From: Sedimentisphaerales bacterium
Lineage (GTDB): Bacteria > Planctomycetota > Phycisphaerae > Sedimentisphaerales > UBA12454
Assembly: GCA_016930635.1 (NCBI GenBank)
Contig: JAFGGI010000022.1
Coordinates: forward strand, 1 to 43,959
Direction: 5' to 3'
DNA length: 43,959 nt
Within the stretch, counting starts at the first letter, position 1; every line of letters begins with the position of its first letter. The notes under the pieces were generated by a model. It worked only from the letters and a program-made list of their open reading frames with translations. It was not told the DNA's origin and ran no database searches. Positions 1-43,959 of the stretch are shown here, piece by piece. Both the position numbers and the translations under genes were made by a program.

Positions 1-85
1 AGGTGTCGGAGCGGCTGATCGAGCTGGTTTCGAAAACCAGTGTGCTCTTTACCGAGTACCGCGGGTTCGAATCCCGCCCTCTCCG
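1..85 (+). tRNA. tRNA-Ser(CGA), 5' end cut by the window edge
   Basis: The T arm (61-77), the 3' acceptor strand CCTCTCC (78-84) and discriminator G85 are intact. The anticodon stem encloses loop TTCGAAA with anticodon CGA at 31-33, which reads UCG. The long variable arm (GTGCTC paired with GAGTAC) is the class II form expected of tRNA-Ser. Only the last three bases of the 5' acceptor strand are inside the window, so about four bases are missing. No CCA is encoded. The gene lies antisense to the open 3' end of hemA. Confidence 0.95.
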
Positions 86-1091
86 TTAGCCAGTAAATAA
101 AGTTTTCGGTAAATTCCGCGACTATCTTTTGAGCTTTTGGCACTTCTGTCCGGCGTTTTTGTTTATTAATGCTTATCCGCTCATCGATATCATCAATGTT
201 GAGCAGTTGGACACATTTGAACCGGCCGATCGAAGCCTCGATATCCCTCGGTACCGCAAGATCGATTATCAGTAAAGGCTTATCTCTTTTTGGCAGTATA
301 TCGGCAACTGAATCGTGTTTCACTATTGCCTTGCCGGCAGAAGTGGAGGAGATAACCAGGTCAGCTTCGCAAAGCACATTAGCAGCTTCTGAGAGGTCAA
401 TAATCTGACCGGTTTTGAGCCGAGCAATTACCTCTTTGGCTTTTTCAGTACTTCGATTTGCAATAACAAGGTTCTCAAGTCCTGACTTGACTAAATATTT
501 GGCCACAAGTTCTGAATTTTCGCCTGCACCAATGATTAACGCTTTACTGTCAGCTAAGTTTATCTTGCTTTTGGCCAATTCTACTGCTGCCAGGCTGATG
601 GAGACAGCGCCGCAGTTAATATCGGTTTGTGTTCGTACGGCTTTGCCGACCCTAAAGGCTGTGTGAAAGAGTTTATGGAACAAAGATTTACTCATCTTTA
701 GAGAAACACTTTCGCTGTATGCTTTTTTGACCTGTGCCAAAACCTGATTTTCACCTATCATTTGCGAATCAAGGCCTGCTGCAACTTTAAAAAGATGACG
801 GACAACGTCCATACCTTCTATTTGCTGTTTGAATTTATCCCAGATATGCCCGGCCTGCGGCTTGATATGTCTTATGAGCTCACTTATAAAAGAGACACAA
901 TCAAAATCATCCTCTGCATGCAGGTAAATTTCCAACCTGTTGCAGGTTGAAAGAATAACGGCCTCATTTATTTCATCCTGTGCACCCATTCTGGCCAGGG
1001 CAAAGAGTCTGTCTTGCTCAGTCAGAGAGACGAGTTCACGCTCTTTGACAGGGCAGTTATGGAAACTAATACTATTTAAGACAAGTTTCAT
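1..1091 (-). CDS. hemA: Glutamyl-tRNA reductase HemA, 3' end open at the window edge
   Basis: This enzyme reduces Glu-tRNA to glutamate-1-semialdehyde with NADPH, the first step of C5-pathway tetrapyrrole synthesis. I translated the minus strand from ATG at 1091: the catalytic Cys lies in STCNR (Cys50, the usual position), GENQV is at 113-117, and an NADPH-binding IIGAGE segment follows near residue 185. The frame has no stop down to position 1. Up to residue 335 it matches the family, ending at the start of the C-terminal dimerisation helix (FIYWL). From residue 336 it reads the antisense of the tRNA-Ser gene. Family members are usually about 410-450 residues, so the dimerisation domain is either missing or replaced. 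The start lies 9 nt after the cytochrome stop codon, so the two are probably co-transcribed. Confidence 0.9.
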   Translation of the reverse strand, partial: MKLVLNSISFHNCPVKERELVSLTEQDRLFALARMGAQDEINEAVILSTCNRLEIYLHAEDDFDCVSFISELIRHIKPQAGHIWDKFKQQIEGMDVVRHLFKVAAGLDSQMIGENQVLAQVKKAYSESVSLKMSKSLFHKLFHTAFRVGKAVRTQTDINCGAVSISLAAVELAKSKINLADSKALIIGAGENSELVAKYLVKSGLENLVIANRSTEKAKEVIARLKTGQIIDLSEAANVLCEADLVISSTSAGKAIVKHDSVADILPKRDKPLLIIDLAVPRDIEASIGRFKCVQLLNIDDIDERISINKQKRRTEVPKAQKIVAEFTENFIYWLTERAGFEPAVLGKEHTGFRNQLDQPLRH

Positions 1092-1100
1092 ATTGCTCCG

Positions 1101-3389
1101 TTACTTACCGCACAACCAGTTTTCTGCAAATATCGCTAAATCCGCAGTATCAACACCGCCGAGGCCGTCGAGATTTGCAGGCCCGCAATCTATACTGCAG
1201 TCATTACGCCAATACGATGCAAAGACGGCAAAATCAAGGAAATCTATCCCGCATTTGCCGTCCAGGTCAACAGGACAAGGCACAGGCTCGGTCCCCCAGC
1301 TCGCTGAGGTCATTTCGAATGGTACTATACAGTCAACCGCTGCATCGCTTCCGTCCAGGCCGTGGTTGTGGAACCACAAATCCCAGATGGTATTGCCCCA
1401 TTCTTTTAACTTACTGAAGAACGGGTCGGTTTGGACGATGTAGGCATTTGGTTCGCCGGAAGGTGCAGGACTTGCAAGTGTATTGGCATCTGCGTTTATT
1501 TCATCCCTTAAAAATTCGACATATTCTCTCGAAGTGCCCTGATAGTACAAAGACACCTTGACGAATTCGGCATTTTGCGGGATGGTCATAGTTACTTCAT
1601 CGTATCCGCCGGCATATTCTGCTGCTGTAAAATAATTCGGGTCCGCCTGGCCGTGCCAGACAGGCTCGCACAGACGCTCATAAGAGGCAGCGACGTCAAA
1701 CCCCTTGGGCGGAATTCGATTGTCTTTATATCTGCCGGTAGCAAGGACAAAATGGAACGTCTCATCTTCGCCTGTCAGAGCACTTTTCGGATGAACTTCA
1801 TAAACCAGCTCATCGACATAGGCTTCTGTCGGTGCTAAAGCAGGTGAACTGTGAGCGTGCGGAAGACCTCGCAACGTGCCCGCGTCTGAATCATAAGGAT
1901 TGGCTTCATAACTTAGACAGCCGTTTACATAGGCCTTGATATTCAAAAACATTCTCCTGCCTTCAGGAAAACCTGATATCAGTTTGTGCGGCGTATTGTT
2001 TTGAACTTTAAAGGACAACTGACCTGTCACAGAATCATAGTTCAGATCCTTTAAAGTAGCTGCGATGCGAAGCTGGTCCTTAGCTCTTTGAGAGCCTGCT
2101 ATTAACGCATCGCCGTTGGTTTTCGGGGTTTGACCCAGGTTAAGGTCAAGAGTCAGTACAGCCGGGCCCTTGTCGAGTATTTGTACATTGACAGGGTCGT
2201 ATTCTGGAACAGTCGGGTCAAGCGTTCCGAGTATATATGACAGCCATGCGTTGCCGCCTGTCATATCGTGCGCGGGCAGACCTGAGTTTGGATGCTCAGT
2301 ACTTTCATCCGGCCGCAGTGGAATGCCGTTCTTATTACACCCGTATCCTGTAACATCTCTCATGTGACAGTCCTGACACTTTGCTGCCCAGTCGATACCG
2401 CCGCTCAATAGTACGAATTCCGGATTGGTAGCTGCGCCTCCCTGTTGAGCATAATCGGAAAGCATAAATTCTGAATAAGTCCTTTCAACGTGAAAATATC
2501 TAAAGGCTGAATATTGATCTGTCGTAAGGTCAAGCCCGCCGGACTGATCGGGCAGGCCTGACAGACCCAGATTTGCCAGTGCCGGGTTGGATACATCATG
2601 GCAGGTAGAGCAGAAATACTTCGATTTGTGATATCTGCTGTAAAGCTGCTGGTGTTTTCCTTCTGCATCGGCAAAGCTTGCGCGTTTTTGTCCGCCGCCG
2701 CTGGAGAAATACTGTCCGCTGCCATTTTCAGTATAGGTTGAATATACAGGTACATTAAATTTCGTATAAAAATCTGATCCTGAGAACATCTTAATATCTA
2801 CCGACAGGGACAAGTCTTCCTGATAGGTCTTAGTTGCCTCGGTTTGAGAAAGCGTGCCGCTGCCCGGACCTGTATTACCTGCCTCATCCCAGTAACCTGA
2901 CCAATCACTTCCTTCGCGCAGACCGCCATAGGTTGTCTCGAAAAATGGGTCATAAAGACTGTGGCAGAAATCGCAGTGCAGTCCGTCAAAATCACTGGCC
3001 GTCATAAGCGATGCGTTAGGCGGGTCCGACCGGCCGCCAAGCCAGCCTTCAGGGAAATGACATCTCTCGCAAATGTCGCCTGCGTTTGCATTGCCCAAAG
3101 CCCATATCGAATCCTGCAGCGCAACAGTAAAGCACGCCCAGAATATCGGGTCTCTTGCGGCTTGAGCCATCATAGAGCCTTTCCAGTTGAAGCCCGGCTC
3201 TACTGCCTGGTCATAATCGGCATGACAGTTCAGGCATCTGTCCGGTGCCTCAAGATTTATTCCCTGGCTTGGCTGTGTGCCGGGCATCCGCACGAGCGGA
3301 TCATTTTCCACAAGCAGCGGAACCCAGGCATAAACTGAAAAGACAATGGCTATTAAGAAGACTATCAGAATTGTTGTTTTGATCTTCAT
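1101..3389 (-). CDS. Secreted five-heme c-type cytochrome with dockerin-like C-terminus
   Basis: This 762-residue exported protein has a basic start and hydrophobic stretch (about residues 2-22) as a signal peptide or N-terminal anchor. Five CXXCH heme-binding motifs are visible: CLNCH (52-56), CERCH (107-111), CDFCH (139-143), CSTCH (260-264) and CQDCH (338-342). The C-terminal 60 residues hold two Asp-rich, EF-hand-like dockerin repeats (DLDGKCGIDFLDFAVF and NLDGLGGVDTADLAIF). I chose ATG 3389 because an AGGAAGAG ribosome site precedes it and the signal sequence follows directly; upstream in-frame ATGs at 3422 and 3440 are alternatives. It probably moves electrons in the periplasm or at the cell surface; the partner and any enzymatic activity are unknown. 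It lies upstream of hemA and divergent from the cytochrome c maturation genes. Confidence 0.8.
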   Translation of the reverse strand: MKIKTTILIVFLIAIVFSVYAWVPLLVENDPLVRMPGTQPSQGINLEAPDRCLNCHADYDQAVEPGFNWKGSMMAQAARDPIFWACFTVALQDSIWALGNANAGDICERCHFPEGWLGGRSDPPNASLMTASDFDGLHCDFCHSLYDPFFETTYGGLREGSDWSGYWDEAGNTGPGSGTLSQTEATKTYQEDLSLSVDIKMFSGSDFYTKFNVPVYSTYTENGSGQYFSSGGGQKRASFADAEGKHQQLYSRYHKSKYFCSTCHDVSNPALANLGLSGLPDQSGGLDLTTDQYSAFRYFHVERTYSEFMLSDYAQQGGAATNPEFVLLSGGIDWAAKCQDCHMRDVTGYGCNKNGIPLRPDESTEHPNSGLPAHDMTGGNAWLSYILGTLDPTVPEYDPVNVQILDKGPAVLTLDLNLGQTPKTNGDALIAGSQRAKDQLRIAATLKDLNYDSVTGQLSFKVQNNTPHKLISGFPEGRRMFLNIKAYVNGCLSYEANPYDSDAGTLRGLPHAHSSPALAPTEAYVDELVYEVHPKSALTGEDETFHFVLATGRYKDNRIPPKGFDVAASYERLCEPVWHGQADPNYFTAAEYAGGYDEVTMTIPQNAEFVKVSLYYQGTSREYVEFLRDEINADANTLASPAPSGEPNAYIVQTDPFFSKLKEWGNTIWDLWFHNHGLDGSDAAVDCIVPFEMTSASWGTEPVPCPVDLDGKCGIDFLDFAVFASYWRNDCSIDCGPANLDGLGGVDTADLAIFAENWLCGK

Positions 3390-3464
3390 TTTCTCTTCCT
3401 TTCCCTGAAGATACAAAAACATATCCCCCCCGATTAACACAGACTCTCACGCTATAATATGATT

Positions 3465-3492
3465 ATTATATCGCAATGGGCAGGAATTGCAA
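3465..3492 (-). promoter_or_regulatory. Predicted sigma70-type promoter for the cytochrome-hemA unit
   Basis: On the minus strand the -35 element is TTGCAA (3492-3487) and the -10 element TATAAT (3470-3465), with a 16-bp spacer. The predicted start near 3458 gives a leader of about 70 nt before ATG 3389. Confidence 0.55.
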
Positions 3493-3598
3493 TATAATTA
3501 TTGCTGTGATATTATCATTTTGGTGGAACTATATATAATGGTTAAAAGTATCTTATTGTAGTATTTACCGATAGTTATGCTGTTTTGACAGGGACGTT

Positions 3599-4327
3599 AT
3601 GGAAAAGTTTCATCGTCTTGTAATGTGGATTGTTTTGCTGCTGATAATACTCTTGGTCGGCTTTTCTATTTATGGTGCATTTATCGGCGCTGAAAAAGCA
3701 AAGGAGTTTTTCAATTCACTGCCGTTAATTTCCTATTGGCTCATATTAATCTTTATGCTGATAGTCGGATTTTTGAACTTTCCAAGACTCGCAAGAACTC
3801 CTTCTCTTTTGCTGATTCATTTTGGCTGTATATTAATAATTGCCGCAGGTATGTACGGCTCAGAAGCAGGGCACAAGGCCCGGAAAAATATCTTCGGCGT
3901 TGATAAGATCTATCGGGGCCAAATGATAATACCCCAAAATCATGAGATAGATATAGTCAAGCTGGAAAATACCGACCAGATAAAACTATTGCCTTTTTTG
4001 ATAAAGCTCAAAGACTTCAGAATCGAATATTACGGACAGGGACAAACCGGCACAGGGGCTATCCGGGATTTTATAAGCAGTTTAGCTGTAATTAAAGACG
4101 GCAAAACCATTGCCCAGAAAGATGTAGAAGTAAATCATCCGCTTCATTTTGGTGGATATTATTTCTATCAGCATTCATATGACCCTAAAGCAGCCCGATA
4201 TACTGTTCTTAAAGTTGTCTCCGACAGCGGCCTAGGGGCTGTTTATATTGGGTATCTTTGCCTTGCGGCAGGAGTTTTCTGGCACTTCTGGCTGGGTCAG
4301 TTATTCAGAAAAACGGAAAATAATTAA
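3599..4327 (+). CDS. Cytochrome c biogenesis protein CcsB/ResB-like
   Basis: This is a 242-residue membrane protein with predicted transmembrane segments near residues 8-30, 42-62, 70-88 and 205-225, and a large extracytoplasmic segment between the last two. This is a shortened ResB/Ccs1 layout. Family members hold heme together with CcsA and ligate it to apocytochromes in system II maturation; many are 400-550 residues, so this one is compact. Its stop codon is directly followed by the ccsA start, and the five-heme cytochrome and hemA lie on the opposite side. I assign it by topology, segments such as HPLHFGGYYFYQHSYD and the ccsA neighbour. The role is fairly secure, residue-level function less so. 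Confidence 0.8.
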   Translation: MEKFHRLVMWIVLLLIILLVGFSIYGAFIGAEKAKEFFNSLPLISYWLILIFMLIVGFLNFPRLARTPSLLLIHFGCILIIAAGMYGSEAGHKARKNIFGVDKIYRGQMIIPQNHEIDIVKLENTDQIKLLPFLIKLKDFRIEYYGQGQTGTGAIRDFISSLAVIKDGKTIAQKDVEVNHPLHFGGYYFYQHSYDPKAARYTVLKVVSDSGLGAVYIGYLCLAAGVFWHFWLGQLFRKTENN

Positions 4328-5110
4328 ATGGAAATCTACTATACAACACAAGGCCTGCTTGTTTACGCTACGATAGCGTGTTACCTATTGGCCTTTTTGT
4401 GTGCCTTGCTCAAATGGCGAAAGGCAGGGCGGCTGTTGTATATGCTCGGATTTTTGACTGCGGTTTTTTCCTTTGCCTACCGCTGGTATCAGGTCAGACA
4501 TGTGCCTTTGCAGAACCTGTTTGAGGTATTTTTGTTTTTGGGGATGCTGATTTATCCGGTATCGGTATTCTGTAAGCGAAAGCTTAAGGTTGAAAATGAT
4601 GCCTTTGATATGTTTATCGGTATTGTTGTTCTTTTCCCGGCCGGTTTTATTTTCAGTCCCGAACCTCGCCAGCTCCCGCCTGCACTGCAGTGTTGGCTGT
4701 TTGCCCCGCACGTTGCAGTCTATATGCTTTCGTATATCTTTATGGCAAAGGCTGCCTTTGAAGGAATGTTACAATTATTTTGCACAGGCGACAGGTCACT
4801 CGAAAAAGAGTCGGCATCTTATCGTATGGTTTGTGCGGGCTTTCCATTGATGACAGCGGGGTTGTTGCTCGGCAGCTGGTGGGGTCAGCTTGCATGGAGC
4901 GATTTTTGGGGTTGGGACCCGAAGGAATTATGGTCATTAGCTTCCTGGCTGGTTTATGTCGGATATTTCCATTTCAGGGCTATGTTTGGTAGAAAACATC
5001 CGCGGATTAACAGTCTTTGGGTTATTTCAGGCCTGGCCTTGATTATTATAACCCTGTTTTGGGTGAATTTGTCCCGTATTTTCGCCGGCCTGCATAGTTA
5101 TGCCACTTAA
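4328..5110 (+). CDS. ccsA: Cytochrome c biogenesis protein CcsA (heme handling)
   Basis: This 260-residue polytopic membrane protein carries the tryptophan-rich WWD signature of heme-handling proteins (SDFWGWDPKELWSL, near residues 195-210). Conserved histidines flank it, for example in RHVPLQN, APHVAVYM and the C-terminal GLHSYAT. With CcsB it forms the system II cytochrome c synthetase, which exports heme and attaches it to CXXCH motifs. It starts directly after the ccsB stop, so the two are translationally coupled. The related protein HemX often neighbours hemA; the full WWD motif and the ccsB partner favour CcsA here. Confidence 0.9.
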   Translation: MEIYYTTQGLLVYATIACYLLAFLCALLKWRKAGRLLYMLGFLTAVFSFAYRWYQVRHVPLQNLFEVFLFLGMLIYPVSVFCKRKLKVENDAFDMFIGIVVLFPAGFIFSPEPRQLPPALQCWLFAPHVAVYMLSYIFMAKAAFEGMLQLFCTGDRSLEKESASYRMVCAGFPLMTAGLLLGSWWGQLAWSDFWGWDPKELWSLASWLVYVGYFHFRAMFGRKHPRINSLWVISGLALIIITLFWVNLSRIFAGLHSYAT

Positions 5111-5131
5111 AAAAGCTAAATCCTTTTATTG

Positions 5132-5160
5132 TTGACAAGTGCCGACTGTAATTATATCCT
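5132..5160 (+). promoter_or_regulatory. Predicted promoter of tRNA-Val
   Basis: TTGACA (5132-5137) and TATCCT (5155-5160) are separated by 17 bp. A start near 5167 would lie about 5 nt before the mature tRNA, which suits a tRNA promoter. Confidence 0.6.
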
Positions 5161-5171
5161 GTCTCGCTTAA

Positions 5172-5245
5172 GGGCGATTAGCTCAGTTGGCTAGAGCGCC
5201 TGCCTTACAAGCAGGAAGTCACAGGTTCAAGTCCTGTATCGCCCA
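5172..5245 (+). tRNA. tRNA-Val(UAC)
   Basis: Acceptor strands GGGCGAT (5172-5178) and ATCGCCC (5238-5244) pair fully and A5245 is the discriminator. The anticodon stem CCTGC/GCAGG encloses loop CTTACAA with anticodon TAC, which decodes valine. D and T arms are canonical (AGCTCAGTTGG; TTCAAGT). CCA is not encoded. Confidence 0.96.
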
Positions 5246-5515
5246 TTCCTGCAGCAGGTCAGCAAATCTTAAATATGACCCGATGGGCAACAGAATCCTC
5301 AAAAACTCCACTATAAACGGTAATCGCAGATATATTATTGACATTTCAGGCCAAGTTCTTTAAAAACTTGATAACTTTTGAGTGTGGAATTTTGGGTTAG
5401 TACGAGGCGCTTGCCTGCTGCCGCCCGGAAGCGTACTGAAGTACGTTGAGGACGTGTAGTCAGGCAAAAGCAACGAAGTAATTGCCCTGAAGAACCGCTC
5501 AAAAGGCTCTTTGGA
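5246..5515 (+). repeat. Gene-free stretch with a dispersed-repeat-like element ahead of the Rhs tip
   Basis: No credible gene is visible. From about 5385 to 5500 the sequence has a mosaic look, with GTACT..AGTAC dyads (around 5432-5445) and a GCAACGAAGTAATTGCCC segment (5469-5486). It resembles short dispersed elements seen between genes in many sediment bacteria; this resemblance is from memory and unchecked. In the Rhs reading frame, Rhs-like residues begin only near 5513, and the frame is stopped by TGA at 5447. The element therefore appears to have replaced the N-terminal part of the Rhs gene. A small hairpin (CAAGTT/AACTTG) lies near 5352-5370. Confidence 0.45.
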
Positions 5516-5566
5516 AACATTATATACTTTTATACTCCTTCCAGCCAGATACTTGCACAGGAAGGT

Positions 5567-6367
5567 GTGGCAGGCAGATACTATTACATCCACGATAGGT
5601 TAGGCTCTATAAGGGTTGTTGTCGATGAAGATGGCGATGTAATAAACAGTTACACCTATGACGCCTTCGGACGAGATTTGCCTTCCGAGTGTAATGAGAT
5701 GATTTATAATCCCTTCAAATTCACCGGCCAATGGTACGACAGCGAAACAGGCCAGTACTATTTAAGAGCCAGAATGTACGACCCGGTTTTGATGCGATTT
5801 ACTGCTTATGATCCGGTATTGGGTAAACAGGAGATACCTCTAACTTTGCATCCATACCTTTATTGTACTAATGATTCAATAAATGCAATCGATCTAAGTG
5901 GAGAGTTTGCTTGGCCTATTTTTGGTGCGTTATCTGCGGGTACTGCTGTATACTCAGCGTCGATTTATGCTATTGCAACAGGTATAGAATACGACTATGA
6001 CGAATTAATAAATATGGGTTTCCGAATGCAAAATTATATTGCACCGGCAATGTATTTTGGTGCAATAACAGGTCCACTATTACCGGTTGCGCCAGGTATT
6101 ATAACAAACTTTACTTTGGCAGTATGGGATACATTAACAACGACAGTAATTTATACTGTAGGATATGCCTATGTAGGAGGTGAGGCGTTAGTTAAGGCGG
6201 TAGCATATTGGGCAATAGCTTATCCTGAGTCTACTATATATGGTGTTATTAATGTTATAGATATGATAGCACAAATAGGGGGCCCCCCTGGATCTTTGCC
6301 AACGACACCTCTTGGTGCTTTGACGTGGCTATATGTAAATTATGACAATTATATGAGGCAGAAGTAG
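5567..6367 (+). CDS. Truncated Rhs/YD-repeat protein tip with hydrophobic C-terminal domain
   Basis: Residues 1-112 match the end of an Rhs core: YYYIHDRLGSIRVVVDEDGD, SYTYDAFGR, FKFTGQWYDSETGQYY, LRARMYDP, and a terminal NDSINAIDLSGE where polymorphic toxins switch from core to variable tip. Residues 113-266 do not resemble the core. They are Gly/Ala/Ile-rich with several hydrophobic stretches, as expected of a membrane-active effector, but I recognise no toxin family. GTG 5567 is only a nominal start: Rhs-like sequence extends up to about 5513 and the frame stays open to 5450, with no signal peptide or long repeat region. This is probably an orphan or degraded Rhs tip. Two membrane proteins follow. 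Bases from about 5850 on are more AT-rich than neighbouring genes. Confidence 0.75.
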   Translation: MAGRYYYIHDRLGSIRVVVDEDGDVINSYTYDAFGRDLPSECNEMIYNPFKFTGQWYDSETGQYYLRARMYDPVLMRFTAYDPVLGKQEIPLTLHPYLYCTNDSINAIDLSGEFAWPIFGALSAGTAVYSASIYAIATGIEYDYDELINMGFRMQNYIAPAMYFGAITGPLLPVAPGIITNFTLAVWDTLTTTVIYTVGYAYVGGEALVKAVAYWAIAYPESTIYGVINVIDMIAQIGGPPGSLPTTPLGALTWLYVNYDNYMRQK

Positions 6368-6453
6368 CAGTAAAGTATAATTATTTTAAATACTTATTTA
6401 TATTTTGTTTGTTCTGATATTTTCGAAATGCCGATAAACTTGAAGGTCTTAAA

Positions 6454-6873
6454 TTGATAACATTAATTGTTTTTTCAATCATTGGCTTGATACTGAGTGG
6501 ATTTATTCATCTTTGCTCGCTTTTTCATATTTATAGTCCATCAAGACAGTTGATGATAATAAATCAAATAGGTATTATCATTGTAATATATTCATCTCTT
6601 ATCATCTCAAAAAAAATACTTAGCGAAACTAATATAAAGAATTGCAAAAGAACCATTTTTGATGCTTGTCCCCGGTGGATATTAATTATGACAGTTTTTC
6701 TTGTTATATATGCCTTGGCAGGTCTTATCTTCTTTGCGTTCAAAAGGTATTCTTCAGGCTCAATTGTAGATACAAACGAGTTTTATGGTTTTTCAGGACA
6801 CTGGATGGCTTTTTACTCTTTAGCCTTGACATTGTTATATTCCTGTAAGTGTTTGAAAAATGATGTGCATTAG
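6454..6873 (+). CDS. Small membrane protein, candidate immunity protein A
   Basis: This is a 139-residue protein with predicted transmembrane segments near residues 3-22, 30-50, 70-95 and 112-130. It starts at TTG 6454, preceded by GAAGGT (6442-6447) at good spacing; no in-frame ATG is available because a TGA lies at 6415. It aligns with the next gene: residues 1-21 line up without gaps (both end in HLC), and both share a central Cys-Pro-aromatic-Trp motif (CPRW here, CPYW there) followed by a hydrophobic IYALAG/VYGIAT segment. I know no named family. Position behind an Rhs tip and membrane topology fit an immunity protein against a membrane-active toxin, but that is inference. The gene is AT-rich. 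Confidence 0.6.
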   Translation: MITLIVFSIIGLILSGFIHLCSLFHIYSPSRQLMIINQIGIIIVIYSSLIISKKILSETNIKNCKRTIFDACPRWILIMTVFLVIYALAGLIFFAFKRYSSGSIVDTNEFYGFSGHWMAFYSLALTLLYSCKCLKNDVH

Positions 6874-6959
6874 CGGATGATAGTTGAGCGATTGTATTAT
6901 GTGAAAATTATGCTGTTTTGTTCAAATATTACCTATTGCACAGAGTTCAGGAGATTTTG

Positions 6960-7427
6960 ATGATAGTTTTGTTATGTTTTAACTTTTTCGGGGCCTTATC
7001 TAGTTTTCTTACACATCTTTGCTTGTTGTTAGATTTTTCTCTTCCCTCAGGCAAGATAGCTATAGTTCTAAATATTGGGCTTGGTACTTTATTTTTTATT
7101 AGAATAGCTATCACTAAAGGCTTACAGCAGGAAAAAAGACAAGTTCTTAAAGATGCATTAAGGAATTTATGTCCTTACTGGTTAAAATTGATTGTAAGCC
7201 TGATTGTTGTTTATGGAATAGCCACCTGTATTTTTTCGCTAGGCATGGCTTTTTCCGAGATTTCAGTTGCGATGAAAGATTCAACTGTAGCATCGAGAAG
7301 TTTATATATTGGTGTTTTTTCTTTGATAATGGTTTGCTATACAATTGAGTTTTTAGTAGTTTATTTGTATGAAAATCTTAAGCAAACAGAACTACGGAAG
7401 CTTAAAAAGGATGGTTTTGTGTACTAA
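6960..7427 (+). CDS. Small membrane protein, candidate immunity protein B (paralogue)
   Basis: This 155-residue protein has about four predicted transmembrane segments and a basic C-terminal tail (about residues 135-152). I chose ATG 6960 over the upstream TTG 6918 because AGGAG (6949-6953) sits six bases before it, and because this start makes the N-terminus align without gaps to its neighbour (MIVLLCFNFFGALSSFLTHLC against MITLIVFSIIGLILSGFIHLC). The CPYW motif corresponds to CPRW in the neighbour. The two are diverged tandem paralogues. Duplicate immunity genes are common behind polymorphic toxin tips; function here is unproven. Confidence 0.6.
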   Translation: MIVLLCFNFFGALSSFLTHLCLLLDFSLPSGKIAIVLNIGLGTLFFIRIAITKGLQQEKRQVLKDALRNLCPYWLKLIVSLIVVYGIATCIFSLGMAFSEISVAMKDSTVASRSLYIGVFSLIMVCYTIEFLVVYLYENLKQTELRKLKKDGFVY

Positions 7428-7445
7428 TGAATAATAGGGGACGTT

Positions 7446-7556
7446 GGGGCTGTTGAAAAAGTCCGTTTTTTAGCGACTTGTTCCGTATAGCAAGACAGAC
7501 AAAAAGATACTATAACCAAGATTAATTAGGAACAGTGGGGCTGTTGAAAAAGTCCG
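7446..7556. repeat. Pair of perfect 20-bp direct repeats bounding the island
   Basis: GGGGCTGTTGAAAAAGTCCG occurs at 7446-7465 and again at 7537-7556, 91 bp apart start to start. The sequence between them is AT-rich and non-coding. The motif resembles terminal sequence of some insertion sequences or MITEs (recollection, not searched). No transposase remains in the window. The repeats lie between the membrane protein pair and the FHA gene. Confidence 0.8.
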
Positions 7557-7613
7557 CGTATAAAGTCTCCGCATTGTGTCTTTCCGGTATAAGCTGTGTC
7601 AGGCCTGTTGGGC

Positions 7614-8018
7614 TTATTGGCCGGTGAAGGTGCCGCTGCCGTTCAGGAAGTCATCATCAGCTTTTGATATGTCCGGCAGTGCCTGCATAACAGCAGTATC
7701 CGGCAGCAAGAAAGACACATCAGGCTTGCCATCGACCTGTACAGCAAAAGTCAATGGTCCTATCTGAAACTGGTCACCAGCTTTTAACTCTGCTTCACTG
7801 TCGAGCTTTTGGCCGTTAAGAAATGTGCCGTTGCTCGATTTGAGATCGCGAAGTTTGAGCGCATTTTCTTCCTGGCTTAATTGACAATGCTTGCGCGAGA
7901 CGACCTGCAAAGGGATACACAGGTCGCAACTCGTCCCTCGACCAAGAGTTGTAGCTTTACTCCGTACTGGAAAGACTTTTTTGCCGTCCTTCTTCAGCAA
8001 AACTAACGAAATATCCAT
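7614..8018 (-). CDS. FHA-domain protein
   Basis: This cytoplasmic 134-residue protein is almost wholly one forkhead-associated domain (residues 5-95), a phosphothreonine-peptide reader. Key signatures are GRGTSCDL, SRKHCQLS and SSNGTFLNG, which hold the Arg, Ser and Asn of the phosphopeptide site. A short acidic, Gly-rich tail follows. No kinase or secretion gene is adjacent, so its partner is unknown. The stop codon lies 57 bp from the nearest 20-bp direct repeat. Confidence 0.88.
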   Translation of the reverse strand: MDISLVLLKKDGKKVFPVRSKATTLGRGTSCDLCIPLQVVSRKHCQLSQEENALKLRDLKSSNGTFLNGQKLDSEAELKAGDQFQIGPLTFAVQVDGKPDVSFLLPDTAVMQALPDISKADDDFLNGSGTFTGQ

Positions 8019-8068
8019 TTCGCTTCCTTTCAGGCTGCAGTAATGAAGCGATTCTGTAATATACTTCT

Positions 8069-8097
8069 TTTATATCATATTAGGAAAGCTTTGGCAA
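8069..8097 (-). promoter_or_regulatory. Predicted promoter of the FHA gene
   Basis: On the minus strand TTGCCA (8097-8092) and TATAAA (8074-8069) are 17 bp apart, about 50 bp before the FHA start codon. Confidence 0.5.
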
Positions 8098-8204
8098 GTT
8101 TTTATATGAATTTGGGCAAAAATTTGCGTTTTTTAGGCGTTTTTTCCTTCAAATTTATTATTATTGTGCCTGAATTTTAGCGGAATATTTGTTTTTGGAG
8201 AAAA

Positions 8205-8852
8205 ATGAGCTATAAAGCAGCAATTTTTGACCTTGACGGCACATTAGTCGATTCGCTGGCGGATTTGGCAGATGCGATAAATTATGCCTTAAAACAATTA
8301 GGTCAGCCGGTAAGGTCTGCGGAATTTATCCAGAAAGTAATCGGCGACGGGATAAGAACCACGATAAGCAGAACGCTTGAACCGGCCAGTCAGGCTCTTG
8401 CTGATAGTGCTGTTGATATTATGCGGCAGAGGTATGCACAAATATGCTTTGATAACACCATGCCGTATGAGGGCATAGCAGAAGTTGTGACTGAGCTTTA
8501 TGAAAAAGGGATAAAGCTTGCCATTTTAACGAACAAACAGGAACAGTTGGGCAGGAATATAGTGAACCATTTTTTTGGTGATTATTTTACAGTTGTAGCT
8601 GGAACAACATCTTCGGGGCCGGCAAAACCCAATCCTCAAAATACACTCAAGGTACTTAACGAATTGAAAGTTATGCCTGAGCAAACCGTTTTCATCGGTG
8701 ATTGCAATGTCGATATTAAAGCGGCAAAGGCGTGTAATATATTTGCCGTTGGGGTTGGTTGGGGGTGGAAAAGCAGCCAGGAACTGACCGAAGCAGGGGC
8801 CGATGATATTGTGGATAAGCCGAGTCAGTTGTTGGACTTTTTTAAAGATTGA
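8205..8852 (+). CDS. HAD-family phosphatase, phosphoglycolate-phosphatase-like
   Basis: This 215-residue HAD subfamily IA hydrolase has motif I DLDGTLVDS (residues 9-17, nucleophile Asp9), motif II ILTNK, a Lys-containing AKPNPQ segment and motif IV IGDCNVDI. The helical cap lies between motifs I and II. Closest recognisable role is phosphoglycolate phosphatase (Gph), which removes 2-phosphoglycolate from DNA repair or oxygenase side reactions, but the family is broad and substrate cannot be fixed from sequence. The gene stands alone, with a GGAG site just before ATG 8205. Confidence 0.82.
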   Translation: MSYKAAIFDLDGTLVDSLADLADAINYALKQLGQPVRSAEFIQKVIGDGIRTTISRTLEPASQALADSAVDIMRQRYAQICFDNTMPYEGIAEVVTELYEKGIKLAILTNKQEQLGRNIVNHFFGDYFTVVAGTTSSGPAKPNPQNTLKVLNELKVMPEQTVFIGDCNVDIKAAKACNIFAVGVGWGWKSSQELTEAGADDIVDKPSQLLDFFKD

Positions 8853-8898
8853 AAAATAAAGGATTAAGTGAATTTTCTGTTAGTCTAGGTAAAATTTC

Positions 8899-8926
8899 TT
8901 TACAAATCGTACTTCAGCGTTATAGT
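8899..8926 (+). promoter_or_regulatory. Predicted promoter of the beta-helix protein gene
   Basis: TTTACA (8899-8904) and TATAGT (8921-8926) are 16 bp apart. The predicted start is about 63 nt before ATG 8996, which is also preceded by a GGGAGG ribosome site. Confidence 0.5.
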
Positions 8927-8995
8927 GTAACTGCAATGGGGGAAGGTTAAATAAGGAAACAATCAGTTATTATTACTTTTCGGGAGGGCACGGAA

Positions 8996-10351
8996 ATGAA
9001 GACGAAAGCATTTCTCTTAGTAAGCTTAATTTTAGCAATCTCTATACAAGCCCAGGGTGTTATATATGTCCCCGCTAATTATGCCAACCTGCAGGATGCG
9101 GTTGACGCGGCAACAGGTACCGAAACGATCATTGTCAGTGACGGTACTTACACGGGAACCAAAAATCGTGATATTACGATAGATAAAGAAGGCATCAATT
9201 TGACCATTCAATCAGCGAACGGCAAAGAGGTATGTATTATCGATGCCCAGGGACTTGAGAGGGTATTTGGTTTGCTTAATGTTAACGGAGCCGACAGCGT
9301 AACTATTCGCGGGTTTACTATTAAGAACGGCAACGATACAGGTCTATACGGCGGCGGTGGTATCTATAATCACAACTCGATACTGACAGTTGAGGACTGT
9401 AATATAGTCAACTGTACTTCAAACAAAGGCGGTGCTATCTATAACGGCGGTATGGCAGGCGGACTTACGATGGATAATTGTCTTCTCGCCGACAATTATA
9501 CCCTTGTCGGCTCCAGCGGAGGGGCTGTTTATGTCGGCGCCAATTATTTTACAGCTACAAATTGTGTGTTCAGAAACAATTCGGTACAAAGCCCCGGAAT
9601 GCACGGCGGATGCATGTATGCCTATCAGGGAGATGTTACTCTTATAAACTGTGTTATTGAAGGCAGCAGCGCCGACGGCAGCGGAGGAGTCTTTTATAAT
9701 GCTAATGGCGATTTTGACCTGATAAACTGTACATTTGTCGGTAATACCTGCACGGCTAACGGAGGTGTTGGCTTCATTAGCGGAACCTCAGCATTTCCTG
9801 CCACAGTTGACGTCAGGAATTGCATATTCAGGGATAATAATGCTGACGGTACCGATGATGTCTTTCGCGTTATTGGAAGCTATGCCGGCGATGCGATACT
9901 GACATATTCATATTGCGATGTTGACACAGCAGAGATTAGTAATTACGGAGGAACTATAAATAACCTCGGCGGCAATGTAAATGTTGATTCCCTGTTTTAT
10001 GATACAGGTTATTGGAACAGCGGAAACTGGATAGCAGGTGATTATCATTTAAAGAGTATGGTAGGCAGATGGGACCCGGATACATCAAACTGGGCCCTCG
10101 ATGCTGAGCACAGCCCCTGTATTGATATTGGAGATCCAGCCGATTCTTTTGCCAGTGAACCTGTGCCGAACGGCGGAAGGATTAATATGGGTGCTTACGG
10201 AAATACAGCCCAGGCAAGCAAAAGCCCATATTGCCAGGGAGTGCTTTTGGCGGATATTAATCATGACTGCCATGTGAACTTCCTGGATTTTGCCCAAATG
10301 GCGTTGGAATGGCTGGAATGCGATATGATACCGCAAAGTATGTGCTGGTAA
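8996..10351 (+). CDS. Secreted right-handed beta-helix protein with dockerin-like C-terminus
   Basis: This 451-residue protein has a clear signal peptide (residues 1-19, ending near IQAQG). Residues 22-330 form a parallel beta-helix of the polymorphic outer membrane/pectate-lyase-like type: repeated G-G-A-I-Y-N-G turns and short DCNIVNC, NCTFVGN and NCIFRDNN strands. A SPCIDIGDPAD segment near residue 375 is common at the end of such helices. The last 35 residues carry one EF-hand-like dockerin repeat (ADINHDCHVNFLDFAQMA), like the tail of the cytochrome at 1101-3389. It may bind or degrade polysaccharide at the cell surface, but no catalytic residues can be assigned. Confidence 0.8.
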   Translation: MKTKAFLLVSLILAISIQAQGVIYVPANYANLQDAVDAATGTETIIVSDGTYTGTKNRDITIDKEGINLTIQSANGKEVCIIDAQGLERVFGLLNVNGADSVTIRGFTIKNGNDTGLYGGGGIYNHNSILTVEDCNIVNCTSNKGGAIYNGGMAGGLTMDNCLLADNYTLVGSSGGAVYVGANYFTATNCVFRNNSVQSPGMHGGCMYAYQGDVTLINCVIEGSSADGSGGVFYNANGDFDLINCTFVGNTCTANGGVGFISGTSAFPATVDVRNCIFRDNNADGTDDVFRVIGSYAGDAILTYSYCDVDTAEISNYGGTINNLGGNVNVDSLFYDTGYWNSGNWIAGDYHLKSMVGRWDPDTSNWALDAEHSPCIDIGDPADSFASEPVPNGGRINMGAYGNTAQASKSPYCQGVLLADINHDCHVNFLDFAQMALEWLECDMIPQSMCW

Positions 10352-10388
10352 TAGCAGACTAAAACTGGTCAGTTTGACGGTAAATTAT

Positions 10389-10416
10389 TTGACAAATTTT
10401 GACGATAAGTTATATT
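10389..10416 (+). promoter_or_regulatory. Predicted promoter of the thrS-infC operon
   Basis: TTGACA (10389-10394) and TATATT (10411-10416) are 16 bp apart. The start near 10423 gives a leader of about 76 nt, too short for a T-box, and no T-box sequence is visible. Confidence 0.6.
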
Positions 10417-10498
10417 GTGGCTAATGAAACAGGGATGTCAGCTGCAAGAAAAGGGAATGTAAGGCTGGTAAATTAAAGAGGTATTTAGTCGGAAATAT

Positions 10499-12415
10499 AT
10501 GGTGCAAGTAAAACTGCCTGACGGCAAGAAACTGGAAGTTGAACAAGGCCTAACGGCTGGGCAGATAGTTGAAAAAATTGGCGCAGGGCTTGCCCGTGCT
10601 GCAGTGGCAGTAAAAATAGACGGGCAAAAGGCCGATTTGAGCACACCGGTAAATGGGGATATATCTTTCGAGGTCATAACAGACAGCACTAACGAAGGTC
10701 TGGATATAATGCGCCATAGCTGTGCTCATATTATGGCTGAAGCTATCTGTACTCTCTGGCCGCAGGCTCAGCTTGTTTACGGTCCTACGGTTGAAGATGG
10801 GTTTTTTTATGATATTGACCTGGATGAGCCTATTCGGCCTGAAGACTTTGCAAGAATAGAAGAAAAGATGGATGAGATCGTTGCAAAAGGTCTCCCCTTT
10901 ATCAGGAGGGAACTCAGCAGGGCAGAAGCTGTAAAACATGTCGCAGGCAATAAGTATAAGATCGACAATATAGAGCGGGCTGATGGCGATACTATAAGTT
11001 TTTATTCACATGGCGAGGGTTTCGAAGACCTGTGTCGCGGGCCGCATTTGCCTAATACATCGAGAGTCGGCGGATACAAGGTTATGTCGGTGGCAGGGGC
11101 TTATTGGCACGGGGACCCGACACAGAAAATGCTCCAGAGAGTTTACGGCACATGCTGGAAGAACAAAAAGGAGCTCGATGAATATCTCAGGATGCTCGAA
11201 GAAGCAAAAAAACGAGACCACCGCCTGCTTGGAAAACAGCTTGATCTGTTCAGTTTCCATGAGGAAGGGCCCGGCTTTGCATTCTTCCATCCTAAAGGTA
11301 TGGTAATATGGAATGAAATTACCGACTTCTGGCGGTCTGTACATCGTAAGTATGATTATGAAGAGATAAAAACCCCTATCGTTCTGAATGAGAAATTGTG
11401 GAAGCTCAGCGGACACTGGGATAACTATAAAGAGAATATGTATTTTACTACGGTTGATGAGATCGGATACGCGATAAAGCCAATGAACTGTCCGGGCGGT
11501 TGTCTGGTGTACAAAAACAGGCAGCATTCGTACAGGGAATTTCCGATGCGGGTGGCAGAGCTCGGCCTGGTTCACAGGCACGAAGCAAGCGGTGTGATGC
11601 ACGGGCTTGTAAGAGTCAGGCAATTTACCCAGGACGATGCCCATATATTCTGTCTTGAAGAACAGATCGAAGATGAGATCGTAGGTGTTATTAATCTTGT
11701 ATTCGAGATATATTCTGCATTTGGTTTCAAGGATATTCATATCGAACTTTCGACCAAACCGATAAAGCATATCGGTTCGGACGAGATTTGGGAAGTATCT
11801 ACGAATGCTTTGAAAAAGGCACTGGAAAGAAAAGGAATTGAGTATCAGGTAAACGAAGGTGATGGTGCTTTTTACGGGCCTAAAATAGATTTTCATATTT
11901 CGGATTCTTTAAAGAGAAGCTGGCAGCTCGGTACGATTCAGCTTGATTTTTCAATGCCAGAAAGGTTCGGCCTGGTTTATACGAGCAAGGACAATACCGA
12001 AAAAACTCCTGTTATGATACACCGGGCTATCCTGGGTTCGTTTGAGCGGTTCATCGGAATATTGATAGAGCATTACGGCGGCCAAATGCCGTTGTGGCTG
12101 GCACCTGAGCAGATGAGAATATTGACTATCAGTGAAAAGACAAATGAGTACGCTGACGAATTGCAGGCAAAGCTGAAATCCGAAGGCCTGCGATGCGGGA
12201 TAGATGTTAGTGATGAGAAGATCGGAGCAAAAATACTCCGCGGGCATAATGAAAAAATACCTTATATGCTTGTTGTAGGGCCCAAGGAGGCTCAAAGCAA
12301 CAGTGTAAATATAAGGATCAGAAGCAGCAAGGATACAAAGACGCTGGATGTCGAATCGTTTATTACAGAGGCAAAAGAAAAAATTGCCGACAAAACGGAA
12401 GATCTGAGTTTGTAA
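10499..12415 (+). CDS. thrS: Threonyl-tRNA synthetase ThrS
   Basis: This enzyme charges tRNA-Thr with threonine and edits mischarged serine. Its 638 residues follow the usual order: TGS domain (1-60), editing/SAD domain (about 65-225, with HSCAH and the Cys/His pair in DLCRGPHLP), class II catalytic core (about 240-535) and anticodon-binding domain (540-638). Zinc ligands are visible in MNCPGG, DDAHIF and MIHRA, and motif 2 in VHRHEASG. Length is normal. It heads the conserved thrS-infC-rpmI-rplT-pheS gene run. Confidence 0.98.
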   Translation: MVQVKLPDGKKLEVEQGLTAGQIVEKIGAGLARAAVAVKIDGQKADLSTPVNGDISFEVITDSTNEGLDIMRHSCAHIMAEAICTLWPQAQLVYGPTVEDGFFYDIDLDEPIRPEDFARIEEKMDEIVAKGLPFIRRELSRAEAVKHVAGNKYKIDNIERADGDTISFYSHGEGFEDLCRGPHLPNTSRVGGYKVMSVAGAYWHGDPTQKMLQRVYGTCWKNKKELDEYLRMLEEAKKRDHRLLGKQLDLFSFHEEGPGFAFFHPKGMVIWNEITDFWRSVHRKYDYEEIKTPIVLNEKLWKLSGHWDNYKENMYFTTVDEIGYAIKPMNCPGGCLVYKNRQHSYREFPMRVAELGLVHRHEASGVMHGLVRVRQFTQDDAHIFCLEEQIEDEIVGVINLVFEIYSAFGFKDIHIELSTKPIKHIGSDEIWEVSTNALKKALERKGIEYQVNEGDGAFYGPKIDFHISDSLKRSWQLGTIQLDFSMPERFGLVYTSKDNTEKTPVMIHRAILGSFERFIGILIEHYGGQMPLWLAPEQMRILTISEKTNEYADELQAKLKSEGLRCGIDVSDEKIGAKILRGHNEKIPYMLVVGPKEAQSNSVNIRIRSSKDTKTLDVESFITEAKEKIADKTEDLSL

Positions 12416-12453
12416 ACAGGGATTGTAATATTTATTGTTAATTATGAAAGGGT

Positions 12454-12969
12454 TTGGCCATCGCAAGGTTAAAACTTAAGACCAATGAGCAGATCAGGGT
12501 AAGTCCTGTTCGTCTCATTGATGCCGAGAACAATCAGGTTGGTATAGTAAACATTGAAGAAGCAATGGAAATGGCAAGACAAGCGGAGCTTGATTTGGTT
12601 GAGATTGCACCCGAGGGTCAGCCGCCTGTCTGCAGGATTATGGATTTTGGCAAGTATCTATACGAACTGAAAAGAAAAGAAAAACAGAATATTAAAAAGC
12701 AGCATGCTGTCGCTCTTAAAGAGATTCGTCTTCGCCCCAAGATAGATCCGCATGACTGTGAGACAAAAGTGAACCATGCCAGGAAGTTTTTTGAAAAAGG
12801 CCACAAAGTCCAGTTTACCATGATGTTCAGAGGACGTGAAATGCTGCATGTCGAACTGGGCCAGGAGGTTATGGACAATATAGTTATTCAGCTCGAAGAT
12901 ATTGCCAAGGTTGATAAGCCGTCAGTAATGCAGGGCAAGAGAATGACAATGTTTATGGCGCCTAAATAG
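12454..12969 (+). CDS. infC: Translation initiation factor IF-3
   Basis: IF-3 binds the 30S subunit, keeps it apart from 50S and proofreads start codons. The 171 residues cover the N-domain (VRLIDAENNQVGIV), the linker helix and the C-domain (AVALKEIRLRPKIDPHD, ending MTMFMAPK). No in-frame ATG exists near the start. TTG 12454 gives the longest frame, but the AAAGGG site (12447-12452) is one base from it. It is seven bases from an in-frame ATC at 12460, so ATC may be the true start. Rare start codons in infC allow IF-3 to repress its own synthesis, as known for AUU in E. coli. It lies 38 bp after thrS. Confidence 0.95.
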   Translation: MAIARLKLKTNEQIRVSPVRLIDAENNQVGIVNIEEAMEMARQAELDLVEIAPEGQPPVCRIMDFGKYLYELKRKEKQNIKKQHAVALKEIRLRPKIDPHDCETKVNHARKFFEKGHKVQFTMMFRGREMLHVELGQEVMDNIVIQLEDIAKVDKPSVMQGKRMTMFMAPK

Positions 12970-13007
12970 GCGTCATTTATAAATTTTCACACATTAGCAA
13001 ATAAGTA

Positions 13008-13036
13008 TTGACCGGCCGGGGGCGGTTTGTTAGAAT
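13008..13036 (+). promoter_or_regulatory. Predicted internal promoter for rpmI-rplT-pheS
   Basis: TTGACC (13008-13013) and TAGAAT (13031-13036) are separated by a GC-rich 17-bp spacer, in the 112-bp gap after infC. A start near 13043 would give rpmI a 39-nt leader, so ribosomal protein genes could be transcribed apart from thrS-infC. Confidence 0.65.
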
Positions 13037-13081
13037 CCGGCTCTTGTTTTTTAGAAAAATAGTAATTCAAGGTCGTAAAAT

Positions 13082-13282
13082 ATGCCTAAACAAAAGACTC
13101 ATAAGGGTTTAACGAAGCGCGTAAAAGTAACTGCGCGAGGTAAGATCAAGGCTCGCAAAAGCTATTCTGGGCATTTGATGAGCAGTAAAACCTCTAAAAG
13201 ACGACGCAGGCTTAGCAAGGCCTTTGTTGTCCGCGGGGCGGTTGTGGACAGGATTAAGGAACTGCTCGGTTCAAGTAAATAG
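13082..13282 (+). CDS. rpmI: 50S ribosomal protein L35
   Basis: This 66-residue, strongly basic protein has the L35 signature MPKQKTHKGLTKRVKVT and a SSKTSKRRRRLS segment. It belongs to the large ribosomal subunit. Length is normal, and it sits between infC and rplT as in most bacteria. Confidence 0.97.
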   Translation: MPKQKTHKGLTKRVKVTARGKIKARKSYSGHLMSSKTSKRRRRLSKAFVVRGAVVDRIKELLGSSK

Positions 13283-13354
13283 AGATGATATTCTGCTTCT
13301 CGGCTTACCATCGGCTGCCGCCAGCAGAAAAATTAATTTGAAAGGAAAGCTGAT

Positions 13355-13717
13355 ATGCCACGTGTACGAAAAGGTTCAGCACGAACACAATCCAAGAAAA
13401 GAATCCTCAAGAGGGTAAAAGGTCACGCTAATGCTCCGGGCCGAGCGTATAGACTTGCCAAAGAAGCATCTGTAAAGGCGCAGGTCAATGCGAAGATCGG
13501 CAGAAAGCAGCGCAAACGTCAGTTTAGAAGCCTGTGGATTGTACGTCTGAATGCTGCCTGTAAAGAAAGACAGATCCGATACAGCGAGTTTATCAACGGC
13601 TGTAAAAAGGCTAATATAGAGCTTAACAGAAAAATGCTCAGTGAAATTGCAATTGCAGATGCATCGGCCTTTGATGTCATTGTCGAAAAGGTCAAGGCTG
13701 CATTACAGAATGGTTAA
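13355..13717 (+). CDS. rplT: 50S ribosomal protein L20
   Basis: This 120-residue basic protein has the L20 hallmarks MPRVRKG, AKEASVKA, RKQRKRQFRSLWIVRLNAA and YSEFINGCKKANIELNRKML. It binds 23S rRNA early in 50S assembly. In several bacteria L20 represses the infC-rpmI-rplT mRNA. An AAAGGAAAG site precedes ATG 13355. Confidence 0.98.
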   Translation: MPRVRKGSARTQSKKRILKRVKGHANAPGRAYRLAKEASVKAQVNAKIGRKQRKRQFRSLWIVRLNAACKERQIRYSEFINGCKKANIELNRKMLSEIAIADASAFDVIVEKVKAALQNG

Positions 13718-13731
13718 AAGATTTGGGTAAA

Positions 13732-13752
13732 CCCCCAACATAAAGTTGGGGG
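13732..13752 (+). promoter_or_regulatory. Hairpin over the pheS ribosome-binding region
   Basis: CCCCCAAC (13732-13739) and GTTGGGGG (13745-13752) form a perfect 8-bp stem with loop ATAAA. No T-run follows, so it is not a typical terminator. The GGGGG of the 3' arm is the only purine-rich stretch before GTG 13763, ten bases away, so the stem may hide the ribosome site of pheS. Confidence 0.6.
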
Positions 13753-13762
13753 CTAATCGATT

Positions 13763-14752
13763 GTGCTTGATGAATTTAAAAAAATCAGGGAAGAAGCACT
13801 TGCATCTCTGAAAAAGGTGGCAAATTCCGACCATCTCGAACAGTTTCGTATTCAGTATTTATCACGAAAAGGGTCTGTAACGCAAATGTTGAGCAAAATA
13901 GGTTCTTTTCCTGCTGAACAGAAGAAAGAGGCAGGTGCTCTCGCTAATAAAATAAAAAAAGAAGTAACAACTGCTTTTGAGGAATTAAAGTCTTCTCTTG
14001 GACAGGACTCTAAAGCGAAAGGCCCTATGATCGATGTTACACTGCCGGGAGTTGATTTCGCTATCGGGAAAATTCACATAATTACGCAAACTAAGGATGA
14101 GCTGCTTGAAATCTTCGGACGGATGGGTTTTTCAATTGCCTATGGCCCTGAAGTAGAAGATGAATGGCACAATTTCATAGCACTTAATATTCCGCCTGAG
14201 CATCCTGCCCGAGATGCTGCGGATAATTTTTATATCGATAACGATAAACTTCTGAGAAGTCAGACTTCAACTATACAGATCCGGATAATGGGCAAACAAA
14301 AACCCCCTATAAGAGTTGTTGCACCGGGTCGGGTTTACAGGCCTGATACGGTTGATGCAACGCATATGTTTATGTTCCATCAGCTCGAAGCGCTTGTTGT
14401 TGACGAAGGTGTCTCAATGGTCGATATGAAAAGCACAATAGCTCAGTTCATCGGTGCGTTTTTCGGCAAGGATGTCAAATGGCGGCTTCGGCCGAGTTTC
14501 TTCCCGTTTACAGAACCGAGCGCTGAAGTTGATTTGCTGTTCATCAATAAAAAAGGTGAGGAAGAATGGATAGAGGTTGGCGGCTGCGGCATGGTTGACC
14601 CGAATGTATTTGATGCGGTCGGGATTGACAGTGAAAAATACACCGGCTGGGCCTTTGGTTTCGGAATAGAGCGGCTGGCGATGCGAAAATACGGCATAAC
14701 AGATATAAGACTGCTTTTCGAAAACGACATTTCTTTTCTTAAGCAGTTTTAG
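13763..14752 (+). CDS. pheS: Phenylalanyl-tRNA synthetase alpha subunit
   Basis: The alpha subunit carries the catalytic site of the (alpha-beta)2 enzyme that charges tRNA-Phe. The 329 residues have an N-terminal coiled coil (1-85) and a class II core: motif 2 within RVVAPGRVYRPDTVDATH, FHQLEALVVDEG, SFFPFTEPSAEVD and the final motif 3 GWAFGFGIERLAM. Length is normal. It starts at GTG behind a hairpin. pheT, usually next, is not here: the following gene is on the opposite strand and overlaps pheS by 14 bp. The beta subunit must be encoded elsewhere. Confidence 0.97.
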   Translation: MLDEFKKIREEALASLKKVANSDHLEQFRIQYLSRKGSVTQMLSKIGSFPAEQKKEAGALANKIKKEVTTAFEELKSSLGQDSKAKGPMIDVTLPGVDFAIGKIHIITQTKDELLEIFGRMGFSIAYGPEVEDEWHNFIALNIPPEHPARDAADNFYIDNDKLLRSQTSTIQIRIMGKQKPPIRVVAPGRVYRPDTVDATHMFMFHQLEALVVDEGVSMVDMKSTIAQFIGAFFGKDVKWRLRPSFFPFTEPSAEVDLLFINKKGEEEWIEVGGCGMVDPNVFDAVGIDSEKYTGWAFGFGIERLAMRKYGITDIRLLFENDISFLKQF

Positions 14753-15539
14753 TCTGTATTCCTCTTTCGGCAAGTCTCCTATTAGTCCAGGCAGTAACCT
14801 CGTCAACAAGCTTTTTTCTATCTATTTCTATATTCTGCTGGGCCAGATAAGAATCCAGAAAGATATTTTTATCCTCATCAGTTAAACCCTCAGCGAACAT
14901 ATATACCTGTACAAGATTCTTCAGACGCAGTCGCCAGGGCAGGGTTTTGAATTTTTTCGTCCGTTCATTATCGAGAAAGAAGAATATAAATTTGTTATCA
15001 TCTTTCTTTACAAGAACATTTCCGAGTCTCAAATCGCCATGGAAGATATTTTCAGCATGCATCTTGCCGACAGTTTGGCCGAACTGTGCGATAAGTTTAT
15101 CTCTATCGGCCGTCTGGCTGCTGAGCATTTGGTGTAATGGTGTAGAATCGCTGATATAAGCAGTTATAAGAAAGTTTTTAACAGTAACGCCTGCGATATT
15201 TTTTATGCCGACAGCAATTACATCTGGAGTATCCAGGCCGTGCTGTTTTAACATTTGTGCCGCATTAAGTGCTCTTTGTGCCCGGCAGGGACGCAGAAAA
15301 TTCTTGGCAATATCAATCGCCGAACGATTGAGATACTGTTTCAGGATAAGGGAATAAACTCTGCTTTTAAGATAGATGTCAAACTTGAAGACTTTTGCAA
15401 ACCTGGAAGAACCTAAAGGCTCAAATGAACTTCGCTGGCCGTCGGTAAAGGAAGGGATGATTTGGCCGAAAGCTTTGGCTGGAAACTCATCTAAAAGCTG
15501 TAAAACCCGGCCGGAGAATTTTATTTTTTGGTAATTCAT
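14739..15539 (-). CDS. Kdo/LPS-kinase-like protein (WaaP/KdkA family)
   Basis: This is a 266-residue protein kinase-like fold protein. It has a Gly-poor nucleotide loop (GSSRFAKVFKF), the catalytic-loop motif HGDLRLGNVLV (Asp as catalytic base, Asn as metal ligand) and the LDNERTKK segment that replaces DFG in lipopolysaccharide kinases. The family phosphorylates Kdo or heptose in the inner core on the cytoplasmic face. It follows lpxD and lpxI on the same strand, 15 bp after lpxI, which supports a lipid A/core role. Exact acceptor sugar is not determinable. Its 3' end overlaps pheS convergently. Confidence 0.8.
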   Translation of the reverse strand: MNYQKIKFSGRVLQLLDEFPAKAFGQIIPSFTDGQRSSFEPLGSSRFAKVFKFDIYLKSRVYSLILKQYLNRSAIDIAKNFLRPCRAQRALNAAQMLKQHGLDTPDVIAVGIKNIAGVTVKNFLITAYISDSTPLHQMLSSQTADRDKLIAQFGQTVGKMHAENIFHGDLRLGNVLVKKDDNKFIFFFLDNERTKKFKTLPWRLRLKNLVQVYMFAEGLTDEDKNIFLDSYLAQQNIEIDRKKLVDEVTAWTNRRLAERGIQTKTA

Positions 15540-15554
15540 ATCGTTACAGCTTTT

Positions 15555-16391
15555 TTATATGCCGATAATCGAGATGCCCAAGTCGTCGGCAAGAGCGACA
15601 GTCTCAGGCTTGTCTATGATAATAGTTCTGCCTGCCTCGACAACGAGGCATTTGCCGCCATTAGTATTTATAGAGTTGATAGTGTTCGGACCAACACAGG
15701 GGACATCAAACCGAAAATCATGGTCGGGTTTTGAGGCCTTCAGAAGTGTCCAGCCGCCTTTTCTGCAGAGTTGTCCTGTACGATCGATCATTTTTTCAGT
15801 ACCCTCAACCGCTTCAACAGCAATAACAATTTTCTCCTTAACGGTTATTGCCTGCCCTATACCTGCCTGAGCGATTCTTTTTACTATGTCCCAGCCGAAA
15901 TCAATATCTTGCTGTATATCAGCACCTGGCAGGGTCTTTGTCATTGCGCCTTCGGCGGCGATGTGGTCAGTGCAGAATTTGGTTGAGTCCTGCAGGATGA
16001 TTCCTCCGCTTTCAAGCTCCTCTGCGATAGCCTGCAGCAGGGTCTGGTCGATCTTGTCTTTTTTTCTCAATCGCCAGTAATAAATTCTTATTGCCCGCCA
16101 GTCCGGCAGATACCGCAGGATTCGTCGAGGTGTGAAAAGTTTTTCCTTATCGACCTTACCGACCATTATGGCATCTGTTACACCGTTTTCTTTCAGCCTT
16201 CTTATCCATGTATCAGGCCGGGCAAGCGGTACTATTGTGTGATAATCAACCTGTTTGATGAGTTCAGATTCCGGATTGTCGTCCAGGCTTGTGCAGATGA
16301 CCTTATAGCCTGCCCGTTTTGCACCCTGAGCAACAAGTATTGGTAACCTGCCGCTGCCTGCTATCAGACCTATTGTATTTTCATTTTCCAT
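15555..16391 (-). CDS. lpxI: UDP-2,3-diacylglucosamine pyrophosphatase LpxI
   Basis: LpxI cleaves UDP-2,3-diacylglucosamine to lipid X and UMP, replacing LpxH in many bacteria. The protein has IGLIAGSGRLPILVA at its start, VGKVDKEKLF, and the C-terminal VPCVGPNTI and GGKCLVVEAGRTIIID segments typical of the DUF1009/LpxI family. I chose ATG 16391 (278 residues) because family similarity begins there; a longer frame to 16448 would add 19 unlikely residues inside lpxD. Its start overlaps the lpxD end by 11 bp, indicating coupled translation. Confidence 0.93.
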   Translation of the reverse strand: MENENTIGLIAGSGRLPILVAQGAKRAGYKVICTSLDDNPESELIKQVDYHTIVPLARPDTWIRRLKENGVTDAIMVGKVDKEKLFTPRRILRYLPDWRAIRIYYWRLRKKDKIDQTLLQAIAEELESGGIILQDSTKFCTDHIAAEGAMTKTLPGADIQQDIDFGWDIVKRIAQAGIGQAITVKEKIVIAVEAVEGTEKMIDRTGQLCRKGGWTLLKASKPDHDFRFDVPCVGPNTINSINTNGGKCLVVEAGRTIIIDKPETVALADDLGISIIGI

Positions 16392-17397
16392 CTTCGAGCT
16401 GCTTTTCAATACGACGAATACTTTTTCCGATTTCAGGTAAACTCTCAATCATACTATAAGCTCTTTTAGCTTTCAATGCATCAATGGCCGGTGCACCGAC
16501 AATTTTTTTACCGTCGGGCACGTCATTTATAACACCTGCCTGGGCACCTATCGAGACATAATTACCGATTTTAATATGGCCCACAATGCCGACCTGTCCT
16601 CCTATTACACAATGATGGCCGATAGTTGTCGAGCCTGCTATGCCGACCTGGCCGACGATCAGGCAGTGCGCTCCTATTTTAGCGCCATGCCCAACATTGC
16701 TAAGATCACCCATTTTGCAACCCTGGCCTACAACCGTGTCATCGAGAGTTCCCCGCTGGATGCAGCAGTTTGCCCCGATTTCAACATCATCTTCTATTAT
16801 CACAGAACCGATTTGCGGTATTTTATGGTGTATTCCTTCGTGTGTTGCATAACCGTATCCGTCCTTGCCTATAGTGGCATTGGCATTGATTATGACATTG
16901 TCGCCAAGCTTGCAGCCGTCATATATGACCGCATTGGGATAGAGGATGCAATTTTTGCCTATAGTAACGTTCGGCCCGACAAAAGCACCGGGATAAATAA
17001 CCGCGTTATCGCCAATAACAGCATTATCACATATTGTCGCAGAATCATAGACATTGCAGTTGTCGCCGAGTTTAGCTTTATCAGATATGAATGCCTTTGG
17101 AGAAAGACCTGTGTTTTTATGCGGTCTGTGGCCATGCAGTAAAACAACTATCTGAGCGAATGCATAATATGGGTCTTTGGCAATCAACAGAGGTTTTGGT
17201 GAATCGAGTTCACGCCCTACAATAATCGCACCGGCTTTTGTAGTCTGTACCGCATTGGTATATTTAGGATTTGACAGAAAAGTTATGTTTGTTGCGGCCG
17301 CATTTTCAAGCGTAGCAACAGCGGTAATTTCCACCTCGGCGTTACCTTTTACCTTTCCGCCGACGTGTTGAGCAAGCTGAGATAATGTTTTTTTCAT
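16381..17397 (-). CDS. lpxD: UDP-3-O-acylglucosamine N-acyltransferase LpxD
   Basis: LpxD adds the second acyl chain to UDP-3-O-acylglucosamine in lipid A synthesis, using acyl-ACP. The 338 residues hold the N-terminal uridine-binding domain (LSQLAQHVGGKVKG, ITFLSNPKY) and a left-handed beta-helix of hexapeptide repeats (about 100-300), with the His of DLSNVGHGAKIG likely catalytic. A C-terminal helix follows (MIESLPEIGKSIRRIEKQ). lpxI is directly downstream. lpxA and lpxC are not in the window. Confidence 0.95.
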   Translation of the reverse strand: MKKTLSQLAQHVGGKVKGNAEVEITAVATLENAAATNITFLSNPKYTNAVQTTKAGAIIVGRELDSPKPLLIAKDPYYAFAQIVVLLHGHRPHKNTGLSPKAFISDKAKLGDNCNVYDSATICDNAVIGDNAVIYPGAFVGPNVTIGKNCILYPNAVIYDGCKLGDNVIINANATIGKDGYGYATHEGIHHKIPQIGSVIIEDDVEIGANCCIQRGTLDDTVVGQGCKMGDLSNVGHGAKIGAHCLIVGQVGIAGSTTIGHHCVIGGQVGIVGHIKIGNYVSIGAQAGVINDVPDGKKIVGAPAIDALKAKRAYSMIESLPEIGKSIRRIEKQLEDGK

Positions 17398-17433
17398 AGC
17401 TATAGGCTGATTATAGCGAATCTTCTCTGCCGG

Positions 17434-18495
17434 TCAAGAATTTAAGAGTTCAAGAGCCTTTTTTGCCAGTTGGTCTGCTTTGTCAGGGCAGGGCGAGTTA
17501 AACTCGGAAGTCTGAAATTTAAAAGCCGTAACCTGAGGACCGACAGGACAATACTGAGCAGGGTCCGTCGGCCCGAAACATGCTATAGTCTGAACGCCTG
17601 CCGCAGCCGCCATATGTGTTATGCCGTTGTCATTTCCAATGAAGCAATCAGCACAACTGATGACCTGTAATGCCTCAGTTAGTGTAAGATCGCAAAGCAC
17701 CGGTGCTATTGCTCCAAGAGTATCGATGGTTTTTGTTTCAAATCTTTCCATCTCGGCCGGTCCCAGCAGAAAGACAGCTTTTATTTCATTATCACTTAGG
17801 TGCTCGGCAAGCATATAAAAATTATCTATATGCCAGCATTTTTTTTCTCCTCCGCTGCCGGGATGAATAACTGTGATTTTATATCCTTCTTCTATGCCGG
17901 CCGATTCAAGTATTTTTAGACCGTGTTTCAAATCGGTTTTGCCCGGTGTAATATATTTCTTCTTTAAATTCATTTTGGAGGTTTCATCAATGCCTTGGGA
18001 AGAAATAAAAGAGTCGAGATAAAAAGCTGCAACACTGCCGGAGAAATCAGCGTCAGGTATCAGCTTCAATGTGGTAACTTCGACAGAGTTGCTGCAATTG
18101 GCAGTAAAAATAAGATTATTTTCGAAATCGCTGCCTGAATCACCGAGAAAAGTAACTATTTGCTCAAAGCCCGCAAAAGTGTGTATCAGCGAGTCAGGAT
18201 CTTCAAGCTCAAATTTTTTATGGTCTGCAAAAAGCCGGTGCATATCTACAGAGTCGATATCCTTTATACTGTCAATAGCAGTTCTGCCAAGAAAGTATTC
18301 CGTGTAATCAGGTCTTCCTAATATTTTTACAGTTCCTATGTTGAAATGTGTTTTAATAAATTCAACCAGTGGCAAAGTGAGAACACAATCACCTATTGCG
18401 CCCGGCTGGATTATAAGGGCTTGCGAGGCGAAGCGTCTGGCCCGTTTTTCAGCATGACCGACCATTTCTAAAATGTCATGATCTTCGTTTTCCAT
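17434..18495 (-). CDS. Glycosyltransferase family 9, heptosyltransferase-like
   Basis: This 353-residue protein resembles ADP-heptose:LPS heptosyltransferases: ALIIQPGAIGDCVLTLP after a 27-residue N-terminal extension, VIHPGSGGEKKCW at the start of the nucleotide-sugar domain, and FIGNDNGITHMAAAAGV followed by CFGPTDP. The fold is GT-B. It probably extends the core sugar chain on lipid A, although donor and acceptor are unknown. Its ATG shares one base with the mnmA stop, so translation is likely coupled. Confidence 0.88.
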   Translation of the reverse strand: MENEDHDILEMVGHAEKRARRFASQALIIQPGAIGDCVLTLPLVEFIKTHFNIGTVKILGRPDYTEYFLGRTAIDSIKDIDSVDMHRLFADHKKFELEDPDSLIHTFAGFEQIVTFLGDSGSDFENNLIFTANCSNSVEVTTLKLIPDADFSGSVAAFYLDSFISSQGIDETSKMNLKKKYITPGKTDLKHGLKILESAGIEEGYKITVIHPGSGGEKKCWHIDNFYMLAEHLSDNEIKAVFLLGPAEMERFETKTIDTLGAIAPVLCDLTLTEALQVISCADCFIGNDNGITHMAAAAGVQTIACFGPTDPAQYCPVGPQVTAFKFQTSEFNSPCPDKADQLAKKALELLNS

Positions 18496-19568
18496 TAGTC
18501 AAATGCCTCTTTGATCCATCCTGCTCCTGCAACTTTGAGTCCCTTTTCATCTTTTAAATAAAAAACCGCTGCCTGGCCTGGAGTTGTCGCAGCAGCAGGT
18601 TCATCAAAAATAATCTTTACTGTTTGGCCGCCGGGATATACACAGCCCGGCACAGGGACATCATTATAGCGGGTTTTGACCAGGACGGCAAATGCCTCAG
18701 TAGGTTTTTCAATGAGCCAATTCGGCTCGGTGGCGACAAGTCCTTTATATAAGAGCTCTTCTTCAGGGCCGAGAGTAACGGTGTTTTCCACGGCATCGAG
18801 TTTTGTCACATACCAGGGCTGCCCCATAGCGATGCCGAGTCCTTTTCTCTGGCCTATAGTAAAATTATGAATGCCGTTGTGTGTTCCTAAAATTTTATTG
18901 CTGCTGTCAATGACATTGCCCTGACGAACAAGTTCGGGGCACATACTTTCGAGTTTGGCCTTGTAATCATTATCGGGTATAAAGCATATCTCCTGTGAAT
19001 CCGATTTGGTACTTACTTCGAGACCGAAAGTCTCTGCCATTTGACGAATCTGGTTCTTATCGAATTTACCTGTGGGAAAGATAACATTTTTCAGGACATC
19101 CCGATTAATCATGGCAAGCATATATGACTGATCCTTAGCCATATTCCTGGCGGCATAGAGATAGAAATCACCTTCCTGTTCAATTGTTTGAGCGTAATGG
19201 CCTGTTGCGATATAGTCTGCGCCTTTTGATTTGGCGTATTCGAAAAATTTTCCGAATTTTATATGTCTATTGCAGAAAACACACGGATTAGGTGTCCTGG
19301 CCTGTTTATATTCACTGCAGAAATAATCGCAGACACTTTTAAATTCATCTCTCAAATCCAGTATCTCGAAAGGTATACCCAGATGTTTTGCAACTCTTTC
19401 AGCATCGCTGCTCTTGTGAGGCCCCTGGTTGTAGAGTTTCATATAGACAGCCCTGCAATCGAAACCTGCTCTAAGAAGCATTGCAGCGGCAGTTGCACTG
19501 TCAACGCCGCCGCTGATAGCGACAAAAACTTTTCCCGGACGATGTTTGATTATACTCCGCAAATCCAC
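18495..19568 (-). CDS. mnmA: tRNA-specific 2-thiouridylase MnmA
   Basis: MnmA adds sulfur to C2 of the wobble uridine U34 in tRNA-Lys, -Glu and -Gln. The 357 residues include the PP-loop AISGGVDSATAAAML, the first catalytic Cys in NPCVFCNRHIKFGKF, the ATGHYA segment and the second Cys in DSQEICFIPD, then the tRNA-binding beta-barrel (YKGLVATEPNWL). It starts at GTG 19568. The sulfur donor chain is not in the window. Confidence 0.96.
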   Translation of the reverse strand: MDLRSIIKHRPGKVFVAISGGVDSATAAAMLLRAGFDCRAVYMKLYNQGPHKSSDAERVAKHLGIPFEILDLRDEFKSVCDYFCSEYKQARTPNPCVFCNRHIKFGKFFEYAKSKGADYIATGHYAQTIEQEGDFYLYAARNMAKDQSYMLAMINRDVLKNVIFPTGKFDKNQIRQMAETFGLEVSTKSDSQEICFIPDNDYKAKLESMCPELVRQGNVIDSSNKILGTHNGIHNFTIGQRKGLGIAMGQPWYVTKLDAVENTVTLGPEEELLYKGLVATEPNWLIEKPTEAFAVLVKTRYNDVPVPGCVYPGGQTVKIIFDEPAAATTPGQAAVFYLKDEKGLKVAGAGWIKEAFD

Positions 19569-19596
19569 TTGTGATTACTGCCTTTCAGCTTTCCGC

Positions 19597-21303
19597 TTAT
19601 TCTATGCCTAAAATGTGATATAACTGATTTAATAAATCATCAGAGACTTTAAATCCCTGTTCGGCAGCAATGTCAGCATGCTTCAGGGCTTGTTCGTATT
19701 CACCCAGCATATATAAAGTAATTGCAAGATTGTTATGTGCTTCAGGATAATTCGGCCGCAATTGTACAGCTTTTGAGTAACACTGCCTGGCTTGGGAATA
19801 TTGTTCCTGCTGGGAATAAGCCACCCCTAAATTGTAAAAGATTTCAGCAGAAGGTTCGGCAAGTTCTATTGCTCGCTGATACATAGGGACGGCAAGTGCG
19901 TATTGGTTCTGGCTCATATAGATCTGTGCAAGGTTTTGCCACGCCGCAGCCATGTTAGGATCTATCTTTATAACATTTTGATAAGCAGCTATCTCGTCTG
20001 TTCTCCAGCCGAGTTTGCCGTAAACAAGACCAAGGCCAAAGTGGGAAGGCGCATGGTCAGGTTCGTAAAAAAGGGCTGCTCTGAACTGTTCTATAGCATC
20101 GTAATACATTTCCTTTTGGAAATAGCAGTATGCCAGGCCGTAGGCAGCACTGATAGAATCGTTTTTATATACTAATGCAAGCCTGTAATTTGCAATGGCA
20201 TCGTCGTAATCTTCCTTGTCCTGCTGTATTGAACCGAGTGTGATGTATATATCGGCATTGACAGAGTTAATATCGATGGCTTTTTCGAGTATATCAATGG
20301 CTTTGTTGCTCATACCTTTTGAATGATAGGCCTGTGCAAGCCCGTTATAGACCTCCATAAAATTAGGGTCGAGATTCATCGCCTTGGTGTATAGTTTAAT
20401 TGCTTTATCAGTTGAGCCTTGTTGATTATAAGCATTTGCGAGATTGTGATGCGTCTTGGCATCTGAGGGATTTATCCTGAGAGCAGCTAAATACTGCTGA
20501 ATTGCAGAGTCGATCCTGTTTTTCCTCAGAAGAATATTGCCAAGGTTCGTACGCGCCTCCGCAAGCTGCGGATTAATATCAACAGCTCTTTGCTGATAAT
20601 AGTAAGCATTTTCAATATCATCAAGGTCGGAATACACGTTGGCAAGATTGTTAAAAAAACATCCGATAGTTGCCTTTTTATCCAGGTTTTCCAGATAAAC
20701 GGCTCGATCTTTATTCTGCGGAACATTGAATTCATCTATATAGTGATTATCTGTCGGATGCACTCCTTTTTGGGTGGTTTCTATATTAAAGGAATTAGTT
20801 CCGTCGCTATATCTCACAAAAAAATGTCCCGGCACAACAACACCATGCAGAGGCAGCCCGAGACGTTCGCCAACTGAAAGATATAATATTGAAAGACTAA
20901 GACAGTATCCTCTTTTATTATCCAGAACGGAATGAAGAAACAGATCTTCAGGATTGTCGGCGTTTTTTACAGGGGAAAAACCTAACTCATCAAATAAAAG
21001 CTGATTTATTATGTTCGTTGTTCTTCGCCCGTCTGCCAGAGGACTTTGGCCGGCAAGTCTGTCAAGTACTGTAAGGGCGATATCGTCAATTCTCTGGCGG
21101 TAATCATTTATTTTTATGTCCGGCTGCCATCTTTTACCAACGAGAAGTACTGCCGTTGCAAGATCAATATCTTTTTCCGGTATCTGCAGGGCTTTTTCTA
21201 TCGAATTTACATACAATCCTCTTGGGTTATATGAAAGCTGGTTCAGCCCAAAGACCCCGGCAGTAAAAGCCATCAAAAAGAATATAAGAGTTATCTTCTT
21301 CAT
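19597..21303 (-). CDS. Secreted transglutaminase-like plus TPR-repeat protein
   Basis: This 568-residue protein has a signal peptide (about 1-19). Residues 50-215 resemble the SirB1/transglutaminase-like fold, with Cys in KRGYCLSLSILY and His in VPGHFFVRY as likely active-site residues. From about residue 217 to the end, ten or so TPR units follow (for example AYYYQQRAVDINPQLAEA, AIKLYTKAMNLDPNF). Similar fusions occur widely in planctomycetes with no known substrate. It overlaps the DUF167 gene by 4 bp and lies 28 bp before mnmA. Confidence 0.8.
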   Translation of the reverse strand: MKKITLIFFLMAFTAGVFGLNQLSYNPRGLYVNSIEKALQIPEKDIDLATAVLLVGKRWQPDIKINDYRQRIDDIALTVLDRLAGQSPLADGRRTTNIINQLLFDELGFSPVKNADNPEDLFLHSVLDNKRGYCLSLSILYLSVGERLGLPLHGVVVPGHFFVRYSDGTNSFNIETTQKGVHPTDNHYIDEFNVPQNKDRAVYLENLDKKATIGCFFNNLANVYSDLDDIENAYYYQQRAVDINPQLAEARTNLGNILLRKNRIDSAIQQYLAALRINPSDAKTHHNLANAYNQQGSTDKAIKLYTKAMNLDPNFMEVYNGLAQAYHSKGMSNKAIDILEKAIDINSVNADIYITLGSIQQDKEDYDDAIANYRLALVYKNDSISAAYGLAYCYFQKEMYYDAIEQFRAALFYEPDHAPSHFGLGLVYGKLGWRTDEIAAYQNVIKIDPNMAAAWQNLAQIYMSQNQYALAVPMYQRAIELAEPSAEIFYNLGVAYSQQEQYSQARQCYSKAVQLRPNYPEAHNNLAITLYMLGEYEQALKHADIAAEQGFKVSDDLLNQLYHILGIE

Positions 21304-21626
21304 AGGTTAATCCCGAATTTTTCAGCAACTATCTGCGGCGATATCTGTTCTACGCAGACCTGTTTAACTTTTGATGTCATACCGGAGACTATTTTTATAA
21401 ATTTCTTTCTGACACCAAGCGTCTCTGCGAGGAAATCGATAAGAGCCTGATTGGCTTTACCTTTTTCCGGAGCCGCTGATAATTTAATTTTCAACATGCC
21501 GTCATAGACACCTTCAAAGGAAGTTTTGCTGCCGGCAGGTACTACTTTTACGTAAAACACCGCCGCGTTTTGACGGCTGGTGATTTTTATACTCTCTTTC
21601 TTATCGGCAGGGGGTTTATCAGACAT
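21300..21626 (-). CDS. DUF167 family protein (YggU-like)
   Basis: This 108-residue protein matches the DUF167 core: VKVVPAGSKTSFEGVYDG, LKIKLSAAPEKGKANQALIDFLAETLGV and IVSGMTSKVKQV. Family structures are known but function is not. An N-terminal extension of about 15 charged residues precedes the domain. It overlaps both flanking genes by a few bases, so all three are probably co-translated. Confidence 0.88.
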   Translation of the reverse strand: MSDKPPADKKESIKITSRQNAAVFYVKVVPAGSKTSFEGVYDGMLKIKLSAAPEKGKANQALIDFLAETLGVRKKFIKIVSGMTSKVKQVCVEQISPQIVAEKFGINL

Positions 21627-21927
21627 CTATGCCGTATTCCCTTATATTTTTGCCGACTGCGCCCTGGATATACCGCTCGATCTGTGTTGCAAGTTCGCTT
21701 ATAGAGGCTATTCGGAAATCCTCATAATAACCCGGCAAAAATTCACCGTTTAATGCCTTCTTAAAAACCTTAACCCTTATAACAGCACAGTCTTTATCCT
21801 GTTTGCTGAAGTCAGAGCCCGAATGCTCTGTCAGTTCCACCCGCCAGTCCTCACTTATAAATACAAGAGAATCGCCGGTAAAAACCGAGGTGGGAAAATA
21901 ATCATATAATGTTTTCAGTACTTCCAT
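21619..21927 (-). CDS. Conserved-looking small protein of unknown function
   Basis: I do not recognise this 102-residue protein. It is soluble and acidic, with FPTSVFTGDSLVFISEDWRV at the start and a C-terminal helix (ASISELATQIERYIQG). A good promoter lies 28-56 bp upstream, and its 3' end overlaps the DUF167 gene by 8 bp, which supports a real gene. Confidence 0.65.
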   Translation of the reverse strand: MEVLKTLYDYFPTSVFTGDSLVFISEDWRVELTEHSGSDFSKQDKDCAVIRVKVFKKALNGEFLPGYYEDFRIASISELATQIERYIQGAVGKNIREYGIDV

Positions 21928-21954
21928 TTATCACCAAATCCTTATGACATGAAT

Positions 21955-21983
21955 ATTATACCTTATAATTAGTACTATTTCAA
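21955..21983 (-). promoter_or_regulatory. Predicted promoter for the 21927-to-mnmA gene run
   Basis: On the minus strand TTGAAA (21983-21978) and TATAAT (21960-21955) are 17 bp apart. The -35 element overlaps the end of pyrD. It separates the downstream genes from pyrKD. Confidence 0.65.
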
Positions 21984-22907
21984 GCTGCCTGTAAGTTCAG
22001 ATATATTAGGGATTTTGTGCTGTTGGCAGTACTTTTTTATGCCTTCGATGATTTTTACAGCACTGTCTGGATATACGAAGCTTGCTGTCCCGACAGTTAT
22101 CCCCGTTGCTCCTGCGATGATAAATTCAACCGCATCAGCGGTGTTTTTTATTCCTCCGCCGGCCAGAATCGGTATATTCGCCGGCATGGCAACTTCATTG
22201 TATACCTTATTTGTCAGATATACGGCGATAGGTTTTATTGCCGGCCCTGACAGGCCGCCGGTGCGATTGGCAAGAATTGTTTGCCTGGTTTCTATGTCGA
22301 TTACCATAGCAGTAAATGTATTTATCATACTCAGTGCATCGGCGCCGGCATCTACCGCTGCTGAGGCTATTTCACTGATATCCGTCACGTTAGGCGTTAG
22401 TTTCACTATCAGGATTTTTTTACCAATAGATTTCTTTACTGATGACGTTATTTGCTTTACAACCTTTGGGTCCGTACCGAAGGTTATGCCGCCTTTTTTA
22501 ACATTTGGACAGCTTATGTTCAGCTCAAGGCCGGCTATTTCAGAAAGCGGCGCAAGTTTCTCAGCTACAGATACATATTCTTCGATCGTCTTGCCGGCTA
22601 TATTGACGAAAAATGATGTGTCGAACTGCTTTATTACAGGTATTTTCTCAGCTATAAATCTTTCAACCCCGATATTAGCAAGACCTATGGCATTAAGCAT
22701 GCCTGAATCAGTTTCAACTACCCGAGGCACAGGGTTGCCGTCGCGTTTTTCAAGGGTAATACTTTTGGTTATAAAACCGCCCAGCCGGCTTATGTCCATA
22801 AAGTCCGACATTTCCTCGGCATAACCGCAGGTTCCCGAAGCGGTAAAAACAGGATTCTTTAGTTTCAATCCAGCAAAATTTACAGTTAAGTCGACTTTCT
22901 TTTCCAT
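21975..22907 (-). CDS. pyrD: Dihydroorotate dehydrogenase B, catalytic subunit
   Basis: It oxidises dihydroorotate to orotate in pyrimidine synthesis, with FMN as cofactor. The 310 residues match class 1B: NPVFTASGTCGYAEE near the start, the catalytic Cys in ELNISCPNVKKGG, Lys in IVKLTPNVTD, and the FMN phosphate site GGGIKN with TVGTASF. Class 1B pairs with PyrK, whose gene directly precedes it (2-nt gap), and can pass electrons to NAD. Confidence 0.96.
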   Translation of the reverse strand: MEKKVDLTVNFAGLKLKNPVFTASGTCGYAEEMSDFMDISRLGGFITKSITLEKRDGNPVPRVVETDSGMLNAIGLANIGVERFIAEKIPVIKQFDTSFFVNIAGKTIEEYVSVAEKLAPLSEIAGLELNISCPNVKKGGITFGTDPKVVKQITSSVKKSIGKKILIVKLTPNVTDISEIASAAVDAGADALSMINTFTAMVIDIETRQTILANRTGGLSGPAIKPIAVYLTNKVYNEVAMPANIPILAGGGIKNTADAVEFIIAGATGITVGTASFVYPDSAVKIIEGIKKYCQQHKIPNISELTGSLK

Positions 22908-22909
22908 AA

Positions 22910-23854
22910 TTACCAGACAACTTCATCTGCCCAGAATACCGGGCCGTCCTTACAGCAAAGCTTATAACCAGTTTCTTTTGTTTTTTTATCAATATACTTT
23001 ACCGCACATCCCTGACACAAACCAGTTCCGCAAGCCATCATCCTTTCAAGGCTCACCTGGCAGGGTATATCATATTCCGCACTTATCGCAGCCACACTGC
23101 TCATCATAACCTCCGGCCCGCAGGTATAGATGATCGTATCACTGCCCGCTGGCTTATTGTCTTTGAGCCAATTCTTAAGCATATCAGTTACGAACCCCTT
23201 AAAGCCGGCTGAGCCGTCATCTGTGCTTATAAGCGATTTTGCATTATATTGCACAAATTCATTTATTACGAAATCAGGTTCTTTCGATATCTTATCGAGC
23301 TTAATATCAAGATAGGGTAGTTGTGATACGCTTTTAGCGCCTGCAAAGACAATAACCTCCGTTTTTGGACAGTGGTTTTGCAGCTCTTTTGCGAGATGTT
23401 CAAGCGGAGGACTGCCCATACCGCCTGCTGCGAGTATTGCCAGCTTTTTATCGCGGGGGATTTCAAAACCATTGCCAAGCGGGCCTATCATATTTATTGT
23501 ATCAACAGGTTTGAGTGTTTTTATGCGAAGTGTCCCCGGCCCGAGTACACAGTAAAGTATTTCGACAGTTACTTTATTGCCCGCATATTTGACATCTGCA
23601 AAGCTGAAAGGTCTGCGCAAAATAATCCCTCGGCCGGCTTTATCTGAAAGTTCTTCAGGAATTTGTTCTGCTCTCGGCAGGGCAAGGGTTGAAAGGTCGA
23701 GTTGGGCAAACTGACCGGGCTTAATATCTTTAAATGCCTCTGTTGCGCAACTGTCAAGTTCGAGTCGAAGACGGAAAAAATCACCGCCAATAGCCTTGTT
23801 ACCCGAAACCGAGGCCGTGAAAATCACTCTTTTCTCGCTTTGGTTGTCTATCAT
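22910..23854 (-). CDS. pyrK: Dihydroorotate dehydrogenase electron transfer subunit PyrK
   Basis: PyrK carries FAD and a [2Fe-2S] cluster and transfers electrons from PyrD to NAD. The 314 residues show an FAD-binding barrel (RRPFSFADV), an NAD-binding segment (AAGGMGSPPLEHLA) and the C-terminal cluster ligands CGTGLCQGC plus a later Cys in YKLCCKDGPVFWADE. It is a little longer than many PyrK proteins (250-280). No ribosome site precedes ATG 23854 and a predicted -10 box ends eight bases before it, so the mRNA may be leaderless. Confidence 0.95.
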   Translation of the reverse strand: MIDNQSEKRVIFTASVSGNKAIGGDFFRLRLELDSCATEAFKDIKPGQFAQLDLSTLALPRAEQIPEELSDKAGRGIILRRPFSFADVKYAGNKVTVEILYCVLGPGTLRIKTLKPVDTINMIGPLGNGFEIPRDKKLAILAAGGMGSPPLEHLAKELQNHCPKTEVIVFAGAKSVSQLPYLDIKLDKISKEPDFVINEFVQYNAKSLISTDDGSAGFKGFVTDMLKNWLKDNKPAGSDTIIYTCGPEVMMSSVAAISAEYDIPCQVSLERMMACGTGLCQGCAVKYIDKKTKETGYKLCCKDGPVFWADEVVW

Positions 23855-23862
23855 AAGTAGCT

Positions 23863-23894
23863 ATTATAAAAACAATTACACACTTAACTGTCAA
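23863..23894 (-). promoter_or_regulatory. Possible pyrK promoter giving a leaderless mRNA
   Basis: On the minus strand TTGACA (23894-23889) and TATAAT (23868-23863) are consensus elements, but the 20-bp spacer is longer than ideal. A start about seven bases past the -10 box falls near 23856, one or two bases before ATG 23854. Confidence 0.45.
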
Positions 23895-23899
23895 GAAAT

Positions 23900-23942
23900 A
23901 AAAAAACTTGGCGAAATATTCATCCACTAATATTCCGCCAAG
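23900..23942 (-). terminator. Strong intrinsic terminator on the minus strand
   Basis: Arms 23929-23942 and 23907-23920 pair at 13 of 14 positions (CTTGGCGGAATATT with AATATTTCGCCAAG) around an 8-base loop, and seven T residues follow on the minus strand (23906-23900). No minus-strand gene lies directly upstream, and pyrK starts 45 bp downstream, so it ends either a small RNA or a pyr leader. Confidence 0.8.
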
Positions 23943-24017
23943 CTCGCCACGACTAAAAAAAGCCGCAAAGATTCAATTTGAGTAAGTGTGGTACAGTTCA
24001 AAAAACCTGCTGAACTG
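23900..24017 (-). ncRNA. Predicted small RNA or pyrK leader, about 118 nt
   Basis: A near-consensus promoter (24052-24024) and the terminator at 23942-23900 define a transcript of about 118 nt from a start near 24017. The RNA would begin at a perfect 7-bp hairpin (24017-24011 with 24000-23994, 10-base loop). A second hairpin (23966-23961 with 23954-23949, two G-U pairs) and the terminator stem follow. There is no open frame of useful length. It matches none of the common RNAs I know (6S, SRP RNA, tmRNA, RNase P), and I see no PyrR-binding loop. It is either an independent small RNA or an attenuated 5' leader of pyrKD, whose first codon lies 45 bp beyond the T-run. Confidence 0.55.
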
Positions 24018-24023
24018 AAAATC

Positions 24024-24052
24024 AGTATAACCAGCGAATATTTAGTTGTCAA
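24024..24052 (-). promoter_or_regulatory. Strong predicted promoter of the small RNA/pyr leader
   Basis: On the minus strand TTGACA (24052-24047) and TATACT (24029-24024) are 17 bp apart, the best promoter match in the window. The rest of the 378-bp gap (24053-24232) is AT-rich and shows no further clear feature apart from the dacB ribosome site. Confidence 0.7.
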
Positions 24053-24232
24053 CCGGACATAAAAAAATAAATAAATTCATATAACTGTCTGCGATAAAAA
24101 GAGTTACGCAAAACAACTCCGGCAAATACTTGGAAAAATTGAAAATTTGTGTTTCAAGACATAACTCTTTATTTTTCAAATAGTTATATTATTTGTTGAT
24201 TTCGCTGCTGCTTCATGGTAAAAGGTTGACCC

Positions 24233-25600
24233 ATGTTACCAGTGAGCACGAAAAAGTATATATTTTGTCTTATCATTTTGGTCTTCAGCATCAGTTGTCA
24301 GGCATCATTGCAGAAAAAGATTGAAAAGATAATTACTCATAAAGACCAGGCAAAGGTAAAATACGGAATTCTTGTAATTGATCCGTGTTCGGGGACGCGT
24401 ATTTTTGAACATAATGAAAACCTTCCTCTCGTTCCAGCCTCCAATATGAAACTTATAACAGGTTTTGCTGCTCTGAAGTTTCTGTCCAGGGACTTTGAAT
24501 ACATTACTACCGCGGCGATTCTGGATAAGAAACTCGTTATCATCGGCAGCGGTGATCCATTACTCGGATATGAGGGAGATAATAAGTTTATCTCGGATAT
24601 TATAGAGGCTCTCAAAAAAAGAAACATAACCGAGATAAAGGATATCATAATCGATACCACTGTATTTGATGATATGCGGGTACATCCAAACTGGCCCAAA
24701 GACCAGCTTAACAGGTCTTATGCCTGCGAGGTAAGCGGGGTAAACTATAATGGCAACTGTGTCAGGATACTGGCATCTAATAATAAGGGGGAAATAAGAC
24801 TCTCAACTGAACCTGATACAGAATACGTTAAATTACTTAACCATGTTAAACCTGTTAATAAAGGCAACAGCGCGATCGCTTCAGCCCGGACGCATAGAGA
24901 AAATGTTGTTACTATCTATGGAAAGTGCAGAAAGGCTGCATCTTTTAATATAGCAATTGAAAGACCCGCAGCTTTTTTTGGTTTCCTGCTTGCCGAGGCC
25001 CTGAATGATGCAGGTATAAAAACATCAGGCCAATTGACTGAGGCCGGCATTGATTCAAAAGATATGCAGGTAATATGCGAGCATAAAACCGACATAATAG
25101 AGGTTCTCAAAAGATGTGACAAAGACAGCCTGCAGCTTGCGGCTGAAAGTTTATTTAAAACCCTCGGCGCCAAAGAAGGTAGGGATGGAAGCTGGCAGGG
25201 CGGGAAAAAAGTCATAACAGATTATCTGGTTGCTCTCGGCGCCAGCGAAGTAAATTTTAATATTGACGATGGCAGCGGCCTCAGTGGTGAAAATAAAATG
25301 ACTGCAAGCATAATTGTCCGGCTTCTTGCAGATGCTTATTCGAGCGACCTCTGGCCTGTCTTTCAGCGTACACTTGCAACAGGTGGCATCGATGGTACGC
25401 TGAAAAACTATTTTCATCAGGGCAAATACAAAGGTAAAGTTTTTGCAAAGACAGGTTATATAAACGGCGTTCGTGCACTTTCAGGATTTTGCATAGCGGG
25501 TGACAAGAAATATCTCTTTTCGATCCTGACAAATGACGCAAATTATAAGACAAAAGAAGCTATCTTTAATATTGTCAAAACAATAATTGATGAAGGTTAG
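24233..25600 (+). CDS. dacB: D-alanyl-D-alanine carboxypeptidase/endopeptidase, PBP4 type (S13)
   Basis: This exported penicillin-binding protein trims or cleaves peptidoglycan cross-links. It has 455 residues, a signal peptide (about 1-24), the SxxK motif SNMK (nucleophile Ser70, Lys73), the DGSGLS segment near residue 346 and KTG at 406-408, all typical of family S13. The large insertion between SxxK and the second motif is present. An AAAGG site precedes ATG 24233. The gene indicates a peptidoglycan-containing cell wall, in line with current knowledge of planctomycetes. Confidence 0.93.
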   Translation: MLPVSTKKYIFCLIILVFSISCQASLQKKIEKIITHKDQAKVKYGILVIDPCSGTRIFEHNENLPLVPASNMKLITGFAALKFLSRDFEYITTAAILDKKLVIIGSGDPLLGYEGDNKFISDIIEALKKRNITEIKDIIIDTTVFDDMRVHPNWPKDQLNRSYACEVSGVNYNGNCVRILASNNKGEIRLSTEPDTEYVKLLNHVKPVNKGNSAIASARTHRENVVTIYGKCRKAASFNIAIERPAAFFGFLLAEALNDAGIKTSGQLTEAGIDSKDMQVICEHKTDIIEVLKRCDKDSLQLAAESLFKTLGAKEGRDGSWQGGKKVITDYLVALGASEVNFNIDDGSGLSGENKMTASIIVRLLADAYSSDLWPVFQRTLATGGIDGTLKNYFHQGKYKGKVFAKTGYINGVRALSGFCIAGDKKYLFSILTNDANYKTKEAIFNIVKTIIDEG

Positions 25601-25603
25601 GTC

Positions 25604-26605
25604 TTAAATATGTGTCAGTTCGCCGACGAATTCCTCAACTAAATCCTTTATAGTAACGATTCCCATTACCCTGTCCGGATTCTTATTTGAAACAACCAGG
25701 GCAATTCTCTCGTTTTTGCTGCACATCTGCCCCAGGGCCTCTGAAACAGAAAGACCTTCTTTAATTCTTATTATTGGTTTTATAAACTGCTCAATATTGT
25801 CAAAATCCGTTTGACTATCGAGAACTTCATATACATTTATATATCCGGCTATATCATCCGGTTTTTTCTGATAGACCACAAATCTTGTATAATCCGATTC
25901 GCTCAGTTTCACCAGCAACGCTCTGCGATCGCTGCCAGCGGCAATTGACCGTACCTTAGACAGGGGGGTAAACACCTCCAGGACTTTTATCTGCGGAATA
26001 TTTATAAGACGATGGATTATTTTGCTTTGGGCAGGCGTAAGTATCCCTTCCTCGATCGTTTCAGAGACTATCTGGCTTATTTGGTGCCGCTGACTGGCGA
26101 TTATAGCAGGCTGACTTGCCGGTGTAGTCCCGGTGGCCTTAGAAATAAGCGATGCCATAAATTTCAGCAGAGGTACGCTGCCGGTATAGGTAAAAAACTT
26201 ATGTCCTGCCCATAGAAGAGGTGCGAATCTGGGCATTAGATAATCGGCATAATATGCAAATACATTCTTAGGAATAAGTTCAGAAAAAACAAAAAGCACC
26301 GGCGTCATAACCAGAGTTGCATAAAGCTGAGCACCTTGATGCCAGTGCACCGAATGTATGAACATAATTGTTACAATGCTCGTAACCAGGTATTGAGCCA
26401 GGTTTGTACCTATCAGCATTGACAGCATCAGTCCGTGAGTATCGCCGAGAAGCGAACCAAGCATTTTATACAGGGGACGTTTCTTTTCTATTCCAATACG
26501 GAGATTAAACCGACTTACATGATATATACCGGTCTCGGCACCGGCAAAAAAACTGGCCAGCATAACACCGATGATCACGAGCAAAATTTTAATTATTGTT
26601 GCCAT
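25604..26605 (-). CDS. CNNM/CBS-domain membrane protein (first of a pair)
   Basis: This 333-residue protein has an N-terminal CNNM/DUF21 membrane domain (residues 1-180, with SFFAGAETGIYHVSRFNLRI and SELIPKN) and a CBS pair (about 195-330, ending VMGIVTIKDLVEEFVGEL). Relatives include Mg2+ transporters (MgtE-unrelated CorB/CorC type). It lacks the C-terminal CorC/HlyC domain of its neighbour. It overlaps the preceding gene by 17 bp, suggesting they form one complex or act in sequence. Transport substrate is inferred from family only. Confidence 0.86.
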   Translation of the reverse strand: MATIIKILLVIIGVMLASFFAGAETGIYHVSRFNLRIGIEKKRPLYKMLGSLLGDTHGLMLSMLIGTNLAQYLVTSIVTIMFIHSVHWHQGAQLYATLVMTPVLFVFSELIPKNVFAYYADYLMPRFAPLLWAGHKFFTYTGSVPLLKFMASLISKATGTTPASQPAIIASQRHQISQIVSETIEEGILTPAQSKIIHRLINIPQIKVLEVFTPLSKVRSIAAGSDRRALLVKLSESDYTRFVVYQKKPDDIAGYINVYEVLDSQTDFDNIEQFIKPIIRIKEGLSVSEALGQMCSKNERIALVVSNKNPDRVMGIVTIKDLVEEFVGELTHI

Positions 26606-27863
26606 TATTATTTTTAAGCGGTTCGAACGTGAGAATTATCGACTTTATTCGGTGCCTTTGCACTTTTTCGACGGTAAACTTGAGATTTCGCAGGTAAACG
26701 GTATCGCCCGGCTTAGGGACTCTCCCAAGCAGGGCGGCGGTGAGTCCCGCAACTGTTGAAAATCTTACATTAGCGTGATCGAGCCCGAATTCCTGTGCCC
26801 AGTGATGGATCGAAAGGTCGCCTGCAAGCCGATATTCCATAGGACCGACCTGCTCAACAGGTTCGATATCTTCCTGGTCGGTATCTTTGCCGAGAATATG
26901 GTCTATAATATCGTCAAGACTTACTGCTCCGGCAATCTGTCCGAACTCATCAACGACAACGGCACTGTCGAATGTATTTTTCAGGAACGTATCAAGAAGA
27001 ACATCTACTCTTTTCTGTTCCGGTACAAATTGTACCTCTTCCATAATATCTTTTACCTGTGAATCGGTATTAAGCACAAGTTTTCTCATACTTACCACAC
27101 CGATAACATTATCAATTTTGCCCGTATAAACAAATATCATAAGACGTTTGCGTTTTTTGAGCAATTCAACAGCTTTGCTGGATGGTGTCTTTGCTCTGCA
27201 GAAGACCATATCAACTCTCGGCCTCATTATATGTCTGGCTTTAAGTACTCCAAGCTCGACAACAGCACTTAAGAACTGGTTCTCATCTTCTGTAATAAGT
27301 CCTCTTTGCCTGTTGGAATCAATCAATAGATTAAACTGTTGAGCTGTGATAGGATTTTTTTGTGCTGCTGAAGGAGACAGCAGTCTAAGGGCCGGCACAA
27401 CGAATATCCAGTTGAGAATTAATCTTATCGGTGCAAAAAAGTATACACATATAAACGCAGGCAGTGCCGAGAATATACTTAATGTCAGTGAATTGGCATA
27501 AGCTATTGATTTAGGCAGCATCTCACCGAATAATACAAGTACAACAAAACTTGCAACTGCACAAAAAGCTGCTGTATATCCGCCTGATTGAACTGAAAAC
27601 TTGACCGAAAGCGAACTTGCCAGTGAAAAGTAAAGCACATTAACTGCCATATTTCCCAAAAGCAGGGTGGTCAGGAGTTTTTTGGGTCTTGTCAAAAGTG
27701 CTGCGGTTAACTGATGGGATTTTTTCTTCGAATTCAGGAATTGTTCTCTCTGCCTTTTGCTCAGGTTAAAAAACGCTGTTTCCGAGCCTGAAAAAAATGC
27801 TGAAAATCCCAGTAATACCAGCATTAACAGCAACGACCAGAAAATGTCAGCCGAAAGAGGCAT
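26589..27863 (-). CDS. CNNM/CBS/CorC-HlyC-domain membrane protein (second of a pair)
   Basis: This 424-residue protein has the CNNM/DUF21 membrane domain (1-185; SAFFSGSETAFFNLSKRQ and GEMLPKSIAYAN), a CBS pair (about 205-330; HIMRPRVDMVFC, VVDEFGQIAGAVSLDDI) and the C-terminal CorC/HlyC domain (about 350-420; YRLAGDLSIHHW, TVAGLTAALLGRVPKPGDTV). The family is linked to magnesium and cobalt export. It is the upstream partner of the shorter paralogue. Confidence 0.9.
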   Translation of the reverse strand: MPLSADIFWSLLLMLVLLGFSAFFSGSETAFFNLSKRQREQFLNSKKKSHQLTAALLTRPKKLLTTLLLGNMAVNVLYFSLASSLSVKFSVQSGGYTAAFCAVASFVVLVLFGEMLPKSIAYANSLTLSIFSALPAFICVYFFAPIRLILNWIFVVPALRLLSPSAAQKNPITAQQFNLLIDSNRQRGLITEDENQFLSAVVELGVLKARHIMRPRVDMVFCRAKTPSSKAVELLKKRKRLMIFVYTGKIDNVIGVVSMRKLVLNTDSQVKDIMEEVQFVPEQKRVDVLLDTFLKNTFDSAVVVDEFGQIAGAVSLDDIIDHILGKDTDQEDIEPVEQVGPMEYRLAGDLSIHHWAQEFGLDHANVRFSTVAGLTAALLGRVPKPGDTVYLRNLKFTVEKVQRHRIKSIILTFEPLKNNNGNNN

Positions 27864-27881
27864 TTTTGCTCCGCAGCCAGC

Positions 27882-28658
27882 TTAGTCTTTCAGCGGCAAT
27901 GTAATTTTAAATTCAGTTCCCTGTCCCCGCTCAGACTGAACTGCCATAGTTCCGTTATGCGCTTCGATTATATCCATACAAAATGCTAATCCCAGCCCCG
28001 AGCCCGTACGCTCGGCCTGTGACTCTATTGTTTTTGTCGTGAAGAAAGGTTCGAATATCTTTTCAATATTTTCAGGACTTATACCAGTCCCCGTATCGGC
28101 AATAATTATAATTGCCTTGTTCTTTTCCTGACAGGCTTTGACTGTAAGTATTCCGCCGTGAGGTTTCATCGCATCATGTGCATTGAGAATAAGATTCATT
28201 ATTACCTGCTGAAACTGTACCGGAATAACATCGACATTCATATCCTCGGGAATTTCAAGATTAACTTTTATTTTGTCTTTGGAAAAATCTCTGCCGATAG
28301 ATGAGAAAACTTCCTTGACGATATTCAGCAGTCTGCATCTTCGTATTTCCGCAGATTCGCCGTTAACCATTGCCATTATACTTTCGAGAATTTCCGAGGC
28401 TCGAGCGCTATTCTGAATGGTTTTTTTCAGTGCTTTTTCCGTAAGAGCCTGATCCTGAGGATAATTCAGCGCTGCCTGGGCGTAGTTTCCCAACGGCATA
28501 AGGATGTTGTTGATCTCATGGGCTACGATAGCAGAGACCTTACCCAGGTTCGCAAGAGCCTGCAGCTTGGCAAGTTTTGCCTTAAGTTCTTTATTTTCCT
28601 GCTGTTGCAGGCTAATCCGCTTTGTCAGTGACCTTCGCTTGTTAATTAATTGCGGCAC
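27882..28658 (-). CDS. Soluble sensor histidine kinase
   Basis: This 258-residue cytoplasmic kinase has a short N-terminal coiled coil (1-35), an H-box with phospho-accepting His in AIVAHEINNILMPL, an N-box LNAHDAM, and ATP-lid motifs DTGTGI, EPFFTTK and GSGLGLAF. There is no membrane segment or sensor domain. It starts at GTG 28658 behind an AAAGGG site. A response regulator gene (29117-29584) lies nearby on the opposite strand and could be its partner, although they are not co-transcribed. Confidence 0.9.
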   Translation of the reverse strand: MPQLINKRRSLTKRISLQQQENKELKAKLAKLQALANLGKVSAIVAHEINNILMPLGNYAQAALNYPQDQALTEKALKKTIQNSARASEILESIMAMVNGESAEIRRCRLLNIVKEVFSSIGRDFSKDKIKVNLEIPEDMNVDVIPVQFQQVIMNLILNAHDAMKPHGGILTVKACQEKNKAIIIIADTGTGISPENIEKIFEPFFTTKTIESQAERTGSGLGLAFCMDIIEAHNGTMAVQSERGQGTEFKITLPLKD

Positions 28659-28760
28659 GTTAACCCTTTCTTCTTAGTATTTTTTTCTGTAAACTGGCAA
28701 AATATACCGGTACACTGAGTTATATATTTATCGACATTCAAGAATGTTTTCCTTAAAGAT

Positions 28761-29048
28761 ATGGATAATAAATCGATTCTTGATGATTTGTTCGATGTGC
28801 TTGAAAAGCAGAATGTTAAGATAAGGAAAGATTGCCTCGGCTCCGGCGGCTCGGGCCTGTGTAAGATAAAAGGCCAAAACGTCTTTTTTGCCGACATGGA
28901 TTCGAGTACTTACGAAATTGCTGTATGCTGTGCACGGGCACTTGCTGAAGTCGTTGATATCGAATCGATTTATCTTAAACCTCAGGTGAGGTCTTTTATT
29001 GAACAGAATACTGATTTTAGCCACGAAGACACTAAGGCACTAAAATAA
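28761..29048 (+). CDS. Small protein of unknown function, 3' end inside a repeat
   Basis: I do not recognise this 95-residue protein. It begins with a helix (MDNKSILDDLFDVLEKQNV), followed by DCLGSGGSGLCKIKGQNVFFADMDSS and a Cys-rich helix (YEIAVCCARALAEVV). The last ten codons (SHEDTKALK and stop) lie in a palindromic dispersed repeat, so the natural C-terminus was probably altered by insertion. It sits between the histidine kinase and response regulator genes. Confidence 0.6.
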   Translation: MDNKSILDDLFDVLEKQNVKIRKDCLGSGGSGLCKIKGQNVFFADMDSSTYEIAVCCARALAEVVDIESIYLKPQVRSFIEQNTDFSHEDTKALK

Positions 29049-29094
29049 AGAATAAATAATTTTTTTCTTTGTGTCTTTGGGCCTTGGTGGCTAA
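29017..29094. repeat. Imperfect palindromic dispersed element
   Basis: TTAGCCAC (29017-29024) is mirrored by GTGGCTAA (29087-29094), with further imperfect pairing between GAAGACAC..AAGGCAC and TGTGTCTTTGGGCCTT around an A/T-rich centre. It has the look of a MITE-like intergenic palindrome and supplies the end of the gene at 28761. Confidence 0.75.
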
Positions 29095-29116
29095 GTAATA
29101 CGGAGAAAACCCGGCA

Positions 29117-29584
29117 ATGACAAAGAAAGCTGAACCGACACAGATCGAAAAAGACGCCACTATACTCGTGGTAGATGACAACGAACAGAATCTCGAACTC
29201 CTCGTAGCCTATCTCGAAGATCTCGGCTGTAATATAGTTCCTGCAAAAGACGGTATCTCTGCGCTGGATATTATCAAAGAATCTGTTCCCGATTTGGTTC
29301 TGCTCGATGTGATGATGCCGAAGATGAGCGGCTTTGAAGTCTGCAGGAGAATAAAGACTAACCCTGCCACAAAATCTTTGCCGGTGATTATGGTTACCGC
29401 TCTAAATGAGCTTGGCGATATCGAAAGGGCGATAGAGTCCGGCACAGACGACTTCCTCAGTAAGCCCGTAAACAAATGGGAACTGATTACCCGCGTAAAA
29501 ACCATGCTCAAATTAAAACACCTCACCGATGAGCTCGAAAGAACACTTGCGTATCTTAATGAAGTAGAAAAACAATCTAAATAA
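29117..29584 (+). CDS. Single-domain response regulator
   Basis: This 155-residue protein is a receiver domain (residues 15-130) with acidic pocket DD in ILVVDDNEQN, phospho-accepting Asp in LVLLDVMMPKMSG, Thr in IMVTALN and Lys in DFLSKPVN. A C-terminal helix (about 130-153) could dimerise. There is no DNA-binding output domain, so it probably acts through protein contacts. The nearest kinase gene is the divergent one at 27882. Confidence 0.93.
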   Translation: MTKKAEPTQIEKDATILVVDDNEQNLELLVAYLEDLGCNIVPAKDGISALDIIKESVPDLVLLDVMMPKMSGFEVCRRIKTNPATKSLPVIMVTALNELGDIERAIESGTDDFLSKPVNKWELITRVKTMLKLKHLTDELERTLAYLNEVEKQSK

Positions 29585-29636
29585 TGCCGTCCAAATCGTA
29601 GGGGACGAAGTAATATATATTTGAAGGGAGATTGTT

Positions 29637-29879
29637 ATGGATATCACTGCCCTGAAAATGTTCTTTATGTGGTGTACGATTATCAATGTGGGTATATTAC
29701 TTGTGTCTTTATTCATGTGTATCTTTCTTAAAGACTTTCTTTACCAGTTAAATAATAAATGCTTTTCAATTTCAAGTGATGCTTTCAACGCAATATGTTG
29801 TTTATTCGTCTCATTCTACAAGATGCTTATCATTATTTTCAATATTGTTCCCTTGATCGCTTTGATGATCATAACATAG
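29637..29879 (+). CDS. Small two-helix membrane protein, DUF6868-like
   Basis: This 80-residue protein has two hydrophobic segments (about 5-30 and 50-78) separated by FLYQLNNKCFSISSDAFNAI. The pattern (FFMWCTIIN near the start, FYKMLIIIFNIVPLIAL at the end) matches, as I recall, the DUF6868 family. Function is unknown. A GGGAG site precedes ATG 29637, and the next gene follows after 13 bp. Confidence 0.7.
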   Translation: MDITALKMFFMWCTIINVGILLVSLFMCIFLKDFLYQLNNKCFSISSDAFNAICCLFVSFYKMLIIIFNIVPLIALMIIT

Positions 29880-29892
29880 CAGGAGAAAATTT

Positions 29893-30309
29893 GTGAATTT
29901 CGAACAGTTGAAACAGTTTATGGTCCATGTTCACTGGGGCTATTTGGCTACGACCGACGGCCAAACCGTCGGTGTCAGGCCCATGGGAGGCCTTGCCTGG
30001 AAGGATAACGAACTGTTGTGCGCGACCTTCAGGGATTCAGATAAAGTTGCCCAACTTAAAAAAGTCCCGCACGCCGAATATTGCTTCTGCGATTCGACCG
30101 GCAAGCATATCCGTATCGCAGGCCCTTGTACCGTCAGTACCGACAGCGACGAAAAACTCTGGCTGCACAATGAAAGGCCTATATTGAAAAAATACTTCCC
30201 AGACCCTGCCTCGCCGGAGTATGTTATTATAAAAATGACACCCAATAACATCCGCGTTATGGGCACCGATGATATGGAATATAAACAAATTCAAATTGAA
30301 AACCGGTAA
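29893..30309 (+). CDS. Pyridoxamine 5'-phosphate oxidase-like FMN-binding protein
   Basis: This 138-residue split-barrel protein resembles the PNPOx-like/general stress protein 26 group: GYLATTDGQTVGVRPMGG, LLCATFRDSDKVAQLKK and a C-terminal YVIIKMTPNNIRVMG. Such proteins bind FMN or F420-like flavins; few have known substrates. It is too short for true PdxH. It starts at GTG 29893 with AGGAG just before. Confidence 0.85.
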   Translation: MNFEQLKQFMVHVHWGYLATTDGQTVGVRPMGGLAWKDNELLCATFRDSDKVAQLKKVPHAEYCFCDSTGKHIRIAGPCTVSTDSDEKLWLHNERPILKKYFPDPASPEYVIIKMTPNNIRVMGTDDMEYKQIQIENR

Positions 30310-30340
30310 TTAAGTTCATAGTTTTTGGAAAGGCAAGATT

Positions 30341-31144
30341 ATGGAAGATGTTGTAACTAAAATCTACGAGTATCTGGCCACGTACGGCCTACAGGTACTG
30401 GCAGCAATAGTTATCTTTGTCGTAGGCCGCTGGCTCGCCAAAGTCATTTCAAACATCCTCGGCAAGGTGATGACCAAGGCCAAAGTAGATAAAATGCTGG
30501 TCAACTTCTTACAGCATTTGTGCTATGTTGCACTGCTGGCCTTTGTCATTATCGCCGCTCTGGCAAGGTTGGGTATCCAGACCGCTTCGTTCATAGCCGT
30601 TATCGGTGCCGCAGGCCTGGCTGTCGGTTTGGCACTGCAGGGCTCGCTGTCCAATTTCGCGTCAGGCGTATTGATGCTCATATTCAAACCTTTCAAGATA
30701 GGTGATTTTGTCGAAGCAGGCGGCGCTAAAGGAACTGTAAAGGAAATTCAGATATTCAATACCGTCCTTGCCTCGCCTGATAACGTAAAGATCATTATTC
30801 CAAATTCCCAGGTAACAGGCGGCAACATTCTCAACTACTCAGCCAACGGCACAAGACGTGTTGACCTCGTAATAGGCGTCTCTTATGAAGATGACCTCAA
30901 AAAGGCTCAAAGGGTTATCGAAGATGTCCTCGCCGCCGATGGCAGGGTGCTAAATGATCCTGCCTCTACTGTAGCCGTCTCCGAGCTTGCCGACAGCAGT
31001 GTCAATTTCGTCGTCCGTCCCTGGGTAAGCGGTGCCGATTACTGGGGCGTCTATTTCGATATGACAGAAAAGATAAAACTTGCCCTCGACAAGAACGGCA
31101 TATCAATACCTTACCCCCAGCGCGATGTACATATGAAAAAATAG
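30341..31144 (+). CDS. Small-conductance mechanosensitive channel MscS
   Basis: This 267-residue inner membrane channel releases osmolytes on hypo-osmotic shock. It has three transmembrane segments; the pore-lining TM3 is AVIGAAGLAVGLALQGSLSNFASGV (about 88-112), followed by the beta-domain (FKIGDFVEAGGAKGTVKEI, IIPNSQV) and the C-terminal alpha/beta domain. Length is close to E. coli MscS (286). Confidence 0.95.
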   Translation: MEDVVTKIYEYLATYGLQVLAAIVIFVVGRWLAKVISNILGKVMTKAKVDKMLVNFLQHLCYVALLAFVIIAALARLGIQTASFIAVIGAAGLAVGLALQGSLSNFASGVLMLIFKPFKIGDFVEAGGAKGTVKEIQIFNTVLASPDNVKIIIPNSQVTGGNILNYSANGTRRVDLVIGVSYEDDLKKAQRVIEDVLAADGRVLNDPASTVAVSELADSSVNFVVRPWVSGADYWGVYFDMTEKIKLALDKNGISIPYPQRDVHMKK

Positions 31145-31187
31145 TGATAAGAACAGTGACAGGTGAACAGTAGAGCAGGTGAAAATT

Positions 31188-31342
31188 GTCATTGCGAGCC
31201 TCCTTGTAAGAAAGCAGGGGGTGTGGCAATCTAAATATATAACGTCATTGCGAACGAAGTGAAGCAATCTCTGTGTCATACCCGTGTAAACGGGTATCCA
31301 GAAACGTAACGAACAGATTCCCGCTTCCGCGGGAATGACAAT
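31188..31342. repeat. Intergenic cluster of short palindromic repeats
   Basis: GTCATTGCGA occurs at 31188 and 31244, with GAAGCAATCT completing an inverted unit. ATACCCGTGTAAACGGGTAT (31278-31297) and ATTCCCGCTTCCGCGGGAAT (31318-31337) are perfect hairpins with 4-base loops. The set fills the gap between mscS and the ACT gene and looks like a chain of dispersed intergenic repeats. Confidence 0.85.
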
Positions 31343-31353
31343 ATTAGGGCTTT

Positions 31354-31776
31354 TTAAATTTTCTTCAAACAGCGAGCCGCCTTATTAGCATCCTTGACTG
31401 AGTCAAAAGCAAGGTACAGCACGGCCTGTTTGCCGAGGGTTGCTCCTGAAAGACCCCGCAGATTGATTCCCGCATCAGATATCGCGCCGGTTACTTTCAA
31501 AGCCATACCCTTTTTGTTATCACAGGTAATCTTTAATCCGCTCATTGACCTAGATTTTTTAAACCCGGCCTTTTTAGCAGCCTTTGTCTGTTTGGCACCT
31601 TTGATAGGCGATGCGAATGCTATTCCTGTGCCGGGCCTTTTAGCCGACCTGCGGGCAATGAGGAAATTAAGATTGACGCCTGCCTTGGCAAGGGGTTCGA
31701 TTTTCTTGACTAATCCGCCGGGCTTGTCCTTGATGCTTGTTGTCCATATGTCGAAACGATCTGCTTTTAGTTTCAT
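31354..31776 (-). CDS. Protein with two ACT-like domains
   Basis: This 140-residue protein appears to consist of two ACT-type regulatory domains: residues 8-65 (IWTTSIKDKPGGLVKKIEPLA) and 75-140 (ITCDNKKGMALKVTGAISDAGINLRGL). The linker is basic and Lys-rich. ACT domains bind amino acids, but no enzyme is attached. I chose ATG 31776 because of the AAGGAGAG site before it; upstream in-frame starts at 31797 and 31935 have weaker sites and a non-ACT extension. Confidence 0.75.
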   Translation of the reverse strand: MKLKADRFDIWTTSIKDKPGGLVKKIEPLAKAGVNLNFLIARRSAKRPGTGIAFASPIKGAKQTKAAKKAGFKKSRSMSGLKITCDNKKGMALKVTGAISDAGINLRGLSGATLGKQAVLYLAFDSVKDANKAARCLKKI

Positions 31777-32039
31777 AATTGCCTCTCCTTTCGCCATAAA
31801 TTTACCGCCTTTTCGACAGGTAGTCAATTTGCAATATTCATCTACTTTCCACAGTCCGGCAGGGGCCTTTGCGTTATAATCCCTACATTCGATACACTGC
31901 TTCCTGAAAGTCGTTACAATCGGCAAAACAATCACAAAAAAACCCCGGATTTAAGCCAAAAACGCAGATTTTAAGCCCGTTTGCATTAAGCCAAAGCCCC
32001 TTTGAGACGATTTAAACTGCGGTGGAGGTTAAGACCATT

Positions 32040-32071
32040 TACCTCATAAAAAAGGATTCTTTTGTGAGGTA
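32040..32071 (+). promoter_or_regulatory. Hairpin before the TPR gene, function unknown
   Basis: TACCTCATAAAA (32040-32051) pairs with TTTTGTGAGGTA (32060-32071), 12 pairs with one U-G, around loop AAGGATTC. No T-run follows. The rest of the 342-bp gap 31777-32118 shows only short TTAAGCC motifs and no gene. Confidence 0.5.
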
Positions 32072-32118
32072 TGTCTAAACTTCCGTAGAAGATAAATTGT
32101 TTATAAAAGGCTTAACTG

Positions 32119-33687
32119 ATGTCAAAGCTTCTTGAGATACTCGGCAGGGGGATAGAGATCAATACCGCGGGGGTAATGTGGCACTGGATCGACACGATGA
32201 TCAGAGGCAATCCTGATTACGAGCAGATAGACGACATTTTAAATCTCATCTCTTTAACCAATTATGATATCGCTGCAGAGAAGATCAGCGAATACCTGAT
32301 TGAACAGCCCGAATGCTCCATGGGCAGAATGGCAGCTGCTGCTTTATGTGTCGAAAAAGCCGACTTGACAGGGGCCCTGCAAAATCTGCAGAGTGTTTAC
32401 CTCCGACAGCCGAATAATACGATCGCTCTTTATGTGCTCGGCCATTGTTATGAAAGGCTCGGCAAAGAGGCACAGGCCGTCGAGTTCTATCAGGACTGCC
32501 TGAAATTCAAGGGTTATCTCGAACTGCCCAGGTTGAGACTGGCAGCGATCTATTTCAAGAACGGCCAATTCGAAAAGACTATAAACGAATATAAAGAGCA
32601 TCGGCTCGAATACCCGGACAATATCGAAACACTGGTACTTCTGGGACATCTATATATGCACAACGGCAATTATGAAGCCGCTGTAGATGCCTTCAATAAT
32701 GCGATCCTCGTTCATCCGGATAACTTCACCAGTTCAATGGAGGAGGATCGGATAAAAGAGATTATCGAGAACAACGGCCATTATCAGGCGGCCGAACACA
32801 TAAGAATATTGCTCGAACAGCAGCCTAACTCGGCCGGATTATACCTGCTGCTCGGCGACATACTCGCAGACGAAGGCAATGTACCCGATGCCATAGTCAG
32901 TTATGAAAGAGCGATAAGATTGCAGCCAAGTTTTCTTCAGGGGTTTGTAAAACTCGGTTCGCTGTATCTGGCTGCGGGCAATTTCACCATTGCCGCAGAA
33001 CTTTTCAACAAGGCCGCAGCAGTTAATGATGAGATAGTGGATGCTTATTTCGGTTTGGCCCAGGCACAGAAAAAGAGAGGCAACCGGGACGATGCCTACA
33101 GCACTCTAATGCTCGGAGCCACAATCCAGCAGAATAGCTGTATCCTGTTTGCCGAAGCCGCCAGGCTGCGTTATTGTGCACAGGCCCATAACAGTGCTGA
33201 CAGCCAGAATTCGTCCTCAATTATGTTCAACACATTAGCACAGCAATGCCGGCTGAATCCGGATAACCCGTCATTGCAATATGCTATGGGACTGCTTCTG
33301 ATGAAAAAAGGCTTATTCAAAGAGGCTGCTGAAAGATTTGCCGTTGTTACCGAGAAAAATCAGACCCATTATAGAGCACACAGCAGACGGGTATTCTGCT
33401 ATGCAGAAAACGGTGAAAAGGACAAGGCTGTTATGCTTTTGAACGATGAAAATGAGACCAGCTCAGAACTGCTCGGTCTGCATTATAAAACTTCATTATT
33501 ATATTGCAGCCGACGAAGCTTCCTTGATGCCTTAAAGACCACCAAAGACAGACTGCAGGAGAACTTCGATTCACAAAATACCCTGACAACGCTCAATGAG
33601 GTCCTTCAGAATATGGGCCTTATCGACAGGGCTTTTGCAGGCTGGAACCTTATCAGCGATATGGCAGATCATGCCTTTGGCAGATAA
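32119..33687 (+). CDS. Tetratricopeptide-repeat protein
   Basis: This 522-residue protein has no signal peptide. TPR units run from about residue 35 to 500: examples are ALYVLGHCYERLGKEAQAVEFYQ, LVLLGHLYMHNGNYEAAVDAF and LYLLLGDILADEGNVPDAIVSYERAI. It is probably a cytoplasmic protein-binding scaffold; no catalytic domain is visible. A hairpin and AAAGG site precede ATG 32119. Confidence 0.8.
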   Translation: MSKLLEILGRGIEINTAGVMWHWIDTMIRGNPDYEQIDDILNLISLTNYDIAAEKISEYLIEQPECSMGRMAAAALCVEKADLTGALQNLQSVYLRQPNNTIALYVLGHCYERLGKEAQAVEFYQDCLKFKGYLELPRLRLAAIYFKNGQFEKTINEYKEHRLEYPDNIETLVLLGHLYMHNGNYEAAVDAFNNAILVHPDNFTSSMEEDRIKEIIENNGHYQAAEHIRILLEQQPNSAGLYLLLGDILADEGNVPDAIVSYERAIRLQPSFLQGFVKLGSLYLAAGNFTIAAELFNKAAAVNDEIVDAYFGLAQAQKKRGNRDDAYSTLMLGATIQQNSCILFAEAARLRYCAQAHNSADSQNSSSIMFNTLAQQCRLNPDNPSLQYAMGLLLMKKGLFKEAAERFAVVTEKNQTHYRAHSRRVFCYAENGEKDKAVMLLNDENETSSELLGLHYKTSLLYCSRRSFLDALKTTKDRLQENFDSQNTLTTLNEVLQNMGLIDRAFAGWNLISDMADHAFGR

Positions 33688-33892
33688 AATATCAAATAAG
33701 CCGATTTGACCCGAAACACCAATATTTTTAAGCCTAAGCCCTTAAATAGCCAAAAACGCGAATGAAACATAACATATATTATGAGACCTTAGATATTAAC
33801 TTGTTATAATCAGCAATCAGCTTATAATAATCGGTGTTGGCTTAAATTCGTATAGTCAGGCGTGTATAAATATAACTTTATGGAGGTGTCAA

Positions 33893-34255
33893 ATGAAACG
33901 GATTCAAATCGGTCTAATTGTTTGTACAGCCGTATTAATTGCCTTGGGCCTTTATGGCTGTGGAGGTGTCGACGAGGCAAAGCCCCTGGATCAAGTCAAA
34001 GCTGAAGCTGAGAAAATGGATGTCGAACAGCTAAAGGCGGTGGCAACTAAATATAAAGCTGCCATTGAAGCCAAAAAAGACGAAATTGCTGAATATATGA
34101 CAAAGCTCAAAGAGATACCGGCTACTGAGCAGCTTGGAAATGAGGCCTCGGCTTTAAAGGACGATTTATCAAAATTAAACGACTCTATGAAGGCCTTACA
34201 GGATAGATTTCAGATCTATTACAATAAACTTAAGGAATTGGGCGGGAATATTTAA
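33893..34255 (+). CDS. Small coiled-coil lipoprotein
   Basis: This 120-residue protein has a lipoprotein signal with lipobox LYGC (Cys24) and then a charged, helical region (about 35-115) rich in Lys, Glu and Ala with heptad-like spacing, likely a coiled coil. Residue 25 is Gly, which suits outer membrane targeting in other Gram-negatives. Function is unknown. A strong GGAGGTG site precedes ATG 33893, and a terminator follows the stop. Confidence 0.78.
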   Translation: MKRIQIGLIVCTAVLIALGLYGCGGVDEAKPLDQVKAEAEKMDVEQLKAVATKYKAAIEAKKDEIAEYMTKLKEIPATEQLGNEASALKDDLSKLNDSMKALQDRFQIYYNKLKELGGNI

Positions 34256-34265
34256 CGATATTGAC

Positions 34266-34306
34266 AGGGCGGGCAGAGGTCAGCTTCTGCCCTGCCCTTT
34301 TCTATT
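34266..34306 (+). terminator. Intrinsic terminator after the lipoprotein gene
   Basis: AGGGCGGGCAGA (34266-34277) pairs with TCTGCCCTGCCCT (34286-34298) with a one-base bulge, followed by TTTTCTATTT. The stem overlaps the last codons of the convergent gene. Confidence 0.75.
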
Positions 34307-35632
34307 TAGACGGCTAAGAATAGCGTTTGCTTTCTGACGAACCTGTGGGTTTTCATCGTTTTTAAGAAGTATAGCTGCATTTTTCAGGCCTTCTTCGTCA
34401 TCTTTCAGGAATTTCTCCAAAACCTGCAAGGATCTCAATCGCACCTCCCATATCTCATGTTTAAGCAATTCCACCAATGTTTCAATATCTTTTTCACTGA
34501 CAGCTTTTGAATGCTTTATCATAGCTCCTTCAATGCCGCCCTTTTCACGTATCACTCTATTCTCACCATTTGGGCTTATTTCAGTAATTCCATAGTCGTC
34601 GGGAGGAAGATATTCAAAGATATTCTTTGGAATCACCGGGTTTAGCTCGACTTTCTCAATCCTGTAGATTTTCTCCTCATCAAAATTTCCATTTATATCA
34701 TAATTTATTACTGTTGCATTATGCGGAAAACCCTGGCTGTCAAAGTTATCGCACCGCTTTATTAGCAGTGGTTTGCCTGATTGTGAATTGAAACCCTCCA
34801 TATAATAAATATGTGAATAGTTCTCTCTGTCACATATTATAACAGTCTCAAGGGGACTCTCGTCAGATTTTATATCAATACGGTCTCTTTTATTGGGATT
34901 ATTAGGGTCCGGCCTTACCGTAACTCTATGATTATTTGCTATGAGACCTGTTTTTTGTAACTGCTCGATTTTATTTGCATCAGGAACAAAAACAAACTCT
35001 TCCAGACTCTTGAGCCTGCCAAGAATTCCCTGAAAACATGAAGGCAATCTGCCGAGATCATCGATGACAGTATCTTTAGCCCAACTCTGTTTGTTTTGTA
35101 TCATCATGCTTTTAAGATTGTGATAGCAACTAATGCTTTTATCCGTGCCTTTGCTTTTGTCCCCAAGATTAACATAGGTCATCTCATAAGCAGCATCTGG
35201 CTTCAGTAATTCATTTGGTTCTGCCATCACAGTATCAATCCGCTGCATACCGTCTGATATCCATACTCGGTTTTTTGTACGACGATATGATTTTTGGAGC
35301 GCCACCCAGTTATTATAGTTGATTTCGATAATCCTGTTGCGTCTTTCAATTTCATAAGGTTTAAGCTCATCAAGCGAACGGCCCTCATATTCTCCTTTAT
35401 CAGCAACCTCTTCGGCTTTCTTGCGAAGCTGCTCCAGCGGCTCCGGTGGTTTCCTGTAGTCTCTATAGAACGTAATATCTATGCTTTTGACAGATTTCTT
35501 CCACCCGGCAGCAACCATTTTATCGATTTGCTCTTTAGTAGGGACAGCAGGAAGGTCTGTTTCCGCAGAATATGCAGGACTACAGGCAATAACTGCTAAT
35601 ATAAGTAAAATATATAGTTTCATTAATCTCAT
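34280..35632 (-). CDS. Secreted protein of unknown function with C-terminal HEAT-like repeats
   Basis: This 450-residue protein has a signal peptide (about 1-23). Residues 25-370 match no family I can name; they include a charged helix (EPLEQLRKKAEEVADKGEY) and beta-rich sequence that recalls lipoprotein-carrier folds (YSHIYYMEGFNSQSGKPLLIKR). Residues 380-445 form two HEAT-like repeats (VELLKHEIWEVRLRSLQVLEKFL). It stands alone, convergent with the lipoprotein gene. Confidence 0.65.
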   Translation of the reverse strand: MRLMKLYILLILAVIACSPAYSAETDLPAVPTKEQIDKMVAAGWKKSVKSIDITFYRDYRKPPEPLEQLRKKAEEVADKGEYEGRSLDELKPYEIERRNRIIEINYNNWVALQKSYRRTKNRVWISDGMQRIDTVMAEPNELLKPDAAYEMTYVNLGDKSKGTDKSISCYHNLKSMMIQNKQSWAKDTVIDDLGRLPSCFQGILGRLKSLEEFVFVPDANKIEQLQKTGLIANNHRVTVRPDPNNPNKRDRIDIKSDESPLETVIICDRENYSHIYYMEGFNSQSGKPLLIKRCDNFDSQGFPHNATVINYDINGNFDEEKIYRIEKVELNPVIPKNIFEYLPPDDYGITEISPNGENRVIREKGGIEGAMIKHSKAVSEKDIETLVELLKHEIWEVRLRSLQVLEKFLKDDEEGLKNAAILLKNDENPQVRQKANAILSRLNRKGQGRS

Positions 35633-35749
35633 AAGATTATAGAACCTCCTTCCATATGGCTAATGATAAGGCTTTTTTCATGATTTGTCTAATTTTTTGC
35701 AAAATTGGCAGGTTTTGTCCCCAACACCTTAAAAAATTATGTTAATATT

Positions 35750-35770
35750 GCCCTTTTGCCCTAAAAGGGC
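35750..35770. other. Hairpin in the gap between two secreted-protein genes
   Basis: GCCCTTTT (35750-35757) and AAAAGGGC (35763-35770) form a perfect 8-bp stem with loop GCCCT, followed by TCTTTT. It is terminator-like on the plus strand, but no gene ends here, so its role is unclear. An AAAAAAGCCTTTTTT dyad follows at 35782-35796. Confidence 0.5.
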
Positions 35771-35797
35771 TCTTTTACCACAAAAAAGCCTTTTTTG

Positions 35798-35825
35798 TTG
35801 ACATAAAACCTGAATATCCTATAAT
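35798..35825 (+). promoter_or_regulatory. Predicted promoter of the HEAT-repeat protein gene
   Basis: TTGACA (35798-35803) and TATAAT (35820-35825) are consensus elements 16 bp apart. A start near 35832 gives an 80-nt leader to ATG 35913. Confidence 0.7.
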
Positions 35826-35912
35826 AGCTTAATATATTTGTAAGATATTGTGACCGATATTGTCGTAAAGATTTTTATTATTCAGCCTGACTAATTTGAG
35901 TGGAGTAAGTCT

Positions 35913-37682
35913 ATGAACAGTAAAGTAGTTGTGATTTTATGTTGTTTCCTCCTGACCACCTTTGTTTCGGCTGTTTCAGCAGATACGCTCGAGGATGACT
36001 GGAATGATTTTTTGCATTATACGGTTATAGGCCGATTCGACCTTGCTTCAGGTTTTGCTCAGAAGATTATCGAGAGCAAACCTGATCCGCTGGCACTGTT
36101 GGAATTAAGTGAAAAGAACCCAAGAGGTTATGCAATAGTTACTAAAGTCCATTCGACCAATCCCGAGTTAGCCCCCCTGGCGGCAAAGATTCTCGACATT
36201 ATAGAAGCTGGACGTTTTGCCCGCCGAAGTGATTCCGAAATCATACTGGCAGAAATCAAAAGGCTCAGCAGCACTGTACGCGGCAAATATACTGCTATAG
36301 AAAGACTGAGAAATGCCGGCGAATACGCAATTCCGTACATGCTCGATGCCCTGGCTGATGAGAACCGTAAAAGTGAATTTGCAAATATTACTTCCGCCCT
36401 GGGCGAAATAGGCAGAGCCGCTATCAGACCTTTGACAGCTTCACTTGCCATGGACAATCCGGCAGTAAAAGGTGAAGTAATAAAGGCTCTCGGAAAAATA
36501 GGCTATCCTGAATCATTAGGTTATTTAAAATATATTGCTGAAAACGACTCCTCCGATCAGCTTCGCCAGCTTGCCGCTGACAGTATGAGGCAGATTGATT
36601 CGACAAGTTTAAACAAGTCTGCTGCCCAGCTGTTCTACGAAATAGCGGATAATTACTATTATAAATCCGATTCGGTTTCTATCAGTGAAGATGCGAATAC
36701 GGCAAATATCTGGTTCTGGGACAATCAGGCTAAAGCACTTGCCAGAGAAGGCGTTGATAAGGCATATTTTTACGAACTAATGGCTATGCGGTGCTGTGAG
36801 TGGTCTCTAAAGGCTGATCCTGATTTCGGCAGTGCTATCGCGACATGGATAGCAGCATTTTTCCGCGTTGAAAAAACCGGTCTGGACTATCCGAAATATT
36901 TCGGCCCCGGCCATCCGGATGCAATGACTTACGCCACTACATTAGGACCGGAATATCTCCATCAGGCTCTTGCACGCGGAGTAAGAGACAAAGATGATGC
37001 AGTTGCTTTGGGCACAGTTGAAGCACTCGCTAAAAATGCAGGTGAAAAATCACTTATGTATATGTATAAAACCTCCCAGCCTTTAGTTGACGCTTTAAGG
37101 TATGATAATCGGGCGGTTAAGTTCACTGCTGCTATAGCTATCGCCCTTGCAGGACCTGTCGAAAAATTCAGGGAAAGTGAATTTGTCGCGCAGAACCTTG
37201 CTGAGGCTGTAACTATTTCTGCAGATGAATCATGGCCGCAGGATACCGCGGATCTATATGCCTTCAGAGCCTGCCAGGCACTGCTCGAGCTTGCTCAGAA
37301 AAAAAATAAAGTTATAGACCTTTCGCTTGTTTTACCGCCCCTCGTAGCAGCAACTGTTGATACAAGGGACGAGATAAAGATCTTTGCCGCTAATATCCTG
37401 GCATATTTATCCAGTCCTGACGCACAAAGAGCGGTCGCAGAGATGGCTGTTAACGAAGAGATTGGAAAAGAGATCAGGCTTGCAGCTTTTGATGCATTGG
37501 CTACTTCTGCGAAGGTAAATGGTAATCTTCTGCTTGATGAGCAGGTCGATAAAATATACTCGATCCTCCAGTTTGCCCAGGCCGATCCTGATTTGCGGGC
37601 TTCTGCCGCAGCAGCCTTTGGAGCGTTGAATCTGCCAAGCAGAAAAGCCAAAGAGCTTATACTCAACCAGGCAAAGATATAA
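35913..37682 (+). CDS. Exported HEAT-repeat protein
   Basis: This 589-residue protein has a signal peptide (about 1-23, ending VSADT). Residues 125-235 and 365-585 are helical HEAT/Armadillo-like repeats (AIPYMLDALADENRK, AIRPLTASLAMDNPAVKGEVIKALGKIG, AANILAYLSSPDAQRAVAEMA). A region in between (about 240-350) has IWFWDNQ and aromatic-rich segments. The repeats suggest a periplasmic binding platform. No enzyme motif is seen. Confidence 0.78.
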   Translation: MNSKVVVILCCFLLTTFVSAVSADTLEDDWNDFLHYTVIGRFDLASGFAQKIIESKPDPLALLELSEKNPRGYAIVTKVHSTNPELAPLAAKILDIIEAGRFARRSDSEIILAEIKRLSSTVRGKYTAIERLRNAGEYAIPYMLDALADENRKSEFANITSALGEIGRAAIRPLTASLAMDNPAVKGEVIKALGKIGYPESLGYLKYIAENDSSDQLRQLAADSMRQIDSTSLNKSAAQLFYEIADNYYYKSDSVSISEDANTANIWFWDNQAKALAREGVDKAYFYELMAMRCCEWSLKADPDFGSAIATWIAAFFRVEKTGLDYPKYFGPGHPDAMTYATTLGPEYLHQALARGVRDKDDAVALGTVEALAKNAGEKSLMYMYKTSQPLVDALRYDNRAVKFTAAIAIALAGPVEKFRESEFVAQNLAEAVTISADESWPQDTADLYAFRACQALLELAQKKNKVIDLSLVLPPLVAATVDTRDEIKIFAANILAYLSSPDAQRAVAEMAVNEEIGKEIRLAAFDALATSAKVNGNLLLDEQVDKIYSILQFAQADPDLRASAAAAFGALNLPSRKAKELILNQAKI

Positions 37683-37835
37683 TGAGTTTTTGTGCCTTCG
37701 GCATTATTTAAGTCATTATTAATCAGATACTTATTTCTATAGCAAGTGCCCTTTTTAAAGAGGCCTGCGGGATTTGTTTTTGATTGTAATTTAACGCTTT
37801 TGCCTTTATATTGTGCCGTAGTATAGGTGACTGTT

Positions 37836-38135
37836 ATGGCTAAAATTACCGAAAAAAAAGGTAAGACTGGCGAGAAAAAACAAAAAAACGCAATAGCGGA
37901 TTTTGTCAAAGGTCTTTCAACAGAACATAAAATGTTGATAGTCCTTAATAGCCAGCTTTACGGCGGTAAATGGGAAGCAATGTATCAGGACCTGAAAAAT
38001 CGTCTGGAAGGCAAGCCCTATATATTTAAACTGGCAAATCGTATTAATGACGACGTGGAAAGAATTGAGCAGATGAGACAATTTGAAGAGCAAAATAATG
38101 TAAATCTGTGCGATTATGTCGACTCTGTGGAATAA
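37836..38135 (+). CDS. Small basic protein of unknown function
   Basis: This 99-residue cytoplasmic protein starts with a Lys-rich stretch (MAKITEKKGKTGEKKQK) followed by a helical part (FVKGLSTEHKMLIVLNSQLYGGKWEAMYQDLKNRLEG). I do not recognise a family. ATG 37836 is preferred over GTG 37827 because AGGTGA lies five bases before it. It is followed after 41 bp by the beta-propeller protein. Confidence 0.65.
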   Translation: MAKITEKKGKTGEKKQKNAIADFVKGLSTEHKMLIVLNSQLYGGKWEAMYQDLKNRLEGKPYIFKLANRINDDVERIEQMRQFEEQNNVNLCDYVDSVE

Positions 38136-38176
38136 TTTGTAATCTTAAACTTTTATACATTTTCAGGAGAAAGAAA

Positions 38177-39256
38177 TTGAAGAATTCTTGTTTGATCGTA
38201 TTGTTTATTTTTGTTTTCCTGGCAGTTCTGCCGGCAACTTCCAATGCTGTCATAGGCCAAAAACTTTTAAAAGAAGCAGGTCTTGAAACGGTATGGGAAA
38301 ATGCAGTCGCTTTAAACCCGAAAGAAAAAGTAGAACGAATGATTGTAGAGGGGGATTATATATTTATATTAACCGATAATAATTACATCTTTTGTCTTGA
38401 GAAAAAAACAGGCAGACTGAATTTCGCTTTCACTGCCGCCCTGCTGGGAATGCCTGTACTTGAGCCGAGAGTTAATGATAATAAAGCCTATATCGTAGCT
38501 GCAAATTATCTGATTGTAGTTGATCTTGTCCAGGGCATGGAAGTTTCCCGCAGCAAGATCCCCTTCTCAACATCTTCTTCTATCGCGGTAAATGATAACC
38601 ATTTATACATACCTGCCCGGGACAAAGGTCTGCACGTCAGCAATTTGGAGGAAATACATGAAATTTTCAGAGTTACCGCTGATGATGCTTCGCAGATTAC
38701 AAGTGTTTCTGCCATGAATGATCATATCTTCTTTGCAACAGACAGCGGTATTGTGGTGTGTATGGAGCCTAATGAGCCAAAACGAATCTGGCAATTTGAA
38801 GCTGTTGGTGCCGTAACAGCACCATTAGCTATAACGAAAGATAATATCTATATCAGTTCTAAAGACACAAACCTCTACCAGCTTGCACTGGACAGCGGAA
38901 AGCCAACCTGGTTATTTCCATTTCACAGCGGTGCAGCCCTTACCGATGTCGCAAGAGCTACCGATAGTACTGTCTATCAACATGCCAGAAACAAAGGGCT
39001 TTACGCAATCGATGCGAAAAGCGGCAAGCAAATCTGGCTCTTGGCTGATGGGGTCGATTTACTATCGCAGGACGGGGATACAGCTTATGTTTTTGACAAG
39101 AACAAAGTATGTATTGTTATGGATAACAAGTCGGCTAAAAAGGTCAAAACGATTAACTTTGCGGCGGTAACTAATTTTGCTGCCAATACCAGTGACTCGA
39201 ACATCTATGTTATGGCAGGAAAAAACATTTCATGTCTCAGGCCTGTTAAAAAGTAA
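38177..39256 (+). CDS. Exported PQQ-like beta-propeller protein
   Basis: This 359-residue protein starts at TTG 38177, chosen because AGGAGA lies six bases before it and a signal peptide follows directly (about 2-24, ending TSNA). A longer frame from 38108 would bury that signal. The body is a WD/PQQ-like propeller with repeats such as YIFILTDNNYIFCLEKKTGRL, IYISSKDTNLYQLALDSGKPTW and LYAIDAKSGKQIW. It resembles BamB-type or quinoprotein-like propellers but lacks PQQ-binding residues I could assign. purH follows after 30 bp. Confidence 0.75.
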   Translation: MKNSCLIVLFIFVFLAVLPATSNAVIGQKLLKEAGLETVWENAVALNPKEKVERMIVEGDYIFILTDNNYIFCLEKKTGRLNFAFTAALLGMPVLEPRVNDNKAYIVAANYLIVVDLVQGMEVSRSKIPFSTSSSIAVNDNHLYIPARDKGLHVSNLEEIHEIFRVTADDASQITSVSAMNDHIFFATDSGIVVCMEPNEPKRIWQFEAVGAVTAPLAITKDNIYISSKDTNLYQLALDSGKPTWLFPFHSGAALTDVARATDSTVYQHARNKGLYAIDAKSGKQIWLLADGVDLLSQDGDTAYVFDKNKVCIVMDNKSAKKVKTINFAAVTNFAANTSDSNIYVMAGKNISCLRPVKK

Positions 39257-39286
39257 AGCTAAATCTTAAGGAGAAGGACGAATCAA

Positions 39287-40897
39287 ATGGATGTGAAAAT
39301 CAAAACGGCTTTAATCAGCGTATCAGACAAAACCGGCGTTGCGGATTTTGCAAAGGCCCTGTCGGCAATGGGCGTAAAAATTATCAGCACCGGCGGAACA
39401 GCCCGTGCTATTGCAGATGTTGGTGTCGATGTCGTAAGCGTCGACTCGGTTACAGGTTTTCCTGAGATGATGAACGGACGTGTAAAAACACTGCATCCGA
39501 AGATTCACGGTGCCCTTCTTGGCCTTCGAGACAATACCGAGCATCTTGCCGCAATGGAAACACATAATATCGAGCCGATAGACATGGTCTGCATTAATCT
39601 CTATCCATTCGAACAGACGGTAGCAAAGCCGGACTGCAAATTCGAAGACGCGATAGAAAATATAGATATCGGCGGGCCGAGTATGGTTCGCTCTGCCGCA
39701 AAAAACCATAAATTCGTAACTGTCGTAACCTGCCCTGACCAGTACGAAAAGGTATTGGCCGAGATGAAAACCAACAAAGGCGCTATAAGCAATCAAACCA
39801 GAAGCGATTTTGCCAGGATAGCCTTCGGCCTGACCGCAAGCTATGATGCTGCGATTTCAAAATATCTAAATCAAAAGGCTGATGTTGAATTTCCTGAACG
39901 AATAAACCTTTCTCTTTCGAAGGTTAGAGAACTTCGCTACGGCGAAAACCCGCATCAAAGCGGTGCCTTCTATAAACTGCCTTGTAGCGGCGAAGTAAGT
40001 ATATCCGCCGCAGATATTCTTGAGGACCAGACTCAGATAAGCTTTAATAATCTTCTCGATGTAAATGCCGCCTTTGAACTGGTAAAAGAATTTTCCGACC
40101 CTGCCGCCGTTGTGGTCAAGCACTTAAACCCCTGCGGCTGTTCGGTTGATGAGGATATTCACAAGGCATATCAAAAGGCCTATCTCGGTGATGTGGTAAG
40201 CGCCTTCGGCGGTATCGTTGCCCTGAACAGGAAAGTTGATAAAGACTTAGCTACAGTGATAATGGAATCCTACGCACGGTTCGGCAAAGCCAAAGGTGCA
40301 GGCGGATTTTTTGCCGAGGTCATAATCGCACCGGAATTTGACCCTGATGCCATTGAACTCATACGAACATTGAAGGCCTGGGGCAAGCGTGTTCGCCTTA
40401 TGTCAACAGGCCCGATAGACCGCACAAAAATAGATACAAACGAATTTGATGTCCGCTGTGTAGTTGGCGGAATACTGTTCCAGCAAAGAGACCTCGTCGG
40501 CTGGGAGCCTGACCAATTAACCTATCCGACAAAGGCAAAACCGACCGAAAAACAGCTCGAAGACCTGCAAATGGCCTGGATATGCGCCAAGCACGTAAAA
40601 AGCAATACGATTACGCTCGTTAAGGACAAAAAGCTTGTAGGTGTAGGGGCCGGGCAGATGAATCGTGTCGAATCAGGCCTGATAGCGTTCAAAAATGCCG
40701 GAGATGAGGCAAAAGGAGCCGCTCTGGGCTCGGATGCCTTTTTCCCGTTCCCTGATAACGTTGAAAATGCTGCAAAAGCCGGCGTCGCCTGCGTTGTGCA
40801 GCCTGGGGGCTCCAAAAAGGACGATGAGGTTATAGCTGCAGCAGACAAACTCGGAATTGCTATGGTCTTCACTGGAAAAAGACACTTCAAGCATTGA
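39287..40897 (+). CDS. purH: Bifunctional AICAR formyltransferase/IMP cyclohydrolase PurH
   Basis: PurH performs the last two steps of IMP synthesis. The 536 residues comprise the IMP cyclohydrolase domain (1-200; ALISVSDKTGVADFAKAL, TGFPEMMNGRVKTLHPK) and the formyltransferase domain (205-536; catalytic Lys-His in VVKHLNPCG, SAFGGIVALNR, GAGQMNRV, SDAFFPFPDNVE). Length is normal. An AAGGAGAAGG site precedes ATG 39287. Confidence 0.98.
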   Translation: MDVKIKTALISVSDKTGVADFAKALSAMGVKIISTGGTARAIADVGVDVVSVDSVTGFPEMMNGRVKTLHPKIHGALLGLRDNTEHLAAMETHNIEPIDMVCINLYPFEQTVAKPDCKFEDAIENIDIGGPSMVRSAAKNHKFVTVVTCPDQYEKVLAEMKTNKGAISNQTRSDFARIAFGLTASYDAAISKYLNQKADVEFPERINLSLSKVRELRYGENPHQSGAFYKLPCSGEVSISAADILEDQTQISFNNLLDVNAAFELVKEFSDPAAVVVKHLNPCGCSVDEDIHKAYQKAYLGDVVSAFGGIVALNRKVDKDLATVIMESYARFGKAKGAGGFFAEVIIAPEFDPDAIELIRTLKAWGKRVRLMSTGPIDRTKIDTNEFDVRCVVGGILFQQRDLVGWEPDQLTYPTKAKPTEKQLEDLQMAWICAKHVKSNTITLVKDKKLVGVGAGQMNRVESGLIAFKNAGDEAKGAALGSDAFFPFPDNVENAAKAGVACVVQPGGSKKDDEVIAAADKLGIAMVFTGKRHFKH

Positions 40898-40919
40898 GAT
40901 TTTGAAAAAAAGAAAAAAC

Positions 40920-40960
40920 AAAGCCCCCTTACTTGATTTGCAAGAAAGGGGGCTTTGATT
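40920..40960. terminator. Bidirectional intrinsic terminator between purH and guaA
   Basis: AAAGCCCCCTT (40920-40930) pairs with AAGGGGGCTTT (40946-40956). GATTTT follows on the plus strand, and a long T-rich tract follows on the minus strand (A-rich 40904-40919 on plus). It can end both convergent genes. Confidence 0.88.
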
Positions 40961-40975
40961 TTAAATATAGATTAA

Positions 40976-41938
40976 CTAAACCGCTTCAATTGTTGAAGGC
41001 GGTTTTGCTGCTATATTATATGTAACGCTGACAATACCCGGGACGTTGGTTATGATCTCGTCAGCAACCTTTGTAAGGGTATTAAAAGGAAGCTCGGTCG
41101 GCGTTGCAGTTCGTGCATCAACGCTGTCCCAGCATCGCAATTCTATCTGCTGACCGAAATCCCGCTTTCCATCCCGCATACCTGTTACACGGTCGTCATG
41201 AAGAATAGCCATATATTGAAATGCCTTTGTGTCTTTGAGTGATTTTTCAACAATAGCCGTTGCCTTGCGGACAAGTTCGATACGTTCAGGCGTTGCCTGG
41301 CCTATTACGCGGGCCGATAAAGCCGGGCCGGGGAATGGAATCCTATCGAACAGCTCGGCAGGCAGACCGAGGGCCTTGCCCACTTTTCTTACGCCGTCTT
41401 TTCGAAGCTGGATCAAGGGCTCAATGATCTTATAGCCGAAGGTTTCCTGCGGGTCGATACCAAGCTGCTCAAAGACATTATGCTGACGTTTGATTCCCGC
41501 GATGGTCTCATCGACATCGGTCAGAATAGTGCCCTGGAGAAGATGTTTTGCACCGCTTTGTTTGACGATTTTTCCGAATACATTCTTGTAAAAAGTCTGG
41601 GTAATAGCTTCACGTTTCTCTTCCGGGTCGGTTATACCGGCCAGCGCCGAGAAAAATTCCTTGCGTGCATCTACTATTTCGACTGTGACGCCGAGTTTCC
41701 TGAATAAATCTACCACCCGTTGCGGTTCACCGGCACGCATAAGGCCGTTTTCAATAAATATCGTCTTAAGCTGCTTGTCTAAGGCCTTATGGCCCAGCAT
41801 CGTAACAACGGACGAATCAACACCTCCGGATAAGGCATTGATAGCAGTACCGCCACCAACCGCATCTTTTATTTCCCTGACCTTTTCAGCTATAAACTGA
41901 TCAGTGTCAAGCTGTGAAGCAGTAATCTCCTTAACCAT
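40976..41938 (-). CDS. GMP synthase ATP-pyrophosphatase subunit (stand-alone GuaA C-half)
   Basis: This 320-residue protein covers the ATP-PPase and dimerisation domains of GMP synthase, which convert XMP to GMP with ammonia. Visible motifs are the PP-loop ALSGGVDSSVV, LLQGTILTDVDE, FPGPALSARVIG and the C-terminal KPPSTIEAV. The N-terminal glutamine amidotransferase domain (about 190 residues in usual bacterial GuaA) is absent, so ammonia must come from a separate subunit, as in archaeal GuaAa/GuaAb. Two motifs differ from the usual form: LTDVDE for YPDVIE and QHNVFE for HHNVGG. A GGAGG site precedes ATG 41938. Confidence 0.85.
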   Translation of the reverse strand: MVKEITASQLDTDQFIAEKVREIKDAVGGGTAINALSGGVDSSVVTMLGHKALDKQLKTIFIENGLMRAGEPQRVVDLFRKLGVTVEIVDARKEFFSALAGITDPEEKREAITQTFYKNVFGKIVKQSGAKHLLQGTILTDVDETIAGIKRQHNVFEQLGIDPQETFGYKIIEPLIQLRKDGVRKVGKALGLPAELFDRIPFPGPALSARVIGQATPERIELVRKATAIVEKSLKDTKAFQYMAILHDDRVTGMRDGKRDFGQQIELRCWDSVDARTATPTELPFNTLTKVADEIITNVPGIVSVTYNIAAKPPSTIEAV

Positions 41939-41976
41939 ATTACGACCTCCTTTTCTACTTAAAATAATTATTGGTT

Positions 41977-43428
41977 CTACACTGTATAAGTCGAAGCGCT
42001 GGTTGCACCTCCGCGGCCGGTCCAGTTAGTGTGGAAGAATTCGCCGCGAGGTTTATCAACTCTTTCATAGGTATGTGCACCGAAATAATCACGCTGGGCC
42101 TGGAGCAGATTGGCAGGCAGCCGCTCGCTGCGGTAGCCGTCATAATAAGCCAGTGCCGCACTGATAGCAGGCATCGGAATACCGAGTTCAACGGCAGTTA
42201 CTACGACACGTCTCCATGCATCTACCGAGCTTTGAACCGCATCTTTGAAGAACGGGTCGAGCAGCAGATTGACAATATTTGGATTCTTATCGAATGCTTC
42301 TTTTATCTTGCCTAAAAATACTGAACGGATAATGCAGCCGCCCCGCCACATCAGGGCTATTCCGCCGTAATTGAGATCCCATTTGTATTCCTTGGCAGCA
42401 GCACGCATAAGCTGATACCCCTGTGCGTAGCTGACTATCTTCGAGGCATACAGGGCTTTCTTGAGGTCGTCAACCATAGCTTTTTTATCACCTGTAAACT
42501 TTTTTGAAGGACCTGAAAGAATTTTCGAAGCGGCAACACGTTCTTCCTTCAGAGCCGACAGGCATCTTGCAAAAACGGCTTCACCGATAAGTGTCAAGGG
42601 CTGGCCTGCGTCCAAAGCAGCGATAGCGGTCCATTTTCCGGTCCCCTTCTGCCCTGCTGTATCAAGAATCAGGTCAATAACCTCATTTCCGTCCTCATCC
42701 TTATATGCAAGGATGTCGCGGGTAATTTCAATAAGGTAAGAATCCAGCTCAGCCGAATTCCATTCTGCAAGGACCTCATGCATCTCGGCATTTGTCATAC
42801 CCAGGCCCTTTTTCATCATCTGATATGTCTCGCAGATCATCTGCATATCGCCGTATTCGATACCGTTGTGAGTCATTTTTACGAAATGGCCTGCACCGCC
42901 CTGGCCTACCCAGTCACAGCAAGGCTCGCCCTGGTCGGTATGGGCACTGATTTTCTGGAATATCGGCTTTACGTGTTCCCACGCAGCAGGTGAACCGCCC
43001 GGCATAATTGACGGGCCTGTCAAAGCGCCTTCTTCTCCGCCGGAGACACCTGTGCCGATGTAGAGCATGCCTTTACTCTCAACGTATTCAGCCCTGCGGA
43101 TAGTGTCCGGAAAATGGCTGTTGCCGCCGTCGATGATAATATCACCTTTTTCGAGATGAGGCAGAACCTGTTCGATAAAGGCATCGACAGCGCCGCCGGC
43201 CTTTACCATTAACATTACTTTGCGAGGTCTTTTGAGATTTGCACAAAAATCCTCAACAGTCTTACAGCCGATTATATTTTTCCCTTTTGCCCGGCCGGCA
43301 ACAAAATTATCAACCTTTGAAACCGTACGGTTGAAACAGGCAACGGTAAAACCTTTGCTTTCCATGTTAAGAATGAGATTTTCGCCCATAACCGCCAGGC
43401 CTACGATACCAATATCTGCTTTTGACAT
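41977..43428 (-). CDS. gnd: 6-phosphogluconate dehydrogenase, decarboxylating
   Basis: Gnd converts 6-phosphogluconate to ribulose 5-phosphate and CO2 with NADP. The 483 residues show the Rossmann start IGIVGLAVMGENLILNM with CFNRT, IIDGGNSHFPDT, the substrate-binding GVSGGEEGALTGPSIMPGG, KMTHNGIEYGDMQ, and the C-terminal RGGCIIRS and QAQRDYFGAHTYER. Length fits the long (about 470-residue) family. AGGAG precedes ATG 43428. It lies 30 bp after a sugar kinase gene and 38 bp before guaA. Confidence 0.97.
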   Translation of the reverse strand: MSKADIGIVGLAVMGENLILNMESKGFTVACFNRTVSKVDNFVAGRAKGKNIIGCKTVEDFCANLKRPRKVMLMVKAGGAVDAFIEQVLPHLEKGDIIIDGGNSHFPDTIRRAEYVESKGMLYIGTGVSGGEEGALTGPSIMPGGSPAAWEHVKPIFQKISAHTDQGEPCCDWVGQGGAGHFVKMTHNGIEYGDMQMICETYQMMKKGLGMTNAEMHEVLAEWNSAELDSYLIEITRDILAYKDEDGNEVIDLILDTAGQKGTGKWTAIAALDAGQPLTLIGEAVFARCLSALKEERVAASKILSGPSKKFTGDKKAMVDDLKKALYASKIVSYAQGYQLMRAAAKEYKWDLNYGGIALMWRGGCIIRSVFLGKIKEAFDKNPNIVNLLLDPFFKDAVQSSVDAWRRVVVTAVELGIPMPAISAALAYYDGYRSERLPANLLQAQRDYFGAHTYERVDKPRGEFFHTNWTGRGGATSASTYTV

Positions 43429-43458
43429 TTTTTTGCTCCTATGTTTGAATTAATATTT

Positions 43459-43959
43459 CTATCTTTTAACTCTTGCGTTGCCTTCCCAGATGCTCCAGAT
43501 CTGGCCCTCATCGGCGGGTTGAGCATAATCTGTCAGCATTGTAGCCGCCAGTGCCCCTGTCGCCCATCCGAATCTGGCACATTTTTCCACGTCCCAACCC
43601 TGTAGAATACCATAAAGCAGTCCGCCGACAAAACCGTCTCCGCCGCCGATACGGTCAAGAACGCCTATTTCACGAGGCTTGATGATCTCCCAATCTTTGC
43701 TGTCAGTTACCAAAGCTCCCCACATATGACAATTGGCGGAGACCACCTGCCGCAGCGTCGTTCCATAATATTTAGCATTGGGATAAGCTTTTTGAACCCG
43801 GCCGATCATTTCCTTGAAACTGTCGATTTTCGCATCCAGTCCCTGTCCACCGGCCTCGGGGCCCTCAATGCCCAGACAAAGCTGAAAGTCTTCTTCATTA
43901 CCGATCAGAATATCACTAAGAGACGCAATTTCCGCAAATGCCTCGGACAGTTCTTTTTC
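43459..43959 (-). CDS. PfkB-family sugar kinase, N-terminal part outside the window
   Basis: Only the C-terminal 166 residues are inside the window; the frame is open to position 43959. The visible part has ILIGNEEDF (the lid-region motif of ribokinase-fold kinases) and the C-terminal signature DRIGGGDGFVGGLLYGIL, whose GGGD holds the catalytic Asp and anion hole. A 2-keto-3-deoxygluconate or similar sugar-acid kinase would suit the neighbouring gnd, but the substrate cannot be decided from this half. An internal Met at 43809 is not the start. Confidence 0.85.
   Translation of the reverse strand, partial: EKELSEAFAEIASLSDILIGNEEDFQLCLGIEGPEAGGQGLDAKIDSFKEMIGRVQKAYPNAKYYGTTLRQVVSANCHMWGALVTDSKDWEIIKPREIGVLDRIGGGDGFVGGLLYGILQGWDVEKCARFGWATGALAATMLTDYAQPADEGQIWSIWEGNARVKR

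Follow-up and report, generated by a model that had tools for sequence, protein, structure and literature searches.

The window analysed here, a stretch of 43,959 nt, is contig C35 of a draft genome (2.45 Mb, 64 contigs). Two cytochrome c biogenesis genes, by our own reading ResB-like (3599–4327) and CcsA-like (4328–5110), are followed by a tRNA-Val (TAC) gene on the forward strand (5172–5245), which was detected by ARAGORN and matches Rfam RF00005 with 76 bits. To its right the forward strand carries two pieces of an Rhs core with a repeat inserted between them, a hydrophobic tip and two genes for membrane proteins, designated here MP1 and MP2. A pair of direct repeats lies behind MP2, and beyond it an FHA-domain gene (7614–8018) occupies the opposite strand. 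In 12 related genomes the CcsA gene served to look for an empty insertion site; the loci retrieved have no tRNA in the stretch covered.

The initial annotation described the region as AT-rich and flanked by dispersed repeats. The composition is as stated: GC content is 33% at 6001–7500 (MP1 31%, MP2 33%) versus 43.6% for the window. The repeats are dispersed on the upstream side only, where 5377–5503 is 83% identical over 127 bp to an intergenic segment of contig C63 (139–265). Downstream there is a local direct pair, GGGGCTGTTGAAAAAGTCC (7429–7556, forward strand; two 37-nt copies, 84%), for which the genome holds only one further near-copy, with one mismatch.

The Rhs fragment and its tip

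Recognisable Rhs core begins within about 10 nt of the 3′ end of tRNA-Val, and the 5′ part of the gene is absent. The first core piece (5253–5357, forward strand) was found by tblastn, the query being the core of a second Rhs gene that the genome carries on contig C31 (E-value 5.6e-7); a search of the genome itself with this C31 core gave 55% over 31 aa. The piece translates as ANLKYDPMGNRILKNSTINGNRRYIIDISGQ, with a stop soon after. The second piece (5519–5902, forward strand; tblastn match with the same query from 5540) runs until the RHS-associated core domain ends and lies in a different frame. Here residues 31–112 of the ORF called from 5567 match TIGR03696 with an E-value of 2.1e-21, above the cut-off of that model, so that the core end reported in the initial annotation is real. 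The closest core found for this piece (62%) belongs to genome G300 (locus L049).

The stretch of ∼160 bp between the two pieces (5358–5518, boundaries estimated by eye) contains the dispersed repeat and has stops in the upstream frame; a by-eye comparison with the intact G300 core indicates that ∼18 core residues are missing at this place. The repeat holds an imperfect hairpin (z −1.75), and two copies of this intergenic element were found in the draft genome.

An ORF start at 5567, as given in the initial annotation, has to be abandoned: GTG 5567 is a codon inside the core without a well-placed ribosome-binding site, and core sequence is present upstream of it in another frame. The idea of an orphan Rhs tip gains in precision, the locus being a 5′-truncated, frame-broken 3′ fragment. 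It has neither the long continuous gene with a repeat shell nor the N-terminal delivery part of an Rhs protein; what it has is a displaced Rhs 3′ end with a core remnant, which is the feature that marks orphan modules. We regard the Rhs part as almost certainly a broken orphan fragment. Since the delivery part is absent, the dispersed repeat replaces ∼18 core codons and the frame is shifted, the tip cannot be produced at this locus within an Rhs protein; any translation of it would need an accidental start.

The tip itself (5903–6367, forward strand; coding 5903–6364) comprises 154 amino acids and a stop. Codon use favours its frame, with all 154 codons open and the coding bias kept. The hydrophobic, non-core character noted for the tail initially is confirmed by a GRAVY of 0.50, the highest of the eight Rhs tips compared; the tip is also the least charged of them (9%). 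No 19-residue window exceeds 1.44, thus no clear transmembrane helices are predicted, and the fold model (pLDDT 41) is unusable. Searches with the tip gave no match in Pfam, NCBIfam, PHROGs or PADLOC, in agreement with the initial annotation, which recognised no named family in it; comparisons with PDB sequences, plasmids, phages and IMG/VR produced nothing usable, and two partly overlapping genome samples (298 and 392 genomes) contained no believable relative. Weak matches in genomes G704 and G723 were rejected, being located in unrelated proteins, and a match in G286, located in a hydrophobic membrane protein, was taken as chance.

Two membrane proteins and their relatives

MP1 (6454–6873, forward strand) encodes 139 amino acids from a TTG start with GAAGG upstream. 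MP2 (6960–7427, forward strand) encodes 155 amino acids; its start is most likely ATG 6960, which has AGGAG upstream and is the place where the relatives also start, and is to be preferred to the TTG at 6918 chosen originally. The gap between the MP1 stop and ATG 6960 is 86 bp. Both genes are intact, with plausible ribosome-binding sites and with relatives conserved at the protein level.

The two proteins are paralogues, as the initial annotation had it, and share the CPRW/CPYW motif that it pointed out; the similarity is not confined to the first 21 residues and extends over 93 aa (29% identity, E-value 3e-11) or, at 26%, over 134 aa (shuffle z about 14). The AlphaFold model of MP1, of moderate confidence (pLDDT 66), is all-helical, with four long helices and one short one. 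Foldseek against PDB yielded nothing meaningful for it (best E-value 1.6), and neither sequence nor fold led to a solved relative of MP1. Neither protein belongs to a Pfam or NCBIfam family, in line with the initial annotation, which recognised no named family in them.

We found ten confident relatives of MP1 and MP2, in genomes G105, G186, G110, G344, G388, G365, G325, G533, G516 and G078, and all ten are located away from Rhs cores. For the first seven, stretches of 9.5–19.5 kb with uneven flanks were inspected; for the last three the loci are shorter and the absence of Rhs was read by eye. The relatives have ordinary neighbours, which change from locus to locus (SPase II, homocysteine methyltransferase, YidC-like, IS200-like transposase, HAD). 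G186, a MAG from the family to which the genome studied here also belongs, and by which the window is placed in the planctomycete class Phycisphaerae, has no Rhs core match anywhere in the genome, though it carries an MP1 relative, and a scan of genome contigs (A2) returned only this known G186 locus. Within the order the distribution is patchy (8 of 161 genomes, this one included), while G516 and G533 extend it to other classes of the phylum. A profile built without G325 (A1) finds the G325 protein with an E-value of 7.6e-11, and another (A3) finds those of G533 and G516 at 3e-25 to 4e-20.

Solitary relatives in other planctomycetes (L076:1480–2019, L085:1384–1956, L086:1441–1962 and L087:856–1962) carry the motifs xPxW and SGHWxxFY; the L076 protein, when scanned, matched no Pfam or NCBIfam model. 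MP1 has both motifs and the helix layout of the solitary proteins, SGHWxxFY is lost in MP2 and its relatives, and a longer loop separates helices 3 and 4 in G325, G516 and G078. No family member was matched in IMG/VR. Plasmids gave nothing with a family-like query sequence; a profile built independently of that sequence afterwards retrieved a protein with its motifs in G325.

A tree of nine sequences, several on long branches that leave the finer detail unsure, places MP1 with G186, G110 and G325, and MP2 with G105, G344, G365 and G388 (support of the split 87/97). MP1 is 51% identical to its nearest relative, in G186 (50% in A2), and MP2 is 60% identical to the G344 protein and 37% to that of G105. 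Given this split, and identities to relatives of 51 and 60% versus 26% to each other, MP1 and MP2 are an old split rather than a fresh tandem copy, so that they were either brought together or duplicated long ago. The claim of two diverged paralogues thus stands, in the form of two old subfamilies with separate relatives; a recent local duplication does not. MP2 is nearer to a protein from a different family of the order than to one from its own, which suggests lateral movement of this gene. Differences of MP1 and MP2 from their relatives are mainly at third codon positions, as under purifying selection.

Other Rhs loci and known orphan modules

Among 14 readable Rhs ends in the taxonomic family and in G286, 12 have a small same-strand ORF directly behind the tip (mechanical ORF calls), and several of the products of such genes are polytopic by hydropathy, or appear so by eye. 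The tips of the compared Rhs genes differ from one another behind a shared core, and the tip here is likewise private. Two loci come close in design: in G286 (C65; L090:1–3027) two hydrophobic proteins of 170 aa, 63% identical to each other, stand in tandem behind an Rhs end with a private tip, and in G300 a hydrophobic tip is accompanied by two membrane proteins. The membrane proteins at the other Rhs loci, G300 included, are unrelated in sequence to MP1 and MP2, and the gap of 86 bp between tip and MP1 is longer than at most compared loci.

Some further features of these loci were observed. In G286 the tandem pair is followed by the start of another Rhs fragment. In the genome studied here the same 135-bp flank (99% identical), which holds a small ORF beginning MKPTKKQLIIFTMVGVV, is found behind two unrelated pairs of Rhs tip and small gene (L026:1849–2000 on C31 and L027:1618–1762 on C41); a third copy (82%; L043:1491–1658 on C25) lies behind a 167-aa protein without an adjoining Rhs core. 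Such a shared 3′ flank could help in cassette swapping. The Rhs tips of C41 (L027:676–1227), for which Pfam gave no match, and of G105 (L048:1351–2562) have by eye a His/Asp-rich stretch in common (HxGQDYFSH, HAWQDSYVH). We take this candidate likeness, likewise by eye, to recall zinc-dependent phospholipase C-like proteins.

Orphan CDI/Rhs toxin/immunity modules are displaced 3′ gene ends, many with core remnants, and are thought to be kept either for the immunity they confer or in reserve (PMC4927057). The locus resembles the orphan rhs-CT/rhsI and cdiA-CT/cdiI modules (PMC4927057, PMC3150448) in having a displaced 3′ end with a core piece, with small genes behind it on the same strand and repeats close by. 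It differs in that no parent Rhs gene adjoins it, the core remnant is interrupted out of frame, and the membrane-protein family does not recur beside tips in the genomes searched. Homogeneous polyimmunity loci consist of tandem paralogous immunity genes (PMC3482391); MP1 and MP2 likewise stand in tandem on one strand, as diverged paralogues that a short gap separates, but there are only two genes here and no member of their family is a known immunity protein. By analogy, the most fitting description is that of a locus which works, or once worked, in the manner of an orphan Rhs module, short of being a proven one. The arrangement is of a known kind; neither the tip nor the membrane-protein family has a name.

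Possible orphan immunity and its alternatives

In the explanation we favour, the Rhs 3′ end that lies displaced directly behind tRNA-Val carries a tip that would have been a membrane-active antibacterial toxin domain, a mode of action suggested by composition; and MP1 and MP2 would be kept as orphan immunity proteins, seated in the inner membrane and blocking this tip or related ones that neighbouring cells deliver. We give this reading as a whole, a displaced and silenced orphan-type Rhs 3′ cassette with two maintained membrane proteins as orphan immunity, about an even chance. The truncated and frame-broken core, the private tip, the small genes at 12 of 14 Rhs ends and the designs in G286 and G300 all argue for it, as do the third-position differences, the tip's place among eight as the one with the highest hydrophobicity and the lowest charge, and the likeness to published orphan modules. 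Against it stand the ten relatives away from Rhs, G186 without a core match, the 86-bp gap, the tail without a toxin relative and the unrelated membrane proteins of other Rhs loci. The initial annotation, which proposed duplicated immunity proteins, named relatives found mostly away from Rhs tips as evidence to the contrary: the position behind the tip agrees with the proposal, but ten of ten relatives are away from Rhs cores. Ten solitary cases make a small sample, and orphan immunity genes would be solitary too.

The same solitary relatives give weight to another explanation, a real possibility that we lean against only slightly: MP1 and MP2 would be small membrane proteins of a stand-alone family (xPxW, SGHWxxFY) with a membrane role of its own; they would have no functional tie to the dead Rhs fragment and would only share with it a variable, AT-rich, tRNA-linked spot. 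Ordinary and changing neighbours, the persistence of an MP1 relative in G186 and the reach of the family into other classes are all in line with this. Against it, members of two subfamilies follow an Rhs tip directly and on its strand, at the usual small-gene site in related genomes; a patchy family is, moreover, unlike a housekeeping gene, and the solitary state would equally be expected of orphan immunity genes.

Between these lies an unlikely scenario in which a stand-alone membrane-protein family that lacks a database model was recruited, in the form of two old, adjoining subfamilies, for immunity to a new membrane-active Rhs tip, the solitary members being orphan immunity genes against tips of this type. 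That the tail is a structural or degenerate Rhs end, its open frame the residue of a dead gene, is improbable: no toxin relative was found and a tail in a broken gene may have drifted, but the compared tips differ from one another, a hallmark of polymorphic toxins, a common structural end should recur in samples of 298 and 392 genomes, and the frame is open with its coding bias kept.

Should the immunity reading be false, the locus is a useful caution that closeness to an Rhs tip, taken by itself, is poor evidence for a family whose other members occur elsewhere. Should it be true, it would provide a function for a family of small membrane proteins that neither Pfam nor NCBIfam models, and would bring in, from Planctomycetota, an Rhs tip that acts on membranes.
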